NCBI GenBank assembly: GCA_018238155.1
Contig: JABCTZ010000003.1
Coordinates: forward strand, 62,001 to 126,000
Length of the DNA: 64,000 bases
Reading direction: 5' to 3'
Source of the DNA: Candidatus Heimdallarchaeota archaeon
Lineage (GTDB): Archaea; Asgardarchaeota; Heimdallarchaeia; JABLTI01
The position numbers were made by a program, and so were the translations under genes. Positions 1 to 64,000 of this stretch are shown piece by piece. The notes beneath the pieces are model-generated. The model was given only the letters and a program-made list of their open reading frames with translations, was not told where the DNA came from and did not search any database. Positions within the stretch are counted from its first letter, which is position 1, and every line of letters begins with the position of its first letter.

Positions 1-1
1 C

Positions 2-805
2 GCGAGAATTGGAAGTAATATCTCTTTAGAAGCAAATCATTTTGCTTCTGTTAATGGTTCATTTGTTTCAATTTCAAGAAATAATCTTAAGGTAATTGGA
101 ATTCTGGATTCGTTCCATATTCCAAATATTTGGAGTTTTATTACTCCATTTGCATATATTGATTATACTCTATTTGAGGATTTAAGAGGAAGTAAAGGTC
201 TACCAGTTCTTCCTATGGAGTTTTCTTTTGATCTTCAATATGAAGAAACGAATTCAACAATAATAGAAAATTTACAAATCCAAACAATTGAGAAAATCAA
301 AGAAACATTGAACTTACATACTGGATCCATTACGATAACTGATTATGGATTACAATCAACTCATTATAGTGAATTGCATTATACGAGTCAATTATGTTTT
401 ATTTGGATTGAGCTCATAATAATTATTATTCTACTACCCTTCACAACTCTTGCGCTTAATAGTAAAATGATGAAGTCATTGAAACCATTTCTTCGGATAA
501 TTGAATCAAGAGGTTATAGTAATAAAATGATGCGAAGAATCTATACAAAAGAGATGTTTTCTACTCTAACCTCTAGTTTAATGCTTGGTATAACTGTTGG
601 TTTGATAACTAGTAATATTTATTTATATTATCAAATACCAACCCTGTTTTTTACCTATCACTTGAACATATTTTATTCAATAATAGCAATTATCTTTGTT
701 TTATTATTAGGGGGAATAAGTTCGATAGCAATAATACAGATTATTTCAAATAGAAATATTAAGACTCTTAGGACTAATGGAGACCAACAGATATGGCTTA
801 CATAA
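2..805 (+). CDS. FtsX/MacB-type ABC permease, C-terminal part (cut by window edge)
   Basis: The reading frame is open from the left edge to the stop at 805, so the start lies outside the window; about 267 residues are visible. The first part is a hydrophilic, extracytoplasmic-looking domain. Three hydrophobic segments follow (starting LCFIWIELIIIII, LTSSLMLGITVGL and FYSIIAIIFVLLL), with a basic loop between the first two, as in the C-terminal half of FtsX/MacB permeases. The stop overlaps the start of the following ATPase by 13 nt, indicating translational coupling. It is probably half of a permease pair with the gene at 1463-3790. Substrate unknown. Confidence 0.75.
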   Translation, partial: ARIGSNISLEANHFASVNGSFVSISRNNLKVIGILDSFHIPNIWSFITPFAYIDYTLFEDLRGSKGLPVLPMEFSFDLQYEETNSTIIENLQIQTIEKIKETLNLHTGSITITDYGLQSTHYSELHYTSQLCFIWIELIIIIILLPFTTLALNSKMMKSLKPFLRIIESRGYSNKMMRRIYTKEMFSTLTSSLMLGITVGLITSNIYLYYQIPTLFFTYHLNIFYSIIAIIFVLLLGGISSIAIIQIISNRNIKTLRTNGDQQIWLT

Positions 806-1455
806 CTATTGAATCGTTATATAAAATCTATCAAGGAACGGTAGAAACAGTTGCTTTAGAGAATTTCAATGGAAAAATCGATAAGGGTGAAGCTGTTGCC
901 ATTGCAGGACCAAGTGGGAGTGGAAAGACCACTCTTCTATCCTGTATAGGTGGCGTTTTGAAACCAACTAGTGGACGGATACTAATAGATGGTCATGATA
1001 TTACCAAGCTTTCTGATGAAGAATTGGTTATTCACCGGAGAGATCAAGTGGGTTTAATATATCAAGACTTTAATCTGATAGATGAATTCTCTATCTTCGA
1101 AAACGTTAGTCTACCATTGCTCATCGCAAAAAAACCTTTTTCAGAGATTAAAGAGCGTGTTAGCTATCTCCTTGAAATTTTAAACATTCAACGCTATGAA
1201 AAAACTTTCCCAAACTTCCTTTCAGGTGGTGAGAAACAACGAGTAGCTATTGCAGTTGCTCTAGCAAATGACCCTGGTATTATCTTGGCTGATGAACCTA
1301 CCGGTAATCTTGATCTAGCTTCTCGTGGTACAGTTATTGATCTCCTTATTGAGAAAAGTAAGGAACTCAATAAAGTATTGCTTATTGCTACTCATGATCC
1401 TTTCATTATGGAAAAAGTTGACCGGGTCATCGAACTTCCCAAATTGCAAAGGTGA
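793..1455 (+). CDS. ABC transporter ATPase, MacB/LolD type
   Basis: A 220-residue ATP-binding subunit with every ABC motif: Walker [10 protein letters not shown] at residues 39-47, Q-loop YQDFN, signature LSGGEKQR, Walker B followed by DEPTGNLD, and switch histidine in ATHD. The length and DEPTGNLD sequence are typical of the LolD/MacB/FtsE group, which powers FtsX-fold permeases that act mechanically on lipids, lipoproteins or peptides rather than as channels. It overlaps the upstream permease and is followed 7 nt later by a second permease, so one ATPase serves two non-identical permeases. The exported substrate cannot be inferred. Confidence 0.93.
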
Positions 1456-1462
1456 TTCTCTC

Positions 1463-3790
1463 TTGAAATTTTCATTACTATTTTTTAGAAGACATTGGAA
1501 ATTATATTCAAACCATTTCTTCTTTACTTTTCTAACTATTCTCATTGTTTGCTTATCCTCGCTAGGAGGTGCTACAGTTGATAGAATAACAATTGCTAGT
1601 TTTCTGGATGAACAAAGTAATGATTTAGAGGTTTCAGTTAATCTTAAGTGGGGCTATTCTTCAGCTAATTTTTCTGATCTGTCAACTAATCAATTAGCAT
1701 GGCTTGATATTAGATCTCAATGGGCAAGGTTAATTTCGAATGACTATTCACTTGTTTTCATAGATTACTTGATTAATGATTCACTGTATACTATTGGTAT
1801 TGATTTTGCTGATAAATCATATAATCAGAAGCTACAAGCATTTCCTTTCAGCTTTGTTAATTTTTTCAAAAACAATATTTCATTAGATTATTTCCAACCA
1901 AATACTGTAATGCCTTTTGATATCAGTATAATCTTTACATACGAATATCTAACTTCTTTAGACCTTTCTAGTTTTAATATTACGTCTGAAAATTCACAAA
2001 TTGGTTATGCAATTGACTTTAAGAGTAATAGAATTAGCTCACCATCTAATTATAAGAAACGATCTTTAGAGATAATTGAATCTTTTGAGACCAATTTAAT
2101 AATAGCTGATTTAGTTATTGGTGGTTCTATTGAAGATAACTCTCAAAGAATTGAAAGTGTATTGTCATTTAAGGAAACATTTGATTCATTAATTCTTTTA
2201 GTTTCATTTATTGCTATTCTTCTGGCTCTTTGGTTAAATGAGTTTTTCACTGACAATTTTATTAATAGAATAACTCCAATTATTGACAAACTGATTAATA
2301 GAGGGTTAGATTTACGAAGGAAAAATTCAGTGACTATTCTATTACCAAGCCTAACTGATTTATTTACTTTCTTGGTTATTGGAATAGCTCTATTAATACT
2401 AAATTTCATTATAAGTTTAAACCTTATTCCAACAGCAATAATTCTTGGGCTATTTTGCTTGATATTAACATATAAAAACTATAGGAAATACAAAGACTCT
2501 AATCAAGTTGCTTACAATTCAAAATCTATTGTGACCTTCATAGTAATTTTGCTGATTGTATCCTTACTACCAATACTTGTCAAACAATTTACCTATGAAC
2601 TAATACCTGATATAATCTTTTCATATCTTGTACTTTTTTCTCAAACCGTACAATATTTCATACTGACATTGTTGATAACAGAGCTTTTCATTCAAAAAGT
2701 ATTCAATAATATTTTCAAAAAGAATAAAATCAATAATTTGGTGTACAAATTAATAAGTTTGAAGGAAAATTGGGTTAGACATTTGTTTCACTCCACCTTA
2801 CTTTTAATATGGGGGACAACAATTATTACTGGAAGTTTTCAAACCTTTACCGTTAATTATGATTTAAACTATAATTTGGAACATCCAACAGATATGGTTG
2901 TTGAAACTGATGTTTTTCTATTCAATGTTTCACAAATACAGACTAGCTCTTATTTTGCTCAAGTGCTTCCAATATCACATACACAAGAAAATTTCTTTGT
3001 GGATTATGACCTTTATCTAATGGATTTCACGATTTTACCAGAAATTGTTCCCAATTACAAAAGATATTATGATTTAACTGAACTAGAAGATGGAATAACT
3101 TACATGTCAAAAGATTTTGCTAAGAAATTTCATTTTGAAGATGGTGATTTTTTCCTTACAAAATTTGGCGATAATGGTTCTAGTTTATATGTTAATCAAG
3201 AGATACAAACAATAAATTATTTCCCTCTAATTAAGCAAATAGAAAATCGCCCATTTATTGTTTCTTCATATAATAAACTATTTTGCAATATCTCATCTGT
3301 TACTACATTATATCTTAATTTAAACACAAACATAACCAAGAAGGATGCAATCAATACTCTTGATATATTACTCAATACTGAATTTCAACTTAAAGAATAT
3401 AACTCTCGAATAAATTATACTCCATTTATTCTTGTATATCAGTTATATTTTATACTGATTGTTACGATTAATATTTTGCTATGCTTAAAACAATTACTAA
3501 ATCAAACAATGAAATCTTTTGCCACATTATATCAAAGAGGAATGAGACATAGAGATATCATGAAACGTCAATTTGATAGCTTATTTCCATCCTTACTAAT
3601 AGCAATTTTGTTAGGAGTATCACTGGGATTTCTGTATTTGAAGCTTCAACTTCTTGCTGCAATCTATACTTCTCCTTTATATGCTCCAATTCGCATTGCT
3701 TTTGGCTATAGTTTTTTGTTGATTCTAATAATACCCATTCTCTATGTTTTGACAATATTTTCACAAAATCAATTTAATATTGATAAATGA
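1463..3790 (+). CDS. FtsX-like ABC permease, multi-span
   Basis: The frame is open from inside the ATPase gene, but TTG at 1463 gives the natural start: a GGTGA ribosome-binding site overlaps the ATPase stop, and translation then begins MKFSLLFFRRHWKLY before the first membrane helix. The product is about 775 residues. After the first helix comes a roughly 230-residue extracytoplasmic domain, then a cluster of about six hydrophobic segments, a second extracytoplasmic domain and three C-terminal helices. This duplicated permease layout matches large MacB/FtsX proteins. It should pair with the truncated permease at the left edge. It is weakly conserved outside the membrane segments and its substrate is unknown. 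Confidence 0.75.
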   Translation: MKFSLLFFRRHWKLYSNHFFFTFLTILIVCLSSLGGATVDRITIASFLDEQSNDLEVSVNLKWGYSSANFSDLSTNQLAWLDIRSQWARLISNDYSLVFIDYLINDSLYTIGIDFADKSYNQKLQAFPFSFVNFFKNNISLDYFQPNTVMPFDISIIFTYEYLTSLDLSSFNITSENSQIGYAIDFKSNRISSPSNYKKRSLEIIESFETNLIIADLVIGGSIEDNSQRIESVLSFKETFDSLILLVSFIAILLALWLNEFFTDNFINRITPIIDKLINRGLDLRRKNSVTILLPSLTDLFTFLVIGIALLILNFIISLNLIPTAIILGLFCLILTYKNYRKYKDSNQVAYNSKSIVTFIVILLIVSLLPILVKQFTYELIPDIIFSYLVLFSQTVQYFILTLLITELFIQKVFNNIFKKNKINNLVYKLISLKENWVRHLFHSTLLLIWGTTIITGSFQTFTVNYDLNYNLEHPTDMVVETDVFLFNVSQIQTSSYFAQVLPISHTQENFFVDYDLYLMDFTILPEIVPNYKRYYDLTELEDGITYMSKDFAKKFHFEDGDFFLTKFGDNGSSLYVNQEIQTINYFPLIKQIENRPFIVSSYNKLFCNISSVTTLYLNLNTNITKKDAINTLDILLNTEFQLKEYNSRINYTPFILVYQLYFILIVTINILLCLKQLLNQTMKSFATLYQRGMRHRDIMKRQFDSLFPSLLIAILLGVSLGFLYLKLQLLAAIYTSPLYAPIRIAFGYSFLLILIIPILYVLTIFSQNQFNIDK

Positions 3791-4093
3791 AGATATACAA
3801 TATCGATATGAAATTATGTGAAGTGGCTTCAAAAAGATTAGTGTTCTGCCACAAGCAATCGATATTTTTCTCTAAAAATTAAGAATGAGTAATGCTTCTT
3901 TAAAGTCTAATGAAAGAGTTTCAATACTCTCTCATTATTTAAATGATTTATTGATATTTGCCAAAAAAGTTGCATTAATTATTTTGTTAAATAGTACACT
4001 ATGAACACTTGAGAGAGTTATCTTGAAAATGATTTTCTGATTTCATTTCTTTTAGTAATAAAATTTTAGTACTTTAGTGTATAATATTTCATT
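3791..4093. other. AT-rich intergenic stretch
   Basis: About 300 nt between the ABC operon and the flavodoxin gene. I see no convincing reading frame, repeat or RNA. The last 60 nt before the ATG at 4094 are very AT-rich and probably hold the promoter of the flavodoxin-ferredoxin gene, but no single TATA element stands out. Confidence 0.5.
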
Positions 4094-4918
4094 ATGTCAT
4101 TAATTGTGGGTTTAGTTTATTTTTCAGCTACAGGAAATACTAGAACAATTGCTACTGTCATGAAAAATGAATTAGAAGCAAAAGAAGTAATTGTGAAAGA
4201 ATTTGATATTACTTCATTAACAGACAGAGAAACAGAGATTCCATTTTCAGAGTTCAATTATATTATTTTTGGATTTCCAATTTATGGTCGAAAAATACCT
4301 GTAGTTACCAAAAAATGGCTTGCAACTATTTCAGGAAATAATCAAAGGTGTGGTATGTTTTTCACTTATGGTGGACCTATGCGAGGGGGCATCCATAATG
4401 AAACAAGGGCTTTACTAGAAGCACGAAACTTTGTTGTTATTGCTTCTGCTGAATTGTTAGGAAAACACTCATTCAATGTAGCAAAAGGTTGGGAGCTTTT
4501 GAAAGGTCATCCTAATGTTGATGATTTCGATATCACAAAAGAATATACACATAAGCTGCTCGAGAAATTTACCAGAGCAATTATTGAACCAATTGAATTT
4601 CTAGTTGCTGAAGATAATTTACTACCACTTGATCCAAATAGAAAGCGTATAAGAATGATAACTCAACATCCAACTAGACGTGATAAAGAATGTTGTATGT
4701 GTCGTGATTGTGAAGAATTGTGTTCTACTGGCGCATTTAGTGCTGATTTTGGAAAAGCCGATACTGAAAAGTGTATTCTTTGCATGAGATGTGTAAGCAT
4801 TTGCCCTGATCAGGTAATTGAGATTAACGATATGACTGAATGTTTTCAAGATTTTGTTGAGAGTTTGGGATTAACTCCTGAATTACTTGCTAGTAGAAAG
4901 AGTCAATATTTCATCTGA
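4094..4918 (+). CDS. Flavodoxin-ferredoxin fusion (EFR1-type) electron carrier
   Basis: 274 residues. The N-terminal flavodoxin-like half has the FMN phosphate loop FSATGNTRT near residues 10-18 and a conserved FGFPIYGRKIP stretch. The C-terminal half is a bacterial-type ferredoxin with two [4Fe-4S] motifs, using cysteines at about 200/201, 203, 206, 210 and at 227, 230, 233, 237 (CILCMRCVSICP). This order matches the EFR1 family of flavodoxin-ferredoxin proteins of anaerobes. It probably moves electrons between soluble redox partners in the cytoplasm; the partner is not evident from its neighbours. It stands alone and is followed by a clear hairpin terminator. Confidence 0.85.
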   Translation: MSLIVGLVYFSATGNTRTIATVMKNELEAKEVIVKEFDITSLTDRETEIPFSEFNYIIFGFPIYGRKIPVVTKKWLATISGNNQRCGMFFTYGGPMRGGIHNETRALLEARNFVVIASAELLGKHSFNVAKGWELLKGHPNVDDFDITKEYTHKLLEKFTRAIIEPIEFLVAEDNLLPLDPNRKRIRMITQHPTRRDKECCMCRDCEELCSTGAFSADFGKADTEKCILCMRCVSICPDQVIEINDMTECFQDFVESLGLTPELLASRKSQYFI

Positions 4919-4927
4919 ATCATGTTG

Positions 4928-4970
4928 AAGTTACATAAAAGTAACTTATAATAGCCTTTTTTTTCATTTT
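4928..4970 (+). terminator. Hairpin plus T-run terminator after flavodoxin gene
   Basis: AAGTTAC (4928-4934) pairs perfectly with GTAACTT (4941-4947) over a 6-nt loop, and a long T-run begins near 4957. It sits directly after the flavodoxin-ferredoxin stop codon. T-runs alone can terminate archaeal transcription; the hairpin adds support. Confidence 0.6.
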
Positions 4971-5184
4971 TTTTTGTGTTGAACATCTTCCCAATAAGAA
5001 AAATGATGGACTGTAACTCTATCGACAAAACGTTGAAAATGGAATTATCTTTCTGAAACAACAATAATTCTAATATATGAGATAAATCATCAAACATAAT
5101 GTTGTTTAGAGAACTTTAGGGGAAGTTCATGTATTGCTTTCTTCAATTATTTTTTAAATAGCTTGAAAAACTGGAGAATAGATT

Positions 5185-5712
5185 ATGAGGAGAAAAATAA
5201 TAAATGCTTATTTGCTAATTTTTATGATAGGAATTAGTTTCGTGTTTCCAAGTTCTATGAATGCTATGGCAACTGATACTGATAGAATAATAAAAGTGAG
5301 GCTCACCTGGCTAGAGTTTAACTGTACTAATTCACGTGATGGCAACCAAGATAATGGTGAATTTTATCTACAAATAAAATATTATAAAGACCGTAGGTGT
5401 TGGGTAAAAAGAAAAACCACTATTGAGCGTATATGTGTTGGTTTAGCAACTGATATTAATAAAAAAATCACTCTACGAAAATTAACCCTTGGTAGTGAAA
5501 TGTTTGTTCGTCTATTTGATAGAGATTTCTTTAATTGTGATGATTTGGTTATTAATGGTAGTGTCGAGAATCATGGTCGTAGAGGTGATGATAATGATTG
5601 GGCATCTGTGAAGATCCCTTCAAGTTTAATCATTAATATGCTTTATTCTTTCACTATAAAAAGTGAAGATACTGATGAATATATTATTTTTACAATTGAA
5701 CGATTAAAATAA
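5185..5712 (+). CDS. Secreted protein of unknown function
   Basis: 175 residues beginning MRRKIINAYLLIFMIGISF, a standard signal peptide with basic start, hydrophobic core and likely cleavage near residues 29-31 (after MNAMA). The mature part is polar and rich in charged residues (DRDFFNCDDLVINGS, GRRGDDNDW) with four cysteines that could form disulfides. It resembles a compact beta-rich extracellular domain. I do not recognise the family. It is monocistronic, with a T-run directly after the stop codon. Confidence 0.7.
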   Translation: MRRKIINAYLLIFMIGISFVFPSSMNAMATDTDRIIKVRLTWLEFNCTNSRDGNQDNGEFYLQIKYYKDRRCWVKRKTTIERICVGLATDINKKITLRKLTLGSEMFVRLFDRDFFNCDDLVINGSVENHGRRGDDNDWASVKIPSSLIINMLYSFTIKSEDTDEYIIFTIERLK

Positions 5713-5843
5713 TGTAATTGCTTATTTTTTCTCTTTTTTGACTTCTGTGTGAAACTAAAGAGTAAAAAGAGAAATCTCATTATTTAGGTATATTGCTTGA
5801 GAAGGCATTTGCATTTGGCCATCCTTCTCGCTCGAGGGCTTTG

Positions 5844-6184
5844 TCAAGACATCTTAAGAATTTTTAAAACTTTGTGACGACAAATAAACGTATGAGGTAC
5901 GGGACCTAAGTATTCACCCATTGCGTGACCATATACCGGTTTCTTAGAATTAGAGCTTATGATGTCTTTTTTCCCTTGAAGTATCTCAACTTTTTTACGA
6001 TGAACATGCGACCCATTTCCAAGTTTCGAAGAGGTAATTAATGAATCTATTAAGGATGTGTCTCCTACAATCATAATATCCAATAATCCATCATCAATAT
6101 GGAAATGTCGTGGGCGATACCTGAATATTGAGTTTACTAAAGCAAAATAATAAACAATGATTTTGTAAAAAGAAACGTTAGTAT
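5844..6184 (-). pseudogene. C-terminal remnant of a diacylglycerol/lipid kinase (DAGK family)
   Basis: On the minus strand the frame reads FRYRPRHFHIDDGLLDIMIVGD, then GNGSHVHRKKVEILQGKK and GEYLGPVPHTF. This is the recognisable C-terminal end of the YegS/DagK lipid kinase family (DDG-LLDV-IV-D, G-H-KV, DGE-LG-P). Only about 110 residues survive. The ATP-binding GGDGT half is absent, and the open frame runs straight into the 3' end of the neighbouring GrpB-family gene, so the front was deleted. A truncated product from the internal ATG at 6083 is possible but would not be a kinase. The intact enzyme family phosphorylates membrane lipids. Confidence 0.7.
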
Positions 6185-6715
6185 CTAGCTTGTGTATTTC
6201 TTCTTCTCTTTACTAGCTTTACTTTCAACTTTTTTAATGAATTTAGCTTTTCCTTCTGAGTAAGCAATTTGATCGTCTTTGTATTTTTTTGCTAATTCCA
6301 CTTTAAGCTTATTGTACTCTTTTGCTGTTTCAGGGTGACCACGTAAATACTCTCTAAGAAGAATGTTCCTTTTCCAACTTTCAGTATTCATTTCAACTAA
6401 GTAAAGCTGGACTTTTGTTCCATCTATTGATTTAACAAGTGCTTTTCTTTCTGAATCATCCTCTGCCTTTTTTACCTCAAGAGAGTAACCAATTCCCTTA
6501 AGCAAAGTAATACATTTATCGATATCACTTAGACTTTCTATGCCAACCATAATATCTATTATTGGTTTTGCACCCAGTCCTGGTACCGCTGTACTACCAA
6601 TATGTTCAACATGAATTCCAAGTTCACTTATTTTTGTTGAAATTCTTTCTCGTTCTTCCCTAAATAACTCTGGCCATTTGGGATTGTATTTAACGATGAT
6701 TACTGGAGCACTCAT
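6185..6715 (-). CDS. GrpB family (UPF0157) nucleotidyltransferase-fold protein
   Basis: 176 residues. It matches the GrpB/UPF0157 family: YNPKWPELFREERERI at the N-terminus and HVEHIGSTAVPGLGAKPIID in the centre, where GSTAVPG and KPIIDI form the nucleotidyltransferase-like core. The family role is poorly defined; some members are fused to dephospho-CoA kinase. The C-terminus is lysine-rich (KKVESKASKEKKK). It is transcribed away from mutS and ends at the truncated lipid-kinase remnant. Confidence 0.85.
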   Translation of the reverse strand: MSAPVIIVKYNPKWPELFREERERISTKISELGIHVEHIGSTAVPGLGAKPIIDIMVGIESLSDIDKCITLLKGIGYSLEVKKAEDDSERKALVKSIDGTKVQLYLVEMNTESWKRNILLREYLRGHPETAKEYNKLKVELAKKYKDDQIAYSEGKAKFIKKVESKASKEKKKYTS

Positions 6716-6935
6716 ACAGAATTTTCCGCTCTACTCTTATTTCAAGTTTACTAAAGTGGAAAAAGATTTCAATATTGGATTAAATCTATCAAATTTCTAA
6801 CTATCATTATTTTAAATCCATTTCTAAAATCTTTTTACTTTCAAATGCTCTCAAGATAGAAATATCTGAAACCTTTTTAATACACCTTTTAATGAATGAT
6901 TGTAACGGAAAAAGCTTGTTGAGGGATACATATCG

Positions 6936-9638
6936 ATGTCATCAAAGTCCACGCCAATGATGAAACAATTTTCCAAATTTAAACGTAAATATCCTGATTG
7001 CTTTATTTTATTCAGAGTAGGTGATTTTTTTGAGCTCTTTGGTGATGATGCTAAATTAGGTGCCAAGATCTTAGGTATTACTCTCACCGCACGTTCTGGT
7101 CTTCCTTTAGCTGGTGTTCCTGCAAAAGCTGTTGATGGATACATGTCTACACTTGTTAAGCATGGTTACAAAGTAGTTATCGTTGATCAATTAGAAGATG
7201 CAAGTGAAGCTAAAGGTCTAGTTAAGCGTGGTGTAACTCGCATTCTTACCCCTGGTACTCTCACTGAAAGTGCCATGTTAGAGTCGAGCGAAAATAACTA
7301 TATTATTTCAATCTTTGAAAAAGGGAGAAATTTCGGTCTTGCTTTAGCTGACGTTTCAACTGGTGAGTTTCGAGTTACTCATTTCATTGAAGGCGTTCCT
7401 TTAGATGAGCTTATTCTTGAATTAAATCGTATCTCTCCCACTGAGTGTTTAGTTCCTGAGAAAGGAAATTTCCCAGAAACCATTTTTACTTGCTTAGAGG
7501 GAACAATGATCTCTCATCTGGAACCTTATCGTTTTTCTCATGATAGTGCTTATCAACTTTTAACAGAGCATTTCAACACAAAAACTCTCGAAGGTTATGG
7601 TTGTGAAAATAAACCTCTTGCGATCTCTGCTGCAGGTGCTCTCTTAGATTACCTTATGGAAACCCAGAAAACAAAATTAGACAACATTCGGCAATTATCA
7701 TTGTACTCCACAAAAGGGTTTATGGTTATTGATCCCGCATCATTCCGTAGTCTTGAATTGACTAAAAATGTTAGAGATAACACTTCCAAAGGAACTCTTG
7801 TAGAAATCCTCGATAAAAGTTGCACTTCAATGGGTGGTCGGTACATTAGAAGGACTGTTCGAAGACCATTACTTGATCCTAAATTAATCAATGAACGTTT
7901 AGATGCTGTTGAAGAATTTGTTGACAATTCTTTTGCTCGAGAGGATTTACGAACCGCAATGAAATCCATCCAAGATTTAGAGCGCTTAGCTAGTCTCGTT
8001 TCTTTGAGGCGTGCTAATGCTAGGGATATTGTTTCAATTAAAAATTCGCTCAAAATTATTCCTTCAATTACAAAAATCTTGAAAACATTGACTACTACCG
8101 CACCAAAAAGAATAATCAAAGAATTTGATAAATTGAGTTCATTAGTTAAGCTTATTGAATCTGCAATCAAGGAATCTCCTTCTCCAACTTTGAAGGACGG
8201 TGGGATAATAAAAAGTGGTTACAACATTGAGCTTGACGCTCTTCGAGATATATCTGAGGGTGGGCGTAAATGGATCATTCAATATGAACGGGAAGAAAAA
8301 ACAAAAACAGGTATTAAATCACTTAGAATCGAATATAACAGAGTGCTTGGATATTATATTCAAGTCGGAAAGAATTATCTCAATTTGGCTCCAGAAAACT
8401 ACGTTCAAAAACAAGAAGTTACAAATGGCAAACGATATTTCACCTCCGAACTGAAAGAATATGAAGCTAAAATACTCAATGCTAAAGAACAAATTAATGA
8501 TTTAGAATACAAACTCTTTGGTGAAATTCGCGATAAAGTTCATGATGATATTGGCAAGATTCTCATTAATGCTGAAAAGATTTCTGAAATAGATTGCTTG
8601 ACTACTTTTGCAGCTGTATCACGAAATAATGCTTATGTTAGACCGACTGTAAATAATTCATTCAAACTAGAAATCAAAAATGGACGGCACGCAGTAGTAG
8701 AAAAAATGCTTCTTGATCAACCATTTATTCCCAATGATTCCAAAATGGATAATAAATCAGATCAGTTATTGATCATTACCGGACCGAATATGAGTGGCAA
8801 ATCCACATACATCCGGCAAGTAGCCTTAATTACTTTGATGGCTCAAATGGGTTGTTTTGTTCCAGCTGATAAAGCAACAATCGGTGTTGTTGATAGAATT
8901 TTCACTCGAATAGGAGCTTCTGATGATATTTCAAAAGGGTTATCTACTTTCTTAGTTGAAATGAATGAAACCGCTAACATACTCAATAATGCAACCAAAC
9001 GCAGTCTAATAATTTTGGATGAAATCGGTCGAGGAACTTCAACTTATGATGGTGTAAGCATTGCTTGGGCTATTGCAGAATATATTCATAACTCCAAGAA
9101 TTTGGGCTCAAAGACATTGTTTGCGACTCATTATCATCAATTAATTAACCTTGAACAATATCTTGAACGCGTAAAGAATTATAGTGTTCAAGTAAAGAAA
9201 AAGGATGATCAGATACTTTTCTTACACAAAATCGTTCCAGGTGGAACTGATAAGAGCTATGGTATTCAAGTAGCAAAACTCTCTGGTATGCCTGATGCTG
9301 TCATAAATCGTGCAAAAGAAATTCTGCACTATCTCGAATTACAGTCCAATAATTCAGATGAAACTACTACTAAAAAAGATCTGCCAAAACTTGCTTCAAT
9401 TCAAACCAATCTATTCGGATTGGTAGCAGCAGGTAACACTCAAAACGCTACTACAAATGTCGCTCTGACAAAAAGTATCTTTAACCAATCTCAGCGAGAC
9501 GAAAAAGATAGAATTAATGACGAAATCGTTGAAGAATTAAAAGAGTTAGAAATAGATTCTCTTACTCCATTAGAAGCTATGAATAAACTCAATCAAATTA
9601 TTGAACGTGTGAAGAAAAGCTTTGAAAATTTAAAATAA
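6936..9638 (+). CDS. mutS: DNA mismatch repair protein MutS
   Basis: 900 residues, full length for MutS1. The mismatch-reading Phe-x-Glu motif is present at residues 31-33 in GDFFELF. Walker A GPNMSGKST lies at about 616-624 and Walker B LIILDEIGRGTSTYDG around 691-706, followed by FATHYHQL. The protein binds mismatches as a dimer and, with MutL, directs strand repair. MutS1/MutL pairs are patchy in archaea and generally considered to have been acquired from bacteria; mutL follows 196 nt later in the same direction. Confidence 0.97.
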   Translation: MSSKSTPMMKQFSKFKRKYPDCFILFRVGDFFELFGDDAKLGAKILGITLTARSGLPLAGVPAKAVDGYMSTLVKHGYKVVIVDQLEDASEAKGLVKRGVTRILTPGTLTESAMLESSENNYIISIFEKGRNFGLALADVSTGEFRVTHFIEGVPLDELILELNRISPTECLVPEKGNFPETIFTCLEGTMISHLEPYRFSHDSAYQLLTEHFNTKTLEGYGCENKPLAISAAGALLDYLMETQKTKLDNIRQLSLYSTKGFMVIDPASFRSLELTKNVRDNTSKGTLVEILDKSCTSMGGRYIRRTVRRPLLDPKLINERLDAVEEFVDNSFAREDLRTAMKSIQDLERLASLVSLRRANARDIVSIKNSLKIIPSITKILKTLTTTAPKRIIKEFDKLSSLVKLIESAIKESPSPTLKDGGIIKSGYNIELDALRDISEGGRKWIIQYEREEKTKTGIKSLRIEYNRVLGYYIQVGKNYLNLAPENYVQKQEVTNGKRYFTSELKEYEAKILNAKEQINDLEYKLFGEIRDKVHDDIGKILINAEKISEIDCLTTFAAVSRNNAYVRPTVNNSFKLEIKNGRHAVVEKMLLDQPFIPNDSKMDNKSDQLLIITGPNMSGKSTYIRQVALITLMAQMGCFVPADKATIGVVDRIFTRIGASDDISKGLSTFLVEMNETANILNNATKRSLIILDEIGRGTSTYDGVSIAWAIAEYIHNSKNLGSKTLFATHYHQLINLEQYLERVKNYSVQVKKKDDQILFLHKIVPGGTDKSYGIQVAKLSGMPDAVINRAKEILHYLELQSNNSDETTTKKDLPKLASIQTNLFGLVAAGNTQNATTNVALTKSIFNQSQRDEKDRINDEIVEELKELEIDSLTPLEAMNKLNQIIERVKKSFENLK

Positions 9639-9834
9639 TCATTATTAAATTCAGAATTCCGTTTACATTAACCATTTTTCTTAAACAATCCAAATCTATT
9701 TTTTCTCCTCAGTGGTTCTTGTCCACAAAGATAAATAGTATTTCAAAAAATTCAGTTGTATTGTAATTAGATAGAAACGGTTTTTAAATACTGATTTCCA
9801 TTGAATTTAAACAGAAAGCTTTGGTGCTATTACC

Positions 9835-11658
9835 ATGAGTAAAAAAAAGAGACCCATCGTTCAATTAGATCAAAAAACCATCAATAAAATTGCTGCTGGG
9901 GAAGTAGTCGAGCGTCCAGCATCTGTAGTAAAAGAGCTAATAGAAAATTCAATTGATGCTCAAGCTACCGAGATTTCAATCTTTCTTGAAGGGTATGGAT
10001 TGGATTTGATACGTGTGGTTGATACTGGCATCGGGATGAATTCTAAGGATGCTGCTTTAGCTTGGAAATCACATACAACAAGTAAGCTAAAAGCTATTGA
10101 GGATTTAGATACTATTGTCTCATTAGGCTTTCGTGGAGAAGCATTAGCAAGTATTGCTTCTGTGTCTATGATGGAAATAATCACTCGAGAAGAAACTGCT
10201 CCCACAGGAACAATCGTTCGTGTTAAAGGAGGGAACTTAGAACTAATTGAAGAACGGGAATGCCCTATTGGCACCTCTATTACGATTAAGAACTTGTTCT
10301 ACAATGTTCCTGCTAGAAAGAAATTCTTGAAAACACCTACAACAGAATTGGGTCATATAATGGAAATTGCTAATCGACAAGCATTAATTCATCCGGAAAT
10401 TCACTTTAAATTACAACATAATAAAGCTATTTTACTTAATAGCCCCAGAAGCTCAAACCCATTAGAACCTTTCATATCAATATTTGGTGTAGATTTAGCA
10501 AAACAAATGCTTCCGGTAAATTTTGAGAAAGACGGTATTCAGATTACCGGCTTTACTTCAACACCTAGTCTCTCTCGAGCATCTCGAGACCATGAAATCC
10601 TCTATGTAAACAAACGATACATTCGTAGTAAAATTATTTTTGAAGCGATAGAAGAAGCATATAAAACACTCTTGATGAAACATCGCTATCCTGTTGTACT
10701 ATTAAATATCAACATCGAAAGCTCAAAAGTAGATGTAAATATTCATCCTACTAAACGTGAAGTTCGATTTGGTGAAAGTAGAGTAATATATGATATTATC
10801 AAAGAGGCAATAACTCATACTTTAGAAAATAGTGAATTATGGCGCGAAAACAAAGGGCTACTAAAAAATTCTTCAAATATTGTTGCCCATGCTCAAACTA
10901 GATTGGATGGCACGACTAGCGATACATCAGCTAGTTCTCCAAATAAGAAATCTTCTGCACTATTGAAACCACTAAGTAGTGTTGATTCAAAATTAAGGTT
11001 TGATGATAGTTCTACAGATTTATCTAAAGCAAGTATACTTACTATTTCACCAACTGCAGTTGCTTTATCAGATAATTTTTGGATACGTCCTTTAGGGCAA
11101 GCACATCTCCTCTATATTTTATGTGAATCCAGCGAAGGAATAGCCATTGTGGATATTCATGCAACTCACGAAAGAATCATGTATGAACATTTGCTTGAAT
11201 TGTATCTTAGCGCAAGTTTCGTTACTCAAGAACTCTTACAACCAATAACATTTAATCTCACAGCAGAAGAACGTCTATTTTTAGAAGAAAATATCCCTCA
11301 ATTAGAAAAGGTAGGATTTAATTTGGAGCACTTTGGAGGAAATACATTCATTATTCGTCAATTGCCTGTAATAATGGACTTGATAAAAACTACAGAGGAT
11401 ATCAAAAATCTTATTGATGAAATGAGAAAAGATGTTGCAACTATTCCTGATGTTAATGAACGCTTAGACCTTATACTTAAAACAATGGCTTGTCATTCGG
11501 TTGTAAGGAGTGGAGATCCTGTATCTATTGAAAAAATAAGCGCCATTTTGGAACAATTAAGCAATTGTAAACAACCTTTCACTTGTCCACATGGACGCCC
11601 GACAATTATACGTATAACTGAGAAAGATTTAGAGAAGGAATTTGGTCGTATTGTTTGA
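9835..11658 (+). CDS. mutL: DNA mismatch repair protein MutL with endonuclease motif
   Basis: 607 residues. The N-terminal GHKL ATPase shows ELIENSIDA (34-42), DTGIGM (63-68), the TSKL lid and GFRGEAL. A serine-rich linker around residues 350-400 separates it from the dimerisation domain. That domain carries DIHATHERIMYE at about 440-451, corresponding to the DQHA(X)2E(X)4E metal site of nicking MutL proteins, with Ile in place of the usual Gln/Met, and ends with CPHGRPT near 584. It is therefore probably an endonuclease-type MutL like those of eukaryotes and most bacteria rather than the E. coli type. Partner of the adjacent MutS. Confidence 0.96.
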   Translation: MSKKKRPIVQLDQKTINKIAAGEVVERPASVVKELIENSIDAQATEISIFLEGYGLDLIRVVDTGIGMNSKDAALAWKSHTTSKLKAIEDLDTIVSLGFRGEALASIASVSMMEIITREETAPTGTIVRVKGGNLELIEERECPIGTSITIKNLFYNVPARKKFLKTPTTELGHIMEIANRQALIHPEIHFKLQHNKAILLNSPRSSNPLEPFISIFGVDLAKQMLPVNFEKDGIQITGFTSTPSLSRASRDHEILYVNKRYIRSKIIFEAIEEAYKTLLMKHRYPVVLLNINIESSKVDVNIHPTKREVRFGESRVIYDIIKEAITHTLENSELWRENKGLLKNSSNIVAHAQTRLDGTTSDTSASSPNKKSSALLKPLSSVDSKLRFDDSSTDLSKASILTISPTAVALSDNFWIRPLGQAHLLYILCESSEGIAIVDIHATHERIMYEHLLELYLSASFVTQELLQPITFNLTAEERLFLEENIPQLEKVGFNLEHFGGNTFIIRQLPVIMDLIKTTEDIKNLIDEMRKDVATIPDVNERLDLILKTMACHSVVRSGDPVSIEKISAILEQLSNCKQPFTCPHGRPTIIRITEKDLEKEFGRIV

Positions 11659-11923
11659 TTTTCGGACTAAATTTCCACCACTAAAGTCAAAATTCTTCAT
11701 TATTTGTTCATTCTATTCTGAACAGTTCATGAACAGTTTCTTTCCTCGACAAAACAATACATTTAATAAACCATTAACTAATTTAATAAAACAATAGTTT
11801 AAAATATAGGTACTTCTTTAAGTCACCCAAAAAGTATATATTTCGTTATAATAAATAAAATACAACTCTATATTCCTATGCAAATTAGGAGTACTAGATT
11901 TGGCCTAATAATATTATAGGAAG

Positions 11924-13573
11924 ATGATTCGAATTATGAAAAAAAGCAAAATTTTAGCTGCAGTATTGTTACTTGCAATGTTTTCAAGCGTGTTTACAGT
12001 TGGAACAGTAACATTACCAGCACAAACTGGTTCTGCATCAGCTCCAGTTACCGAGTCTGAAATATTCACTCCTGACGCAATGGGAGACCCAATGGGTAAC
12101 AAAGGTATACTAGCTGATAACGCAACTGGACATAGTTTCACCGCAGATGGTGATTTAGCCGATTGGGTTGGTATGTCCTTTGAAATGTTCGGTGGAGTAA
12201 ACGTCTCTTTAGCTTTTGACGCCACTAATGTTTACATTGCATTACAATGGAAAGACACAACTTATGACGTTTCCGTTGGTCAATGGAATAAGACAGGTAT
12301 GCTCAATGATACACTCGTTGATTGGCAATTTGTTAATGGTGCTGATGATGTTGTTCAAGTTGGTTTCTCACAAGGAGCCTATACAGATCTTATGGTCTGG
12401 ACTACCTCAACTAGAACCAATGATGTCTATGCATTTGAATGCAACGCTTCTGGACAAGCAGATTTGGGTGTTCTCCCATACCTTATGAACACAAACGTAA
12501 CAGGCACTTTTGATGGTGCTAAACCAACACTTCAAAACGATTTCGCAACTCCAATTACAAATGAAGTTACAGATGCTAATGGTACTATGTATCATGCTTG
12601 GTACAATACTACAACCCCATCTACACTTGGTCAAACAGATACTGACGTTTCCGCAGATTGGAATTCTACCTTAATGGATCATTACACTGTTGAAATGACT
12701 CGTGCATTAGACACTGGTGATGCCACTGACTTTGCTCTTAACTTTTCAGAAGCTATGACCTTCCATGTCGGAGCTGCCAGCCAAGATAACACATATGATA
12801 TGCTCATTTCAACAAGCTCATATTCTGTTGCTTTAACAAATGACGCAGCCGCTCTAACATTCACAACAATTACTGGCGCAGTTCAAAACGATGCACTCGT
12901 AATAACTGGTGGTGTGTTTGATGACTTTTCAGATTACACATTAACTATTCAATTAACTGGATGGGCTGACACTTATGGACCTGGTGCATGGTTTGCTCCT
13001 GATGTCAATGCAGTAACTGGCAACTATAGTTTCTTATTCTTCTTTGATGAATGGGATATGCCTTTAGGTACACATACAATCTTTGTTACACTCTATACAA
13101 TGTACGAAGCTCCAATTCAATTAAATCAAACAATTGTAATTGATGATACCAAAGCTCCAACTATTCAAGGTATTGTAGATATGCAAGAAAGATATCCAAC
13201 TGGTGTTCCTCTAGACGAGGATTACGTTATTGTAACTGTTGGTCTCGATGATGATTACTGTCACAATAATGATATTTCTGCTTTCCTTTACTCATGGGTA
13301 GATGATAATGTCGCAAATCCAACTGATATGGTACAATTCGCTCCTGGAAGTACAACTTTCACAGCAAACATAACAATTCTCCATACAGTTGGAGTAGTAA
13401 GCAATTACACATTCTTCATACAAGTCTGGGATACAAACTACAACAAATTTACTACTCAGCACTACTGGTTCTTAGATGGAAACCCAACAGAGACTGTACC
13501 AGCATTTGGTATAATCGCCGGTTTATTCGGTTTAGCTGCTTCAGCCTTTATTATTAAGAAGATCAAGAAATAA
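11924..13573 (+). CDS. Membrane-anchored surface protein with DOMON/CBM9-like domain
   Basis: 549 residues. An N-terminal signal peptide (start at 11924 or at the ATG at 11936, giving MKKSKILAAVLLLAMFSS) leads to a beta-rich domain beginning FTADGDLADWVG and containing NVSLAFDATNVYIALQWKD. That pattern is typical of the DOMON/CBM9-like fold. The rest is Thr/Asp/Asn-rich with Ig-like stretches and many NxT/NxS glycosylation sites. The C-terminus is PAFGIIAGLFGLAASAF followed by KKIKK, a membrane anchor like those on surface proteins of related archaea. A strong hairpin terminator follows, consistent with high expression. It may be a cell-envelope or sugar-binding protein. Confidence 0.8.
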   Translation: MIRIMKKSKILAAVLLLAMFSSVFTVGTVTLPAQTGSASAPVTESEIFTPDAMGDPMGNKGILADNATGHSFTADGDLADWVGMSFEMFGGVNVSLAFDATNVYIALQWKDTTYDVSVGQWNKTGMLNDTLVDWQFVNGADDVVQVGFSQGAYTDLMVWTTSTRTNDVYAFECNASGQADLGVLPYLMNTNVTGTFDGAKPTLQNDFATPITNEVTDANGTMYHAWYNTTTPSTLGQTDTDVSADWNSTLMDHYTVEMTRALDTGDATDFALNFSEAMTFHVGAASQDNTYDMLISTSSYSVALTNDAAALTFTTITGAVQNDALVITGGVFDDFSDYTLTIQLTGWADTYGPGAWFAPDVNAVTGNYSFLFFFDEWDMPLGTHTIFVTLYTMYEAPIQLNQTIVIDDTKAPTIQGIVDMQERYPTGVPLDEDYVIVTVGLDDDYCHNNDISAFLYSWVDDNVANPTDMVQFAPGSTTFTANITILHTVGVVSNYTFFIQVWDTNYNKFTTQHYWFLDGNPTETVPAFGIIAGLFGLAASAFIIKKIKK

Positions 13574-13575
13574 GA

Positions 13576-13610
13576 ATAGGAACCAAGTTCCTATCTTTTT
13601 TTATTTTTTT
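13576..13610 (+). terminator. Hairpin plus T-run terminator after surface protein
   Basis: ATAGGAAC (13576-13583) and GTTCCTAT (13587-13594) form a perfect 8-bp stem with a 3-nt loop, followed at once by a T-run. It starts 2 nt after the stop codon of the surface protein gene. Confidence 0.75.
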
Positions 13611-13791
13611 AGTCTGTAATAATGAATTTGAGATTATCTCCTATTTTTTTAGAGATAAAAAACGCTTTTAATGTTAATTGAGTGAATTTATATAATGCAT
13701 TCGTATCAAAACTTTTATCTAATTTTTATTTTATCAGTAAGAATTAATAAGAGAACAAGCTCTGTTTGATAGATAGATAGGAGAACACAAG

Positions 13792-14973
13792 ATGTCTAAA
13801 GATAGTAAAAAGAAAGCCCCCTCAAAGAAGAAAACAGCTTCAAACAAAAAAACAACCACTAAAAAAGTGGCTACAAGCTCGAAGTCAGCTAAGAAAAGTA
13901 CAACTGGAAAAAAACCTTCCGCAAAGAAACCTACTAAGAAATCTGCTGCAAAAACAACAGACTCTAAAAAAGGACTAACAAAAGCTAAAGCTACCACAAA
14001 AAGAGTTGTTAAAAAGAAATCAGTGGCAAAAAAAGTTGTTAAAAAGAAAGCAGTAGAAAAATCCGAAAAAGAAGGTCCTTTAGAGAAATATCTTCAAGCA
14101 GGAGAAATTTCAATTAAAGTAAAAGAATTGCTAAGGAAGAAAGTGAAAATTGGTGCTTCTGTTTTAGAATTATGTGAAGCAGGTGAAGCTTTGATTACAG
14201 AATTAGGTGGGAAATGGGCTTTTCCATTGAACGTTTCTATAAATAACATTGCGGCACACTATTCTGCTCCTCCTGATGATAATCTAGTCATTAAAAAAGG
14301 AGATATTGTTAAGATTGATTGTGGAGTCCATATGGATGGTTATGTTGCAGATACTGCTTTCACTGTTTCATTTGGAAGTGATCATGGTGACTTGATTAAA
14401 GCTTCTGAAGAAGCAACAAAAGCAGCAATTGATATGATTCGTCCTGGTATTTTTACTGATAGGATTGGAGAAGAAATAGAATCAATAATTAAATCATATG
14501 ATTATCGACCTATTCGTGACCTAACAGGTCATCAACTAGATCAACACCTTTTACATGGATCAATTACTATTCCAAATATTAGTGGCACGAAAGGAATCAA
14601 ACTAGAAGAGGGGCAAGCTTTTGCCATAGAGACTTTCGCAACTTCAGGAACAGGAAGCATTCACCCTGATGAAGGCAGATGTTTCATTTTTCATTTAGTA
14701 CCATTTCAAATCGGTTTACGTTTAGATGCTTCCCGCAAAGCTCGAAAAGTAATTTTAGCTAAATATCGAGACTTTCCATTTACAACTAGATGGATAGCAA
14801 ATGAAATCACTACTCCAACAGCAAAAGTTGCTATTAGAGATTTATCAACTAAGGGACAAATAAAGCGATACCCGGCTTTGTGTGATGTTAAGGGCTCTTT
14901 TGTTTCTCAATCTGAACACACGGTTTACTTAACAGGTAATAGTAGAGTAATCACTACAATGCCAAATCAATAA
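13792..14973 (+). CDS. map: Methionine aminopeptidase type 2 with long lysine-rich N-terminal tail
   Basis: 393 residues: about 97 residues of Lys/Ser/Thr/Ala tail, then a complete MetAP2 catalytic domain of about 295 residues, the usual size of archaeal MetAP. The five metal ligands are all present: D176 (KIDCG), D187 (ADTAF), H247 (GHQL), E280 (AIETF) and E375 (SEHT), plus the active-site H156 (NNIAAHY). The enzyme removes initiator methionine from nascent proteins. The tail resembles a histone H1 tail and recalls the poly-lysine extension of eukaryotic MetAP2; most archaeal enzymes lack it. It might bind ribosomal RNA or DNA. Confidence 0.95.
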   Translation: MSKDSKKKAPSKKKTASNKKTTTKKVATSSKSAKKSTTGKKPSAKKPTKKSAAKTTDSKKGLTKAKATTKRVVKKKSVAKKVVKKKAVEKSEKEGPLEKYLQAGEISIKVKELLRKKVKIGASVLELCEAGEALITELGGKWAFPLNVSINNIAAHYSAPPDDNLVIKKGDIVKIDCGVHMDGYVADTAFTVSFGSDHGDLIKASEEATKAAIDMIRPGIFTDRIGEEIESIIKSYDYRPIRDLTGHQLDQHLLHGSITIPNISGTKGIKLEEGQAFAIETFATSGTGSIHPDEGRCFIFHLVPFQIGLRLDASRKARKVILAKYRDFPFTTRWIANEITTPTAKVAIRDLSTKGQIKRYPALCDVKGSFVSQSEHTVYLTGNSRVITTMPNQ

Positions 14974-15116
14974 TAACGAACAATAATGAAAATGAGTTGC
15001 TATCCGAAATTACGGCTAAACTGATTTTCAGTTATTATTTATTTTCCAAGTATATTTCGAATAAGTCACAAACAAAGGTTTCTTAAAGTATTTTTTGTAA
15101 ATAATCTATACTAAAG

Positions 15117-16376
15117 GTGAATAGAAGTTTGAATACAGCTGCCTTGCTATCTGAGACAAAAATATTCTATTTTGATGAATTTAGAACAAATTTACAACAA
15201 GCTTCCATTTCTATTGATGAGAAGATTAAATCACTAAAACAAAAAGATGACGATGGAGATCAAGTCGCCAAAGTTCTTCTATATCTCTATAGAGGTGCCT
15301 TTTCAATAATTGAAGGCGAAAAGAAATACCGTAATGAAGATTATATTGGTGCTTCTGTTGAATATATAGAAGGAGAAAAGATGCTTACTCGATTCCAAAG
15401 GATGAGTACTGGTTTCTCTTTGGAATTTCAACAAGATGCTGAACGAATGGACCTTTTCTCTAAAGGTAGAAATTCTGAATGTCTCGCTTTGAAAAAAGGA
15501 ACATCACATGCTGATCAAACTGCAGCATTGTTGGAAGCTGTAAATTCATACACTTTAGAAGTAAAAATTGTTGAGAATTATAGTAACCCACTATTGAAAT
15601 ATAATGCTAAAGCAAGAAAAAATTTCACTAAAGGTTTATCCTTAAAATATAAAGGAGAACAAGCTTTTGATAATAAGAATTTACAATTAGCAAAAAAAAT
15701 GAATTTAGAGGCATACAGATCATTTGTAATTGCAGCTTATTACAATCCTTCATATTCTATTTGGGTTAAAGAACAAGATAACGTTTTGAAAACTATTGTA
15801 CAAATGATTATTGAGAAAAAAGCATCTATTTTGTGGAAAGAAGCTTTTAAACATTCAAATGATGGACAGTTTACTGAAAGTAGCGTGAAATGTAATCTTG
15901 CTTCTAAATTATATCGACGAGCAAGTAAATTATCACTAGATGAAAAAAATGTTAAGCTGTTCACATCCTATTCTTATATGCTAAAATCAAGTATGTATGA
16001 GGCAAATGCAAATGAATTTCTTAAAAATCTCAATGATTCAAAGAAAGCTACACGACAATTTGAAATGGCTGCAGATTTATTGAAACAAGCTATTCAAATA
16101 TTCCCAAATAAGGAAAATGATTTAGAAACTGTGAACAGATGGGAAGCACAGCAAGAATATTATTTAGGGCATTTTTATCAATCTCAAGGGATTTTTAATT
16201 TAGACTTAGAGGAGTATCAAGAAGCATTAAATTTGTTTTTTCAATGTGAAAAAATTTTTGAGAAAGCTTCACTAAAAGCAGAAAAAATTACTGATAAAGA
16301 TTTATATGATTTAATTCAGAAATCAATAACTGAGGCACAAGGATACATTGGTATGTGTAATACAGTTTTGGATTAA
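15117..16376 (+). CDS. Helical, TPR-like protein of unknown function
   Basis: About 419 residues, almost entirely alpha-helical in character, with repeated Ala/Tyr/Leu spacing (YRGAFSIIEGEKKY, FEMAADLLKQAIQIF, YQEALNLFFQCEKIF) suggesting tetratricopeptide-like helical repeats. There is no signal peptide or membrane segment. The GTG at 15117 is the first start; however AGGTGA at 15115-15120 is well placed as a ribosome-binding site for TTG at 15129, which would give a protein four residues shorter. It is followed closely by a zinc-ribbon gene in the same direction. No function can be assigned; scaffold-type protein-protein interactions are likely. Confidence 0.75.
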   Translation: MNRSLNTAALLSETKIFYFDEFRTNLQQASISIDEKIKSLKQKDDDGDQVAKVLLYLYRGAFSIIEGEKKYRNEDYIGASVEYIEGEKMLTRFQRMSTGFSLEFQQDAERMDLFSKGRNSECLALKKGTSHADQTAALLEAVNSYTLEVKIVENYSNPLLKYNAKARKNFTKGLSLKYKGEQAFDNKNLQLAKKMNLEAYRSFVIAAYYNPSYSIWVKEQDNVLKTIVQMIIEKKASILWKEAFKHSNDGQFTESSVKCNLASKLYRRASKLSLDEKNVKLFTSYSYMLKSSMYEANANEFLKNLNDSKKATRQFEMAADLLKQAIQIFPNKENDLETVNRWEAQQEYYLGHFYQSQGIFNLDLEEYQEALNLFFQCEKIFEKASLKAEKITDKDLYDLIQKSITEAQGYIGMCNTVLD

Positions 16377-16407
16377 AGAAAAAACTAACTAGAATGATTA
16401 ATAGGAA

Positions 16408-16707
16408 ATGAAAAACATGGCTGAACAACCTCTCTGCCCCGAATGTGATCGTCCAATGAATTTTGTTGTTGCAAAATTAACGGAAGATGAAACACCAAAT
16501 GCCGCTGATGTTAAATCAGGTTGGTACTGCCCTGATTGTGGTATTTTCAAACCAACAGAAATGTCAGGAGAAATAGATCTGAGCACTTTGGATATCGATG
16601 TAAAGGATGCAATCAGAATAACTTCTTCCGCTGCATTTTTCATACCTGATGATTGGGTTCTCGAAGATAAAACGGAAGAAGTGAAGAAAATATTAGAGGA
16701 ACTCTAA
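16408..16707 (+). CDS. Small zinc-ribbon protein
   Basis: 99 residues. CPEC near the N-terminus and CPDC about 35 residues later form a four-cysteine zinc ribbon; the remaining half is acidic (LSTLDIDVKDA) and ends in a helix. The gene begins 31 nt after the preceding TPR-like gene and likely shares its transcript. ATG at 16408 (MKNM) or at 16417 could start it. Function unknown; such ribbons often mediate protein or nucleic-acid contacts. Confidence 0.75.
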   Translation: MKNMAEQPLCPECDRPMNFVVAKLTEDETPNAADVKSGWYCPDCGIFKPTEMSGEIDLSTLDIDVKDAIRITSSAAFFIPDDWVLEDKTEEVKKILEEL

Positions 16708-16768
16708 AAAAACATTTTTGGTTAATGCTCAAGCAGTAACCATTATTCTAATTTAAAATTTATTTCTT

Positions 16769-17026
16769 TTATTTTTCTAGCTCTTTTTGATGACAATCGC
16801 TTAAGAGAATTTGTGCAGTCATGAAAGAGACATCAAGTTTTTCAGATAACAGATTTGCATCTATATCGGGGCAATCAGATAAAATAATTTCCTTCAAATA
16901 TGCTAGTTGTCCTTTGTACAGAGGATTATTTCGTATAATGTTACCATCACTATTTATTATTGAAGTGTTTTTTTGTTTAGTAGTCGTGTTTTGAAATTGT
17001 TCATATGCCATAGTTTCTTCAACCAA
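16769..17026 (-). CDS. Small hypothetical protein, possible helix-turn-helix
   Basis: 85 residues (80 if started at the second Met). The N-terminal half is polar, Gln/Thr/Asn-rich and probably unstructured. The C-terminal half (LAYLKEIILSD, then NLLSEKLDVSFMTAQILLSD) has the length and spacing of a small helical bundle with a helix-turn-helix-like element. It converges with the zinc-ribbon gene at 16408. No family recognised; the coding call rests on plausible amino-acid composition and lack of a competing frame. Confidence 0.5.
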   Translation of the reverse strand: MVEETMAYEQFQNTTTKQKNTSIINSDGNIIRNNPLYKGQLAYLKEIILSDCPDIDANLLSEKLDVSFMTAQILLSDCHQKELEK

Positions 17027-17266
17027 AGGGTGTTAATTTGTGCTCTCTCTTCGCCTAGATGTCAATCAGATGCTTTTGCTTTTAAAGTAGGATAATAACC
17101 AGAGCATACTCTCGTTTAAAAGCAGTCTTTTTTGTGCTACTCGATAGCTTATAAAACTAATCATTGTGATAGCTTTCTTCTTTACCCGATAGTAAAGGTT
17201 TTTTTAGCTCTGTGTACAATTTAGTATTAGATATTAATTATTACAACTATTTGAAGTGATTAAAAA

Positions 17267-17821
17267 ATGGGTTATATTGAACGTTCATTCGGTCGCGGAA
17301 ACCTCTGGACCTTATCATTTGGTATAGGCTTCCTAATTTGGGGTATAATTGCAGTAAGATTTCCAAATACTCCTGGAAGTTATTGGATGTTTATTCCAGG
17401 TGGAATACTTCTAATTGTGAGCATTTCTAATATTCTCAGTTATCGCTATAATCGCGAGAAAGTATTGGGTGCATTAAAATCTTACCAGAGAGTGCAGTTG
17501 AATCAGCTTAGTGAAGAATTACGGATGAAAAAACGTGATTTAAAAGAGATGATTGTTGATTTACGAGCAGAAGGAAAACTTAAAGCTTCGTTTGATCCTG
17601 AAAGCGGTGAGGTAGTGGTGTTTGAAGTAAAAGGACAACCACCAATTGGAGTAGCAACTCCACCACCTGTAAATACCAGTAAGAAAATGAGTGAACTTGA
17701 AGGTATAGAGATTACTCCAGTTATGCAGAATATACAAGATCAAGGTTATTGTCCATATTGTGGTTCAAGGGCCACTTCCAAGGATAAATTCTGTGTTACT
17801 TGTGGCTCAGCATTACAATAA
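17267..17821 (+). CDS. Membrane protein with winged-helix and zinc-ribbon domains
   Basis: 184 residues. Two hydrophobic segments occur near residues 13-30 and 36-55 (LWTLSFGIGFLIWGIIAV; YWMFIPGGILLIVSISNIL). A winged-helix-like region follows (LGALKSYQRVQLNQLSEEL to VVVFEVKG) resembling a PCI/wHTH domain, then a Pro-rich linker and a C-terminal zinc ribbon CPYCG plus CVTCG. The layout, with membrane anchor, cytoplasmic wHTH and double-CxxC ribbon, recurs in archaea without a settled role. A hairpin and T-run follow. Confidence 0.75.
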   Translation: MGYIERSFGRGNLWTLSFGIGFLIWGIIAVRFPNTPGSYWMFIPGGILLIVSISNILSYRYNREKVLGALKSYQRVQLNQLSEELRMKKRDLKEMIVDLRAEGKLKASFDPESGEVVVFEVKGQPPIGVATPPPVNTSKKMSELEGIEITPVMQNIQDQGYCPYCGSRATSKDKFCVTCGSALQ

Positions 17822-17841
17822 ATGAAAGAAATCTAACAATG

Positions 17842-17876
17842 GACAAGTCACTTTGCCTTGTCATTTTCTATTTTTA
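17842..17876 (+). terminator. Hairpin and T-rich terminator
   Basis: GACAAG (17842-17847) can pair with CTTGTC (17857-17862), followed by T-rich sequence. It lies just after the stop of the winged-helix/zinc-ribbon gene. Confidence 0.45.
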
Positions 17877-17944
17877 AGCAAGCTTTTTTATTCTGAACAT
17901 CTGCATACAGTACATGATGATAGAATATGCCTTCTAGAGAGTTG

Positions 17945-18195
17945 GTGATAGTTAGAACATTCTTGCGATGATCACCAAAGCAAGGGGAGGCGCACACTGG
18001 ATTCGCACGAGAGCATAGAATTGACTATCGACGATTTTAAACGGCTCTTTTCCTAGCTTATGCATGTTGCTTTGCGATGAGGAAAAAGTCAACCCAAGTC
18101 GCCCACACAATCGAGCTGCTTTCATCCCGAAGAAATGACTACTACTCCCACCTCGAGAGACCACGGTTGAGGAAGAATAATTCTAGTCGGTGATA
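17945..18195. ncRNA. Candidate structured RNA of unknown class (GC-rich island)
   Basis: This part of a 730-nt gap (17822-18552) is visibly richer in G+C than its AT-rich surroundings, a classic sign of structured RNA in AT-rich archaea. CAAAGCAA near 17975 is complementary to TTGCTTTG near 18066, GGTGAT near 17945 to ATCACC near 17969, and TTGCGATGA occurs twice, near 17962 and 18073. A 70-codon minus-strand frame crosses it but looks unlike a protein. GATGAGGAAA followed by AGTC recalls the RNase P CR-I segment, but I cannot find the matching CR-V. Strand and family are undetermined. The remainder of the gap, to 18552, is plain AT-rich sequence with promoter-like tracts. Confidence 0.35.
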
Positions 18196-18552
18196 CAAGT
18201 GTGTTAGTGTGTTGGGGGACATTGTTTCTTCATTAATTATTAAATCAAAAGAATTTATTGATGGAAATAAAATCTCAGGAGAACTTTATACTTTTATTAA
18301 AAAAGAGCCAGAGCCCACAACACCACCTCTAACAGAAATTTCTCTAAACCTGTCTGCGACTTCCACAATAATCTCAATTTGCTATTTGATTTTCTTCTCT
18401 CTAAAAATAAATACTATATATAAAAGAAGAACGTAAGCACACTATATAACAAGTCACCTCTAAAAATTCCTTTAAACACTATATTGTTGAAAGATTAGAA
18501 ACGGTTTTAAAGTAGGTTATTTTATGATTATATAATATCAGAAGATAGTTAG

Positions 18553-19290
18553 TTGATGTTAATGTCTTGGTGGCGCAATTTTAAATTAAGAACAAGAGGC
18601 GGATACAAAAAGATAATGCTTCCATTTGGTCGATTTATTGGGAAAATGGGCATATCTCCAAATGCTATATCAATGATTTCTGCAGTGTTTGCAATTGCAT
18701 CTGCTACTATGTATGCATTCAATGGCAGAGTGGGTACATTCGAGTATTGGTGGGCAATTGGTTTTCCATTAATGTTCATCGCCGGAATGCTCGATGTAGT
18801 AGATGGTTCTGTTGCAAGAGCAATGGGTAAGACAACTAAATTTGGTCAAGTATTAGATCCAGTAATGGATAGATTCGTTGAATTTTGTTACCTGATTGGA
18901 ATTGCTATTGGAATTTATACCTTCGAACCTCTCGAGACTCTTTGGCCAGGAATCGCAACAATTTCAGTAGCAGCATGGTGCTTTTTCTCCTTTGCAGGAA
19001 TGATCTTTGCGAGTTACTCTCGAGCACGAGGCGAAAGTGTTGCCCAGATGAGCGTTGAAAGTGTAGGAATTATGGAGCGCAGAGAAAAGATACTTATTCT
19101 GATGCTTGGTAACATACTTTTCATCTGGTGGCCCGTAGCATTACCCATTGGAATAATATTGGTAGGTTTCTTATCATTTATAACAACCATTCAAAGAATG
19201 TTCTTTATACGCAAACTAATGATTGAAATTGGGAATGAAGTTAAAATACAAGAACCAGAAGAAGATATTGAAAAGGAACCAGAAGAGTAA
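18553..19290 (+). CDS. CDP-alcohol phosphatidyltransferase (archaetidyl head-group transferase)
   Basis: 245 residues with five to six membrane segments. The family signature D(x)2DG(x)2AR(x)8G(x)3D(x)3D is complete: D81, D84, G85, A88, R89, G98, D102 and D106. Such enzymes attach a polar head group, often inositol phosphate in archaea, to a CDP-activated diether lipid at the cytoplasmic membrane face. Which head group cannot be read from the sequence; archaetidylinositol-phosphate synthase is the best guess. The tail is acidic (EEDIEKEPEE). The next gene starts 54 nt downstream and may be cotranscribed. Confidence 0.9.
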   Translation: MMLMSWWRNFKLRTRGGYKKIMLPFGRFIGKMGISPNAISMISAVFAIASATMYAFNGRVGTFEYWWAIGFPLMFIAGMLDVVDGSVARAMGKTTKFGQVLDPVMDRFVEFCYLIGIAIGIYTFEPLETLWPGIATISVAAWCFFSFAGMIFASYSRARGESVAQMSVESVGIMERREKILILMLGNILFIWWPVALPIGIILVGFLSFITTIQRMFFIRKLMIEIGNEVKIQEPEEDIEKEPEE

Positions 19291-19344
19291 AAAATAATCA
19301 CATAGAGAAATGAATAACAGATAGATTTGGAGCGAAGAAGATAA

Positions 19345-19989
19345 ATGTCCTTTATTGTTGAACGATCACATGTAATTTTCAAACATCTCATTCATGTCGG
19401 GCCCGAAGTTGATGTTGAAGCAGTTGCAGATATAGCTACTAGAAGAGATTATACAAAAACCACTAGAACAATAAACACTCCAAGAGGTCCTTTGAAAGAA
19501 TATCTTTTCCGTCCCAAAACAAATCCTCAATCCCTAATTGTCTTTTCTAGAAAAGGATTTGTAATAGATGCTCAACCTGCAGATAACGTTTTAGCTTTGT
19601 TTAGAGATGCATATGATTTTTATGAAAAAGTATTGGGTGATCAAGCATTAACTGCAACAGTTGTTATGGAACTAAATTCAAAGTTTGAAGTCTTTTCTCC
19701 CACGCCTGTCAAAGAACTATTTACCAAATTGTACAGTGAGCAAGCATTCAAATTTAGCTGGAGTGGTAAGGAACTCCGTCCAAGTGGTTTTACCCTTGCA
19801 GCCGGAACAGGAAAATTCCCAGAAGAGTCAGTGCAATTTACCATTCAACCATTTCCTAAAGATCCGGAAAGACGCCTTATTGCAGTTGTAATGTATCGTT
19901 CTACTGAATTGGATGACGCTCTCAAATTCATTGAGACTATTGATGCTGATATAATAAAAATACTAAGTAAAATTTCTAAAGTAAAATAG
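19345..19989 (+). CDS. Conserved-looking hypothetical protein
   Basis: 214 residues, soluble, mixed alpha/beta composition, no cysteines and no membrane segment. A charged N-terminal region (DIATRRDYTKTTRTINTPRG) is followed by a globular domain ending in a long helix (LDDALKFIETIDADIIKIL). I do not recognise the family. It lies between a lipid head-group transferase and a PD-(D/E)XK nuclease on the same strand with short gaps, so it could share their transcript. Confidence 0.7.
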   Translation: MSFIVERSHVIFKHLIHVGPEVDVEAVADIATRRDYTKTTRTINTPRGPLKEYLFRPKTNPQSLIVFSRKGFVIDAQPADNVLALFRDAYDFYEKVLGDQALTATVVMELNSKFEVFSPTPVKELFTKLYSEQAFKFSWSGKELRPSGFTLAAGTGKFPEESVQFTIQPFPKDPERRLIAVVMYRSTELDDALKFIETIDADIIKILSKISKVK

Positions 19990-20018
19990 TTCATTAATAT
20001 TGCAGGTTATTAATTGCT

Positions 20019-20582
20019 GTGAACAAAGTGAGTGAAGAAAAACCAGATTGGAAGGTCGCTCAAACAAAAGTTGCTGATTTTTTACAACAACATCACTTTG
20101 CAGTAAAACAAGAGGTTTCTTTGAAAAGTGGCAAACGAGTTGATGTTGTAGCCTTGAGAAAGATTTCCGGGCGTATTTTACATGTTCTTGTTGAAGTAAA
20201 GGATTGGAATAAAGTATCTAGAAAACAAGAGGCTGAATTTTGCAAACAAATTATTCGATATATTATTGAATACTCAATAGACGATGCTCGAAAACACTCC
20301 ACAAAAGATAGATGGAATTCTACCGCCAAAAATACGGTTGACCTTTTTTTGGGCATCCTTTGTTTGACTAAAGATGCGCATTTCTCCTATCGGAAAATTT
20401 CTCAACATTTTGTAGCAAAAAATGAAAATATTCTAGGCATTCCTTTCCGAGAACAACTTAGTAATAATATCAAGTTATTCGTAACTCATTTTGATTACTT
20501 GCCAAAAGTGTTCGATGAAATTGGTTTTCCTTTGTATAGAGAATCTCCACTTACAGAATGGATGACTAAAGAGCTAATGTAA
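20019..20582 (+). CDS. PD-(D/E)XK-fold nuclease-like protein
   Basis: 187 residues starting at GTG. The core motif of the restriction-endonuclease fold is visible: helix WKVAQTKVADFLQQHHF, then VDVVA supplying the Asp, then HVLVEVKDW supplying E-x-K. A Gln-rich helix (RKQEAEFCKQIIRYI) follows, as in this fold. These enzymes cut DNA in repair, recombination or restriction. No methylase is adjacent, so restriction is unlikely; the neighbouring XPD helicase and primase genes suggest a housekeeping DNA role, which is inference. Confidence 0.75.
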   Translation: MNKVSEEKPDWKVAQTKVADFLQQHHFAVKQEVSLKSGKRVDVVALRKISGRILHVLVEVKDWNKVSRKQEAEFCKQIIRYIIEYSIDDARKHSTKDRWNSTAKNTVDLFLGILCLTKDAHFSYRKISQHFVAKNENILGIPFREQLSNNIKLFVTHFDYLPKVFDEIGFPLYRESPLTEWMTKELM

Positions 20583-20665
20583 GATGCCTGTCTTTGTCAA
20601 ATCACTCCACAATATTGTAATACAAAGATTAAAAACCTTAATCATAGTATTCTCCAAAATAGAAG

Positions 20666-22615
20666 TTGGTTTCAGATAAAATGACTCCCTTAAAAATCCC
20701 CGCTGAAATTATAGACATTTTTCCATATGGTGACATTAGACCCATTCAAGATGAGCTAATCTCCACTATTTATTCTGCTCTGAAAGAAAAGAAAAACGTA
20801 GTAATAGAAGGAGCAAATGGATTAGGCAAAACAGTTGCAGCACTAACAGCGTGCATACCGATTGCACGAGAACGGGATTTGCAAATAATACATGTTTGTA
20901 GAACAAATAAACAAGCAGATCGTGTTATTTCCGAATTGAAGGAGATTGCCAAGAAAACGGATGTGAGTGGTGTTTCAATTCGTGGTAGACGGGAAATGTG
21001 CCCTCATCCCATAATAGAAAAACATGCTGATGATGCTGCTACGGCTTCAGTTTTATGTAACCAATTAAAGAAACTACGAAAATGTGAATACCACAATCGA
21101 ATGGATGAAAAATCACCTAATTTCCGTAATGTTATGAAAATTCTCGAAGAAGTGCCTTCAACAAGTACCGAAATAAATAATCTTTGTAGGGAAAATAGAT
21201 TATGCTCTTATGAACTGATTCTAAAATTAGTTGAAAAAGTTGATGTAGTCGCTGCAAGCTATCAATATCTATTCAACCCACCAATTCGCGATATTTTTCT
21301 AAGCAAAGTAGATCGTGGTATGAGTGAGTTATTACTAATTGTAGACGAATGTCATAATATTATCGATGCCTCTCTAAATATCTCTAGTGATCAACTAAGT
21401 ATTTTCTCACTACGACAAGCATTGAAAGAGATAAAAGCATTTAATCATCCACAGTTTCTAAGACTTGTCAGGGGATTAACATCAGTTCTTGAAGAAGAAC
21501 AAGTACGTTCAGATATTGAGAAAAAAGTTGATGCAAGAGCAATTTTACTTAGTCTTTCTAGAGAAATTGGAACATCCATTGATTTAGACTATGTTGATAA
21601 GTTAATCAGTGCCGGTATGAAAATACAACGTGAGTATTTATCTAGAAATAAACCTCCAAGATCATACATTCATCGTATCGGACAATTTTTGCGTAGATTT
21701 GTATTAACAAAAAGTAGAACGGAATTTCTACATTTAATTACTAGCTATCGAACACGTACGGAAGGTTGGAGCGTTAAATTTGAGGTTGTTTCTCTTGATG
21801 CACGTTTTACTACAAAGCATGTTCTTGAATATGTAGGTAATAGTGTACATATTTCAGGAACAATAGAACCAATTGATTCATATTCAAAAATAGTTGGGCT
21901 AGATAAACTTCCACTAGTCTCCAAAGTTCTTGATTCACCTTATTCAGAAAAAAATGTCCAAGGATATGTTATTGATAGAATTAGTACAAAATTAGCTGAT
22001 CGTACTCCTGAAAATTATAAAAAGATGTGTGAAATTATCGGTGAAGCAGCTAATAATACACCATCTAATTCAGGTATTTTTGCTGCTTCATATGTTGTTA
22101 TGAAAGGATTGTTGGATGCAGGTGTTGAAAGTTATCTTGACAAACCATTCTTTTACGAACAAAGAAAAATGACTTCCTCTGCTAATGATAGATTAATTGA
22201 CGAATACAAAAATCTCTCTACAAGAGGGGGAGCAGTGCTAATGGGTGTTTTAGGTGGAAGAAGCTCAGAAGGAGCTGATTTTCCCGGAAAACAAATGAAT
22301 ACTTGTATGATTGTTGGTATTCCATATGCACGACCGACAACGAGGATAGAATCGCAAATTGGTTATCTGGAAGAGCATTTTCATAGGAAAGGAAGAGAAT
22401 ATGGCTACGTCATCCCAGCGATACGTCGCGCATCTCAAGCTGCTGGTAGACCAATTCGCTCGATAAATGATCGCGGTTTAATACTTTTCTTAGATTATCG
22501 TTTCGGTCAAAGCTATACCGCGCGATTCTTACCTGCATGGTTAAGACAAAATACTCGACCACTACAATATGAACCTGGTCGAATAGCAAAAATTGCTCAA
22601 GAATTCTTCGACTAA
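20666..22615 (+). CDS. XPD/DinG-family [4Fe-4S] DNA helicase
   Basis: 649 residues (TTG start; ATG at 20681 would give five fewer). Walker A is GANGLGKT at about 49-56 and the DEAH-type box is VDECHN near 226. Cysteines between them (REMCPHP, VLCNQLKKLRKCEYH, NLCRENRLC) fit the iron-sulfur cluster domain that defines XPD. The C-terminal motor has SSEGADFPG and AAGRPIRS, matching motifs V and VI. Archaeal XPD is a 5'-3' helicase for repair or transcription-linked unwinding. Its 3' end overlaps the 3' end of priS by 4 nt, tail to tail. Confidence 0.92.
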   Translation: MVSDKMTPLKIPAEIIDIFPYGDIRPIQDELISTIYSALKEKKNVVIEGANGLGKTVAALTACIPIARERDLQIIHVCRTNKQADRVISELKEIAKKTDVSGVSIRGRREMCPHPIIEKHADDAATASVLCNQLKKLRKCEYHNRMDEKSPNFRNVMKILEEVPSTSTEINNLCRENRLCSYELILKLVEKVDVVAASYQYLFNPPIRDIFLSKVDRGMSELLLIVDECHNIIDASLNISSDQLSIFSLRQALKEIKAFNHPQFLRLVRGLTSVLEEEQVRSDIEKKVDARAILLSLSREIGTSIDLDYVDKLISAGMKIQREYLSRNKPPRSYIHRIGQFLRRFVLTKSRTEFLHLITSYRTRTEGWSVKFEVVSLDARFTTKHVLEYVGNSVHISGTIEPIDSYSKIVGLDKLPLVSKVLDSPYSEKNVQGYVIDRISTKLADRTPENYKKMCEIIGEAANNTPSNSGIFAASYVVMKGLLDAGVESYLDKPFFYEQRKMTSSANDRLIDEYKNLSTRGGAVLMGVLGGRSSEGADFPGKQMNTCMIVGIPYARPTTRIESQIGYLEEHFHRKGREYGYVIPAIRRASQAAGRPIRSINDRGLILFLDYRFGQSYTARFLPAWLRQNTRPLQYEPGRIAKIAQEFFD

Positions 22616-23628
22616 GAAAAGTACTCAAAAATAGTGGGCGCATTCTCAGGGAAGAACTTGAATATTTTCTTTATATCAACTTTACAGCAAATCTTTCCAT
22701 TTGTTCCTTGTACTCCTCCGGGAACTTTGAGTACTCGTCTAATATCTATTGATACCTTTCTATCAATGCGTGGAAAACGATATTTAATAATATGTGTGAA
22801 AATATTATCACGATTTTTTTTACTATCTAAAATGGTGTCATATGTAAAATGAAATGGTCGAGAACTATTCTTGAGATTATAACGCAATCTTTCAATTTGT
22901 TTTCCAGTAAATCTGAATGGCTCTACTCGAAGCTCTTTATCTGTTGCTCGTGTAAAGAAGGACTTAGCAATCATCTCAATAATTCGATCTCGTAAAGGTA
23001 TGACGTTCTTCAAATCTTTCTCAACAGCTTGAGTACGAGTCTCATCTTTAATTAGCGTTAAATATCTAACAATACTGTTTCGCTGTAATTGTGATAATTT
23101 ACCCCCAACTGCATCGCGAACCCAAGCATGAAAACCTCTTCTACCTGAAAAAATCCATACGATGTCCTTGAAACCGAAATCCTCTCGAAGGGATTTGTCA
23201 AGGAAAGCTGCTGCATCTTGAACTAAGGACCAACACTCAGAACAATACTGTTCTTTTCCTTGGCAACCACAAACTCGAACAAGGTCATAATCATTTATAT
23301 CTAAATCAAAACAAAACTCTCGAGATTCCCACAGGATTCTTTGTATGCTAAGCTGTTTTGATGGAGGGGTTTCGTAAACAGCACCAACATAAGAAAGTCT
23401 AATTGGATTTGTAGTCATATATCGAATCAATTCTCTTGTATCTTTGAAAGAGATGTTTCTAACAAAGATATTGCGCTCAAGTAGAAATGCAAACTCTCTT
23501 CGATAAAAAGTAGATAATCCTATTATTGATATTAAATCGCCGGGATCAAAAATCTCTTTGTAATATCTTTGGATAAGCTCTGTAGGAATTTTAGGTTGTT
23601 TTTTATCACTGTTTTTTGTTTTGGTCAT
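22612..23628 (-). CDS. priS: DNA primase catalytic small subunit PriS
   Basis: 338 residues, typical for archaeal PriS. The catalytic aspartates are D108 and D110 in FCFDLD, the zinc knuckle is C120, C122, C129 and C132, and SGRRGFHAW at 161-169 carries the conserved histidine for nucleotide binding. With PriL it makes RNA primers at replication forks. It lies 22 nt downstream of priL in the same direction, forming a two-gene operon, and its end overlaps XPD convergently. Confidence 0.96.
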   Translation of the reverse strand: MTKTKNSDKKQPKIPTELIQRYYKEIFDPGDLISIIGLSTFYRREFAFLLERNIFVRNISFKDTRELIRYMTTNPIRLSYVGAVYETPPSKQLSIQRILWESREFCFDLDINDYDLVRVCGCQGKEQYCSECWSLVQDAAAFLDKSLREDFGFKDIVWIFSGRRGFHAWVRDAVGGKLSQLQRNSIVRYLTLIKDETRTQAVEKDLKNVIPLRDRIIEMIAKSFFTRATDKELRVEPFRFTGKQIERLRYNLKNSSRPFHFTYDTILDSKKNRDNIFTHIIKYRFPRIDRKVSIDIRRVLKVPGGVQGTNGKICCKVDIKKIFKFFPENAPTIFEYFS

Positions 23629-23650
23629 TTTTCTACCTCAGAGCTACTAC

Positions 23651-24955
23651 TTATTTCTTGTTACCTTCCTTCTTAGCTTGTTCTGAAAGGTCAATTATTT
23701 TCTTTACTTTTGCTGCCCATGTGGAATAGCTAATTGGATGTACTACAGGACGACAACCTCGGTTATATCTTAAACTAAAAAGTGCAGCACATGCTTCACT
23801 AGGTTTATTGTCAACAACCTTGCTTTCCAAGAGCCGAATTGCGTTCTCTGTTTTATTTGATGGATTCTTAAATTCATTCCGAAGGCGTTTATCGATTACC
23901 TCTACTGCTTGATGCATAAAGGTGCAATAATACTCAAATTGCAATTTATTACATGCAGGAGCATTATAATCTATTTCTCCCCCTTCCATTCCGTACATAT
24001 GTCGTATGATATATCCCGGATTGCCACGTGCAAATTGTTCATACGCCATTCCAGTATTATCAACTGCATTATTATACCAAAAGTGTAACTGTTCGTCCAC
24101 AGACATTCCCAATCGTTTGAGATATAATCCAAGCTGGAATCTTTCAGTGTGGTTCAAATGTCCTTTGCTCATGATAATATTGTATAAATCTAACATACAT
24201 TGAGGAAAGATGTCTTGTCGATTGTATAGATTATAGTCTTCTAGATCGACTTTACCTTTAGCAGAAGCTACTGATTTAATTAATCGCCCTAAATCATCCT
24301 GAACTTTTTTGACTGCTTCCCGTGTCGCCGGATCCAAACGTGTGATAGTTTCTTTTATTCTTCTCCTTAACGTTTCCTCAAAGGCTATTTTCACTCCATT
24401 AGAGAAATCATTTACAGTACTGAGAACCCAACCATCACGTAAAAGAGCAGAACGAATGCTCACAATTTTAGGAACACAAGTGAAATGTAATCCCATAGCA
24501 CCTGTCCGTTTATTTCCCATTTTAAAATCTTTGAAATATTTATTGTCAATCTTGAATCGTGCCCAAAGTTCTCTTGGACCTATAACTTTGTCTTCTCCGA
24601 AGAAATACTTGGCAATGGCAACTTTTTCTTGGATTGTTTTAGCATGGAGATAGCGCCACTCGAAAAGGTCACCCTCTTGCTCAATAAGCCAACCAAAAAT
24701 GCGCGTGTTGTCTGCTGCAGCAAGTCTAAGTAATCCATGACCGGCAAATTCTTCGTAAATTTCTTGCTCGTAGCTTCCTCTGGAAGCACTATGAGAAGGA
24801 TACCAACGGACATCTTGAATAAACTTGTTAACTCGCTCTCGAGCAATTCTGGGCCAGCTTTCCATATCTATCTGAAATTTCTCTCTAGAGATAGAAACTT
24901 CATTTAAACGTTTAATCACAACCCAATCTGGAATCAAGCTGGTCTTCCTCATCAA
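23651..24955 (-). CDS. priL: DNA primase large subunit PriL, [4Fe-4S]
   Basis: 434 residues (ATG one codon in, at 24952, preceded by a TTG). Four cysteines suited to the primase iron-sulfur cluster occur in the C-terminal domain: C335, C344, C389 and C401, the last in RGCRPVVHPISYSTWA, a sequence typical of the family. PriL regulates primer initiation and length by contacting PriS. It is first in the priL-priS pair. The promoter should lie in the 62-nt gap shared with the divergent nucleotidyltransferase gene at 25018. Confidence 0.94.
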   Translation of the reverse strand: MMRKTSLIPDWVVIKRLNEVSISREKFQIDMESWPRIARERVNKFIQDVRWYPSHSASRGSYEQEIYEEFAGHGLLRLAAADNTRIFGWLIEQEGDLFEWRYLHAKTIQEKVAIAKYFFGEDKVIGPRELWARFKIDNKYFKDFKMGNKRTGAMGLHFTCVPKIVSIRSALLRDGWVLSTVNDFSNGVKIAFEETLRRRIKETITRLDPATREAVKKVQDDLGRLIKSVASAKGKVDLEDYNLYNRQDIFPQCMLDLYNIIMSKGHLNHTERFQLGLYLKRLGMSVDEQLHFWYNNAVDNTGMAYEQFARGNPGYIIRHMYGMEGGEIDYNAPACNKLQFEYYCTFMHQAVEVIDKRLRNEFKNPSNKTENAIRLLESKVVDNKPSEACAALFSLRYNRGCRPVVHPISYSTWAAKVKKIIDLSEQAKKEGNKK

Positions 24956-25017
24956 GAGAATAGAAAAGAATGTTTAATAAGTTAGCTGTCTTTTCTTTTT
25001 TTTATTGAATTAGTATT

Positions 25018-25809
25018 TTGAGTGATAGTATGAATTTTCCAAATCAAATTAAATCCAGATGTACAGAGCTAGAGGAAGAATATGATTTTACTATTCTCTT
25101 TGCTGTAGAAAGCGGCTCAAGATTATGGAGGATGGAAAGTAAAGATAGCGATTATGACGTACATCTTGTTTATTATTATCCAATTGAGAAATATCTCGAA
25201 ATTCAGAAACCTGATGATACTTTTACTTGGATGAGTAATGACAGAGTGCTAGATTTCAATGGATTTGATATTTACAAGTATGCCAAATTGCTGCTAAAAT
25301 CAAATCCTAATATGATAGATTGGACAATGAGTGATATTATCTATTTTGGAGACAAAAGCAAAATCACCGAATTTGTTGATTTCGCAAAAAAACATTACAA
25401 TCCTTTCACATTATATCATTCCTATATTGGCATTTCTAAAAACGCTCTTAAATTAATTAAGAAAGGGAAAAATCATTACAAGAAATATTTCTATGTTCTT
25501 CGCGGCATTTTGAATGCTCAATGGTTATCTGAAATGGAAACCCTACCTCCTTTTCAATTTGAAACTGTTGCAACGGAATTGGATTTGTCTCCTCAAATAA
25601 GAAATAGTATCTTACATTTACTTGAAAAGAAACGAAATGCTTCTGAAAATTCCGAAGTAAAAGAAACCCTTGATATTATTCGTCCATTTGTAGAGGAACG
25701 ACTGGAAAAGATTGAAAGTGAAACGGTGAAACTACTTAGAAGAAAACCTGATGAATGCCATTACAAAGCTTTCAATTCTACTATTCAAAAAATCATCAGT
25801 TACAAATAA
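25018..25809 (+). CDS. Predicted nucleotidyltransferase, RlaP-like (COG3541)
   Basis: 263 residues (TTG start; ATG at 25030 is an alternative). The nucleotidyltransferase core is visible in VESGSRLWRMESKDSDYDV: GSR, then the D-x-D metal site DYD. It is followed by NGFDIYKYAKLLLKSNPNMIDW, which matches the RlaP/COG3541 family. Members are predicted to transfer nucleotides to RNA or protein; none of the neighbours fixes the substrate. Divergent from priL. Confidence 0.82.
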   Translation: MSDSMNFPNQIKSRCTELEEEYDFTILFAVESGSRLWRMESKDSDYDVHLVYYYPIEKYLEIQKPDDTFTWMSNDRVLDFNGFDIYKYAKLLLKSNPNMIDWTMSDIIYFGDKSKITEFVDFAKKHYNPFTLYHSYIGISKNALKLIKKGKNHYKKYFYVLRGILNAQWLSEMETLPPFQFETVATELDLSPQIRNSILHLLEKKRNASENSEVKETLDIIRPFVEERLEKIESETVKLLRRKPDECHYKAFNSTIQKIISYK

Positions 25810-26009
25810 GACTAATTTAGTCACAGGTTTACGTTACAATACTACATTCCTTACTAATTTCTTTTTTTTTCACTTTCTTCACTTCTGTTGATTCTCACTT
25901 AGCAACCATTTCTTACTATCTTATCTCAATAATCGCCACTTATTCCTATATATAGGAATCAAGTGAGCCTTTATAATAAAAACCACTAAACTAGATTTGG
26001 TTGATAAGA

Positions 26010-26858
26010 ATGGGATACAAAAAAGTAAAAGAAAATATCTATCTTTATACCGATGAAACATTTCACGATGTAGTTGCCGGAGCAATTGAATTACCAACAA
26101 AACTAGTTATGATTGATACAGGACTAAATCTAATTGAAATCAAAGAATTTAGAGAGTGGGTGGAAAAAACTACTGGAAAGAAATTTGAGATTTTATTTCC
26201 AACACACTTTCACGGTGATCACACATATGGCAATCAAGTCTTTTCTGATTGTCGAATTATCTCTCCAAAAATCCATCTCGAGTATATGAAGATGGTAAAA
26301 GAGCTTCTTACTCCTGAAAATCTTGAAAAAGAACAAAGTCGTTTGAAAGATCCTCGTGCTTTGGAGGGGTTAGAAATTACTCTTCCAACTGAAACTTTTG
26401 AGGGGCAATTTGAAATACAAGATGGCGGTGTAAAAATTGTCATTAAGAATACAGGAGGACACACAATTGATTCCTCATATATCTATTGTCCAAATTACAA
26501 GGTTCTCTTTGCTGGAGATAATCTCTTTGTGAATTCATCTCCCTATGGTGGTCACTCAACTTGTAATCCGGAAACTTGGTTGGAAGTTTATAGAGAATTC
26601 TTAACACTTGATGCTGAAACCATTATCCCTGGTCATGGTCCTGTAGCTGATAAATCATATATTGAAAAAGAAATTTCCTTTATGGAATCTTTCAAAGAAA
26701 CTGCAAAAGAGCTTGCATCAAAAGGAGTTGCAGAAGAAGAAATATTGGAAAGTTGTTATCAGACATTTTTCCCACCAAAAGATTCAGAGGAAGATGATTC
26801 ATTTCAAAGAAACACTGTAAAAAGATGGTATGATGTTTGGATTAAAGGAGCAGAATAA
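26010..26858 (+). CDS. Metallo-beta-lactamase-fold hydrolase
   Basis: About 282 residues from ATG 26010 (an upstream in-frame TTG lies at 26001). Metal ligands are in THFHGDHT (HxHxDH), GGHT, LFAGDN and IPGHG, the complete two-metal site of the superfamily. Similarity to MBL flavoprotein-like or glyoxalase II-like hydrolases is general, so the substrate is open. It is a single gene ended by a hairpin that begins within the last codons. Confidence 0.9.
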   Translation: MGYKKVKENIYLYTDETFHDVVAGAIELPTKLVMIDTGLNLIEIKEFREWVEKTTGKKFEILFPTHFHGDHTYGNQVFSDCRIISPKIHLEYMKMVKELLTPENLEKEQSRLKDPRALEGLEITLPTETFEGQFEIQDGGVKIVIKNTGGHTIDSSYIYCPNYKVLFAGDNLFVNSSPYGGHSTCNPETWLEVYREFLTLDAETIIPGHGPVADKSYIEKEISFMESFKETAKELASKGVAEEEILESCYQTFFPPKDSEEDDSFQRNTVKRWYDVWIKGAE

Positions 26859-26871
26859 TACCTCCTTTTTT
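26844..26871 (+). terminator. Hairpin plus T-run overlapping the hydrolase stop codon
   Basis: AAAGGAG (26844-26850) pairs with CTCCTTT (26862-26868), and the T-run continues to 26871. The stem spans the stop codon of the metallo-hydrolase gene. Confidence 0.6.
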
Positions 26872-26943
26872 CATTTCGCACCCCATATGCAATTTAAACA
26901 TTCAATACGAATAATTTATTATCTTAAATGATTTTTCTATTTA

Positions 26944-27129
26944 ATGGTGTTTTTGAAAGTGCCTGTTGAAATCGATTACAAAGTTTGTGGATTCTGTTTA
27001 GGTTGTGCAACAATTTGTCCTGAGAATCTCTACTATATTGAGAATAATAAATTGGAGATTAGTGAAGGATGCACTGATTGTGGTCAATGTATTGAATGTT
27101 GCCCTGTAACAGCGATTTCTGAGGTCTAA
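26944..27129 (+). CDS. Small 2x[4Fe-4S] ferredoxin
   Basis: 61 residues. Two classic cluster motifs occur: CGFCLGCATICP (C15, C18, C21, C25) and CTDCGQCIECCP (C43, C46, C49, C53, with an extra C52). It carries low-potential electrons in the cytoplasm. The gene precedes the Tudor-like gene by 59 nt; no redox enzyme is adjacent, so its partner is unknown. Confidence 0.92.
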   Translation: MVFLKVPVEIDYKVCGFCLGCATICPENLYYIENNKLEISEGCTDCGQCIECCPVTAISEV

Positions 27130-27188
27130 TTTATTTAAATCACTTTTTGAATTATTATAATTTAAATGAAGAGCATAGGTGATATGAC

Positions 27189-27497
27189 ATGACTGTTTCC
27201 GAAGGCGATCGAGTATTAGCAAATTGGCGTCAAGATGATTATTGGTATGCTTGTACTATTCAAGAAATAGATGAATTGAATATTCAAGTAATTTATGATG
27301 AAGGCACTGTTGAAATATTAACTATTGAATATATTAGACCAATAGGAATTGAAAATGAGGATTCTATTGAAGGTCGATGGGTGGGTGGGGAAAACTATTA
27401 CCCAGGTTCTGTTCTCAAAGTCAAAGGCGAAAATGTTAAAATTGAATATCGTGATGGAAAAAAAGAATGGTTACCAATGAGTCTCGTGCGATTTTAA
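27189..27497 (+). CDS. Tandem Tudor/agenet-like domain protein
   Basis: 102 residues made of two similar five-stranded barrel-like repeats. Repeat 1 (about 5-52) reads GDRVLANWRQDDYWYACTI, IQVIYDEGTVE, then EYIRPI. Repeat 2 (about 58-102) reads IEGRWVGGENYYPGSVLKV, VKIEYRDGKKEW, then SLVRF. The pattern G-x-x-V-x-A-x-W ... WY-A-I ... V-Y-D-G ... I-P is that of Tudor, agenet and SMN-type domains, which in eukaryotes bind methylated lysine or arginine. Aromatic residues W13, Y18 and W19 could form a cage. No histone-like gene is adjacent. Ligand unknown. Confidence 0.75.
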   Translation: MTVSEGDRVLANWRQDDYWYACTIQEIDELNIQVIYDEGTVEILTIEYIRPIGIENEDSIEGRWVGGENYYPGSVLKVKGENVKIEYRDGKKEWLPMSLVRF

Positions 27498-27611
27498 TAG
27501 CTTTTGCTCCATTTATTCTCTAGCTATTTTCTCAGTACTATGCGCATATTCTTTGTATTTTAATGTAAGAAGCTGAATAATATGTATTGGTAATTCATGG
27601 AGGATTAACAA

Positions 27612-28037
27612 TTGGCTATATTAACAGCTTTAGGAATTATTGGTGTAGGTACAATTTTAGGCTCATCCGCCTTCTTCCTTTTTAGAAGGAAAACAAGAGA
27701 CCATCTTCAAAATCTCGAGCAAAAAGAGGTGTTAACTTTAACACTCCGGGGTTTACACGATGTAGATATGATTTGTGATACAGTTTCAAGGGGTAATGTA
27801 GTTATTCTCGGAGTACGAGACCTTGCACGATTGGATATGATTCGTCTCAAGCGTTCTATTCAACAATTGAAATCGTTTACAAGAACCTATGGCGGAGATA
27901 TCGTTGCTTTAGGTAAGGATTTTGTGGTTGTCGTTCCTCCAAACATGAAATTATCATTGATCAAACGACTGCTTGAAAATGAAGACTCAGATGAAATCAC
28001 TCCACCTGAACCTCCAACAGAGGTAGGAACTATATGA
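27612..28037 (+). CDS. sepF: SepF-like cell-division protein with N-terminal membrane segment
   Basis: 141 residues starting at TTG 27612, with GGAGG about 9 nt upstream. Residues 1-24 are a hydrophobic, glycine-rich membrane segment followed by FRRKTR. The rest matches the SepF fold: LRGLHDVDMICDTVSRGNVVIL, then LARLDMIRLKRSIQQLKSF, then GGDIVALGKDFVVVVPP. SepF anchors FtsZ to the membrane in archaea lacking FtsA; usually an amphipathic helix does this, so a transmembrane-like start is a variant. No ftsZ is in the window. The next gene overlaps by 4 nt. Confidence 0.8.
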   Translation: MAILTALGIIGVGTILGSSAFFLFRRKTRDHLQNLEQKEVLTLTLRGLHDVDMICDTVSRGNVVILGVRDLARLDMIRLKRSIQQLKSFTRTYGGDIVALGKDFVVVVPPNMKLSLIKRLLENEDSDEITPPEPPTEVGTI

Positions 28038-28444
28038 ATTCAATCATTGCTAATCGTATCTATAATTTAGTTGCTGCCGATCAAGCAAAAATAGCTCTAT
28101 TGAATTTACTTTCAGATGGAAAATGGCACACGAGTTTTGAGTTGGAATCTACTGCAAAAGATCAACGACCAACCATTGGTCTTGTGGGCATTTGTATAAT
28201 ACTAAAAGCATTACAAGATGCAGATGCAGAACTCTTTGAAGTATATGATAATGACTCAGGACGATTCTATCGTTTGAATCCTCAAAGAGCATCCATGGTT
28301 AAAAAAATCGTCGAGCATAAAATGAGGAACAAAAAAGAAGTACACTCTTCTTCAGCGAAAGAATTCAAGAAATTCAAAGAACGATCGCGAACCACAAGAA
28401 AAGAAGAAAAAGATTTCGATGAGGAACTAAAACAATTTTTGTAA
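28034..28444 (+). CDS. Winged-helix protein with lysine-rich tail
   Basis: 136 residues. The start overlaps the stop of the SepF-like gene in ATGA, implying translational coupling. Residues 15-85 form a plausible winged helix (KIALLNLLSDGKWHTSFELES ... GRFYRLNP); the C-terminal 45 residues are highly charged (KKEVHSSSAKEFKKFKERS). It may bind DNA or RNA or interact with the division protein. Function unknown. Confidence 0.75.
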   Translation: MNSIIANRIYNLVAADQAKIALLNLLSDGKWHTSFELESTAKDQRPTIGLVGICIILKALQDADAELFEVYDNDSGRFYRLNPQRASMVKKIVEHKMRNKKEVHSSSAKEFKKFKERSRTTRKEEKDFDEELKQFL

Positions 28445-28531
28445 CTTCTTCCTCATACTTTTATTTTTGCTACTTTTTTTTAACGAAAAAGATATGTGAG
28501 ATTAGAGTCACAAAATCATTTCGTGAAATCA

Positions 28532-29761
28532 CTATTTGAATAAAGCATCGGTAATAAGCTTAACCAAGGAAGGATCCTTTTTCATAAGTTTCGTACCAAG
28601 TTTGATTTGTTTCCAGCGACCTCTTATTGCTTTTATCAAATCTTCACCATCTAAGGCTTCAATAATGTTGTTCATTTGTTCATTGGTGATTTTATCTAAT
28701 ATTTTTCGCGCCTTTAATCCCATGCCAAATGAAGCACCATAAACTTTCTGCCAATAACCTTCATACTTCTTTCTCAAAAAGCTCTCACTAAAATTCTCTT
28801 TCTCGAATGCTTCAACCAAAGTATCACTTATCATCTTCCCGGCTTCCATGCCATAAGCAATTCCGCCACCTGTAAGCGGATTAACTTGTCTAGCAGCATC
28901 ACCAACCAGAAGTACTCTATCAGTAGCGAATTTGTCTAATACTCCTCCAACTGGGATTGCTCCTATGCGTTCTTCGATAATAGTAGCATTTTTGAAGCGT
29001 CTCTTCCCTTCTGGATGATTGAAAATAAAGTCGTCAAGATATTCTTTAACAGGTTTCTTAGCAAAACCAACACCTATTCCAAGACCAACATTAGCACAAT
29101 GCTCTCCTTTGGGGAAAACCCAAATATATCCACGCGGAACAAGCTCTTCTCCAACGTAAAGATCAAACATACTCTGTTCTGGAAAATCTACACCAACCAT
29201 TTCATAACCTACTGAAGTATCCAAATCGATAGGCTCAATTGGTTCAGCAAGCCCAACATCTCGAGCAACAGTACTATAAATACCATCAGCGCCAATAACA
29301 ACTGGTGCCGTATAAGTAATTTTTTTTCCTTTACATTCAGTTTTTAGAGTAACACACTTTTCTTTGTCAATTTTTGTATGTAATACTCGAGTGTTTAAAT
29401 CGATTTCAGCTCCTTCGCGAACAGCAGCAATGAGCATTTCTTTATCAAAAACTCTCCGATCAACAACCCACCCCTCACCTGTTGGAAGCCTATAATCAAT
29501 GCTTTTCATATTGGGGCTGAAAACTCGGAACCCTTCAATAACAGCTCGAACAGCATTTTCTGGCATAGGTATTTTTAAGATATCCTCAAATGTATCTCGA
29601 GCAACAGCCTCACCACAACGAACAGGAATACCTACATGACTTTTTGCTTCAAGAATCTTCACACGAAATCCTTCTTGGGCCAAAAATCTCGCAGTCGTTG
29701 ACCCTGCAGGACCGCTTCCTACAACTATAATATCTGTTTTACTTGAATTAGAATCGCTCAT
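28532..29761 (-). CDS. Geranylgeranyl reductase family flavoprotein
   Basis: About 409 residues from the ATG at 29761; the open frame extends upstream but MSDSNSSKTDIIVVGSGPAG is the natural N-terminus. The FAD-binding GxGxxG is GSGPAG, the conserved VRCGEA and the second FAD motif GDAARQVNPLTGGGI are present, and the length fits digeranylgeranylglycerophospholipid reductase. It saturates the isoprenoid chains of archaeal lipids at the membrane. It lies 83 nt downstream of the methyltransferase operon on the same strand. Confidence 0.92.
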   Translation of the reverse strand: MSDSNSSKTDIIVVGSGPAGSTTARFLAQEGFRVKILEAKSHVGIPVRCGEAVARDTFEDILKIPMPENAVRAVIEGFRVFSPNMKSIDYRLPTGEGWVVDRRVFDKEMLIAAVREGAEIDLNTRVLHTKIDKEKCVTLKTECKGKKITYTAPVVIGADGIYSTVARDVGLAEPIEPIDLDTSVGYEMVGVDFPEQSMFDLYVGEELVPRGYIWVFPKGEHCANVGLGIGVGFAKKPVKEYLDDFIFNHPEGKRRFKNATIIEERIGAIPVGGVLDKFATDRVLLVGDAARQVNPLTGGGIAYGMEAGKMISDTLVEAFEKENFSESFLRKKYEGYWQKVYGASFGMGLKARKILDKITNEQMNNIIEALDGEDLIKAIRGRWKQIKLGTKLMKKDPSLVKLITDALFK

Positions 29762-29844
29762 TATACAGCTTCCTCGGTGTTTAGGATAATTTTTGTCTTT
29801 TAACTTTTCGATAAGAAAAAGAAAAACTTGCTTCAAATTAGGGA

Positions 29845-31308
29845 TTAGATATCAGTAATCTTCTTGATATCAAAATCAGAAAATTTGAAGTTTTTAGCTA
29901 ATTCTTTGATCACATCATCCTCTAATGATATTCCAGGATATTTTTTGATTAGTTTCCCTACTCTCTCTTTTGCTCGGTCTCCTATAGACTTTCGACCATT
30001 TGTTATCCATTCTTCTTTCGTTCCTCGATCAACAATAGAGCTAGGAATGTACTGCTCTTTTCTGAACCATTTTAGAGTATGGTCATGTGCTAATAGATGA
30101 GTTGTTTTCTCATCAAAGAGATTCAATAGATCTTTAGCTATTGGTTCATCTCTTTGAGTAATCCCTTCAATAAACTTGTAAGTCATACCGCAGATTTCGT
30201 TATCTATGATAACCTTCTGAATGCTTTGTGTGGTCTCAAAATCTATCATACCAGCTCCTGAAATCATATTCACGCCCTTAATCCCTGCTAACAATGCACC
30301 CATACCTGTTTCAAAACCAGCTTGCATGTCGAGTATTTTTGCATCAGACATACCTAAATATGCGTGAGTAGGAATGTTAAGATATTTCCCAACCTCAGTA
30401 TAGCCTATGTCAAGCATCATCGTATCAATAGAACCCATTGGCGTTGTTCCTTTTCTCATATCAAAAACTGCCGGAGAACCACCCCAAATTACTGGAGCAC
30501 CAGGAGAAACAAGCTGAGTAATAACAACTCCAGCCAAGGTTTCAGCTGCATGTTGGACTATTGAGCCTAAAATTGTTACAGGAGCATTAGCTCCGGTCAT
30601 TGGCATTGAAATGAACTCAGAGGGGATGCCATATTTTGCTGCATCAATAATACTTTGACAGGTTAGGTCGCTCCATTTAAGTGGTGGGGAAGGACAAGCA
30701 TCAAATATTGCCAAAGGTTTTTCGCGCAATTTCTGCTCACTACCTCTAATAGTAACAAGCATGTCTTTCATTTTTGTAAATGATTCTTTTTTGAAAGTAC
30801 CAGTTATAACAGGTTTCTTTGAAAATAATAAACAAATCAAAAGACGATACATGTCCGACACATTTTCCGGAACATCAGAACAAATAATGGCTGTACTTTG
30901 AGCATGGATATACTCTAATTGTTCTACCACTTTTGTAAATTCAACAAAATCCTTGGTGTATGCCTCTCGTATTTCATTTGTTTCTGTATCCAGTACACGT
31001 AATGCTGCAGAACCAGGGTCAAAACAAATATTATCTCCTTCTAAAACAGCTGATTGATTTCCATCTCTATCATACAGTGTTATGGAAGATGGGACACTTT
31101 TCAAAGCTTTCTTGGTAACATCAATAGGTATTTTCGCTCTTCTGCTTTTGGAGTCAACCTCCAAACCATTCTTCTGAAGAAGCTCGATTGCTTCTTTGTT
31201 TTCAGCAAAAAAACCTATTTCTGCAAGGATTTCCATTGCTTCATTAATAACTTTCTTTGTGAGTTCTTTTTCTAGTACTTTTATTGTAGGGCGAATAGCT
31301 GCTTTCAT
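29845..31308 (-). CDS. MttB-family (non-pyrrolysine) corrinoid methyltransferase
   Basis: 487 residues, full length for COG5598 proteins, read without any in-frame TAG, so it belongs to the non-pyrrolysine branch. Family features include FDPGSAALRVLDTETNEIREA, QSTAIICSDVP and the VIWGGSPAVFDMRKGTTPMGS stretch. Such enzymes transfer a methyl group from a quaternary or methylated amine such as glycine betaine to a corrinoid protein. It sits 8 nt from the MetH-reactivation gene in a four-gene operon that also holds the corrinoid protein and a homocysteine methyltransferase, suggesting it supplies methyl groups for methionine. The substrate is not deducible from sequence. Confidence 0.9.
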   Translation of the reverse strand: MKAAIRPTIKVLEKELTKKVINEAMEILAEIGFFAENKEAIELLQKNGLEVDSKSRRAKIPIDVTKKALKSVPSSITLYDRDGNQSAVLEGDNICFDPGSAALRVLDTETNEIREAYTKDFVEFTKVVEQLEYIHAQSTAIICSDVPENVSDMYRLLICLLFSKKPVITGTFKKESFTKMKDMLVTIRGSEQKLREKPLAIFDACPSPPLKWSDLTCQSIIDAAKYGIPSEFISMPMTGANAPVTILGSIVQHAAETLAGVVITQLVSPGAPVIWGGSPAVFDMRKGTTPMGSIDTMMLDIGYTEVGKYLNIPTHAYLGMSDAKILDMQAGFETGMGALLAGIKGVNMISGAGMIDFETTQSIQKVIIDNEICGMTYKFIEGITQRDEPIAKDLLNLFDEKTTHLLAHDHTLKWFRKEQYIPSSIVDRGTKEEWITNGRKSIGDRAKERVGKLIKKYPGISLEDDVIKELAKNFKFSDFDIKKITDI

Positions 31309-31316
31309 TTTTTTCT

Positions 31317-31976
31317 TTATCTCCTATAATTACAATCGACTAAATCGCATGTATTACACTCTTTTATCCCTAAGTCTTTTTCTACCTTTTTTCCAATGTT
31401 AATTGCAAACGAAACCGATTTTCTTGGATTCATCATAAATGAAGGCGATAATTTCACATTTATCTTATTAACTGGTAGTAAAGAGAAAATAAGTTGTTGG
31501 CCTTCTTTTACAGACCATCGGCAGTAACCAGGGCTAAATCTTGCAGTATGCTTATTCTCTTGAAGGATCTCTGTATTTTCCTCTAGTATTATTTTAGTTA
31601 ACTGTGAAGCGGTTTCTTCTGCTGCATTGGAAGCGATTGCATCTAAAATCACTCCTTTTGCGAGTTCACCCTTACTCATCAATTTTGAAATTCCATTTTC
31701 TAATGTTTTTGATATTGTACAAACGGCAATAATCGTTCTGTCAGATAGGTCAAAGAGATGTCTTGGCAACAAATCTTTACTCAAGAATATGTCATATATT
31801 GCTTTTGTTTCAATCAATTCTAGAGCCTCTTTTTTCATAACTTCAATGTCTTCTAACAGCTGAGGAGAAGCCTCCTTTGGGACTTTGCCTTTTTGTGAAG
31901 AAGAATTATTACTTCGTAATAATTGAAGTATCTCTTGATTATCTAGCGATATTCCAATTTGCTCTAAAATTCTCAA
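31317..31976 (-). CDS. MetH activation-domain protein (corrinoid reactivation)
   Basis: 219 residues. RFSPGYCRW at 146-154 is the S-adenosylmethionine-binding signature of the cobalamin-dependent methionine synthase activation domain (RxSPGYxxW), followed by SLLPVNKINVKLSPSFMMNP. The C-terminus has CNTCDLVDC (C207, C210, C215), a possible metal site. In MetH this domain rescues inactive cob(II)alamin by reductive methylation; here it is a separate protein. It is separated by 4 nt from the homocysteine methyltransferase stop and by 8 nt from mttB-like. Confidence 0.88.
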   Translation of the reverse strand: MRILEQIGISLDNQEILQLLRSNNSSSQKGKVPKEASPQLLEDIEVMKKEALELIETKAIYDIFLSKDLLPRHLFDLSDRTIIAVCTISKTLENGISKLMSKGELAKGVILDAIASNAAEETASQLTKIILEENTEILQENKHTARFSPGYCRWSVKEGQQLIFSLLPVNKINVKLSPSFMMNPRKSVSFAINIGKKVEKDLGIKECNTCDLVDCNYRR

Positions 31977-31980
31977 ATCA

Positions 31981-32868
31981 TTATCCCTTCAAAATTTCAG
32001 CAATCTTTCTAATATATCGTGGATCAGTTCCACAACACCCTCCAACAACATTTGCTCTGGCATTCACTATCTGAACAATGTCTCGAGCAAAATCCTCTGC
32101 ATTAGTTGGATAGACGGTTTCTCCATTCCTTAACTCAGGCATCCCTGCATTTGGTTTAGCACAGATAGGTAGTTTCGTAGCATCTCGTAATTGAATAATC
32201 AACTTAATCATATCATCACTGCCAATGGTGCAATTTGCTCCAATAACATCTGCACCTGCTTTTTCGAGAATGGTTACACATTGTTCTATTGAGTTGCCCA
32301 TCACAGTGAAGTAGCCACGCTTGGTTTTTTGATAAGTAATCGAAGCAAAGATAGGTATGTTTCCTACTTTTCGCGCAGCAAGAACAGCTGCTTCAGCTTC
32401 TTTGATATCCATCATTGTTTCAATGAAAAAGAAATCAATACCGTTTTCAGCTAAAATCTTCGCTTGTTCTAAGAAATTCTCTGAAAAATCATCAATAGTA
32501 GCTTTCCCTACAGGTGGAAGGAACTTGCCTGTCGGACCGATATCTCCTCCAACAAAACAATTTTCAGGGCAAACACTTCGGACAATTTCCACTGCTTTAG
32601 CGTTATATTCTTCTACTTTATCTCCATGCTGTTGAGCATCAAGCTTGATTCTAGTTCCACCAAAAGTATTGGTAAAAACCGCATCTGAACCTGCATCAAA
32701 GTAGCTCTTGTGAATTTGCTTTACTTTTTCTGGCGCAGTAACATTCCAGCTTTCGGAAGGAGTGCCAGCAGGTAATCCAGTAGAAATAAGCTCAGAACCC
32801 ATTGCACCATCTAATAAAACAACATGTTCATTGATGAGATCAAGTATTGATTTCCTAGCAGTCAGCAA
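31981..32868 (-). CDS. Homocysteine S-methyltransferase (MetH N-terminal module)
   Basis: 295 residues, a single TIM-barrel module. The zinc ligands are C213 (GANCTIG) and C278-C279 (VGGCCGT), as in MetH and betaine-homocysteine methyltransferase. It begins LLDGAMGSEL and includes FTNTFGGTRIKLD, both typical. It transfers the corrinoid-bound methyl to homocysteine to make methionine. No folate-binding module is encoded here, so the methyl source must come from another enzyme, probably the MttB-like protein two genes downstream. 9 nt separates it from the corrinoid gene. Confidence 0.92.
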   Translation of the reverse strand: MLTARKSILDLINEHVVLLDGAMGSELISTGLPAGTPSESWNVTAPEKVKQIHKSYFDAGSDAVFTNTFGGTRIKLDAQQHGDKVEEYNAKAVEIVRSVCPENCFVGGDIGPTGKFLPPVGKATIDDFSENFLEQAKILAENGIDFFFIETMMDIKEAEAAVLAARKVGNIPIFASITYQKTKRGYFTVMGNSIEQCVTILEKAGADVIGANCTIGSDDMIKLIIQLRDATKLPICAKPNAGMPELRNGETVYPTNAEDFARDIVQIVNARANVVGGCCGTDPRYIRKIAEILKG

Positions 32869-32877
32869 GATCCCGCC

Positions 32878-33543
32878 TTAATGTGCCATTAATTCTTTAG
32901 CAAGTTTAACAGCACTAATTGCATTCTCTGCAGTACCATCTGCACCTATTTCAGCAACCCAATTCTTTGATACAGGAGCACCACCAAGAAGCACTTTGAA
33001 ACGGTCGCGGATGTTTTGTTTCACTAATTGGTTTATGAGCTTCTTTTGACCAACCATTGTTGTAGTTAGCAAAGCAGAGATGCATATCAAATCAGCATTA
33101 ACCTCTAATGCTTTCTCAATAAAAGCTGTAACAGAAACATCTGCACCCAAATCATAAACTTCAAAACCTTCTGCAGCAAGCATAGAGGCAACTAAGGTTT
33201 TGCCAATATCATGAATATCGCCTTCAATTGTACCAATTACAACAGTTCCTAAAGATCGGGTTTCAACTTCACTAGAAGATAAATGAGGGGTTAAAATTCC
33301 CATAGCTGCTTTCATAGCCTCAGCACTACGCATCAATTCAGGTAAGAAATATTCTCCTTCATCAAACAAGCTACCAACATGGCGAATGGCATCAGAATAA
33401 GCATCAATAACCGTATTTAGATTCAATTTATTAGCTAGAGCTTGATTAGCTAATTCGCTTGCTTTCTCGATATCTCCTTGAACAATCGCTTTTTTACACT
33501 CATCAAAAATTACCAAATGTTTGTTCCACCTTAAATTTCTCAA
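32878..33543 (-). CDS. Corrinoid (B12-binding) methyl-carrier protein, MtbC/MttC type
   Basis: 221 residues. A helical cap domain (residues 10-90, with GSLFDEGEYFLPELMRSAEAM) is followed by a Rossmann B12 domain with the ligand motif EGDIHDIGKT, where H111 coordinates cobalt, and GGAPVS near the end. It shuttles a methyl group between the MttB-like donor enzyme and the homocysteine methyltransferase. It is the first gene of the minus-strand operon. Confidence 0.93.
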   Translation of the reverse strand: MRNLRWNKHLVIFDECKKAIVQGDIEKASELANQALANKLNLNTVIDAYSDAIRHVGSLFDEGEYFLPELMRSAEAMKAAMGILTPHLSSSEVETRSLGTVVIGTIEGDIHDIGKTLVASMLAAEGFEVYDLGADVSVTAFIEKALEVNADLICISALLTTTMVGQKKLINQLVKQNIRDRFKVLLGGAPVSKNWVAEIGADGTAENAISAVKLAKELMAH

Positions 33544-33608
33544 ACAAAACTATTAAGTTAAAGCATCTGTGATAGTTTACCACAATAGAAATAGGTACCA
33601 ATGCTTAA

Positions 33609-34355
33609 CTATTTAGCTTTCGCTCTCTCAAGATAGTCTTGAACCATATGTTCAACGGAGTGATAGTGAAGAGCAATTGACAATTCTTCAAGAGTTCTAT
33701 ATGCAGCATCTCGAATTTCCTTGTTGGAATCATTTTTGTACACATTATGAAGACGTGGGATAAAGCTTACATCATCAATTTTCCCCATAGCCAATGTAGC
33801 AATAAGTCTAAGTTTATCATCACAGGCAGGTTCAAGACACTTTACTAGCAGATCTTTTGTTTCAGGAGTATCAAACGAGCCGATGATTTCCAATAAACAA
33901 GCTTGAATATCACTTGATTTTTTATTATACAATTCCAAAAGCTTTGGTACAATACTCTCTTCTCTCAAATAAATAACCGTTCCAACAAGAACATTGCGAA
34001 TATCATCATCATCTTCTTTCAACAATAAGGGTAGGATCTCTTCAGACTTTATTTGACCACCTAAGAATCGCAATCCACCTGCAGCATTTCTTCTTGTCTC
34101 GAGATCATTGTCTGTCTTTATTATTTCAAGCAAAGTTGGAAGAATGCCTTTTCCTCCTAAAAGCGAAAGAGACATAACAACCGCTCTTCTAACCTCAACA
34201 ATCGTTTCATCTTTAAGGAGAGCTAATAAAAGAGGAACAGCCGATTTTGTCATATTTCTACCAAGCGCTTCAACTGCTGCTCGTCGCTTGTTGGGGTCAG
34301 AATCTTTAAGCAAATCAATATTCTTAGCAACATTAAAACTTGGCATAATAATCAT
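33609..34355 (-). CDS. HEAT-repeat protein (PBS-lyase type)
   Basis: 248 residues built from about six 30-35-residue helical pairs with the HEAT pattern D-NxxVRxxAVxALG: DPNKRRAAVEALGRN, VRRAVVMSLSLLGG, ETRRNAAGGLRFLGG, and so on. No cysteines for a cluster and no membrane segment. Such proteins scaffold complexes. It lies 65 nt upstream of the corrinoid gene in the same direction and may assist the methyltransferases, which is only positional inference. Start at the second ATG (34346, MPSFN) is equally likely. Confidence 0.85.
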   Translation of the reverse strand: MIIMPSFNVAKNIDLLKDSDPNKRRAAVEALGRNMTKSAVPLLLALLKDETIVEVRRAVVMSLSLLGGKGILPTLLEIIKTDNDLETRRNAAGGLRFLGGQIKSEEILPLLLKEDDDDIRNVLVGTVIYLREESIVPKLLELYNKKSSDIQACLLEIIGSFDTPETKDLLVKCLEPACDDKLRLIATLAMGKIDDVSFIPRLHNVYKNDSNKEIRDAAYRTLEELSIALHYHSVEHMVQDYLERAKAK

Positions 34356-34535
34356 CTGCTAAAATAAAATATACTACACTTTTTTAGTTTATCCTTTGTG
34401 ATGCATAATTTAATTCTCTTTTTTAGTCACTGATGATTATTTGGATAAGGAAATCTGCGAAACAAAACTAAACTAACTGCTTTTTTTCTGCCATAATAAC
34501 TAATTCAGTTAATCAATAGTTAAGATATATTAAAC

Positions 34536-34805
34536 TTAAGGAAACAGAGGAGGAAAGTCACCCGGTAAATTACCAAACATCTTTACCATAAACACTATTA
34601 TGAATATAACAACAACAATAGAAAGAATAAAAAATAATATTTTAAAAATAGTTGAGGTTTTATTACACTCAGGACAAAGCCATCCTCCTCCTCCACCATC
34701 TCTACTACTTCGATGAAAAGCATGATCTTTACAAATATCCTTTTTACATCTCACACAGATCATCCTACTTTCATTTTCACAAAATTCACATCTATGATTC
34801 GACAT
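34536..34805 (-). CDS. B-box-like zinc-finger membrane protein
   Basis: 89 residues from ATG 34805. The N-terminus has paired zinc ligands CEFC, CVRC, CKDHAFH and CPEC, an arrangement reminiscent of B-box or AN1-type cross-brace fingers. A glycine-rich link (GGGGGW) and one membrane helix (IFKILFFILSIVVVIFII) follow, ending LPGDFPPLFP. The topology suggests a zinc domain held at the inner face of the membrane. Function unknown; B-boxes are rare in prokaryotes. Confidence 0.7.
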   Translation of the reverse strand: MSNHRCEFCENESRMICVRCKKDICKDHAFHRSSRDGGGGGWLCPECNKTSTIFKILFFILSIVVVIFIIVFMVKMFGNLPGDFPPLFP

Positions 34806-34954
34806 TGTAAAATCCAATTAATAATTAATATCGATGATATTTAAAGATAATTAATTTTAAATCCATATTTCATTATTCAAAAAAATGATTAAAGCATAAT
34901 TGAAAAAAAATTGTTCTGAAGCAATCTTCAAGATATTTCTAATTATAATATATT

Positions 34955-35608
34955 CTATGACATAGTAACACATCTTTCAAAAGTAATAATTAATAGTGGT
35001 TGACCAACATTATTACAGATTATCTTGCGTTCGATAGATGTGTGTATCGTAGAAAGAAAATCTCGTCGTTCTAATTCATCTAATTTATGTGTAATAAAGT
35101 AATACCCATCATCAAGTAAACCTGTGTTGTTGATAATTTGTATTTTATCATTAATCAGAGATGGAATATTTGCAATACAATAATATCTGTCATCTGTAGA
35201 ATTGTAATAAGATAGAATCATACTGGAAATAGATAGTTCAGTTGTATTGAATTGAGTCAAGTTATTATTACTAAAAGCACTAAGAGATGCTGAATAGCTT
35301 AGCTCAAACTCTCTAAGTATTCTTCTCACTTTTGTATCTGCTTCTAATAACATCTCAGATATATTGCGTACAATATCATGACCACTTTTAAATTCAACAT
35401 ATGAATAATAACTTGAAGTAGTGCTAATCTTTTCTAAATCATGGATAATTGATTTTTCTTGTACTGTATCATAATTGTAGCTTATATCAATGCTAGGTGG
35501 AGCAGTACTAAAGTACAATCCCAATGGAATACTAACTGTAGGTACCAATATAATTAGAATAGCCAAAACAATGCCCACATATTTGAGTGGGTGCACTTTT
35601 CTTGTCAT
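34955..35608 (-). CDS. Membrane-anchored extracytoplasmic protein, unknown
   Basis: About 217 residues from ATG 35608 (224 from 35629). MTRKVHPLKYVGIVLAILI opens an uncleaved signal anchor; the rest is a polar extracytoplasmic domain rich in Asn, Ser and Tyr with a helical stretch (VRRILREFELSYSASLSAF) and several N-glycosylation sites. No family recognised. Monocistronic. Confidence 0.7.
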   Translation of the reverse strand: MTRKVHPLKYVGIVLAILIILVPTVSIPLGLYFSTAPPSIDISYNYDTVQEKSIIHDLEKISTTSSYYSYVEFKSGHDIVRNISEMLLEADTKVRRILREFELSYSASLSAFSNNNLTQFNTTELSISSMILSYYNSTDDRYYCIANIPSLINDKIQIINNTGLLDDGYYFITHKLDELERRDFLSTIHTSIERKIICNNVGQPLLIITFERCVTMS

Positions 35609-35701
35609 AATTACTTCTATGACAATCATATTTAAAAGGTAATTTAATTAAGGAAATAGAGGATTACTAGGAAAATTATTCGTGGTTTATACATTTTCAT
35701 T

Positions 35702-35986
35702 ATGAAAAAGAGAAAAGTAAACTCATTTTTACTACTAACGTTTTTGTTGATGGAAATCAAATAATAACTAAAAAAAAGACGGCAAGAATTTGGCACAGAT
35801 AACTGGCTATTCAACATTAGATTGGGAATTTTCGGAAAAAAAACAGGTGACTTCACATTTACAGAAGTAAAACGGGTAAAAGTTTTCGGAGAATTTGGTG
35901 TGGAACTGACATTCATACCTGATCTTGAACATAAATGGAAGAAGGAACTTGTTTGGAGTGCAGGAAGCGATTTACTAGAGAAATAA
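35702..35986 (+). pseudogene. Frameshifted secreted-protein gene
   Basis: ATG at 35702 begins MKKRKVNSFLLLTFLL, a signal-peptide start, but reaches a stop within 21 codons. A convincing protein tail in another frame (RRQEFGTDNWLFNIRLG, then DFTFTEVKRVKVFGEFGVEL, ending SAGSDLLEK) runs to a stop at 35984-35986 without a start of its own. One or two small indels around 35750-35770 would restore a protein of about 90 residues. The minus-strand frame across here is a shadow. Confidence 0.55.
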
Positions 35987-36012
35987 TAGAAACAATTTAC
36001 AAATCAAATATC

Positions 36013-37110
36013 CTATTGCCTTCTTTTATTTTTTAATTCTCGTCTCATAAGCAATAAATCCGTAAACGCTTCTAATCTGGTTTGAAACCCAGCCTCTCCA
36101 GTATGTTCATCCAAAACAAGAGATAAAACCGGCATATCATGTTCTCGACTAACTTGTGGAAAGATACTCCTTGTAATAATCTCTGGCATGCAAGTGAACG
36201 GATAAAGATGGATAATTCCATCCCAGCCTTGTTTTTTATAATTAACAGCATCGCCAAGATTCTGTTGAGTTTCACCACCAACAGTGTGGGGGACATAGGT
36301 CTTTCCCGCACAAATAGCTTTTTCATGATCCATTTTAGCAAAAGGATTTACCTTGTGAGGAAGATCAATAAACTGTCTTAATGAAATAGGTGTTTTGGCT
36401 ATTACTCCAAGATTATTCAAGCTCTTGAAAATATCTAAATTTAAAGAGGGTTCCAAAACAACGTAAATCTCTCCATTAACAATAATTTTCAAAGGCTCTA
36501 AGGTTTTATCAACTTCAACGTTCTCAGAAAACATTTTTGTTATCGTTTTACCTAGCATTCTCAATTTAAACATTCTATCAGTAGCAACTATTTTTTGGAA
36601 TGCTTGTTTAGCAATGCGTTCAGAATCTCCTGTTTCAATTTCGATTGCTCGATATTTACATAAAAGCCTGTCAACTAAATCTGTTAGTCGATTTGTTACC
36701 CACCCATATTGAAAAGCTCTAATTGTTTGGAGGTAGTTTAAACCAACACTAACTTTCTTTGCTTGTCTGATAATATCCAAAGGGCTTTCATAATCAAATT
36801 TAATAAATTTAAAGTCATAACCCAAATCTTCAAGAATAAATTTTTGTGCTTGCCAATAAAACCGAAATCTACAATAACCGCATCCAGCACTCATACCCAA
36901 TTCTGTTGCTCCTCTCTCCAATCCTTCGATAAATGTTCCTAAAGTCATTTTGAAAGGTGTACAAACAAATTCAGGTGAATATCTAGCACCAATTTGAAGA
37001 GTATTCTTACTGGGTTTATTTGGCATGAGAATATCAGTTCGTCCTAACTCACTAAATATTCTTTGAAAGACATATCTAAGGGACCCGAAGGACGGGAATG
37101 TTAACGGCAT
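36013..37110 (-). CDS. 2-hydroxyacyl-CoA dehydratase/activase-related protein (COG3581-like)
   Basis: 365 residues. MPLTFPSFGSLRYVF, IGARYSPEFVCTPFKMTLG and GCGYCRFRFYW match the COG3581-type proteins related to 2-hydroxyglutaryl-CoA dehydratase components; cysteines in EFVCTPF, GCGYC, CAGKTY and FTCMPE may bind an iron-sulfur cluster. The N-terminal match supports the start at 37110 even though it overlaps the upstream gene by 35 nt. It is the second gene of a pair with the DUF2229 protein at 37076-38101. No ATP-dependent activase is nearby. The reaction is unknown. Confidence 0.82.
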   Translation of the reverse strand: MPLTFPSFGSLRYVFQRIFSELGRTDILMPNKPSKNTLQIGARYSPEFVCTPFKMTLGTFIEGLERGATELGMSAGCGYCRFRFYWQAQKFILEDLGYDFKFIKFDYESPLDIIRQAKKVSVGLNYLQTIRAFQYGWVTNRLTDLVDRLLCKYRAIEIETGDSERIAKQAFQKIVATDRMFKLRMLGKTITKMFSENVEVDKTLEPLKIIVNGEIYVVLEPSLNLDIFKSLNNLGVIAKTPISLRQFIDLPHKVNPFAKMDHEKAICAGKTYVPHTVGGETQQNLGDAVNYKKQGWDGIIHLYPFTCMPEIITRSIFPQVSREHDMPVLSLVLDEHTGEAGFQTRLEAFTDLLLMRRELKNKRRQ

Positions 37111-38101
37111 TTATTTCTTTCCTCCTCTGAAGCATGTCAATAAATGCTTCTAATCTTGTTTTTAATCCTGCTTCTGCAGTCAAATCATCTAAAACAAGCT
37201 GTAATATTTGGATATTGGGCATTCGTTTAGAAAACCTCATAGCCAAATCTCCGACTAAAGAATCAGGACCACAACCAAAAACCATTAAATGAATTATTCC
37301 ATCAACTGACTCTTTCTCAAGAAAATACATTATTGATCCAAGAATTTCTCGCTCAAAATCGAAATAGAGTCTATTCTCTAAGATAGATAATTGTTGATTA
37401 ATAATCGATCTTGGTATCTGTTCAGAAGTAATGACATTAACTCCAAAATTCTTAAGCTTCTTTCTGATATCTAACGAACAGAACTCATCATTAATTACAT
37501 ATGAATGTCCTATTAATGCAATTTTTAGAGGTTTTTCGCCGGGAATTTTTTCCGGTTTAGCATTAAGATGAAAATCATCCCTTGCTTCCCACTCAGTCAA
37601 TGTATCCAAATTAATAATCAAATCTTCATAATGTTGTTTATAGACCTTTATTGCTTTTCTGAAAGCTGTAATGAGTCTGAAAGGATTTTTAGTAAAGATT
37701 AAACCAACCTTGAGTGCTTTGAGAAAGAAAGTTATTTTATTATCTCGACCCTTGGCTATGTTATAATGAGGCATGATAATCGTAGGAAGATCAGGAAACA
37801 TAGAACGTAAAACATCAGCCAAGCCAATAAATTTAGGACAACCCATATCGGTTTTATGTTTGCTCCCAAAACGAGGGATAAAGAGAAAATCAACATCATC
37901 CTTTAGTTCTAAAACATGACCAAAGAAGATTTTAGTTGAATAACAATCCTCGTCAGGTGCAATTGCAATTGCCTTTTCCCTTATCTGTTTATTAGTTAAA
38001 GGTGAAACTACAACTTCAGCTCCTAATTGCTTGAAGAAAGTATCCCACATAGGGAAAAATTTGTAGTAAATCAGTGCACGGGGTATACCCACTCGTTTCA
38101 T
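37076..38101 (-). CDS. CoA-dehydratase activase-related protein, DUF2229 (COG3580-like)
   Basis: 341 residues. MKRVGIPRALIYYKFFPMW and the following VVVSPLTNKQI, DEDCYSTKIFFGH, IPRFGSKHKTDMGCPKF are hallmarks of DUF2229. Both this and the next protein end with the same phrase, LVLDDLTAEAGLKTRLEAF here and LVLDEHTGEAGFQTRLEAF there, showing that they are related and probably form a heterodimer with cluster-ligating cysteines. In bacteria the two are often fused to an activase ATPase; here that part is missing. Confidence 0.85.
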   Translation of the reverse strand: MKRVGIPRALIYYKFFPMWDTFFKQLGAEVVVSPLTNKQIREKAIAIAPDEDCYSTKIFFGHVLELKDDVDFLFIPRFGSKHKTDMGCPKFIGLADVLRSMFPDLPTIIMPHYNIAKGRDNKITFFLKALKVGLIFTKNPFRLITAFRKAIKVYKQHYEDLIINLDTLTEWEARDDFHLNAKPEKIPGEKPLKIALIGHSYVINDEFCSLDIRKKLKNFGVNVITSEQIPRSIINQQLSILENRLYFDFEREILGSIMYFLEKESVDGIIHLMVFGCGPDSLVGDLAMRFSKRMPNIQILQLVLDDLTAEAGLKTRLEAFIDMLQRRKEINAVNIPVLRVP

Positions 38102-38390
38102 TGGTATTAATCCTCTTACGGTTTTTTCAAATTATTCTTTAAAATAATGTGCCACATAATTTCAATGGAGTTAAAAAAGGTATTTTATATAATCAAATTC
38201 TTACTAGTACTTGTCATGAGATTTCAAATTAGTTATCCTATAATTAAATCGAAATCAGAAAAAATTTTGTTTTAGTGGAGCAAATGAAGTGCATTATGAA
38301 GTAGCTTTACAATATTCAAACGGTTCAATAGTTGATTTTTTTTATGAATAATTAGGATAGAGAACACTTGGTTAAAAAAAGGGTGAGAAA

Positions 38391-38940
38391 TTGAGCAGAG
38401 AAAGTGAAAGGGAAAAATATCTTGAAACAATTCAACCTTTCATTGGTAAATTTCTAAAATTGTTGCTACAACAGATAATTGGAATGAATCTAAATTTATT
38501 CTCGATTTACTTCAAGAATTAGAGAAAGAGCACCAAGATTTTATTACTCCATTTCTATTTTTATAGAACTCTTACTGTCAATAATTCTGGGGCTGAATTT
38601 TGAACAAGAGGTGTTTCAGATACTCTCAGTTGAAGGATTTGACATAGCACAAAATCTAGTTATTTGTTATAATAATCGCAGAATGGAATTAGATATGATA
38701 GTTTTTCAAGATGAAGAATTGATGGTCATAAGTTGTAGAAATGCTGTAAATGTAAATTGCCTTAGTAGCTTTAAATCAGATATCAAGCAAAAAGCACATA
38801 AGATAGAATATCGAATGCGATTGCTAAATGCAGCTTCTGCTCGACTGTATATCAAAGTGACCAAAGAGAATTATGATCAATTAGTTGAATTCGAAGGAAC
38901 TTGGGTAAATTCGGTAGAAATAATATTTATTGTTATTTAA
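38391..38940 (+). pseudogene. Decayed PD-(D/E)XK nuclease gene next to the tRNA
   Basis: Protein-like segments occur in successive frames: SREREKYLETIQPF from TTG 38391, then DNWNESKFILDLLQELEKEH, then YFYRTLTVNNSGAEF, then EQEVFQILSVEGF to the stop at 38938. Joined, they give G-x-x-FE-x-x-V ... ELDMIVFQDEELMVISCRN, the layout of DUF1887/Card1-like nuclease domains. The catalytic E-x-K has become S-C-R and at least three frameshifts intervene, so it is dead. The last 109 codons remain open from GTG 38611. Further upstream (38265-38350) SGANEVHYEVALQYSNG is another stray fragment. From 38102 to 38265 I see only AT-rich sequence. Confidence 0.6.
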
Positions 38941-39050
38941 ATTAATTTCTTTATATTTAATAGGATAGAAAAAAGATTTAAATAATTAATATTCTCTGCA
39001 TACATAAGCATAGGGCCGTTAGCTCAGCTTGGTAGAGCAATAGGCTCATA

Positions 39051-39082
39051 AGGCTTGCACTTGCGAGTTCCTGCCTGATGAT
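39051..39082 (+). other. Anticodon-loop intron (position 37/38) of the CAU tRNA
   Basis: 32 nt inserted between A37 and A38. AGGC (39051-39054) and GCCT (39073-39076) form the intron hairpin. TCAT of the anticodon region can pair with ATGA (39078-39081), giving a relaxed bulge-helix-bulge for the archaeal splicing endonuclease. The exact cut may shift by one base because A occurs on both sides. Confidence 0.8.
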
Positions 39083-39103
39083 ACCTATTGGTCACTGGTT
39101 CAA

Positions 39104-39134
39104 GGGATACAAATTGCGATTTGTATCTGAACAA
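39104..39134 (+). other. T-loop intron of the CAU tRNA
   Basis: 31 nt interrupt the T-loop. A perfect 9-bp hairpin, GATACAAAT (39106-39114) with ATTTGTATC (39119-39127) and a TGCG loop, stacks on a 4-bp helix TTCA/TGAA (39099-39102 with 39128-39131), with bulges on either side as expected for a splicing substrate. The tRNA 3' fragments downstream carry the uninterrupted sequence TTCAAATCCTGTAC, confirming what is inserted. The boundary is ambiguous by a base or two. Confidence 0.85.
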
Positions 39135-39230
39135 ATCCTGTACGGCCCACCATTTTCTTCTTGTTTTGATACAAAATCTGTGTTCTATTTTCATTACTGG
39201 TCGTGTGAGATTGATGGTTGTGTTCCCTTT

Positions 39231-39262
39231 TTCCGCGAATTCAAATCGCGCTGGGCCCACCA
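39231..39262 (+). repeat. tRNA 3'-end fragment 1 (type B)
   Basis: TTCAAATCGCGCTGGGCCC followed by ACCA: T-loop, 3' T-stem strand, acceptor strand, discriminator and CCA of a tRNA, with no 5' half. It lies 78 nt after the live tRNA with no gene between. It differs from that tRNA in the stem (CGCGC-TGGGCCC instead of CCTGT-ACGGCCC), so it derives from a different tRNA or has drifted. Cargo gene 39285-40361 ends 22 nt further on. Confidence 0.7.
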
Positions 39263-39284
39263 AATTCTTACTTTTTATTTTATA

Positions 39285-40361
39285 TCAAGATGTTTCTTTA
39301 ATCCCATCTTTACCGTTTTTATACTTCTTTTCTTCAATGGTAATTTGTTTTTCGAGTTTATTCATTTGTTCAATTGCTAAATTTATATTATCAACTAAAA
39401 CTAATCCATTTGTAAGACACTCTTCAGCACACCATTTCCCTGCAATTATTAAGTAAGGTTTCATAAATTCGGTGATTTTCTTAATCTTTTGGATGTAATT
39501 GTTGATTTGTTTCTTAATTGCATTAAAGATTAATTCTCTACTTTTGTCCCAAATTAATAATGATACAAAAACAATACCTAGGATTATTTTCCATTCATTT
39601 GGTAATGCAGAAACAAAATCATAACCTTTCTTTAGAATATTGACAATTTTATCAATAAACGATATAATAAAAACTAATAATCCCCCAATTATTAATGCTC
39701 CCAATTCAAATGTTAAAATTCCTAATAAGGGGATACTTGTAGCAAGTATTACAAAAGAAGCTGATCCTTGTTGGTAAATACTAACTATTTCACAAGATTC
39801 CTTTGTACCTTTCCATGATTTTACACCATCAAGATCGAGCATATCCTTATCTGTTGTTATTATCGCATGTTTTCCTAATTTCAAGAAAAGAGCTACATAC
39901 TCTACATCTTCTTTATCTCTTTCAGCTATCATAGCTTCTGCTTTTTGATAAGCTACGTCATCATCTAAATTTTGATATGTGATCTTGGTTAAAAATTTGG
40001 AAGCTATAACTTCAATTTCTTTGGTATCTTTATTACAATATTCAGCGATACTTTCAATGTGTTTGTTAATCTCATTTTTTATTTTATCAGGTGCTACACC
40101 TAAAACAAATGGTGATTCAAGTAATTCCAATAGAAACGAATGATTATATTTTACATAGGCTCTAATATGCTTATTTAAAATGCTTGCATCGATAATGATT
40201 TGCAATGATATGTTTTGACCCATTTCCAAAATATTGTCTTCAAAAAAACCTTTGATTTGTTCCATAATACTTAGATCTATGTGTTTTACTATTTCCTTAA
40301 TTATCTCTTTTCTATTGTCAAATTTCTTTCTAATTCGTTCCCAATCCTTTTCGTTAAACAT
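39285..40361 (-). CDS. PIN-domain membrane protein (possible toxin/defence nuclease)
   Basis: 358 residues. Residues about 50-195 form a PIN-like RNase domain with acidic residues D58 (IIIDASIL), E97 (NEINKHI), D152 (DKEDVEYV) and D171 (ITTDKDML) in the right order. Two strongly hydrophobic segments (about 202-240 and 257-275) follow, then a helical tail. PIN plus membrane helices is a layout seen in toxin-like and defence effectors; no antitoxin is adjacent. It is the cargo between tRNA fragments 1 and 2, and its stop codon is 22 nt from fragment 1. Confidence 0.75.
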   Translation of the reverse strand: MFNEKDWERIRKKFDNRKEIIKEIVKHIDLSIMEQIKGFFEDNILEMGQNISLQIIIDASILNKHIRAYVKYNHSFLLELLESPFVLGVAPDKIKNEINKHIESIAEYCNKDTKEIEVIASKFLTKITYQNLDDDVAYQKAEAMIAERDKEDVEYVALFLKLGKHAIITTDKDMLDLDGVKSWKGTKESCEIVSIYQQGSASFVILATSIPLLGILTFELGALIIGGLLVFIISFIDKIVNILKKGYDFVSALPNEWKIILGIVFVSLLIWDKSRELIFNAIKKQINNYIQKIKKITEFMKPYLIIAGKWCAEECLTNGLVLVDNINLAIEQMNKLEKQITIEEKKYKNGKDGIKETS

Positions 40362-40444
40362 TTTATCTCAAATCCTTTCCCAGTTTTTCTACACATTTCT
40401 AGCATAAAAAACCTTTCGAGATATTACATTCCATAAAATAAGTG

Positions 40445-40478
40445 TTGGTCACTGGTTCAAATCCTGTACAGCCCACCA
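40445..40478 (+). repeat. tRNA 3'-end fragment 2 (type A)
   Basis: TTGGTCACTGGTTCAAATCC continuing TGTACAGCCCACCA is identical to the spliced 3' part of the live CAU tRNA except for one base in the acceptor strand (A for G), and it has no T-loop intron. Homology begins in the variable loop and ends with CCA plus CTTC, an extension also found at fragment 4. Confidence 0.9.
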
Positions 40479-40497
40479 CTTCATATTTATGAAGAAA

Positions 40498-40746
40498 CTA
40501 AATATCTGAAATTATTTCTTTAATTTCTGCATGAGAGGGAATTCCCTCAAACTTTATTTCACCATCTACAACAATAGATGGTACTGCTTTAATGTTATAC
40601 TTCTTTGCTAATACAACAGCATCAGCTGATTGATTTAAATTATATTCAATGACCTGACATTTTTCACATATTGCTTCTTTTAGTTGTCTTAATGCTGTTT
40701 GGCAAAGAGAACAACCCGCTGTGAATATCTCAAATTTATGACCCAT
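40498..40746 (-). CDS. Thioredoxin/glutaredoxin-like small protein
   Basis: 82 residues with the active-site CSLC (C12, C15) and cis-proline loop VPS (P56) of the thioredoxin fold, closest in style to the small thioredoxin-like proteins of archaea. Two further cysteines (C28, C31) could form a second pair. It is divergent from the HxlR regulator at 40848, 101 nt away, sharing a promoter region. Cargo between fragments 2 and 3; its stop is 19 nt from fragment 2. Confidence 0.88.
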   Translation of the reverse strand: MGHKFEIFTAGCSLCQTALRQLKEAICEKCQVIEYNLNQSADAVVLAKKYNIKAVPSIVVDGEIKFEGIPSHAEIKEIISDI

Positions 40747-40847
40747 TAGTGAAAGTCTCCATTATGCTTGGTTACTAAAAGTAACTAAGTTTACATAAGT
40801 ATTTAAATTGGTGGTTTCCAAGTAGAAACAAAGTATTCAGATGGAAA

Positions 40848-41225
40848 GTGATTCCGATTAAAGAGGAAAAAATAATTTGTCCATTATGCAATATTATGAA
40901 TATTGTTAGTAAAAAATGGTCTTTACTTATAGTTAATACAATAGGCAATACTGCAACAATTAGGTTTAGTGAAATAAAGAGAAATCTGCGAACGATAAAT
41001 TCCAAAGTTTTATCTGATAGATTAAAAGAGCTCGTACAAGCAGAGATCATAAACAGGAAATCAAAAGACTCAGTACCACCACATGTTGAATACTCTTTAA
41101 CTGATAAAGGAAAATCATTACGCAAAGCAATAATGCCACTTCTTGATTGGTTTTATTCCTACAATGAGAAAGGAAGAATAACCCCATGCGATATAGCATA
41201 TCAGATTGAAAGGGTTGAGAAATGA
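40848..41225 (+). CDS. HxlR-family winged-helix regulator
   Basis: 125 residues from GTG. CPLCNIMNIVSKKWSLLIVN is the HxlR signature: a cysteine followed by K-W-S-L-L-I; then RFSEIKRNLRTINSKVLSDRLKEL and HVEYSLTDKGKSL form the winged helix. HxlR proteins often sense oxidants through this N-terminal cysteine; here there is a C11-x-x-C14 pair. Divergent from the thioredoxin-like gene, it probably controls it. Together they form one cargo module. Confidence 0.92.
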   Translation: MIPIKEEKIICPLCNIMNIVSKKWSLLIVNTIGNTATIRFSEIKRNLRTINSKVLSDRLKELVQAEIINRKSKDSVPPHVEYSLTDKGKSLRKAIMPLLDWFYSYNEKGRITPCDIAYQIERVEK

Positions 41226-41375
41226 AATCACTATCCCTACCCGACGAAAAAAGTATATCATATTTTGGCATGTTGATTTTTCCTAGTAATCATTGAGCAT
41301 TAAATTTCAAAACATTAATAGTATCTTTGTAGATAAAGTCGACTTCATAACTGATCGATTTAAGTAACAATTCTG

Positions 41376-41409
41376 TTGATCACTGCTTCAAATTCTGTAC
41401 GGTCCACCA
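41376..41409 (+). repeat. tRNA 3'-end fragment 3 (type A)
   Basis: TTGATCACTGCTTCAAATTC continuing TGTACGGTCCACCA: the live tRNA's spliced 3' end with four substitutions and no intron. The methyltransferase stop codon lies 12 nt further on. Confidence 0.88.
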
Positions 41410-41421
41410 GTTTTTTCCTTT

Positions 41422-42048
41422 CTAGGTTTTTTGCACAATGTAATCTATTGTGATACTTTGGCATTGTTTCTCATTGTGAACGTAACCAAAGCTTGTTATT
41501 CCTTTGTGAAGTAGTTTTAATCCAGTAAAGAGTTCATCCGCTTCATCAATGTTATAAAAGGAATGAAAAGTATCTTCAAATCCATATTTACCTGCTTTTG
41601 AGATATCTAGCATTTCATTATCGCCAATATCTTTTCCCTCTTTTATGAAAGCTGAATCAGTTGATTGAAAATTAATGTACAGTAAACCACCTTTCTTTAG
41701 CACTCGAAGCATTTCTTTGACCGCTTTTTTAGTACCTGCTTTCGTAAGATGCTCAATCGTGTTATAAGAATATGCGAAACTAAATGACTCATCTTCATAT
41801 GACAATTCTCGTATATCTGCTTTAATTATTTTATAATCAAGGTTATTTTCTTCTGCATATTTTTGTGCTCTCTCTCTCTGAGTATCAGAAATTTCCACTC
41901 CGTGTGCTTCATACCCTCGTTCACCAAAGACTGTTATTTTAGGCTCGGATCCACCAGCACCACAATCCAAAATCCTTTTTTCAAAATCACTTTTTTCTGT
42001 GAATTCCAAAAATCTCTCTATTTCTTGTGGGATAGTAAAAGTAACCAT
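41422..42048 (-). CDS. SAM-dependent methyltransferase, class I
   Basis: 208 residues. ILDCGAGGSEPKI is motif I of the Rossmann methyltransferase fold, VEIS the acidic end of strand 2, ADIREL motif II, and FSFAYSYNTIEHL plus LRVLKKGGLLYINF the later motifs. The family covers many substrates, and none is suggested here. It is the only gene between tRNA fragments 3 and 4, with its stop 12 nt from fragment 3. Confidence 0.9.
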   Translation of the reverse strand: MVTFTIPQEIERFLEFTEKSDFEKRILDCGAGGSEPKITVFGERGYEAHGVEISDTQRERAQKYAEENNLDYKIIKADIRELSYEDESFSFAYSYNTIEHLTKAGTKKAVKEMLRVLKKGGLLYINFQSTDSAFIKEGKDIGDNEMLDISKAGKYGFEDTFHSFYNIDEADELFTGLKLLHKGITSFGYVHNEKQCQSITIDYIVQKT

Positions 42049-42094
42049 AATCCATTATTTAGACTGGTAAATTATTAAATATTTTACAACTCTT

Positions 42095-42126
42095 GAAAAC
42101 TGGTTCAAATCCTGTACGACCCACCA
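42095..42126 (+). repeat. tRNA 3'-end fragment 4 (type A)
   Basis: ACTGGTTCAAATCCTGTACG continuing ACCCACCA: identical to the spliced T-arm and acceptor of the live tRNA except for one acceptor base, and intronless. The upstream variable-loop part has decayed (GAAA instead of GGTC). It is followed by CTTC as at fragment 2. Confidence 0.88.
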
Positions 42127-42283
42127 CTTCTTCTATTAATACCGACAAAGATAATCACGTTACAAAAAAAGCAACCGATTTTTTTATATAAAACCTTGAA
42201 ATAGGAAGTTTGTGAATAGTAGCAACTAATTTTTCTCTCTATAATACTGATTATTACAATTCAAACTTCAGAATGCTCTCTGA

Positions 42284-42508
42284 TTACTTAGCTAATTTGA
42301 AAAACTCTTCTTTTGATAATTTGGAATCGTTGATGATTTTTAACAGTAGGCCTTTTCCTAATGTTTCTCCTTTGTGATCTGGAACTACAATTAATCTGCC
42401 GTCTGGGTGTTTTAAAATTACATGACTTCCTTTTCTTCGAGTAACCACAAAACCGATTTTTGTTAAAGTTTTAATAACTTTTGTTGCTGTTAGAGGTTTC
42501 AGTTTCAT
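42284..42508 (-). CDS. hicA: HicA family toxin (mRNA interferase)
   Basis: 74 residues. GFVVTRRKGSHVILKHPDGR carries the catalytic histidine (H29) of the double-stranded-RNA-binding-like HicA/YcfA fold, followed by VVPDHKGETLGKGLL. HicA cleaves mRNA and is neutralised by HicB. Its start overlaps the end of hicB by 4 nt, an antitoxin-first order. Cargo between fragments 4 and 5. Confidence 0.93.
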   Translation of the reverse strand: MKLKPLTATKVIKTLTKIGFVVTRRKGSHVILKHPDGRLIVVPDHKGETLGKGLLLKIINDSKLSKEEFFKLAK

Positions 42509-42741
42509 TCAATTGGAACCTCTATGAATTGAATGCCTACAAAATCCTTTTGTAAATTTCTTTTGAATTCAGAATCAACAGTTTCCAAATAAAGATCTAC
42601 TGCTTCTTCCATTCTTTGAATTAATTGATTTAGTGATTTTGCTTGTGTATAACAACCTGGCAGTTCTGGTGCAGAAGCAATAAAATAGCCATCTTGATCT
42701 TTTTCGATTAGAATGGTGATTTTCTTCATATCTGTTGTCAT
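42505..42741 (-). CDS. hicB: HicB family antitoxin
   Basis: About 78 residues from ATG 42741; the open frame extends upstream but ITILIEKDQDGYFIASAPEL is the normal HicB start, and PGCYTQAKSLNQLIQRMEEA completes the partial RNase H-like fold. There is no C-terminal DNA-binding domain, so autoregulation may need another factor. It overlaps hicA by 4 nt. Confidence 0.93.
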   Translation of the reverse strand: MTTDMKKITILIEKDQDGYFIASAPELPGCYTQAKSLNQLIQRMEEAVDLYLETVDSEFKRNLQKDFVGIQFIEVPIE

Positions 42742-42993
42742 TTCTTTTTTGCTCCTTGATACTATTACCCAAATATAATATATAAATAAGATTATTTCTT
42801 TAGCTAACATTTTTTATCTATTTATGCCTATCTTTACCTAAATGACTTTCAAATTTTTTATGTAGGGTATTTAGAAGAAGTTGGACACTCCTTTCAATCT
42901 TGTTAGCAAATAAAACTGACACTTTCTTTTTCAGATAATGCTGCAAGAGAACTCCCGTCACTTGAGCGCGTGAAGTTTAGTGTTGTTTTCCCT

Positions 42994-43024
42994 TTGGTCA
43001 CTGGTTCAAATCCTGTACACCCAT
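42994..43024 (+). repeat. tRNA 3'-end fragment 5 (type A, damaged end)
   Basis: TTGGTCACTGGTTCAAATCC continuing TGTACACCCATG: identical to the live tRNA from variable loop to T-stem, intronless, with one base lost in the acceptor and the CCA altered. It ends the hicAB interval. Confidence 0.85.
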
Positions 43025-43224
43025 GAAATTCTCTCTTGAAAGAGCTATTTTCGAATAATAATTGGTAAAGCTATATGAGCTATAGTTTTATAAAGGATGG
43101 ATAAAAGTCTTCTATTGTATACATTTAATGAAACATTGAGTTAGGAATGAATAAATTTTTGGTAATTAGTAACTTTCAAGTTTGAATTCTCAAATCTTAT
43201 CTTTTAATTTCTTTGCAATATTTA

Positions 43225-43407
43225 ATGTATAACAAAATAACAAGTGAATCAAAAATGATTAACGGCTATAACCGCGAACCAAGAGAAATGCACAAAGTTA
43301 CTTGTGCCGAATGTGGAATTGAGACTGAAGTACCCTTCAAACCTGATGGCGAACGACCTGTTTACTGTCGCGACTGCTACCAAAAGCGCAAACCAAGTAG
43401 ATATTAG
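43225..43407 (+). CDS. Small zinc-ribbon protein (CxxC...VPFKPDG...CxxC)
   Basis: About 60 residues from the ATG near 43225 (a TTG four codons earlier is possible). KVTCAECGIETEVPFKPDG, then RPVYCRDCYQKRKP, is the pattern of a small, common archaeal and bacterial zinc-ribbon family, sometimes linked to RNA polymerase or ribosomes. It is the only gene between fragments 5 and 6 and points away from the tRNA, unlike most cargo. Confidence 0.8.
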   Translation: MYNKITSESKMINGYNREPREMHKVTCAECGIETEVPFKPDGERPVYCRDCYQKRKPSRY

Positions 43408-43502
43408 AATTAACTAATCTACGAATCATTCCTAGTTGAATTATAATTCATTTTATATTTCAAACTAGTTTTTTTTTATTATTAGCTTTAATTTAATACA
43501 AG

Positions 43503-43533
43503 GTTGACTGCTCAAATCGTACTGGGCAAGCCA
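43503..43533 (+). repeat. tRNA 3'-end fragment 6 (type B, degenerate)
   Basis: GACTGCTCAAATCGTACTGGG continues with CAAGCCA and resembles fragments 1 and 7 (TCAAATCGCGCTGG...CCA) with several changes; the T-loop has lost a T. On its own it would not be convincing; its position 23 nt before the next cargo stop codon and its likeness to fragments 1 and 7 support it. Confidence 0.55.
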
Positions 43534-43556
43534 GTTTACTTTTGATTCTCCAAAAG

Positions 43557-44150
43557 TCAAAAATCTGTCTTTAAAGAAAATCGTTTATCAATCCACTTCT
43601 TGATATCTTCTGCCGAATCAGATTCGGGATAATATCCTTTAGGATCACCATCTTTGTTTCTTGCTTCTTCGGCTTTATCAGAGACATCTTCAACTTTTAT
43701 CAAATTCCCTTCTTCAAAATCAAATTTTAGTACAGTTTGAAAAGAAGTAGGGCTTGGATATCCCATATGAACGTATTCCTCTAGAATAGGTTTATTACCT
43801 AATAACAATGATCCCGTGAATGGGAGTTTCAAGTATACATCTTTGTAATAATATCTGAAACCCAGACCACGTAATCCCCCTGGATTATATTCTTTTGTTA
43901 TCTTTAAAGGGGCAGTATTATTTATTATTGGAGGTTTTATTCCATCAGCTGTTCGTACCCAAAATCCTTCCATAAACAATTTATTATCCTTTATTTCATA
44001 TCTCATGATATACCCCCTCCAACAGCCTGTAGATGCAGACCTAGTTTTAATTTCAAACGTTTCCGCAGTATCTAATTCGGAGCCTGTGATTCCCACAATC
44101 ATTAATTGATTTCCTTCATAATAGAATAGATCTGAAGCTTGTTGTGTCAT
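43557..44150 (-). CDS. Hypothetical protein in tRNA-associated cassette
   Basis: 197 residues, soluble, beta-rich, with aromatic and glycine-rich stretches (STGCWRGYIMRYEIKDNKLFM, GGLRGLGFRYYYKDVYLKL) and a charged C-terminal segment ending IKKWIDKRFSLKTDF. No signal peptide. No family recognised. Its stop lies 23 nt from tRNA fragment 6. The signal peptidase gene begins farther upstream on the same strand, 98 nt away, so the two may share a transcript. Confidence 0.65.
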   Translation of the reverse strand: MTQQASDLFYYEGNQLMIVGITGSELDTAETFEIKTRSASTGCWRGYIMRYEIKDNKLFMEGFWVRTADGIKPPIINNTAPLKITKEYNPGGLRGLGFRYYYKDVYLKLPFTGSLLLGNKPILEEYVHMGYPSPTSFQTVLKFDFEEGNLIKVEDVSDKAEEARNKDGDPKGYYPESDSAEDIKKWIDKRFSLKTDF

Positions 44151-44248
44151 GATTTAATACCAGTTCTTATTTATGTTTAATTCTCCTTAAATTTACCGAT
44201 TTTCGCAGATAAAACACGCACAGATTCACTAGATTCTTTCTTTATTTC

Positions 44249-45382
44249 TCAGAAAATAAATATCTCTGTCAGAACATCTGTCCATGTTCTTCCAAATTTA
44301 GTATTGAGGTGTGCTATTGCTGATATGGTATTTTCTGATCCTTTTATTAGCAAATTAGTTGGAACCCAAACACAAATACTAACTGTTTTTTGTCCTTCAA
44401 AATTGTATATAGCTGTCCAAATTCCTTCTCCAATGATATGACTTGTATTATCCTTTATCTGCAGGTCAAAGCTTCTGAATTCTTGGTGCCAGTGCCCTGG
44501 ATTGTTAATTGTTACATGTATAATAATTGAAGTGGTATTAATTTCTCCATGCAAAAAGAAACTGTTTGAATAACCTTCTTTATAATTTACATCAACGACT
44601 CCAAAACTGCTTCCCCAATTAGCGTTGGTTGTATCAATAATCGGGACTAGAATAATGATGAAGAGAATGAATCCTGGCATTACAAAATGCTTTTGTTTCC
44701 TTATCTTTTTGAAGGTGATTGCAAAGAAATTGCGAACCCTCTTTTCTTTATCCTCCACCTTCTCTGCTTCCTTTTCCTCTTTACGTTTGAGTAAACCAAA
44801 TGTTGTTACCATTAGAAAAATAATTACTGCACCAACAAGTAGTATGTAACGTCCCATCTCTCCTTGGAAGTAATAGAATATCCCTCCAATGAATGGTATT
44901 TTTCCAATAATTTTACCCACAACCCTGCTTTCATGGATGTTCAATTCATCTACTCGTCCAGTAGGAATCTCAATTACAAAAACATTATTAGAATTCGGGT
45001 TGTCTCCTTTTGTAGAAAACCAAAAATCTCCTGTTTTATTGTCTTGATAAACTCTCGTTACTCGGTGGACTATCGGAATATTCTCTTCTGTGTGGTTGAT
45101 ATAATTAAAAACTATTACATCACCTACTTTTATTTCTGAAGAATCAACTCCTCGTACTATCAACATATCTTTTCGAATGTCGCCAAATTTTCCTCCTTTG
45201 TCAAGTCTTCTTGAACCGTAGTACGTAGGCTCCATTGATTCGGAAGTTACTACTACGAGAGGAGAATTTGTGTTAAGTGCTAAACAAAGTACTTGATTGA
45301 AACTTAGAATGCCTCCCACACAAATTATTATTAATGCACTAATTGCAATAACATCTTTCCGCCAGCTCGTTTTCTTAGACAT
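44249..45382 (-). CDS. Signal peptidase I, archaeal/ER (S26B) type, with extra C-terminal domain
   Basis: 377 residues, far longer than usual (about 150-200). TSESMEP holds the nucleophile S49; VHRV gives H106 in place of a lysine, and TKGDN gives D127, the Ser-His-Asp set of SEC11-type enzymes. The first membrane helix is at 10-35; a second (about 176-195) and third (about 236-255) follow, then a C-terminal extracytoplasmic domain (from DTTNANWGSSFG) of about 120 residues resembling an Ig-like sandwich. Dedicated peptidases processing specific surface proteins have such layouts. Cargo between fragments 6 and 7. Confidence 0.88.
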   Translation of the reverse strand: MSKKTSWRKDVIAISALIIICVGGILSFNQVLCLALNTNSPLVVVTSESMEPTYYGSRRLDKGGKFGDIRKDMLIVRGVDSSEIKVGDVIVFNYINHTEENIPIVHRVTRVYQDNKTGDFWFSTKGDNPNSNNVFVIEIPTGRVDELNIHESRVVGKIIGKIPFIGGIFYYFQGEMGRYILLVGAVIIFLMVTTFGLLKRKEEKEAEKVEDKEKRVRNFFAITFKKIRKQKHFVMPGFILFIIILVPIIDTTNANWGSSFGVVDVNYKEGYSNSFFLHGEINTTSIIIHVTINNPGHWHQEFRSFDLQIKDNTSHIIGEGIWTAIYNFEGQKTVSICVWVPTNLLIKGSENTISAIAHLNTKFGRTWTDVLTEIFIF

Positions 45383-45465
45383 TTATCTTTCTCTTCCCTT
45401 ATTTTTCTACGTAGCTTTCTCTAATTTGGATAAAGTATTTTCCTTTATATTAAATATTAGAATCA

Positions 45466-45497
45466 AGTTGTGTGTTCAAATCGCGCTGGATTCACCA
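45466..45497 (+). repeat. tRNA 3'-end fragment 7 (type B)
   Basis: GTGTGTTCAAATCGCGCTGG continuing ATTCACCA: a full T-arm (GTGTG/CGCGC, with wobble pairs) plus acceptor strand TGGATTC, discriminator and CCA. It shares TTCAAATCGCGCTGG with fragment 1. It is the farthest fragment from the live tRNA and marks the outer end of the recognisable array. Confidence 0.75.
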
Positions 45498-45604
45498 CTC
45501 CTTCTCTCTAGATTTCACAAAACATAGTATAATTAAGTAAGAGGTTGATTTTTTGTTCCTTTGTAAACTGTTAGATTTTAATTACTTACTTTCTATTCTA
45601 AATT

Positions 45605-45802
45605 ATGAACAAAGTAACTCTTCAATCAACTATTACTTGTCCGGATTGTGGATTCAAGAAAGAGGAAACAATGTCAACAAATTATTGTCAGTTCAAATAT
45701 AGATGTACAAATTGTGGTTCTATCCTCTCCCCTAAATCTGATGATTGTTGTGTCTATTGTTCCTTTGGAACAGAGAAATGTCCTCCTTTACAAGGAAAAT
45801 AA
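45605..45802 (+). CDS. Small cysteine-rich zinc-ribbon protein (DCCVYCSFG...CPP family)
   Basis: 65 residues. CPDCGFKKEETMSTNYCQF, CTNCGSILSPKSDDCCVYCS and FGTEKCPPLQ are characteristic of a small conserved family found in bacteria and archaea, with about ten cysteines. Metal binding is likely; a specific role is not established. First gene beyond the last recognised tRNA fragment. Confidence 0.8.
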   Translation: MNKVTLQSTITCPDCGFKKEETMSTNYCQFKYRCTNCGSILSPKSDDCCVYCSFGTEKCPPLQGK

Positions 45803-45986
45803 TGATGATGGATTAGTATGTCTTCTTTGGTTGCGAGTCGTATTTCGACTACCGATTTTTTATTCTTTATTATGTTATATTTTCGGTTTGACCTTTCCTC
45901 GTAGGTGGTTTGGACATCTAATCTTAGTGCTGTTGAAAACAATAAAAAAAAAAGAATTTCCTGCCAATTATAATTAGCAAAAAAAA

Positions 45987-46213
45987 TCAGCTTATTTTTT
46001 CTTTCCTATCCAAGATGTTAAAAATTGATGCCATAATTCCTGATACTACTGATAATGGTAGAATATCTGTTAATGACTCCCATAATAGGGTGGTTGTTGC
46101 TTGGCCTACTGCTAAATTTACCCCTTATATTACTCCAATTATTCCTAATATAAGGAATACTACAGTATAGTTGAAAATATTATGGATGCTTTCTTTTTGT
46201 TTTCTGGTTGCAT
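45987..46213 (-). pseudogene. Degenerate small membrane protein
   Basis: The minus strand reads NYTVVFLILGIIGVI, a stop at 46125-46127, then GVNLAVGQATTTLLWESLTD and VVSGIMASIFNILDRK to a stop at 45987. An ATG at 46213 followed by QPENKKKAS lies in another frame. A two-span membrane protein of about 70 residues broken by one stop and one frameshift explains this. From 45803 to 45986 I see no gene. Confidence 0.4.
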
Positions 46214-46249
46214 TTTAAATTTTCCAGCGTATAATTACATCATTTATTA

Positions 46250-47038
46250 TTAAATTAACTGCACCAGTTGCCCGATTCCTGTTGCAGGTGGAACAAAATA
46301 GATGGTAAAATTATCAGGCACAATTGCTAAAGCAGATAAGTACTCGTAATAGCTTTCAGATAGCTCATATGATTTGAAATTACAAACAAGAATAATTTTC
46401 CTTTTATTGTAAGCGCACTGAATGGCTTTAACAAACTCAATAACCTGTGAACTAGTTTTGCATGCTGATCCTAGCATCAGACCTTGTAAATTTTCATTAG
46501 CTAAAATCTCTACTGCCCTTTCAGGAGAGGAAACTTCACCAAACATTAGAGAAACTTTGAATCCTTCTGATCCTAACCTTTCAGTTAGGAAATTACGCAT
46601 TTTGTTTGTTACCCTAGTGATGAGTTTAGGACTGGGAGGTAATTGCTTCTCTCTATCCTTAGAAGATACAACCCACTTTGGCTCATAAATGAATAACGCT
46701 TGTTTAATGAATTCATTAGGAATATCTTTGAACATTTCAGCACAACGATCTTTTAATAATTGAGCAATTTCATGTAGAGAATGTTCAGAAAATTCTTTGA
46801 ATGTTTCTCCCATCATTATTACATTGAAAGGTAGAGCTTCTGGATGAATTTTCTGAAGAGCAATGATTTCTTTGATTTTCTTATTTGCTGTTTGTAAATC
46901 ATCTTTTATTTCAGGATGACCTATAAGGATTCCAGAGGCATTTGCTTGATAGAGATGCTTACAAGTTATCTTTCCTGTTTGCGCTTCTTCAACAACATCG
47001 AAATTCTGTGCCACAACTTTGAAGATTGCCATAACCAT
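46250..47038 (-). CDS. Triosephosphate-isomerase-like protein with circularly permuted order
   Basis: 262 residues. The protein starts with what is the third strand of ordinary TIM: VVAQNFDVVEEAQTGKIT, then GILIGHPE holding the catalytic His (H41), MMGET (77-79), IYEPKW with the catalytic Glu (E119), and MFGEVSSPERAVEILANENL with GLMLG for strands 7-8. Only then come the usual first strands, IILVCNFKSYELSESYYEYL with the catalytic Asn and Lys (N220, K222) and IYFVPP. All four catalytic residues exist, but the chain is rotated. The phosphate loops (FGEVSS, SSKDREKQLPPS) deviate, so the substrate may differ. TIM interconverts dihydroxyacetone phosphate and glyceraldehyde 3-phosphate. Confidence 0.8.
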   Translation of the reverse strand: MVMAIFKVVAQNFDVVEEAQTGKITCKHLYQANASGILIGHPEIKDDLQTANKKIKEIIALQKIHPEALPFNVIMMGETFKEFSEHSLHEIAQLLKDRCAEMFKDIPNEFIKQALFIYEPKWVVSSKDREKQLPPSPKLITRVTNKMRNFLTERLGSEGFKVSLMFGEVSSPERAVEILANENLQGLMLGSACKTSSQVIEFVKAIQCAYNKRKIILVCNFKSYELSESYYEYLSALAIVPDNFTIYFVPPATGIGQLVQLI

Positions 47039-47404
47039 TTGAAACCGTTTACAATTGTTCAGTGAGTATAGAACTCAAACAAGTATTTTGAAAGTTTTCA
47101 TTTAAAATACTCATACGTAATATAATAAAAAAATAGACTATAAAAAGAAGTAAGATGAAGATACAATATAAATAGTAGAAAATAATATCCTATAATCAAG
47201 AAATCTAGTTGAGATATAATCACTTATGGTTATTTTTCATTCTAGTTTTTTTTCTATTTTTATTTATTAAATCATTTTTCAGCAGAAGCTATAAAACACA
47301 TTACACTTACCAAAAAAAACGTTTTGAGAAATATGTATTTCAAGCACACTCCTCAGGTAAATTGATATTTACCCTCTCATATTTGATTAATTACCCACAT
47401 TTCC
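47039..47404. other. AT-rich intergenic stretch upstream of the TIM-like gene
   Basis: Very AT-rich, with long A and T tracts. It contains the promoter region of the TIM-like gene. A plus-strand frame through here and into the peptide gene looks artefactual, being dominated by Phe, Leu and Tyr. Nothing else seen. Confidence 0.5.
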
Positions 47405-47545
47405 TTAATCAGTACCTGTATTTCCTGGTGGATTTGGATCTATTGTTGGATCTCCAAGTCCTTCCTGGAGTGCCCTACTACCTGCTATTAGAGACGATAG
47501 TAGTAACATAGCAATGCCTATTAATTTCGGATTGATTTTTTTCAC
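47405..47545 (-). CDS. Short secreted peptide (46 aa precursor)
   Basis: GTG at 47543-47545, with GGTG 7 nt upstream, opens KKINPKLIGIAMLLLSSLIAG, a complete signal peptide with basic start and hydrophobic core. The mature part is about 23 residues: SRALQEGLGDPTIDP, then NPPGNTGTD and a stop. Gene-like evidence is the ribosome-binding site, the signal peptide and the sharp change to a Pro/Gly/Asp-rich tail; chance would rarely make this. It could be a secreted peptide, a signal or a small surface component. Confidence 0.5.
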   Translation of the reverse strand: MKKINPKLIGIAMLLLSSLIAGSRALQEGLGDPTIDPNPPGNTGTD

Positions 47546-47919
47546 GTTTTAACACCTTAGTTTTTTTTAGAGTTTTTGCCAAACCTTTCGTTGTGATTAA
47601 TTATTGTTTAAGTGATGTGTTTTGGCAATTTGTGAGTAATTAAACTCTAAGCTTCTAATTGACAAACGCTAAAAATAGTTTTAAGGTTTTAATTCACCTT
47701 CGTTTAAAACGACGAAAATAGCTTTTTAAATCCCTAAGAATCGAAAATAAAGCTCTTAGATAGATGTGTGAAAAAAGCCTTCATTTTTCACTAGGAATTA
47801 GGTCTATACTTTAGATAGTTATTTAAGTAAATGAGCTTACTATTGGAATAATTTGCTTGATTTGCTGATTAATTTTCTACTAATTATAGTGATAATTAAT
47901 TAAATTATGTTGATTTACA
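47546..47919. other. Intergenic region between divergent genes
   Basis: AT-rich gap holding the promoters of the secreted peptide (minus) and the large protein at 47920 (plus). TTTAAAACGACGAAAATAGC lies near 47703; no gene or clear repeat is visible. Confidence 0.5.
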
Positions 47920-49698
47920 ATGAGTAATGTTCTCAGAGGGAAAGTACTATATGCAATTGAAATTATAAACGAGATTGCAGAAAAAACTGAGGTTGAAATT
48001 TCTGATAAGCTCAACTCCTTATCAAAGGAAATTGTTCCTTTATTGTCATCTTCCTTGAAGAAACCAATAATTAATAATGAGTTTAAATGGTCTTTCGGGA
48101 AAGTTATTATGGATAATAGACCAAATTTTGGTTTAACTCATACAAAAGAGAAAATTATTATTGCCAAATGGTTATTAGATTTACAGCATAACACAAAAAG
48201 ATATTTGTTCTCTTTATTTCTTATAAAGGAAAGTATCAAACAATTTTTCAAACTAAGCTTTAGCGAAGAAATTGAAGCTATTCTTAATATTATTTCTATT
48301 GTTCTATTAACAGATGCGATAGGAATTAAAACTCTTGATAATCCAATGCTCTCTGCAATAAGAGCTAAAATTTATTCAGAAGAAATTGCCGGCCTAAGTT
48401 ATATGTATTGGGATAATTTACTTATCCTTCTAATATCAAAAGATATTCCATTCACTGAAATTTTCGGTGAATTTTTTTTGCTAGTAAATGATGACTCAAA
48501 ATCTAAGAGCGAGAAAGTTAGACTTTTCTCTCAATGGGTCATTTCAACTACAGTAAAGGCAGAAAATGTTATTTCACCAATTTATACAAATACAAAATTG
48601 ATCGAGCTTATTGAAACTCTTTTTGAACTTGGTTATGAAAAGAGCTCAACTTCTATTATCGCAAAGAAAGATAAATTAACGCAAAAGACAATCACTAAAC
48701 GATTCAAAGCTTTAAATGAAAATTATTCAACCATTTGGGTTCCCTACATAAATTATGAAGAAATGAACCTTCATAATTACTTTGTAAAAATTGCTACCAC
48801 GAAAGATATTTTTGTACCGAAAATAAATTCTCTGCTTGCCAAGATTCCATATTTAAAATCACTTTATAACGGCTTTGATGATGTGTCTCAAATAATCTAT
48901 TCTCCTTCTCTTATCTGCCCTCATATAATTAGTAATCAACTTAGTATGCTCTTGAGGAAACTGAAAAATTCCGGGGCGATTTCTAAGTATACAGTTCAAC
49001 TAGTAAGAGAAAAATATCGTTATTTTACTGTTACGAATTTCCCCTATTCTCCTAAACCAAATCTTTTCAAGAAACTAATCACTCAAGGGGATAAATATTT
49101 AAGAAAATTTACCTTCTCACATGAAAAACGGAGTTCTGTTATCCCGATATCGGATAAACCTGTTATTCTTGATTATAATCTTCTTTACTTTCTTTCGGTT
49201 CTAACTGGCAAATATCTTCTACAAGCGAGATATGCCGTAGCAATTAATGAATTCAAAAAATTCTGTTTAGAAAAAAAAATTCCTTTAACAGATATAAAAT
49301 CTCAAACCGATTTGCTATACCAAAATGAGTTAAGAGCTCTGAGAAAAGGCTTACTGTCTTTCTCTCTATTTATGAGAAATTTCGGTCAATTTAACTCTGA
49401 CGTTTTAGTTTTTGAGCTTCCAGTATTAGATGAAAAAACAAATGGAAAACTTCAAACCATTATTGATAAATTGCGAGTATTCGGTTTTATGGGACAAATA
49501 AATTTATATGACAGGTTTGCTTTTCAAATACCTGGGATTTCTCATCAACACCCAATTCGAAAAATCATTGAAGAAGTATTAACTGAATTGGATTTTTCCC
49601 CTTCTTTTTATACAGTAAAACTGCTTAAATCTAATTTTGTACCATTACATGACTTGTATGATTATGATAATCGGAAATGGAAAATAACAGATATTTAG
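47920..49698 (+). CDS. Large helical protein of unknown function, possible HTH element
   Basis: 592 residues, mostly alpha-helical, with no membrane segments or metal motifs. Around residues 245-270 KSSTSIIAKKDKLTQKTITK has the rhythm of a helix-turn-helix; a later region (SNQLSMLLRKLKNSGAISKY) could be a second winged helix, as in multi-HTH archaeal regulators. It has the regional AT-rich codon use. No family recognised. It follows the secreted-peptide gene divergently and could regulate neighbouring genes, but nothing shows this directly. Confidence 0.65.
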   Translation: MSNVLRGKVLYAIEIINEIAEKTEVEISDKLNSLSKEIVPLLSSSLKKPIINNEFKWSFGKVIMDNRPNFGLTHTKEKIIIAKWLLDLQHNTKRYLFSLFLIKESIKQFFKLSFSEEIEAILNIISIVLLTDAIGIKTLDNPMLSAIRAKIYSEEIAGLSYMYWDNLLILLISKDIPFTEIFGEFFLLVNDDSKSKSEKVRLFSQWVISTTVKAENVISPIYTNTKLIELIETLFELGYEKSSTSIIAKKDKLTQKTITKRFKALNENYSTIWVPYINYEEMNLHNYFVKIATTKDIFVPKINSLLAKIPYLKSLYNGFDDVSQIIYSPSLICPHIISNQLSMLLRKLKNSGAISKYTVQLVREKYRYFTVTNFPYSPKPNLFKKLITQGDKYLRKFTFSHEKRSSVIPISDKPVILDYNLLYFLSVLTGKYLLQARYAVAINEFKKFCLEKKIPLTDIKSQTDLLYQNELRALRKGLLSFSLFMRNFGQFNSDVLVFELPVLDEKTNGKLQTIIDKLRVFGFMGQINLYDRFAFQIPGISHQHPIRKIIEEVLTELDFSPSFYTVKLLKSNFVPLHDLYDYDNRKWKITDI

Positions 49699-49832
49699 TT
49701 GTTTAATAAGTTTCAATAATGAACGACTATTTTTCATAATTCATTTTCGATTACTGAAGCTGTTTTTATATTGTTGATTGCCATATAAAATCACTACTAA
49801 ATTTAATTACTAATAATCTCAAGTGATGTGCT

Positions 49833-50696
49833 ATGAAAATCGGTTTTGGTTTGGAACCTATTCGAGGGTTATCTATGGATCTTATTGTTCGTCTTATGAA
49901 GATGACGCTTATTCAGCACTTTGAATTTAATTGGCGCATAATTCCTAAAGTGCAGTTGGTTATTAAATCGCTGGGAAGGTCAACTACCACTTTTCATTTG
50001 CCAATTTTCAATAGAGATCGATTTGATTTTTCCACAAAAAGTGATACTTTCGAAGTCCAAATGCAAGAAGTGACTTCGTTTATTAATAGAAGAAAAAAGG
50101 ATATCAATATCTCTTATACTCTTGCTCATTTTCCCGAAGATCCTAAGGGTTCATATGATTTAATGTTTAGCCGGCTCGCACAGATAGATACTCCAATTGT
50201 GCTTGAAAATGTTGTCGGACCAACTGACGATGAGTTTTTAGATTTCTATTTGCAAGCCAAGGATTATTTAGGCAGTCATTTAGCAGGTCATTGTTTAGAT
50301 ATTTCCCATCGTTACATCAATAATTGGAAAACTTGGTTAGATCTTCCCAAAGAATTAGAGAAAGATATTGAATATGTTCACATTTCAGATTGCACAAAAA
50401 CGGAGGATTTACATCTTCCCCTTGGTCTTGGAGAAATGCCATTTAACGTTTTTTTTGATTACCTCAAGAAAATTCGATATAATGGTGTCATTATGCAAGA
50501 ATTAAAACCAAATGGCGATCAAGCAGAAGAGATTATGGCCTCTGGTTTACATTGTGCTAAACCATTTAGTAAAATAAAATATTTTCGGATGTTAATTCGA
50601 CGTGCAATTCTTCGTCCAATTTTGCGATACCGCCAAAAAGATTTCGAAGATTTATTGGATAAAACTGCTGAAGAAATAGGTTTTGATTTTGTTTAA
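49833..50696 (+). CDS. Sugar-phosphate isomerase/epimerase-like TIM-barrel protein (paralogue 1)
   Basis: 287 residues. Metal-binding positions typical of the xylose-isomerase/AP-endonuclease 2 superfamily are seen: E in VLENV, D and H in LDISHRY, H in YVHISD, H and E in HLPLGLGEMPF, and E in QELKP. The C-terminal 45 residues (LHCAKPFSKIKYFRMLIRR to RPILRYRQK) form a basic helix not normal for this fold and shared with the paralogue at 59927-60751. Substrate unknown. Confidence 0.85.
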   Translation: MKIGFGLEPIRGLSMDLIVRLMKMTLIQHFEFNWRIIPKVQLVIKSLGRSTTTFHLPIFNRDRFDFSTKSDTFEVQMQEVTSFINRRKKDINISYTLAHFPEDPKGSYDLMFSRLAQIDTPIVLENVVGPTDDEFLDFYLQAKDYLGSHLAGHCLDISHRYINNWKTWLDLPKELEKDIEYVHISDCTKTEDLHLPLGLGEMPFNVFFDYLKKIRYNGVIMQELKPNGDQAEEIMASGLHCAKPFSKIKYFRMLIRRAILRPILRYRQKDFEDLLDKTAEEIGFDFV

Positions 50697-50812
50697 AATT
50701 TGATTTGAAAACGAATATAAATCATTAACCGAATTAACTCTGTAACTCAATCTAATGAAAAACTAAATGTGATTAAGATTATATTTTACTGATATTTCTT
50801 GGGTGTAAAAAA

Positions 50813-51580
50813 ATGTCAACAGAGAAACAAACTGAAGTTGTTAACAATAATTCTTCTATAATAGTTAAAGTCGAGGATTTACATAAAGCATATTTCTTAG
50901 GTCGAACAGCGATACCTGCTCTTCGTGGTGTAGATTTGGAATTAAAACGTGGAGAGTTTTGTTCCATCATGGGCCCATCTGGTTGTGGGAAAACCACTCT
51001 GTTAAATATCATTGGTGGAATAGACCGTCCTGATAGAGGTATAGTTCAATTTGAAGGCGTTGATCTATCCCATTTATCAGATAATGAGCTAGCTGACTTG
51101 CGTTTAGAAAAAGTTTCTTTTGTATTCCAATTTTATAATCTTCTACCTCTATTAACTGCTGAAGAAAATGTTGAGGTACCTATGGTTTTCCGTGGTGATT
51201 CAAAATCTGCGAGAGAACAAAGAGCGAAAGAACTATTAGCATTAGTCGGTTTGAAAGGTCGAGAAAATCATCTGCCAACTGAATTGTCTGGTGGAGAACA
51301 GCAGAGAGTTTCAATATCTCGAGCAATGGCAAATAATCCTGATTTAATGATTTGTGATGAACCCTCAGGAGATTTGGATTCTGCTTCTGCAAAAGTAGTC
51401 TTGAAACTTCTTTATGATTTAAACAAAGAAATGGGTATGACCATTTTAATGGTTACACATGATCGCAAAACAGCAAAGGTCTGTGATCGTATTCTTCATA
51501 TGTTAGATGGAAAAATCATTCAAGAAGAAACAACTCCTGGTATTGAAGGATCTATTTTAGATGATTCTGTTGAGGAATAG
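50813..51580 (+). CDS. ABC transporter ATPase, MacB/LolD type
   Basis: 255 residues. Walker A GPSGCGKTT at 54-62, Q-loop FQFYNLLP, signature LSGGEQQR, Walker B MICDEPSGDLD and switch VTHD are intact. It forms an operon with the permease starting 11 nt downstream. Same subfamily as the ATPase at 793-1455 but clearly divergent from it. Confidence 0.94.
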   Translation: MSTEKQTEVVNNNSSIIVKVEDLHKAYFLGRTAIPALRGVDLELKRGEFCSIMGPSGCGKTTLLNIIGGIDRPDRGIVQFEGVDLSHLSDNELADLRLEKVSFVFQFYNLLPLLTAEENVEVPMVFRGDSKSAREQRAKELLALVGLKGRENHLPTELSGGEQQRVSISRAMANNPDLMICDEPSGDLDSASAKVVLKLLYDLNKEMGMTILMVTHDRKTAKVCDRILHMLDGKIIQEETTPGIEGSILDDSVEE

Positions 51581-51591
51581 AGGGGAACTAG

Positions 51592-54333
51592 ATGGTGAAA
51601 CTTCTTTCATACCCGAAATATGCACTGAAATCAATCCGTGCAAAGAAATTCAGGTTCTTCCTTGGAATACTAGCGCTAGCTATTGCAATCGGAATGTTTG
51701 GTGTTTCTAATGTTATTGTAGATGCAATATCTTTGTCATATCTTCCTAGGATTTCAGAACAAACCGGTCAAGTTGATATTCGCGTGGAAAATTACAATAT
51801 AACCGATATTCCGCCAATTTATGATTATGAATCTTTAATTGATGAGATAAACACCATTTCAAAAGTTGCTGGGGCAGCTCCTCGTTATGAATTGCCTGGT
51901 GCTCGCTTTCAAGGAAAGAATAAGAATTTTACCGTGACTTTTTTAGGAATTAATCCTACTCAAGAGAAAGCAATAGGTTTTGGTGACCTTGAATTATCTT
52001 CTGCAGCAGATCTAGGTATCCTTCCTGTTAATCATTGTTGGGTACGTGAGGAAATTGCTCAAGCCTTAGAATTAGAAATTGGTTCACAATATACAATTGA
52101 AATCAGCTTTACCAAGATAAATATTACATTGGATGCTACTTTTGTAAACAAAGGTATGCTCCCTTCTGATAAAGAAAACATGGTTCTGGTTAATATTGAA
52201 ACATTGGAGCCTTTTGTTGGTGGTCCTGGAATTGCTACTGAAATAGTTGCTCAATTTGCTAATCGAGATGAAATCTATGACATCAATAAACCTGATGAAA
52301 CTATCGCCAAAGCAAAAGAGATTGGTGTACTTGTTCAAGACACAATTGGAACAGGTTATCAAGTATATTTACCAATTGCTAGTGCCTTGGAAAATAGAGG
52401 AACAGGATTAGTTTTTCTCCGGATTTTGTTTAATTCCCTTTCAGCTTTAAGTTTGATTGTAAGTGGTTTTCTGATTTTCTCTCTAATGACTGTTAGTGTT
52501 GAAGAAAAGACTCGAGAATTTGCTTTGTATAGAACCATTGGCGCAAAACGAAGACAAATCTTCATCTTGGTTCTTTTTGAAGCAAGTTTTACTTGTTTAA
52601 CGGGATCTGTTATTGGTATTGGTTTTAGCTATTTGCTTGCTTATTTTGTGAAGTTGTTCCTTCAAAGCAGTGACATCGATATTTCCTTCACTCTCTCACC
52701 AATAATGGTACTATATTCTGTACTTCTGGGCATTGGAGTGGCGATACTTGCTTCTCTCTTTCCTGCTTTACGAGCAATGAGAAAGAGTATTATTAGTGGT
52801 TTAAATCCTTTGAAAGCTGATGCACCTGATTTAAAGCTTGTAAGAGATCGAGGTCCTAACAAAACATTGTTTTTAGTAGGTTTTTCAATATCAGTTGCTT
52901 CAGGGCTAATATTTTTATTGATTCCAATCATGACTATTTCTTCTTCAGATACTTTATTTTTCACTATCCTCTTAATGTTGTTCTTTGGCTTTGGTTTTGG
53001 CCTTTCTTTAATTATCGTTGGGGTTATTGAACCCGTAGTTGAAAATTTCTTTTTATTTATCATCAAACCTATTTTCAAAAAGACGAACAAAATCGTTCAT
53101 ATGTTTCTAAAACGAAATCGAAGAAGAAATGCGATAACTGCAATGATGTTTATCATTTCCTTTGGAACAACTATGGTCATTTCAACTACTTTTCTAGTTC
53201 AGGACCAAGGCTTAATTGAGAACATCGGTTCACTAACCGGGTCAGATATCACTCTATTTGATTCTACCTATGATATTAATGGTTCTGAAATAATGGATAC
53301 AATTGTTGAAGAATTCGATGATGTGATTTCAGGTTCATTTAGCACTCTGCCCATTAGCTCTGTTTTGACTGGTTTATGGAGTGTTGCTGGTGATCAGATA
53401 TTCTTTGAATCGTATGGTGTTAGTGTACTAGGTGTGCCGTCTAATTTTATTGAACCACTTTATGATGATTTGATAGTTTATTCAGAAGGAACAGATGCAA
53501 TGTTTGAGGATTTGCAAGAGAATAATACTGTAATAATTAGTACTGCTTTAGCAAAAGAATTAGAACTAGGCATAGGCGATACACTACGACTCAAACTATT
53601 AACTCTAAACCCTGTATTGATTGAATTAGGATATACTCATGATGTATTTCTAGACATTGTTGGAGTAGCATCAAAAATACCTGGGATGACGGGTATTCAT
53701 GAACAAGAACGCTTTGCCTCACGCTCAACTATTCTTATTGGCGAAGATACTTGGTCGTATTTAACCGATTTAGATTTCCAAGATAGTGCCTATAGGATCT
53801 TCTTAGAAACTTCTTCACCAGAGGTAGCTGAAACTGTGGGTCAAGAATTACGAAGAAGATATGAAAGTAATGCTTTGTACGTGCTTATCGAAAAGGAATT
53901 AGTTGACAGAATTGCAGAAGATAATCAAACAAGAGTAATTCTGGTAAATGTTATGATGGTATTTACAATTGTAATTGCTCTATTTGGTGTCTTTGCTTCA
54001 ACATATAGTAATGTTGCTGAATCCCATAAAACCATTGGAATCCTCAAAGCAATTGGCTTGAAAAATCGAGATGTCGATGGAATATTCGTCCTGGAATCAA
54101 CAATTCTTACTGTAAGCTCTTGCGTGTTAGGAGGACTAATGGGATACTTCCTTGGATATTATCTTTACCTTATCGATGCTATAGAACATGAATGGAAAAT
54201 CCCTCTGGTCACTCCACCTTTGATAAGCATTCTTTCTCTTGTTTTTGCTATGTTATTAGCTGGACTTGGAGCATTTATAGCTACTCGAGTCATTTCAAGA
54301 AAATCTGCTAGTGAATTAATTAGAGTAGAGTAG
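51592..54333 (+). CDS. FtsX/MacB-type ABC permease, duplicated
   Basis: 913 residues. Helix 1 (FFLGILALAIAIGMFGVSNV) precedes an extracytoplasmic MacB-type domain; three helices follow (residues about 280-400). A second copy begins near NAITAMMFIISFGTTMVIST and ends with three more helices and RKSASELIRVE. The cytoplasmic loops VEEKTREFALYRTIGAKRRQ and ESHKTIGILKAIGLKNRD are the coupling helices contacting the ATPase. A single chain with two FtsX units can work with an ATPase dimer without a partner. Substrate unknown, probably lipid or surface protein. Confidence 0.9.
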   Translation: MVKLLSYPKYALKSIRAKKFRFFLGILALAIAIGMFGVSNVIVDAISLSYLPRISEQTGQVDIRVENYNITDIPPIYDYESLIDEINTISKVAGAAPRYELPGARFQGKNKNFTVTFLGINPTQEKAIGFGDLELSSAADLGILPVNHCWVREEIAQALELEIGSQYTIEISFTKINITLDATFVNKGMLPSDKENMVLVNIETLEPFVGGPGIATEIVAQFANRDEIYDINKPDETIAKAKEIGVLVQDTIGTGYQVYLPIASALENRGTGLVFLRILFNSLSALSLIVSGFLIFSLMTVSVEEKTREFALYRTIGAKRRQIFILVLFEASFTCLTGSVIGIGFSYLLAYFVKLFLQSSDIDISFTLSPIMVLYSVLLGIGVAILASLFPALRAMRKSIISGLNPLKADAPDLKLVRDRGPNKTLFLVGFSISVASGLIFLLIPIMTISSSDTLFFTILLMLFFGFGFGLSLIIVGVIEPVVENFFLFIIKPIFKKTNKIVHMFLKRNRRRNAITAMMFIISFGTTMVISTTFLVQDQGLIENIGSLTGSDITLFDSTYDINGSEIMDTIVEEFDDVISGSFSTLPISSVLTGLWSVAGDQIFFESYGVSVLGVPSNFIEPLYDDLIVYSEGTDAMFEDLQENNTVIISTALAKELELGIGDTLRLKLLTLNPVLIELGYTHDVFLDIVGVASKIPGMTGIHEQERFASRSTILIGEDTWSYLTDLDFQDSAYRIFLETSSPEVAETVGQELRRRYESNALYVLIEKELVDRIAEDNQTRVILVNVMMVFTIVIALFGVFASTYSNVAESHKTIGILKAIGLKNRDVDGIFVLESTILTVSSCVLGGLMGYFLGYYLYLIDAIEHEWKIPLVTPPLISILSLVFAMLLAGLGAFIATRVISRKSASELIRVE

Positions 54334-54409
54334 GGGAATTCTTTTCTATTTTCTACTGTTTTTTCCCCTATTTCACGAACTCTTAAATAATCTCAAAATT
54401 AATGTTGAA

Positions 54410-55003
54410 ATGAATAAGTACAAGGTATGCTTAATTATGCGATTCCATAAGAAATTAGTTGGGAAAAAATGTTATCTCTCTTCCATTAGCTTGGATGATG
54501 CAGAAAAATGGACTGAATGGTTTAATGATTTAGAAGTTACTATACCACTTGGTGATGAAGCTTATTTACCAACTTCTGTTGACAATCAAAAAGCAACAAT
54601 TGCTGAATTACTAAAAAACAATTCTTATTTCTTCAATATTGTTGTCCTAAAATCAGATGAGCTTATTGGTCGAGTGGGCTTATTTCAGGTTAATAAAACA
54701 GATCGCTGTGCTATGTTTGGTATTGTAATCGGAGAAAAAAATTATTGGAATAAGGGTTATGGACAAGACGCCACTAAATTAATGGTAGATTACGGATTTA
54801 ATCTATTGAATCTACATAATATAATGCTTGGAGTTTTTGCTTACAATATACGCGCCACTAAATGCTACGAAAAAGTCGGTTTTAAAGAAATCGGAAGACG
54901 CCGACAAGCAAGAATCATTGGTGGTAAGAAGTATGATGTAATATTAATGGACATTCTTGCAGATGAATTTACCTCGGTCTATGTTAAAAAGTTGATTGAA
55001 TAA
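54410..55003 (+). CDS. GNAT acetyltransferase, RimJ/RimL type
   Basis: 197 residues (188 from the ATG at 54437, which gives the more usual MRFHKKLVGKKCYLSSIS). The acetyl-CoA site is GEKNYWNKGYGQDA, close to the Q/RxxGxG/A motif, then LHNIMLGVFAYNIRATKCYEKVGF, typical of ribosomal-protein N-acetyltransferase-like enzymes. Substrate may be an amino group of a protein or small molecule. Confidence 0.9.
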   Translation: MNKYKVCLIMRFHKKLVGKKCYLSSISLDDAEKWTEWFNDLEVTIPLGDEAYLPTSVDNQKATIAELLKNNSYFFNIVVLKSDELIGRVGLFQVNKTDRCAMFGIVIGEKNYWNKGYGQDATKLMVDYGFNLLNLHNIMLGVFAYNIRATKCYEKVGFKEIGRRRQARIIGGKKYDVILMDILADEFTSVYVKKLIE

Positions 55004-55205
55004 TCATTATTGTTTTTAGTAGAAATAAGTCATAGCTTATTCTCTTTCTTTGCCAAATTAATTTATTGATTCACTCTATTATGACATTCGAATGGAATTC
55101 GATTCTCATTTTAATGTTCTTACCTTCTTAAAAAAATGAGCTATATCGTTTCACTATCATTCAACTGAACGTGGTTAGTATGTACAAAAAAACAATTTGA
55201 CTATT

Positions 55206-55640
55206 ATGCTAATTATTTTTGGATGTGGTCTTTTTTTCTTTAGTAATTCTTACAGAGGGAACACAGCTCAAGCAGTTAATCTAAATACTGTTTCAAAACA
55301 GATGATCAATGAATGAGAAATATCAAATCATCTTAACTTTTCCACTTTTTTTGGAGGAAGTAGTGATGATATTGGTCAAAAGATAGCTGTTACCTCTACT
55401 GGAAATATTGTTGTTTCTGGTTATACTACCTCTGGAAACTTTCCAGTAGCTGATGCTTATCAAGACACAAATGCAGGAAGCTATGATATGTATATTACCA
55501 TGTTCAATCTAAATCTAACCCGTCCACCTGAAACACCAAGCACTTCAACAGGTTCTTCAATGATTTTTATTGCACCACTTATAATACCTTTAGTTCTATT
55601 CTTTGGATTTCTATATAATCATCAAAAGAGTCGAAAATAA
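55206..55640 (+). pseudogene. SBBP-repeat secreted protein broken by an in-frame TGA
   Basis: From ATG 55206 a signal-peptide-like start (MLIIFGCGLFFFSNSY) runs into TGA at 55314-55316, after which the same frame continues to 55640: STFFGGSSDDIGQKIAVTST, GNIVVSGYTTSGNFPVADAY, then a Thr/Pro/Ser linker and a membrane anchor ending NHQKSRK. The middle is one SBBP beta-propeller repeat; intact relatives have many. It is short as well as interrupted, so internal deletion plus a nonsense change is likely. A good terminator hairpin survives downstream. Confidence 0.75.
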
Positions 55641-55649
55641 TCTTTTTTT

Positions 55650-55675
55650 GAGGTAGAACTATCTACCTCTTCCTT
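55650..55675 (+). terminator. Hairpin terminator after SBBP pseudogene
   Basis: GAGGTAGA (55650-55657) pairs perfectly with TCTACCTC (55662-55669) over a 4-nt loop, followed by a T-rich run. Confidence 0.6.
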
Positions 55676-55791
55676 TTCTTTTCTAACCATTAATTTACAA
55701 CTAGCTCTTTTTTCAAACTTAAAATTAATGCTTATAGTTAATAAATAAATAAAAAAATTAAAAAGAAAAATGCTTTTCCAAAAAACCAAAT

Positions 55792-57009
55792 TTAACCTGA
55801 TTTTTTAGAAATTCTTTCTTTTCGTTTTTCTGCTTTAGCAAATCTTTTCTCTTCTTTTTCTTTGCTTCTCTCTTCCAAATATTTTTTATGTTCCTTTGGA
55901 TTGACTATGTATTTTTCACCACTAATTAATCCTATTAACCAGCTTAGGAATGCTAAGAGCAATATCCCATTTGCAAACCCTATTATGAGGAGTACTATTG
56001 GGTAAACAAGCGCTTCATTAACTATTTCATTTCCATCTATTGCATTGGCGATAACTAAAGTTATCACAGTAGCAATGATCCAAAATGTTACAATTGTACT
56101 ATAGAGAACAACTCTGTAGAAGAATCGCTTTTGATAATGTATGAGTTTGTCATTCCCAAAGGTAAACTTGGAAATTCCTTTTTGAAATGTATGATAGACA
56201 TTTTTCATCCATCCCCAAACAATCTTTGGAAAAGTAAAAATTGAAATAAAGAATGCTTTTACTTTCTTCATAAATTTCCCTGCGAAATCTACTTCGCTAA
56301 ATATGACCGCTAAAATGACTATTCCAACACCCAATACAATTAGTATTACTAATGGAACCCAAAAGCTGTCTCCAGAGAAGAAAAAGGTAAAAGCAGCTGC
56401 AATCCCTTTCCCGATGTTCACTAAGATAAATTCCCAGATTACTGTAACAAAAATTGCGTTAAGAATAGCGACAAAGAGTGCCCAGGCAATACTCCATTCG
56501 AAATTAACAAAGAAATTTCTAAATGATAACCAAACTTCGTCCATGAAATCAAATGAAATGAATATTGCAATTACTGCTCCTAATGTTCCCGCAATAAAAT
56601 AAAACATTGGAAGTGATCTTAAGAATCCTACTTCATTGATATATCCTTCTGGTATTGTATCACCATCTTCTATTTCAAATAAAGTACGATCTAAATCTTC
56701 CTTATCGTTTCTAGATAGAAATTTGAATGTATCTCTGATTTTCCAATAAGCGTAAATATATGGAAACATGATGATTTTTATTATTATCCAGAAGAAAAGA
56801 CCTATGCCACGTAAAATTCTCAAAGGATGATAAAATTTCTTTTCTTTGATTTTTTCCTTTCTTTCTCTACGTTTTTGTGCTCGTCCTTGTTGTCGTTTCG
56901 TTCTTTTTTGAGCTCCAGTAAGTTCTTCTGTATCTTTGTTTTTCTCTTCTTTTTGCTCTTTTTTGGCTTTAACTTTCGTTTCTTCCTTCTCCGTCTCATC
57001 ATTTGTCAT
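55792..57009 (-). CDS. Multi-span membrane protein with charged termini
   Basis: About 405 residues from the ATG at 57009 (MTNDETEKEE); the open frame continues upstream without a better start. The first 70 residues are extremely Lys/Glu-rich, as is the C-terminal 35 (KEHKKYLEERSKEKEEK). Between them are about seven membrane segments, several with Trp/Phe edges (FFWIIIKIIMFPYIYAYW, VPLVILIVLGVGIVILAVIF). It resembles no transporter I can name. Highly charged cytoplasmic tails suggest interaction with protein or membrane surface. Confidence 0.75.
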   Translation of the reverse strand: MTNDETEKEETKVKAKKEQKEEKNKDTEELTGAQKRTKRQQGRAQKRRERKEKIKEKKFYHPLRILRGIGLFFWIIIKIIMFPYIYAYWKIRDTFKFLSRNDKEDLDRTLFEIEDGDTIPEGYINEVGFLRSLPMFYFIAGTLGAVIAIFISFDFMDEVWLSFRNFFVNFEWSIAWALFVAILNAIFVTVIWEFILVNIGKGIAAAFTFFFSGDSFWVPLVILIVLGVGIVILAVIFSEVDFAGKFMKKVKAFFISIFTFPKIVWGWMKNVYHTFQKGISKFTFGNDKLIHYQKRFFYRVVLYSTIVTFWIIATVITLVIANAIDGNEIVNEALVYPIVLLIIGFANGILLLAFLSWLIGLISGEKYIVNPKEHKKYLEERSKEKEEKRFAKAEKRKERISKKSG

Positions 57010-57045
57010 AATTATTATCTCCTGAGATTTTACAAAAAATATCAA

Positions 57046-57473
57046 TTTTTTACGTACAAATTTGCTATTTTTATAGTTGAATTAAAGTTCAAAAAGGTTA
57101 TGTGTTTGATTAGCATAATTTTGTTTTTTTTAAAATCGAGATGAATAGTAATAACCAAATCTCAAAATAATTTTCTTGGAACAATCTTGTATTACACTTT
57201 TTATTCTTGCTTTAGCACTCTTTGTAGACACACTTCTCAATTGTCCTATACTCTGAGCAATCATTTGTTTTTAAAATAGTTCTACATCGTAGTAGCCTTT
57301 CTCGAATTGTTGGTTTTAGTAACGGCAAAAATAATTTCAGCTCTAAGAGGACCAGAAATTCATTTATGTTTCTCTAGCAGTTATGGGTTTTCTTGTTGAA
57401 GAAACGTATTCCCATAATACTAAATAAATAACTAAATATACACCTGACTAAAATCTTTCACAAGGTTAGTACA
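57046..57473. other. Intergenic region with imperfect inverted repeat
   Basis: About 430 nt with no gene visible. Just before the kinase start, TTATGGG (57381-57387) pairs with CCCATAA (57411-57417) and an inner TTTCTT/AAGAAA extends the stem, giving an imperfect hairpin or operator-like palindrome near 57381-57417. Confidence 0.45.
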
Positions 57474-58535
57474 TTGCCTTACAAATCAGAGATATTAATT
57501 ACAAAGAAACAAGTTGATTCCATATTTCTCTCCCGCTTTCCACAAGAAAAAATAGTTGCTATTCAAGAGCTTTCTCAATCATTCATCAATCCTGTTTATA
57601 GTGTTACTCTGAATAATTCACAAGATTATATTTTGAAAATTAATAACCCTCATTGGCCAACCAAACAGAGAAGAGAACTATTTGCTATGGAATTAGCAAG
57701 AAAGAAAACTACTATTCCAATCCCTAAAATTTACCTGTCAAGCTTTGATAAATTATTAATTCCATTTAATTATATGATTCAAGAAAAGCTGCCTGGTAAT
57801 GAATTGAGGGCAAATATTAGCTCACATCTTCACTCTGAGAAAGAATTACTGACCATTATCGAAAAGCTAGGCGCTTATCTAGGAGAATTACATTCAATCA
57901 AATTTGATCTCTTTGGTGACTTCACTCATTTTGATTCTGAAATTATTTCACAAGAAGGATCAAGAAGAGATCTGTTTTGGAATAATCAATTCTCAGATTG
58001 GCGTTCTTGTTTCAAAGCTTTCTGTTATGATAATTTGAATTGGGTGGATACTTCTAGCTTTCCACAATATAGACGAAAAATAATTTCTAAAATTGATTAT
58101 TATTCAAAGAAAGTACACAATGCTGAATCAGCTTGCTTTATTCACTCAGACATTCAACCTTCAAATATATTGATTGATGTAAACAAAATTACCGGTATTA
58201 TTGATTTTGAATGGTCTTTTGCCGGATCTGCTAGTTTTGAGTTTGCTTTGGTGTTAGCCGGAATATGTTTCCGTTCATTTCCTTCTCTAGAACAAAGTTC
58301 GTTCTTGTCTTCTTTTTCCGGATCAAAAACAGGTGATATCAAGAAATACTTTACTAGAGGTTATCGTACTACATCCAAAGAGTCACTATATGAAGAACCT
58401 GAAGATTTAACAAATTTCATTTGGCTTCTATTTATGCTTGGTTCTTGGGATTGGTCTGTAAAATCATCGACAACTGATGAAGTTCATGAACTTGAAAAGA
58501 GCATTCATAAATTGTTTAAACAACTAATTGAATAA
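57474..58535 (+). CDS. Aminoglycoside-phosphotransferase-fold kinase (APH family)
   Basis: 353 residues from TTG 57474. The catalytic loop is HSDIQPSN (H224, D226, N231) followed by GIIDFEWS with the metal-binding Asp, as in APH/choline-kinase-like proteins. The ATP lysine is probably in YILKINNP. Family members phosphorylate sugars, choline-like alcohols or antibiotics; substrate here is unknown. An imperfect palindrome lies about 60 nt upstream. Confidence 0.88.
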   Translation: MPYKSEILITKKQVDSIFLSRFPQEKIVAIQELSQSFINPVYSVTLNNSQDYILKINNPHWPTKQRRELFAMELARKKTTIPIPKIYLSSFDKLLIPFNYMIQEKLPGNELRANISSHLHSEKELLTIIEKLGAYLGELHSIKFDLFGDFTHFDSEIISQEGSRRDLFWNNQFSDWRSCFKAFCYDNLNWVDTSSFPQYRRKIISKIDYYSKKVHNAESACFIHSDIQPSNILIDVNKITGIIDFEWSFAGSASFEFALVLAGICFRSFPSLEQSSFLSSFSGSKTGDIKKYFTRGYRTTSKESLYEEPEDLTNFIWLLFMLGSWDWSVKSSTTDEVHELEKSIHKLFKQLIE

Positions 58536-58588
58536 TCTATTTTTTTAACATAACAAATAATTTTATATTCTCTACTATTGATGGGCTA

Positions 58589-58614
58589 TATTGGGGGGTT
58601 ATAAATCCCCAATA
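58589..58614 (+). promoter_or_regulatory. Palindrome flanking a TATA-like element before the solute-binding protein gene
   Basis: TATTGGGG (58589-58596) and CCCCAATA (58607-58614) are perfect 8-nt inverted arms around GGTTATAAAT, a good TATA-box sequence. The gene starts 23 nt later, so transcription probably begins only a few nt before the ATG. A protein bound to the arms would cover the TATA box. It could instead be a hairpin in a longer leader. Confidence 0.5.
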
Positions 58615-58636
58615 ACTATGCGAAGGATAAGTAAAA

Positions 58637-59896
58637 ATGCACCAAAGACAAATGAAAATTTTTTTGATTATTGTATCAGTACTAATTCTCCCTTTGAATA
58701 ATTCTAAGTTAACTCATACTAACAACATTTCTGGTTGCTCTAATTCTCCCATGTTTCAACAAATAATAATTAATGCTGACGGAACTCAAGAGCTAATTAT
58801 TTATACTCATGATAGTTTTTTAGCGTGGGGTTTGGATCCCGAGACGACACTAAATACCGCTTTTTATGATTGGGGTGTTGCTAACGACGTTACAATAAAC
58901 CTTAAACTATTTAGTGGAATGGTTGATGCTCTTAACAATCTTATTATTGAGAAAGATGCTCCGGTAGCTGATGTTGTTATTGGTTTGGATTCAATAATGA
59001 TCAATCGAGCTAAAGAAGCTGAAGTTTTAATGCCTTATACGGATGCTAATTTAGAGAATATTACAACTTCACTTATTACTGCTCTTGATTCGGAAAAATA
59101 TCTACTACCAATTGATTATGGATTAATCGCTTTTGTTTTTGATACTGAATTTATTACTGCAGCAAATTATCCTGAAATAACCGATTTAACTTTTGATCAT
59201 CTCCTATCAACTTTTGGCAAAGATTTTGTCGTTCAAGATCCAACTTTAAGCGCAACTGGCATAAACTTCCTTCTCTATCAAATTCTCTTTTATGAAGAAA
59301 TATTGGGTCTAGATTGGAAGAGTTGGTGGGAGGCAGCAAAAGGATCAGTAACTATTAGTCGAAGCTGGACTGATTCTTGGGGTCGTGTTTTTGATACCAA
59401 GGAAGATCACATGATGGTTTCTTATGGAACAGACCCTGCTTATAATGCTCATATATGGGGCATTTTCGAACAAAATGCTGCAATAATTAGTAAAGATTCC
59501 ACAAAATATAGTTGGATGCAAATTGAAGGGATAGGATTAGTTAATGGTGCAACAAATGTTACTTTAGCGAAATCCTATATTGATTTTGCTCTAAGTCCAG
59601 ATATGCAAAATCTTATCGCTCAAAATAATTGGATGTTTCCGGCTAATACCGAAGTTGTATTACCTTCTAGCTATGCTTATGCTATTACAGCTGAAAACGT
59701 CACTATTTTGAATGATCTTGTTACATCGGATTACATTGGTGCTAATTATCAAATATGGTTGAATGAATGGGAACAATTAGTATTCGATACTGGTTTCTGG
59801 TGGCTTTGGGTACTAATACCTGCTGTTGTCGTATTTATTGCAATAGTTACTACTGTTGTATTATTCACTCGTAACAAGAAATTAGATATTGAATGA
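58637..59896 (+). CDS. Membrane-anchored solute-binding protein, thiamine-binding-protein-like
   Basis: 419 residues. An N-terminal signal peptide (FLIIVSVLILPLNN) precedes a periplasmic-binding-fold domain with ELIIYTHDSFLAWG and ADVVIGLDSIM, which resemble the ThiB/TbpA group and related iron/thiamine binders. One C-terminal membrane helix (WWLWVLIPAVVVFIAIV) and a basic tail anchor it outside the cell. No permease or ATPase gene is adjacent, so its transporter is elsewhere, or it works as a receptor. A TATA-flanking palindrome lies upstream, suggesting regulation. Confidence 0.85.
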   Translation: MHQRQMKIFLIIVSVLILPLNNSKLTHTNNISGCSNSPMFQQIIINADGTQELIIYTHDSFLAWGLDPETTLNTAFYDWGVANDVTINLKLFSGMVDALNNLIIEKDAPVADVVIGLDSIMINRAKEAEVLMPYTDANLENITTSLITALDSEKYLLPIDYGLIAFVFDTEFITAANYPEITDLTFDHLLSTFGKDFVVQDPTLSATGINFLLYQILFYEEILGLDWKSWWEAAKGSVTISRSWTDSWGRVFDTKEDHMMVSYGTDPAYNAHIWGIFEQNAAIISKDSTKYSWMQIEGIGLVNGATNVTLAKSYIDFALSPDMQNLIAQNNWMFPANTEVVLPSSYAYAITAENVTILNDLVTSDYIGANYQIWLNEWEQLVFDTGFWWLWVLIPAVVVFIAIVTTVVLFTRNKKLDIE

Positions 59897-59901
59897 AAAG
59901 A

Positions 59902-59935
59902 AAATGAAAGACAATCTTTCATTTACTTATTTTTT
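59902..59935. terminator. Hairpin terminator between convergent genes
   Basis: AAATGAAAGA (59902-59911) and TCTTTCATTT (59915-59924) are perfectly complementary over a 3-nt loop, followed by a T-run on the plus strand. It lies exactly between the solute-binding protein and the convergent sugar-isomerase-like gene and can serve both. Confidence 0.7.
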
Positions 59936-60751
59936 CCCTGCACGGTTAATTTTTTTCCTTAATATTGGTCTTAATACGGCGTATCTTGCTTTCAATTGAA
60001 AATAGCGAACTTTTGAAAATGGTTTAACACAATGAAGACAAGAATCCATTATGCTCTCGAGATCTAATCCTTGTGGTTTTATCTCCTGATTTATGACTCC
60101 TTTGAATCCGATTCCTTTTAAAAAAAACAAAAAATCATTAAAGGGCATTTCTCCAAGACCAAGGGGGAGATGTGAATCGTCTTCTTTTGTGCCATCTTGT
60201 AGGTGTACGTAAACAATTTCTTTTACTAATTCTTTCGGTACATCTAACCAGTTTTTCCAATCAGTCAAGTATCGATGAGCAGCATCAATTGTATGCCCTG
60301 CCAATTTCTTCCCTAAAATATCTTTAGCTTTGAAATAGAAATCCATGAATTCATTATCAGGTTGCCAAGGGATGTTCTCTAAGACAATTGGTGTGTTTAT
60401 TCTTTGCAAACGTTCTATTAATAAATCAAAATTAGAATCTGGTGATTCAGGTGGATGCGAAAGAGTAAATAACATATTCATTTCTTTGTGATGTTCATTT
60501 ACAAAATCAATTACATTCTCTGCTTTCATTGCATTCTCTTTTTTTGAGGAACCTAAATCATATCCTTCTACTCCAAAAATGGGTAAATGAAAAGTTGTTG
60601 TTAACTTGCCTAAATTATTAATAACTCCAGCAATATCTGGAATAATCCTTTCATTTACTTCAACATGATCTAATTTTATTGCATGTGCAAATGGAATCAA
60701 ATCACCCGCAGTTATTCCCTCATAAGGTTCTATGGTTATTCCTATTTTCAT
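59927..60751 (-). CDS. Sugar-phosphate isomerase/epimerase-like TIM-barrel protein (paralogue 2)
   Basis: 274 residues, closely related to the gene at 49833-50696: MKIGITIEPYEGI, TTTFHLPIFG, VLENI, DAAHRYLTDWKNWLDVPKEL, YVHLQDGTKEDDSHLPLGLG and NQEIKP. The same metal-ligand pattern and basic C-terminal extension (PFSKVRYFQLKARYAVLRP) are present. Divergence is moderate, implying an old duplication. It converges with the solute-binding protein gene. Substrate unknown. Confidence 0.85.
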   Translation of the reverse strand: MKIGITIEPYEGITAGDLIPFAHAIKLDHVEVNERIIPDIAGVINNLGKLTTTFHLPIFGVEGYDLGSSKKENAMKAENVIDFVNEHHKEMNMLFTLSHPPESPDSNFDLLIERLQRINTPIVLENIPWQPDNEFMDFYFKAKDILGKKLAGHTIDAAHRYLTDWKNWLDVPKELVKEIVYVHLQDGTKEDDSHLPLGLGEMPFNDFLFFLKGIGFKGVINQEIKPQGLDLESIMDSCLHCVKPFSKVRYFQLKARYAVLRPILRKKINRAGKK

Positions 60752-60822
60752 AATGAATTAAATCTGAATACTAAAAATAAAAGAGTTTTCGGTCAGCTTT
60801 ATACTGACCTTTTGTTAGATTA

Positions 60823-61503
60823 TTACAGTTTGATATATTTCTGAAGTTCGTTATGAATTTCTTTACAACGCTTATCTTCTGTTGCTGATTGATTAGCAAC
60901 AAAATTCAGAACATTACGAATTTTCTCTTCAGGAATATTTCCCTTAATGCTTTTAGCTATTTTTACATAAATACTATGTCGTCGAGAAGCCAATTCATTT
61001 GCTAGTTTTTGTGCTTCAATCAATTCTTTTTCTGAAAGGTTAAGCATAAAACCTTTATTTACAAAATACATCAGAGGTTCTATTACAAGACCTTCCTCTC
61101 TTTCAATCTCATCGATTGTACTTGCTAATACAAAAGCAGGTGCTGTTCGCTCATAATAAGTGATAGAAGTTCTCTTTTTCTTTTCTTCTTTTGCAATCCG
61201 AACAAAACCGTTTTCTAAAAGAAGATCCAAGTGATGATAGCATTTTGGTGCTGATACTCCCAGTTTTCTAGCAATTTCCGGAACAGTTATTTCTTTTCGA
61301 ATTGTTCCATCTTCGTTTTCAATCCCTTCACGCATTGTTCGTAAAATCTTACGTCTCATCGGATCTACAAGGATTTTGATTTTTTCTGGATCAGAAACAA
61401 CTTTAACTATATTCTCAGATATTTCGTCAACACTTTTGTTGGGGACCATTAATACTATTCCATCCTTTTTAATGTAAAATGTTTTTATTTTTTCTACTAC
61501 CAC
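60823..61503 (-). CDS. ArsR-like winged-helix transcription regulator
   Basis: 226 residues. DPMRRKILRTMREG, then VPEIARKLGVSAPKCYHHLDLLLENGFVRIA, is a clear ArsR-type winged helix with the recognition helix SAPKCYHHLDLL. A 110-residue helical C-terminal domain could sense a ligand. It lies 117 nt downstream of the UroD-like gene on the same strand and may control it or itself. Confidence 0.85.
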   Translation of the reverse strand: MVVEKIKTFYIKKDGIVLMVPNKSVDEISENIVKVVSDPEKIKILVDPMRRKILRTMREGIENEDGTIRKEITVPEIARKLGVSAPKCYHHLDLLLENGFVRIAKEEKKKRTSITYYERTAPAFVLASTIDEIEREEGLVIEPLMYFVNKGFMLNLSEKELIEAQKLANELASRRHSIYVKIAKSIKGNIPEEKIRNVLNFVANQSATEDKRCKEIHNELQKYIKL

Positions 61504-61620
61504 TTTCAGAGATGATGTTTCGCTATTATATATCTTGCTTTAGTAATTAATTTTGATTATTGCTTTAAAATGGTTTAACATTTAATATAATTTAAACGTT
61601 TTTTTCCATTCTGTTCATTT

Positions 61621-62634
61621 TTATCGTTTTTTAAGGTGCTTTACAATGATTTCAACTTTTTCATCAGGAACATTGATAGGTATTACACATCCTGGTGCGA
61701 TTATCAATCTTCGTCCATTTACAGAATCAATTACTTTTTGAATTGTATTTCTTAATTCCTCATCTGTTGAATTGAGCAAAAAGGTTTGTTCTTCTATTCC
61801 ACCCATTAATACACCATCAAATTTGGTGAATGCATTCTGAATTCTGGGTGTTGTTAATTGATCGTGCCAATTCAATGCTTCTGCCGGATAATTTTGTGCT
61901 ATGAGATCAAACATAATGTTGTTTCCATGAATGTGAATCATGTTGAATTTTGATTTGTTCTTGATTGCTTCTAGTATTTTTAAATCGTTTTTCATACCAA
62001 ATTCTTTGTACTGTTCTTCTGTTAAGAAATCATATGTTGCTTCTTGCGTTGCAATGAACATACCAATGGCTCCTTTCTCAACTGAAATTTGGGAGAATTC
62101 AATCATAGCCTTAGTAATAATTTTTAACCCTTCTTTTAAGGCAGAAGGGTTTTCCAACATTGTTTTCTTTACTAATTCTCTATTTTCCGCCAATTTTCCG
62201 GCAATCATTAGTGGATTGAATATTGTTTCAACAAAAGGAGTATCGTCCTTCAACCCTTCTCGAATTAAATCTAACGTTTTTAATTGTTCTCCAAACATAC
62301 CATCATTAACATCAAGCTCTTCTAAAGTTGCCCAATCATCCATAGTTTTTATTCTATAGCTTGTACAAAATGCAGAACCAGATACTTTCTTTTCATCAAA
62401 ATCTATTTCACATCCCCAATCCATGACGCAGTATCTTCCATTTGGACTAACTTTCATAATGATTGAATTGAATTTTTCATTGTATGCTAGTTGTTTTTTT
62501 GCTAATCTATCTGCATACAAATCATCTATTGGGAAATGCCTCCAAACGGCAAGCGGAGTTGTTTCTAATTCTTCTCCATTAATAACATCATTTAGCAATT
62601 CTCTCTTAGATTTCTTCATTGGTTTCTCTCTCAA
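61621..62634 (-). CDS. UroD/MtaA-like methyltransferase-family protein
   Basis: 337 residues (the ATG six codons in, at 62619, is an alternative start). It has the URO-D TIM barrel pattern: ELETTPLAVWRHFPI, then FNMIHIHGNN and LIIAPGCVIP. In MtaA/CmuA-type methylcobamide:CoM methyltransferases the zinc site is H-x-C ... C; here it is H234-x-H236 and C316, with the usual spacing but His replacing one Cys. It lacks the arginines of true uroporphyrinogen decarboxylase near the start. It may handle methyl groups from corrinoids; acceptor unknown. Confidence 0.82.
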   Translation of the reverse strand: MREKPMKKSKRELLNDVINGEELETTPLAVWRHFPIDDLYADRLAKKQLAYNEKFNSIIMKVSPNGRYCVMDWGCEIDFDEKKVSGSAFCTSYRIKTMDDWATLEELDVNDGMFGEQLKTLDLIREGLKDDTPFVETIFNPLMIAGKLAENRELVKKTMLENPSALKEGLKIITKAMIEFSQISVEKGAIGMFIATQEATYDFLTEEQYKEFGMKNDLKILEAIKNKSKFNMIHIHGNNIMFDLIAQNYPAEALNWHDQLTTPRIQNAFTKFDGVLMGGIEEQTFLLNSTDEELRNTIQKVIDSVNGRRLIIAPGCVIPINVPDEKVEIIVKHLKKR

Positions 62635-62646
62635 AATAAAGCTCTT

Positions 62647-63081
62647 TTATTGGATTTCTACTTGAATCTTTTTTGCATTTCCTTTTTCTGCAATAATAGT
62701 GTATTTTCCTTTCTTAAGGTCTATTACTTCAATAGCTGAATTAAATGGTTTCAGTGCTTGTCCTGCCATTGTTCCTGCTTTCTTTGCTCCGATAACTGAA
62801 ACGATGATTTTATTTTCTTGGACGTTTGCATAGCTTCCATCAAGTTTGTATCCTAAATCAGAGAAATTCCCATTAACTGAAATTTTCAATACTTCCCCTC
62901 TTTTTATTGAACTTGGTGCAGATATCTTATCTATCCACGCTGATTTTTTCGTAAAAGTGTCATTTTTCTTTTCTGGAGTTTTTACGGATTTACCTTTACC
63001 ACTTCTGGGAATTGGTTGTGATTGTTGGTCGTTTGATTGCTTCTTCTCTTTTTTTGAAAACCATTTCTTAATAAAGGACAT
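62647..63081 (-). CDS. Small basic protein with C-terminal beta domain
   Basis: About 144 residues from the ATG at 63081 (MSFIKKWFSKKEKKQ); the open frame runs further upstream. Residues 1-45 are basic and probably disordered. The remainder (APSSIKRGEVLKISVNGNF to KIQVEIQ) looks like a compact all-beta domain. No signal peptide. It lies 12 nt upstream of the UroD-like gene on the same strand, so the two are probably cotranscribed. Function unknown. Confidence 0.65.
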   Translation of the reverse strand: MSFIKKWFSKKEKKQSNDQQSQPIPRSGKGKSVKTPEKKNDTFTKKSAWIDKISAPSSIKRGEVLKISVNGNFSDLGYKLDGSYANVQENKIIVSVIGAKKAGTMAGQALKPFNSAIEVIDLKKGKYTIIAEKGNAKKIQVEIQ

Positions 63082-63260
63082 CTTTTTTTTCACCTTGTTG
63101 TTGTATCTACGATTCAATTATTGTGATTCAAATTTAAGGTTTCTCTTGCAATAAAATACTTCATTTCTGATTGAATTAGAGATAATAATTTACACAAAAC
63201 TTTAATTTAGATAATTTTCCTCAATTCATAGGCAGATATTTGCTCTTAGGTTTGATACGA

Positions 63261-64000
63261 ATGCCAGTCATAGATATCCCACTCGCAAAACTCAACAAAC
63301 TACTTGGTAAAGTCCTCACAGTAGATGAGATTGAAGAATACTCACTACAATTGGGTACCAAAATTGATGATAAACGTGAAGATAGTATTAAAATTGAATA
63401 CGATCCAAATAGACCCGATTTTTGCAGCATTCCCGGTTTTGCTCGAGCACTTAAAGGTATTATTGGAATAGAAAATGGCTTGCCTAAATACCTGTTGAAA
63501 GACAGTGGCATTATTGTTAAAGTTGAGAAATCTGTTGAAAAAATACGCCCAATAATTAAATGTGCTGTAGTACGGGGTGTTGATTTAGATGCAGATGATA
63601 TTGCTAATTTAATGCAAACACAGGAAACTCTTCATTGGGTTATCGGTAGAGATCGCAAGAAAGTTAGTATTGGCATTCATGATATGAAAGAATTAGTTTC
63701 TCCATACAAATACTATGGTGTTAAAGCTGATAGTCATCCATTTGTTCCTCTTGGTGAGGACGAGGAAATGACTCCTCAACAAATATGTAAGGATCATCCT
63801 AAAGGGTCAAAGTATGCCCATCTAGTTCAACTTGATGGTATTGTTCCTTTTCTAGTGGATAATAATGAAGGTGTTTTATCGTTCCCTCCAATAATAAATG
63901 GCATTTTAACACTTGTTACAGAAAAAACAAAAGATATCTTCATTGATGCTACAGGCACGGATGACCGTGCTGTAACAGATGCTCTTGAAATTCTAACCTC
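63261..64000 (+). CDS. pheT: Phenylalanyl-tRNA synthetase beta subunit, N-terminal part (cut by window edge)
   Basis: 246 residues visible, running off the right edge. MPVIDIPLAKLNKLLGK, then IKIEYDPNRPDFCSIPGFAR and VSIGIHDMKELVSPYKYYGV match the archaeal/eukaryotic PheT N-terminus, which lacks the bacterial EMAP domain. It aminoacylates tRNA-Phe with PheS. ATG 63261 is preferred; TTG 63252 is in frame upstream. Confidence 0.95.
   Translation, partial: MPVIDIPLAKLNKLLGKVLTVDEIEEYSLQLGTKIDDKREDSIKIEYDPNRPDFCSIPGFARALKGIIGIENGLPKYLLKDSGIIVKVEKSVEKIRPIIKCAVVRGVDLDADDIANLMQTQETLHWVIGRDRKKVSIGIHDMKELVSPYKYYGVKADSHPFVPLGEDEEMTPQQICKDHPKGSKYAHLVQLDGIVPFLVDNNEGVLSFPPIINGILTLVTEKTKDIFIDATGTDDRAVTDALEILT

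What the first reader, a model, noticed from the sequence alone, without database searches (positions are those of the whole stretch)
39099..39136. T-loop intron interrupts the integration target; downstream scars are intronless
The live tRNA has a 31-nt insertion with a perfect 9-bp hairpin inside the T-loop. Four downstream copies (40445, 41376, 42095, 42994) carry the uninterrupted TTCAAAT-type sequence. So the window preserves the before-intron state next to the after-intron state. It has been proposed that tRNA introns and split tRNAs protect against integration at tRNA genes; this locus looks like a natural case where the target was hit several times and then broken by an intron.
Basis: partly seen in the sequence, partly recalled or inferred. 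Interest (0 to 1): 0.86.

Follow-up and report, generated by a model that had tools for sequence, protein, structure and literature searches.

The report
Intron splits a reused tRNA target
In a Heimdallarchaeial (Asgard) archaeon, a tRNA gene whose end was copied downstream at least four times by inserting DNA now carries a small spliceable intron exactly in the part the insertions used, but related introns in the same genus did not stop insertions, so the idea that such introns protect tRNA genes becomes testable here rather than proved.

Summary
Confirmed: the window holds a tRNA gene with anticodon CAT (39013-39152), with a 37/38 intron and a 31-nt T-loop intron (39104-39134, position 58/59) that fits a strict archaeal bulge-helix-bulge motif at only one of four equivalent placements. 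Four downstream tRNA 3'-end scars (40445, 41376, 42099, 42994) are intronless and carry this genome's own T-stem allele, so they record the pre-intron state of this lineage. Three sister genomes have the same tRNA without the T-loop intron; the intron occurs once in 57 related genomes.

Corrected: not all scars are intronless. That intron family also sits in live tRNA-Lys, -Ile and -Ala genes of the genus and in a cassette scar of G004 whose homologous junction is intronless in four sisters. So a T-arm intron as such did not block integration. The 53/54 intron re-creates the target's CGCG..TTCAAAT..CGCG repeat; the 58/59 intron breaks the M-type repeat and is never found in a scar. 'Hit several times, then broken by an intron' is supported as an order of events. 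Protection is unproven; element-borne or neutral gain remains open.

The parts
38977..38985 (+). TATA-like promoter element (TTTAAATAA), 28-36 nt upstream of the tRNA
   Evidence: GATTTAAATAA stands at a similar distance upstream of the CAT tRNAs of G006 and G004:C78; promoter function is inferred
39013..39050 (+). exon 1 of tRNA(CAT), M-type
   Evidence: Rfam tRNA 42.3 bits for 39013-39149; spliced tRNA and stems
39051..39082 (+). intron 1 at position 37/38 (32 nt)
   Evidence: related intron at the same position in G006:C98 and in the 5' fragments of G045:C42 and G007:C192; absent from G007:C89 and G004:C29
39083..39103 (+). exon 2 (38-58), ends TTCAA in the T-loop
39104..39134 (+). intron 2 in the T-loop, position 58/59, 31 nt, 9-bp hairpin (10-11 pairs with wobble)
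   Evidence: strict BHB: bulges AA|G and AA|A, central helix GTTC/GAAC; null 1e-5 for inner helix of 9 or more; only copy in 57 genomes
39135..39152 (+). exon 3 (59 to CCA)
39197..39262 (+). I-type tRNA 3'-end scar that contains a 53/54 T-arm intron (39208-39239)
   Evidence: homologous to live tRNA-Lys/-Ile-GAT/-Ala T-arms with the same intron family; core 0 mismatches, none expected
39285..40361 (-). cassette gene, PIN_2 domain protein (358 aa)
   Evidence: PF10130; 84% identical DNA in the G007 array
40445..40478 (+). M-type scar 1, intronless
   Evidence: 1 mismatch in 32 to the spliced live tRNA end
40498..40746 (-). cassette gene, Thioredoxin_3 domain
   Evidence: PF13192
40848..41225 (+). 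cassette gene, HxlR regulator
   Evidence: PF01638; DNA from 40890 to 41281 is 91% identical in G002 array
41376..41409 (+). M-type scar 2, intronless
   Evidence: 4 mismatches in 32
41422..42048 (-). cassette gene, SAM methyltransferase
   Evidence: PF08241; 95% identical DNA in G007, G003, G005 between I-type scars
42099..42126 (+). M-type scar 3, intronless, 5' part missing
42284..42810 (-). cassette genes, HicA toxin and HicB-like antitoxin
   Evidence: PF07927, PF15919
42994..43023 (+). M-type scar 4, intronless, decayed 3' end
43502..43533 (+). possible decayed I-type scar
   Evidence: 9 mismatches in 32; none reached in 200 shuffled queries
45466..45497 (+). I-type scar, decayed
   Evidence: 6 mismatches in 32; 3 in the 23-base core

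Best explanation
The live gene is a working tRNA with anticodon CAT (not the initiator) that contains two introns removed by the archaeal splicing endonuclease. Its 3' part (variable loop to CCA) is the attachment site of small mobile gene cassettes. Each integration rebuilds the tRNA and leaves the displaced 3' end as a scar downstream. At least four such events used an intronless version of this tRNA in this lineage (shown by scars with the lineage's own T63 allele). Later a 31-nt BHB intron was gained at 58/59, inside the T-loop that separates the two T-stem half-sites. Inferred: because it moves those half-sites from 7 to 38 bases apart and offers no substitute, further integration is hindered; this is a by-product of intron gain that may or may not have been selected. 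T-arm introns in general are not a barrier: the 53/54 family rebuilds the half-site at the same spacing and occurs inside scars.
For: BHB fits strictly at only one of four sequence-equivalent placements. Two anticodon-stem pairs (27-43, 28-42) changed on both sides relative to the sisters, across the 37/38 intron, so the gene is under selection as a tRNA. The sister tRNAs of G004, G006 and G007 lack intron 2, and the intron is found once in 57 genomes. M-type scars in G000 read CCTGTAC like the G000 tRNA; those in G007 read CCGGTAC and those in G004 CCGATAC like their own tRNAs. Scars far exceed chance. No scar with the 58/59 intron exists in G000, whereas 53/54-intron scars exist and keep CGCG-NN-TTCAAAT-CGCG.
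Against: One locus in one draft genome (90.7% complete). No integrase is present in the array, so the recombinase and its true core site are unknown and the half-site argument is an inference. The T-stem has a T51-T63 mismatch. Absence of a 58/59-intron scar may only reflect little elapsed time. No RNA data.
Confidence: 0.62

Rival explanations
1. The intron came in with the most recent element: its attP carried the intron, and integration swapped an intron-bearing 3' end into the live gene while pushing the intronless host copy to 40445. This is the model of Sugahara and colleagues for Caldiarchaeum tRNA-Thr.
For: Geometry fits exactly: the copy next downstream of the same type (40445) is intronless. 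The 53/54 intron family shows T-arm introns within att copies. Published precedent PMC3293823 and review PMC8371274.
Against: No element or contig with a 58/59-intron attP was found; the intron is unique in 57 genomes and IMG/VR holds no exact intronless M- or I-type att (the intron form was not searched there). The first cassette downstream (PIN_2) also occurs in G007, where the tRNA is intronless, but with a different right-hand scar.
Confidence: 0.3
2. Neutral intron transposition: the intron is a copy of another tRNA intron of the same genome (tRNA-Val GAC, 37/38) that landed in the T-loop, with no relation to integration.
For: Best match among 18 introns by a wide margin (score 30, next 16), sharing AAATTGCGATTT and the hairpin; about 1% for the best of 18 random hairpin introns. 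Non-canonical introns are common in Asgard tRNAs (PMC11291895).
Against: The match is short and does not favour the own genome's Val intron over that of G007. Landing inside the att core of a repeatedly hit gene would be coincidence, although the T-arm also holds introns in Lys, Ile and Ala tRNAs.
Confidence: 0.35
3. The live gene is a pseudogene and the insertion is debris.
For: T51-T63 mismatch; ARAGORN with bacterial settings did not report it, as expected for a gene with two introns.
Against: Strict BHB, full acceptor pairing, compensatory changes in the anticodon stem, a TATA-like element upstream, Rfam score over the cut-off. The T63 mismatch is already in the scars and so predates the intron.
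Confidence: 0.05
4. The scars are intronless because they were copied from spliced tRNA (RNA-templated), not because they predate the intron.
For: Scars lack the intron of the present gene.
Against: Scars with introns exist (39197-39262; G004:C59:3520).
Confidence: 0.03

Closest known systems
Caldiarchaeum subterraneum tRNA-Thr(GGU) locus (PMC3293823)
   Same: Intron gain in a tRNA gene linked to integration of a mobile element, with tRNA fragments left nearby; protection against further integration discussed
   Different: There the intron is at 24/25 and arrived with one element carrying a recombinase gene, and the fragment is a 5' half. Here it is at 58/59 in the T-loop, with four intronless 3' scars, no recombinase in the array, and comparison across a genus
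Randau and Soll hypothesis that introns and split tRNAs protect against integration (as cited in PMC3293823 and PMC4390854)
   Same: Intron sits inside the attachment site and follows repeated use of the site
   Different: Another T-arm intron family in the same genus sits in scars, so protection would depend on where the intron falls; selection is not shown
Archaeal BHB tRNA introns at non-canonical positions (Atabeyarchaeia and Freyarchaeia, PMC11291895)
   Same: Short hairpin introns, several per tRNA, outside 37/38, in Asgard archaea
   Different: Here intron history can be read against dated-by-order copies of the same tRNA end
tRNA-targeted elements of Heimdallarchaeum (aloposons, HeimV1; PMC8813620)
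   Same: Integration at tRNA genes in the same broad group
   Different: Here 0.7-2 kb cassettes with one or two cargo genes and no integrase
Archaeal integrons (PMC9668308)
   Same: Arrays of short gene cassettes, enriched in Asgard archaea
   Different: Boundaries are tRNA 3' ends, and no integron-type integrase was identified among the tyrosine recombinases found; cassette arrays start at a tRNA

Membership tests
Archaeal BHB-spliced tRNA intron | two 3-nt bulges separated by a 4-bp helix at the splice sites | tested here: met
   AA|G, GTTC/GAAC, AA|A with inner helix of 11 pairs incl. wobble; null 1e-5 for 9 or more
Archaeal BHB-spliced tRNA intron | removal gives a canonical tRNA | tested here: met
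   77-nt tRNA with full acceptor, anticodon and T-stem except T51-T63
Archaeal BHB-spliced tRNA intron | splicing in the cell | not testable with these tools
   needs RNA sequencing
tRNA-targeted integration site (tyrosine integrase type) | intact tRNA followed by displaced copies of its 3' end in direct orientation | tested here: met
tRNA-targeted integration site (tyrosine integrase type) | integrase gene in the element | tested here: not met
   array genes checked in the window are PIN_2, thioredoxin, HxlR, methyltransferase, HicAB; tyrosine recombinases of G000 lie on other contigs and one is a stand-alone gene with conserved neighbours
Protective intron (Randau and Soll) | intron lies within the attachment site | tested here: met
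   58/59, between the T-stem half-sites
Protective intron (Randau and Soll) | intron-bearing sites are not used for integration | tested here: inconclusive
   58/59: no intron-bearing scar; 53/54 family: intron-bearing scars exist
Protective intron (Randau and Soll) | interrupted site fails to recombine | not testable with these tools
   needs recombinase assay
attP-borne intron (Sugahara model) | element with an intron-bearing attP | tested here: inconclusive
   none found for 58/59; intron-bearing scars of the 53/54 type could have this origin
Integron cassette array | integron integrase with attC sites | not tested
   no attC search was run; Rfam gathering search of the window returned only the tRNA, and no tyrosine recombinase was found next to the array

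The most novel reading that the evidence does not exclude
In this genus the position of T-arm introns reflects a contest over the tRNA attachment site: the 53/54 family rebuilds the half-site and travels in attachment sites between tRNA genes and elements, while the 58/59 intron destroys the site and shields the tRNA. Intron position would then decide between vehicle and shield.
Probability: 0.15. Interest if true: 0.82.

Novelty: new variant of a known kind. Interest (0 to 1): 0.55.

Why it matters
The proposal that tRNA introns shield tRNA genes from mobile DNA has had few loci on which it could be tested. Here one genus offers the target before and after intron gain, sisters without the intron, and a second intron family in the same arm that did not prevent integration. 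That gives a direct comparison of two intron positions in one recombination system and shows that the simple form of the proposal, that any T-arm intron protects, is wrong in this genus.

Tried and rejected
IMG/VR scans for exact M- and I-type attachment sites gave nothing. The idea that G006 is a clean empty site was dropped: its tRNA has no scars, but the downstream genes are in another order. The idea that the G000 Val intron is a closer match than that of G007 was tested and failed. A split-tRNA reading of the 39197-39262 fragment was considered; no separate 5' half was found in G000 and the fragment lacks a proper anticodon-stem strand. The conserved 351-aa tyrosine recombinase was considered as the cassette integrase; its syntenic, stand-alone position fits a chromosomal XerA-like role equally well. 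RNA-templated scars were rejected because intron-bearing scars exist.

Full report
What is there. The window is contig 21, bases 62001-126000, of a 4.08 Mb draft genome. Records that hold the same tRNA are named Candidatus Heimdallarchaeota or Asgard group archaea. At 39013-39152 lies a tRNA with anticodon CAT (Rfam 42.3 bits). The initiator tRNA is a different gene (L011). Whether this one is elongator Met or Ile2 was not decided. Removing 39051-39082 (37/38) and 39104-39134 (58/59) gives a 77-nt tRNA.

The T-loop intron is a proper intron by sequence. Four placements of the 31 nt are equivalent. Only the one at 58/59 gives a strict bulge-helix-bulge motif: bulges AA|G and AA|A, central helix GTTC/GAAC, and an inner helix of 11 pairs counting wobble pairs. 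Shuffled introns reach an inner helix of 9 or more with frequency 1e-5. Compared with the sister tRNAs, two anticodon-stem pairs (27-43 and 28-42) changed on both sides, although the two strands lie on either side of the 37/38 intron. That argues for a working tRNA. The T-stem has one mismatch, T51-T63.

The scars. Copies of the variable loop to CCA end lie at 40445, 41376, 42099 and 42994 in the M-type of the live tRNA, all uninterrupted. The 18-base core is expected 0.04 times and found four times. All four read CCTGTAC, the allele of this genome. The M-type scar in G007 reads CCGGTAC and those in G004 and G005 CCGATAC; the live tRNAs of G007 and G004 read the same as their scars, and no live M-type tRNA was found in G005. 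So the scars record an intronless tRNA of this very lineage, after it had gained T63. Together with the three sisters without the intron (G004, G006, G007) and its single occurrence in 57 genomes, intron gain after the integrations is the simplest order.

At 39197-39262, 45 bases behind the live tRNA, lies a scar of another type (I-type...TTCAAATCGCGCTGGGCCCACCA). It contains a T-arm intron at 53/54 (39208-39239). Relatives of this intron sit at the same position in live tRNA-Lys of G000, G001, G005 and G008, in tRNA-Ile(GAT) of G003 and G004, and in tRNA-Ala of G006. They end in TTCCGCGAA and follow the same cutting rule. A search for this 3' end finds the family in 7 of 9 genomes of the genus and in none of 48 others of the class. 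The I-type scar arrays are also confined to this genus, apart from single tRNA-like matches in G033 and G045. Both facts reflect one clade and are not independent tests.

Does a T-arm intron prevent integration? Not in general. The junction made of the 3' end of a TPR-like gene and an I-type scar is intronless in G002, G003, G005 and G007, and carries the 53/54 intron in G004 (alignment A1). An attachment site with that intron was therefore recombined. The sequence offers a reason. The 53/54 intron ends in CGCGAA, so CGCG-2 nt-TTCAAAT-CGCG stays at the original spacing. The 58/59 intron pushes the T-stem half-sites apart and brings TATCTG where CACTGG was. No scar with the 58/59 intron exists in G000. 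That the T-stem halves are the recombinase half-sites is an inference; the review of archaeal recombinases places cleavage at the borders of tRNA loops for several integrases (PMC8371274).

Where did the intron come from? Two routes are open. Its best match among 18 introns compiled from this genome is the 37/38 intron of tRNA-Val(GAC) (score 30, next 16), which the best of 18 random hairpins reaches in about 1% of trials. That hints at intron transposition. Alternatively it arrived with the attP of the latest element, as proposed for Caldiarchaeum (PMC3293823). In the window both give the same picture.

The surrounding array. Between the scars lie small cassettes: PIN_2 protein, thioredoxin plus HxlR, methyltransferase, HicAB. 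The methyltransferase cassette is 95% identical in G000, G007, G003 and G005, but stands between M-type scars in G000 and I-type scars elsewhere, so cassettes move between the two kinds of site. In G007 the same tRNA, intronless, heads an array that reaches a distal flank shared with G000. No integrase was found in the G000 array.

Verdict. Observation largely right, with one scar overlooked that matters. The order 'integrations, then intron' is supported. Protection is possible for the 58/59 intron, contradicted for T-arm introns in general, and not shown as a cause.

Noticed in passing
window 39153-45497; G007:C89 (L068, L069): Arrays of small one- or two-gene cassettes bounded by tRNA 3' ends behind one tRNA, with the same cassette in different arrays and next to different scar types; no integrase found in the window's array. 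The system looks integron-like in layout and deserves its own study.
   Followed up: partly
G007:C192:22080-22135 (L070); G045:C42:201-261 (L088): Orphan 5' half of a CAT tRNA with a conserved upstream region and the start of the 37/38 intron, followed by T-rich DNA without a 3' half: relic or split tRNA half.
   Followed up: partly
G004:C78:5181-5279 (L073): CAT tRNA with D-loop and 53/54 introns but broken anticodon and acceptor stems; looks like a decaying copy of the I-type tRNA.
   Followed up: partly
L002/L101 (G000:C11:52856-52930) and L084 (G008:C7): Live tRNA-Lys(TTT) with an intron in the D-loop and another at 53/54 of the T-arm.
   Followed up: partly
L174 (G007:C229, about 0.8 kb behind tRNA-Val GAC): A small ribbon-helix-helix plus PIN-like gene pair followed by a Val-like tRNA 3' scar: the cassette system seems to use other tRNAs too. 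Read by eye, not tested.
   Followed up: no
L068:5908-6987 and L068:10385-11041: Reverse-strand cassette genes read into the scar and stop on a TGA inside it, so the scar supplies the end of the protein (GGPSAI).
   Followed up: no
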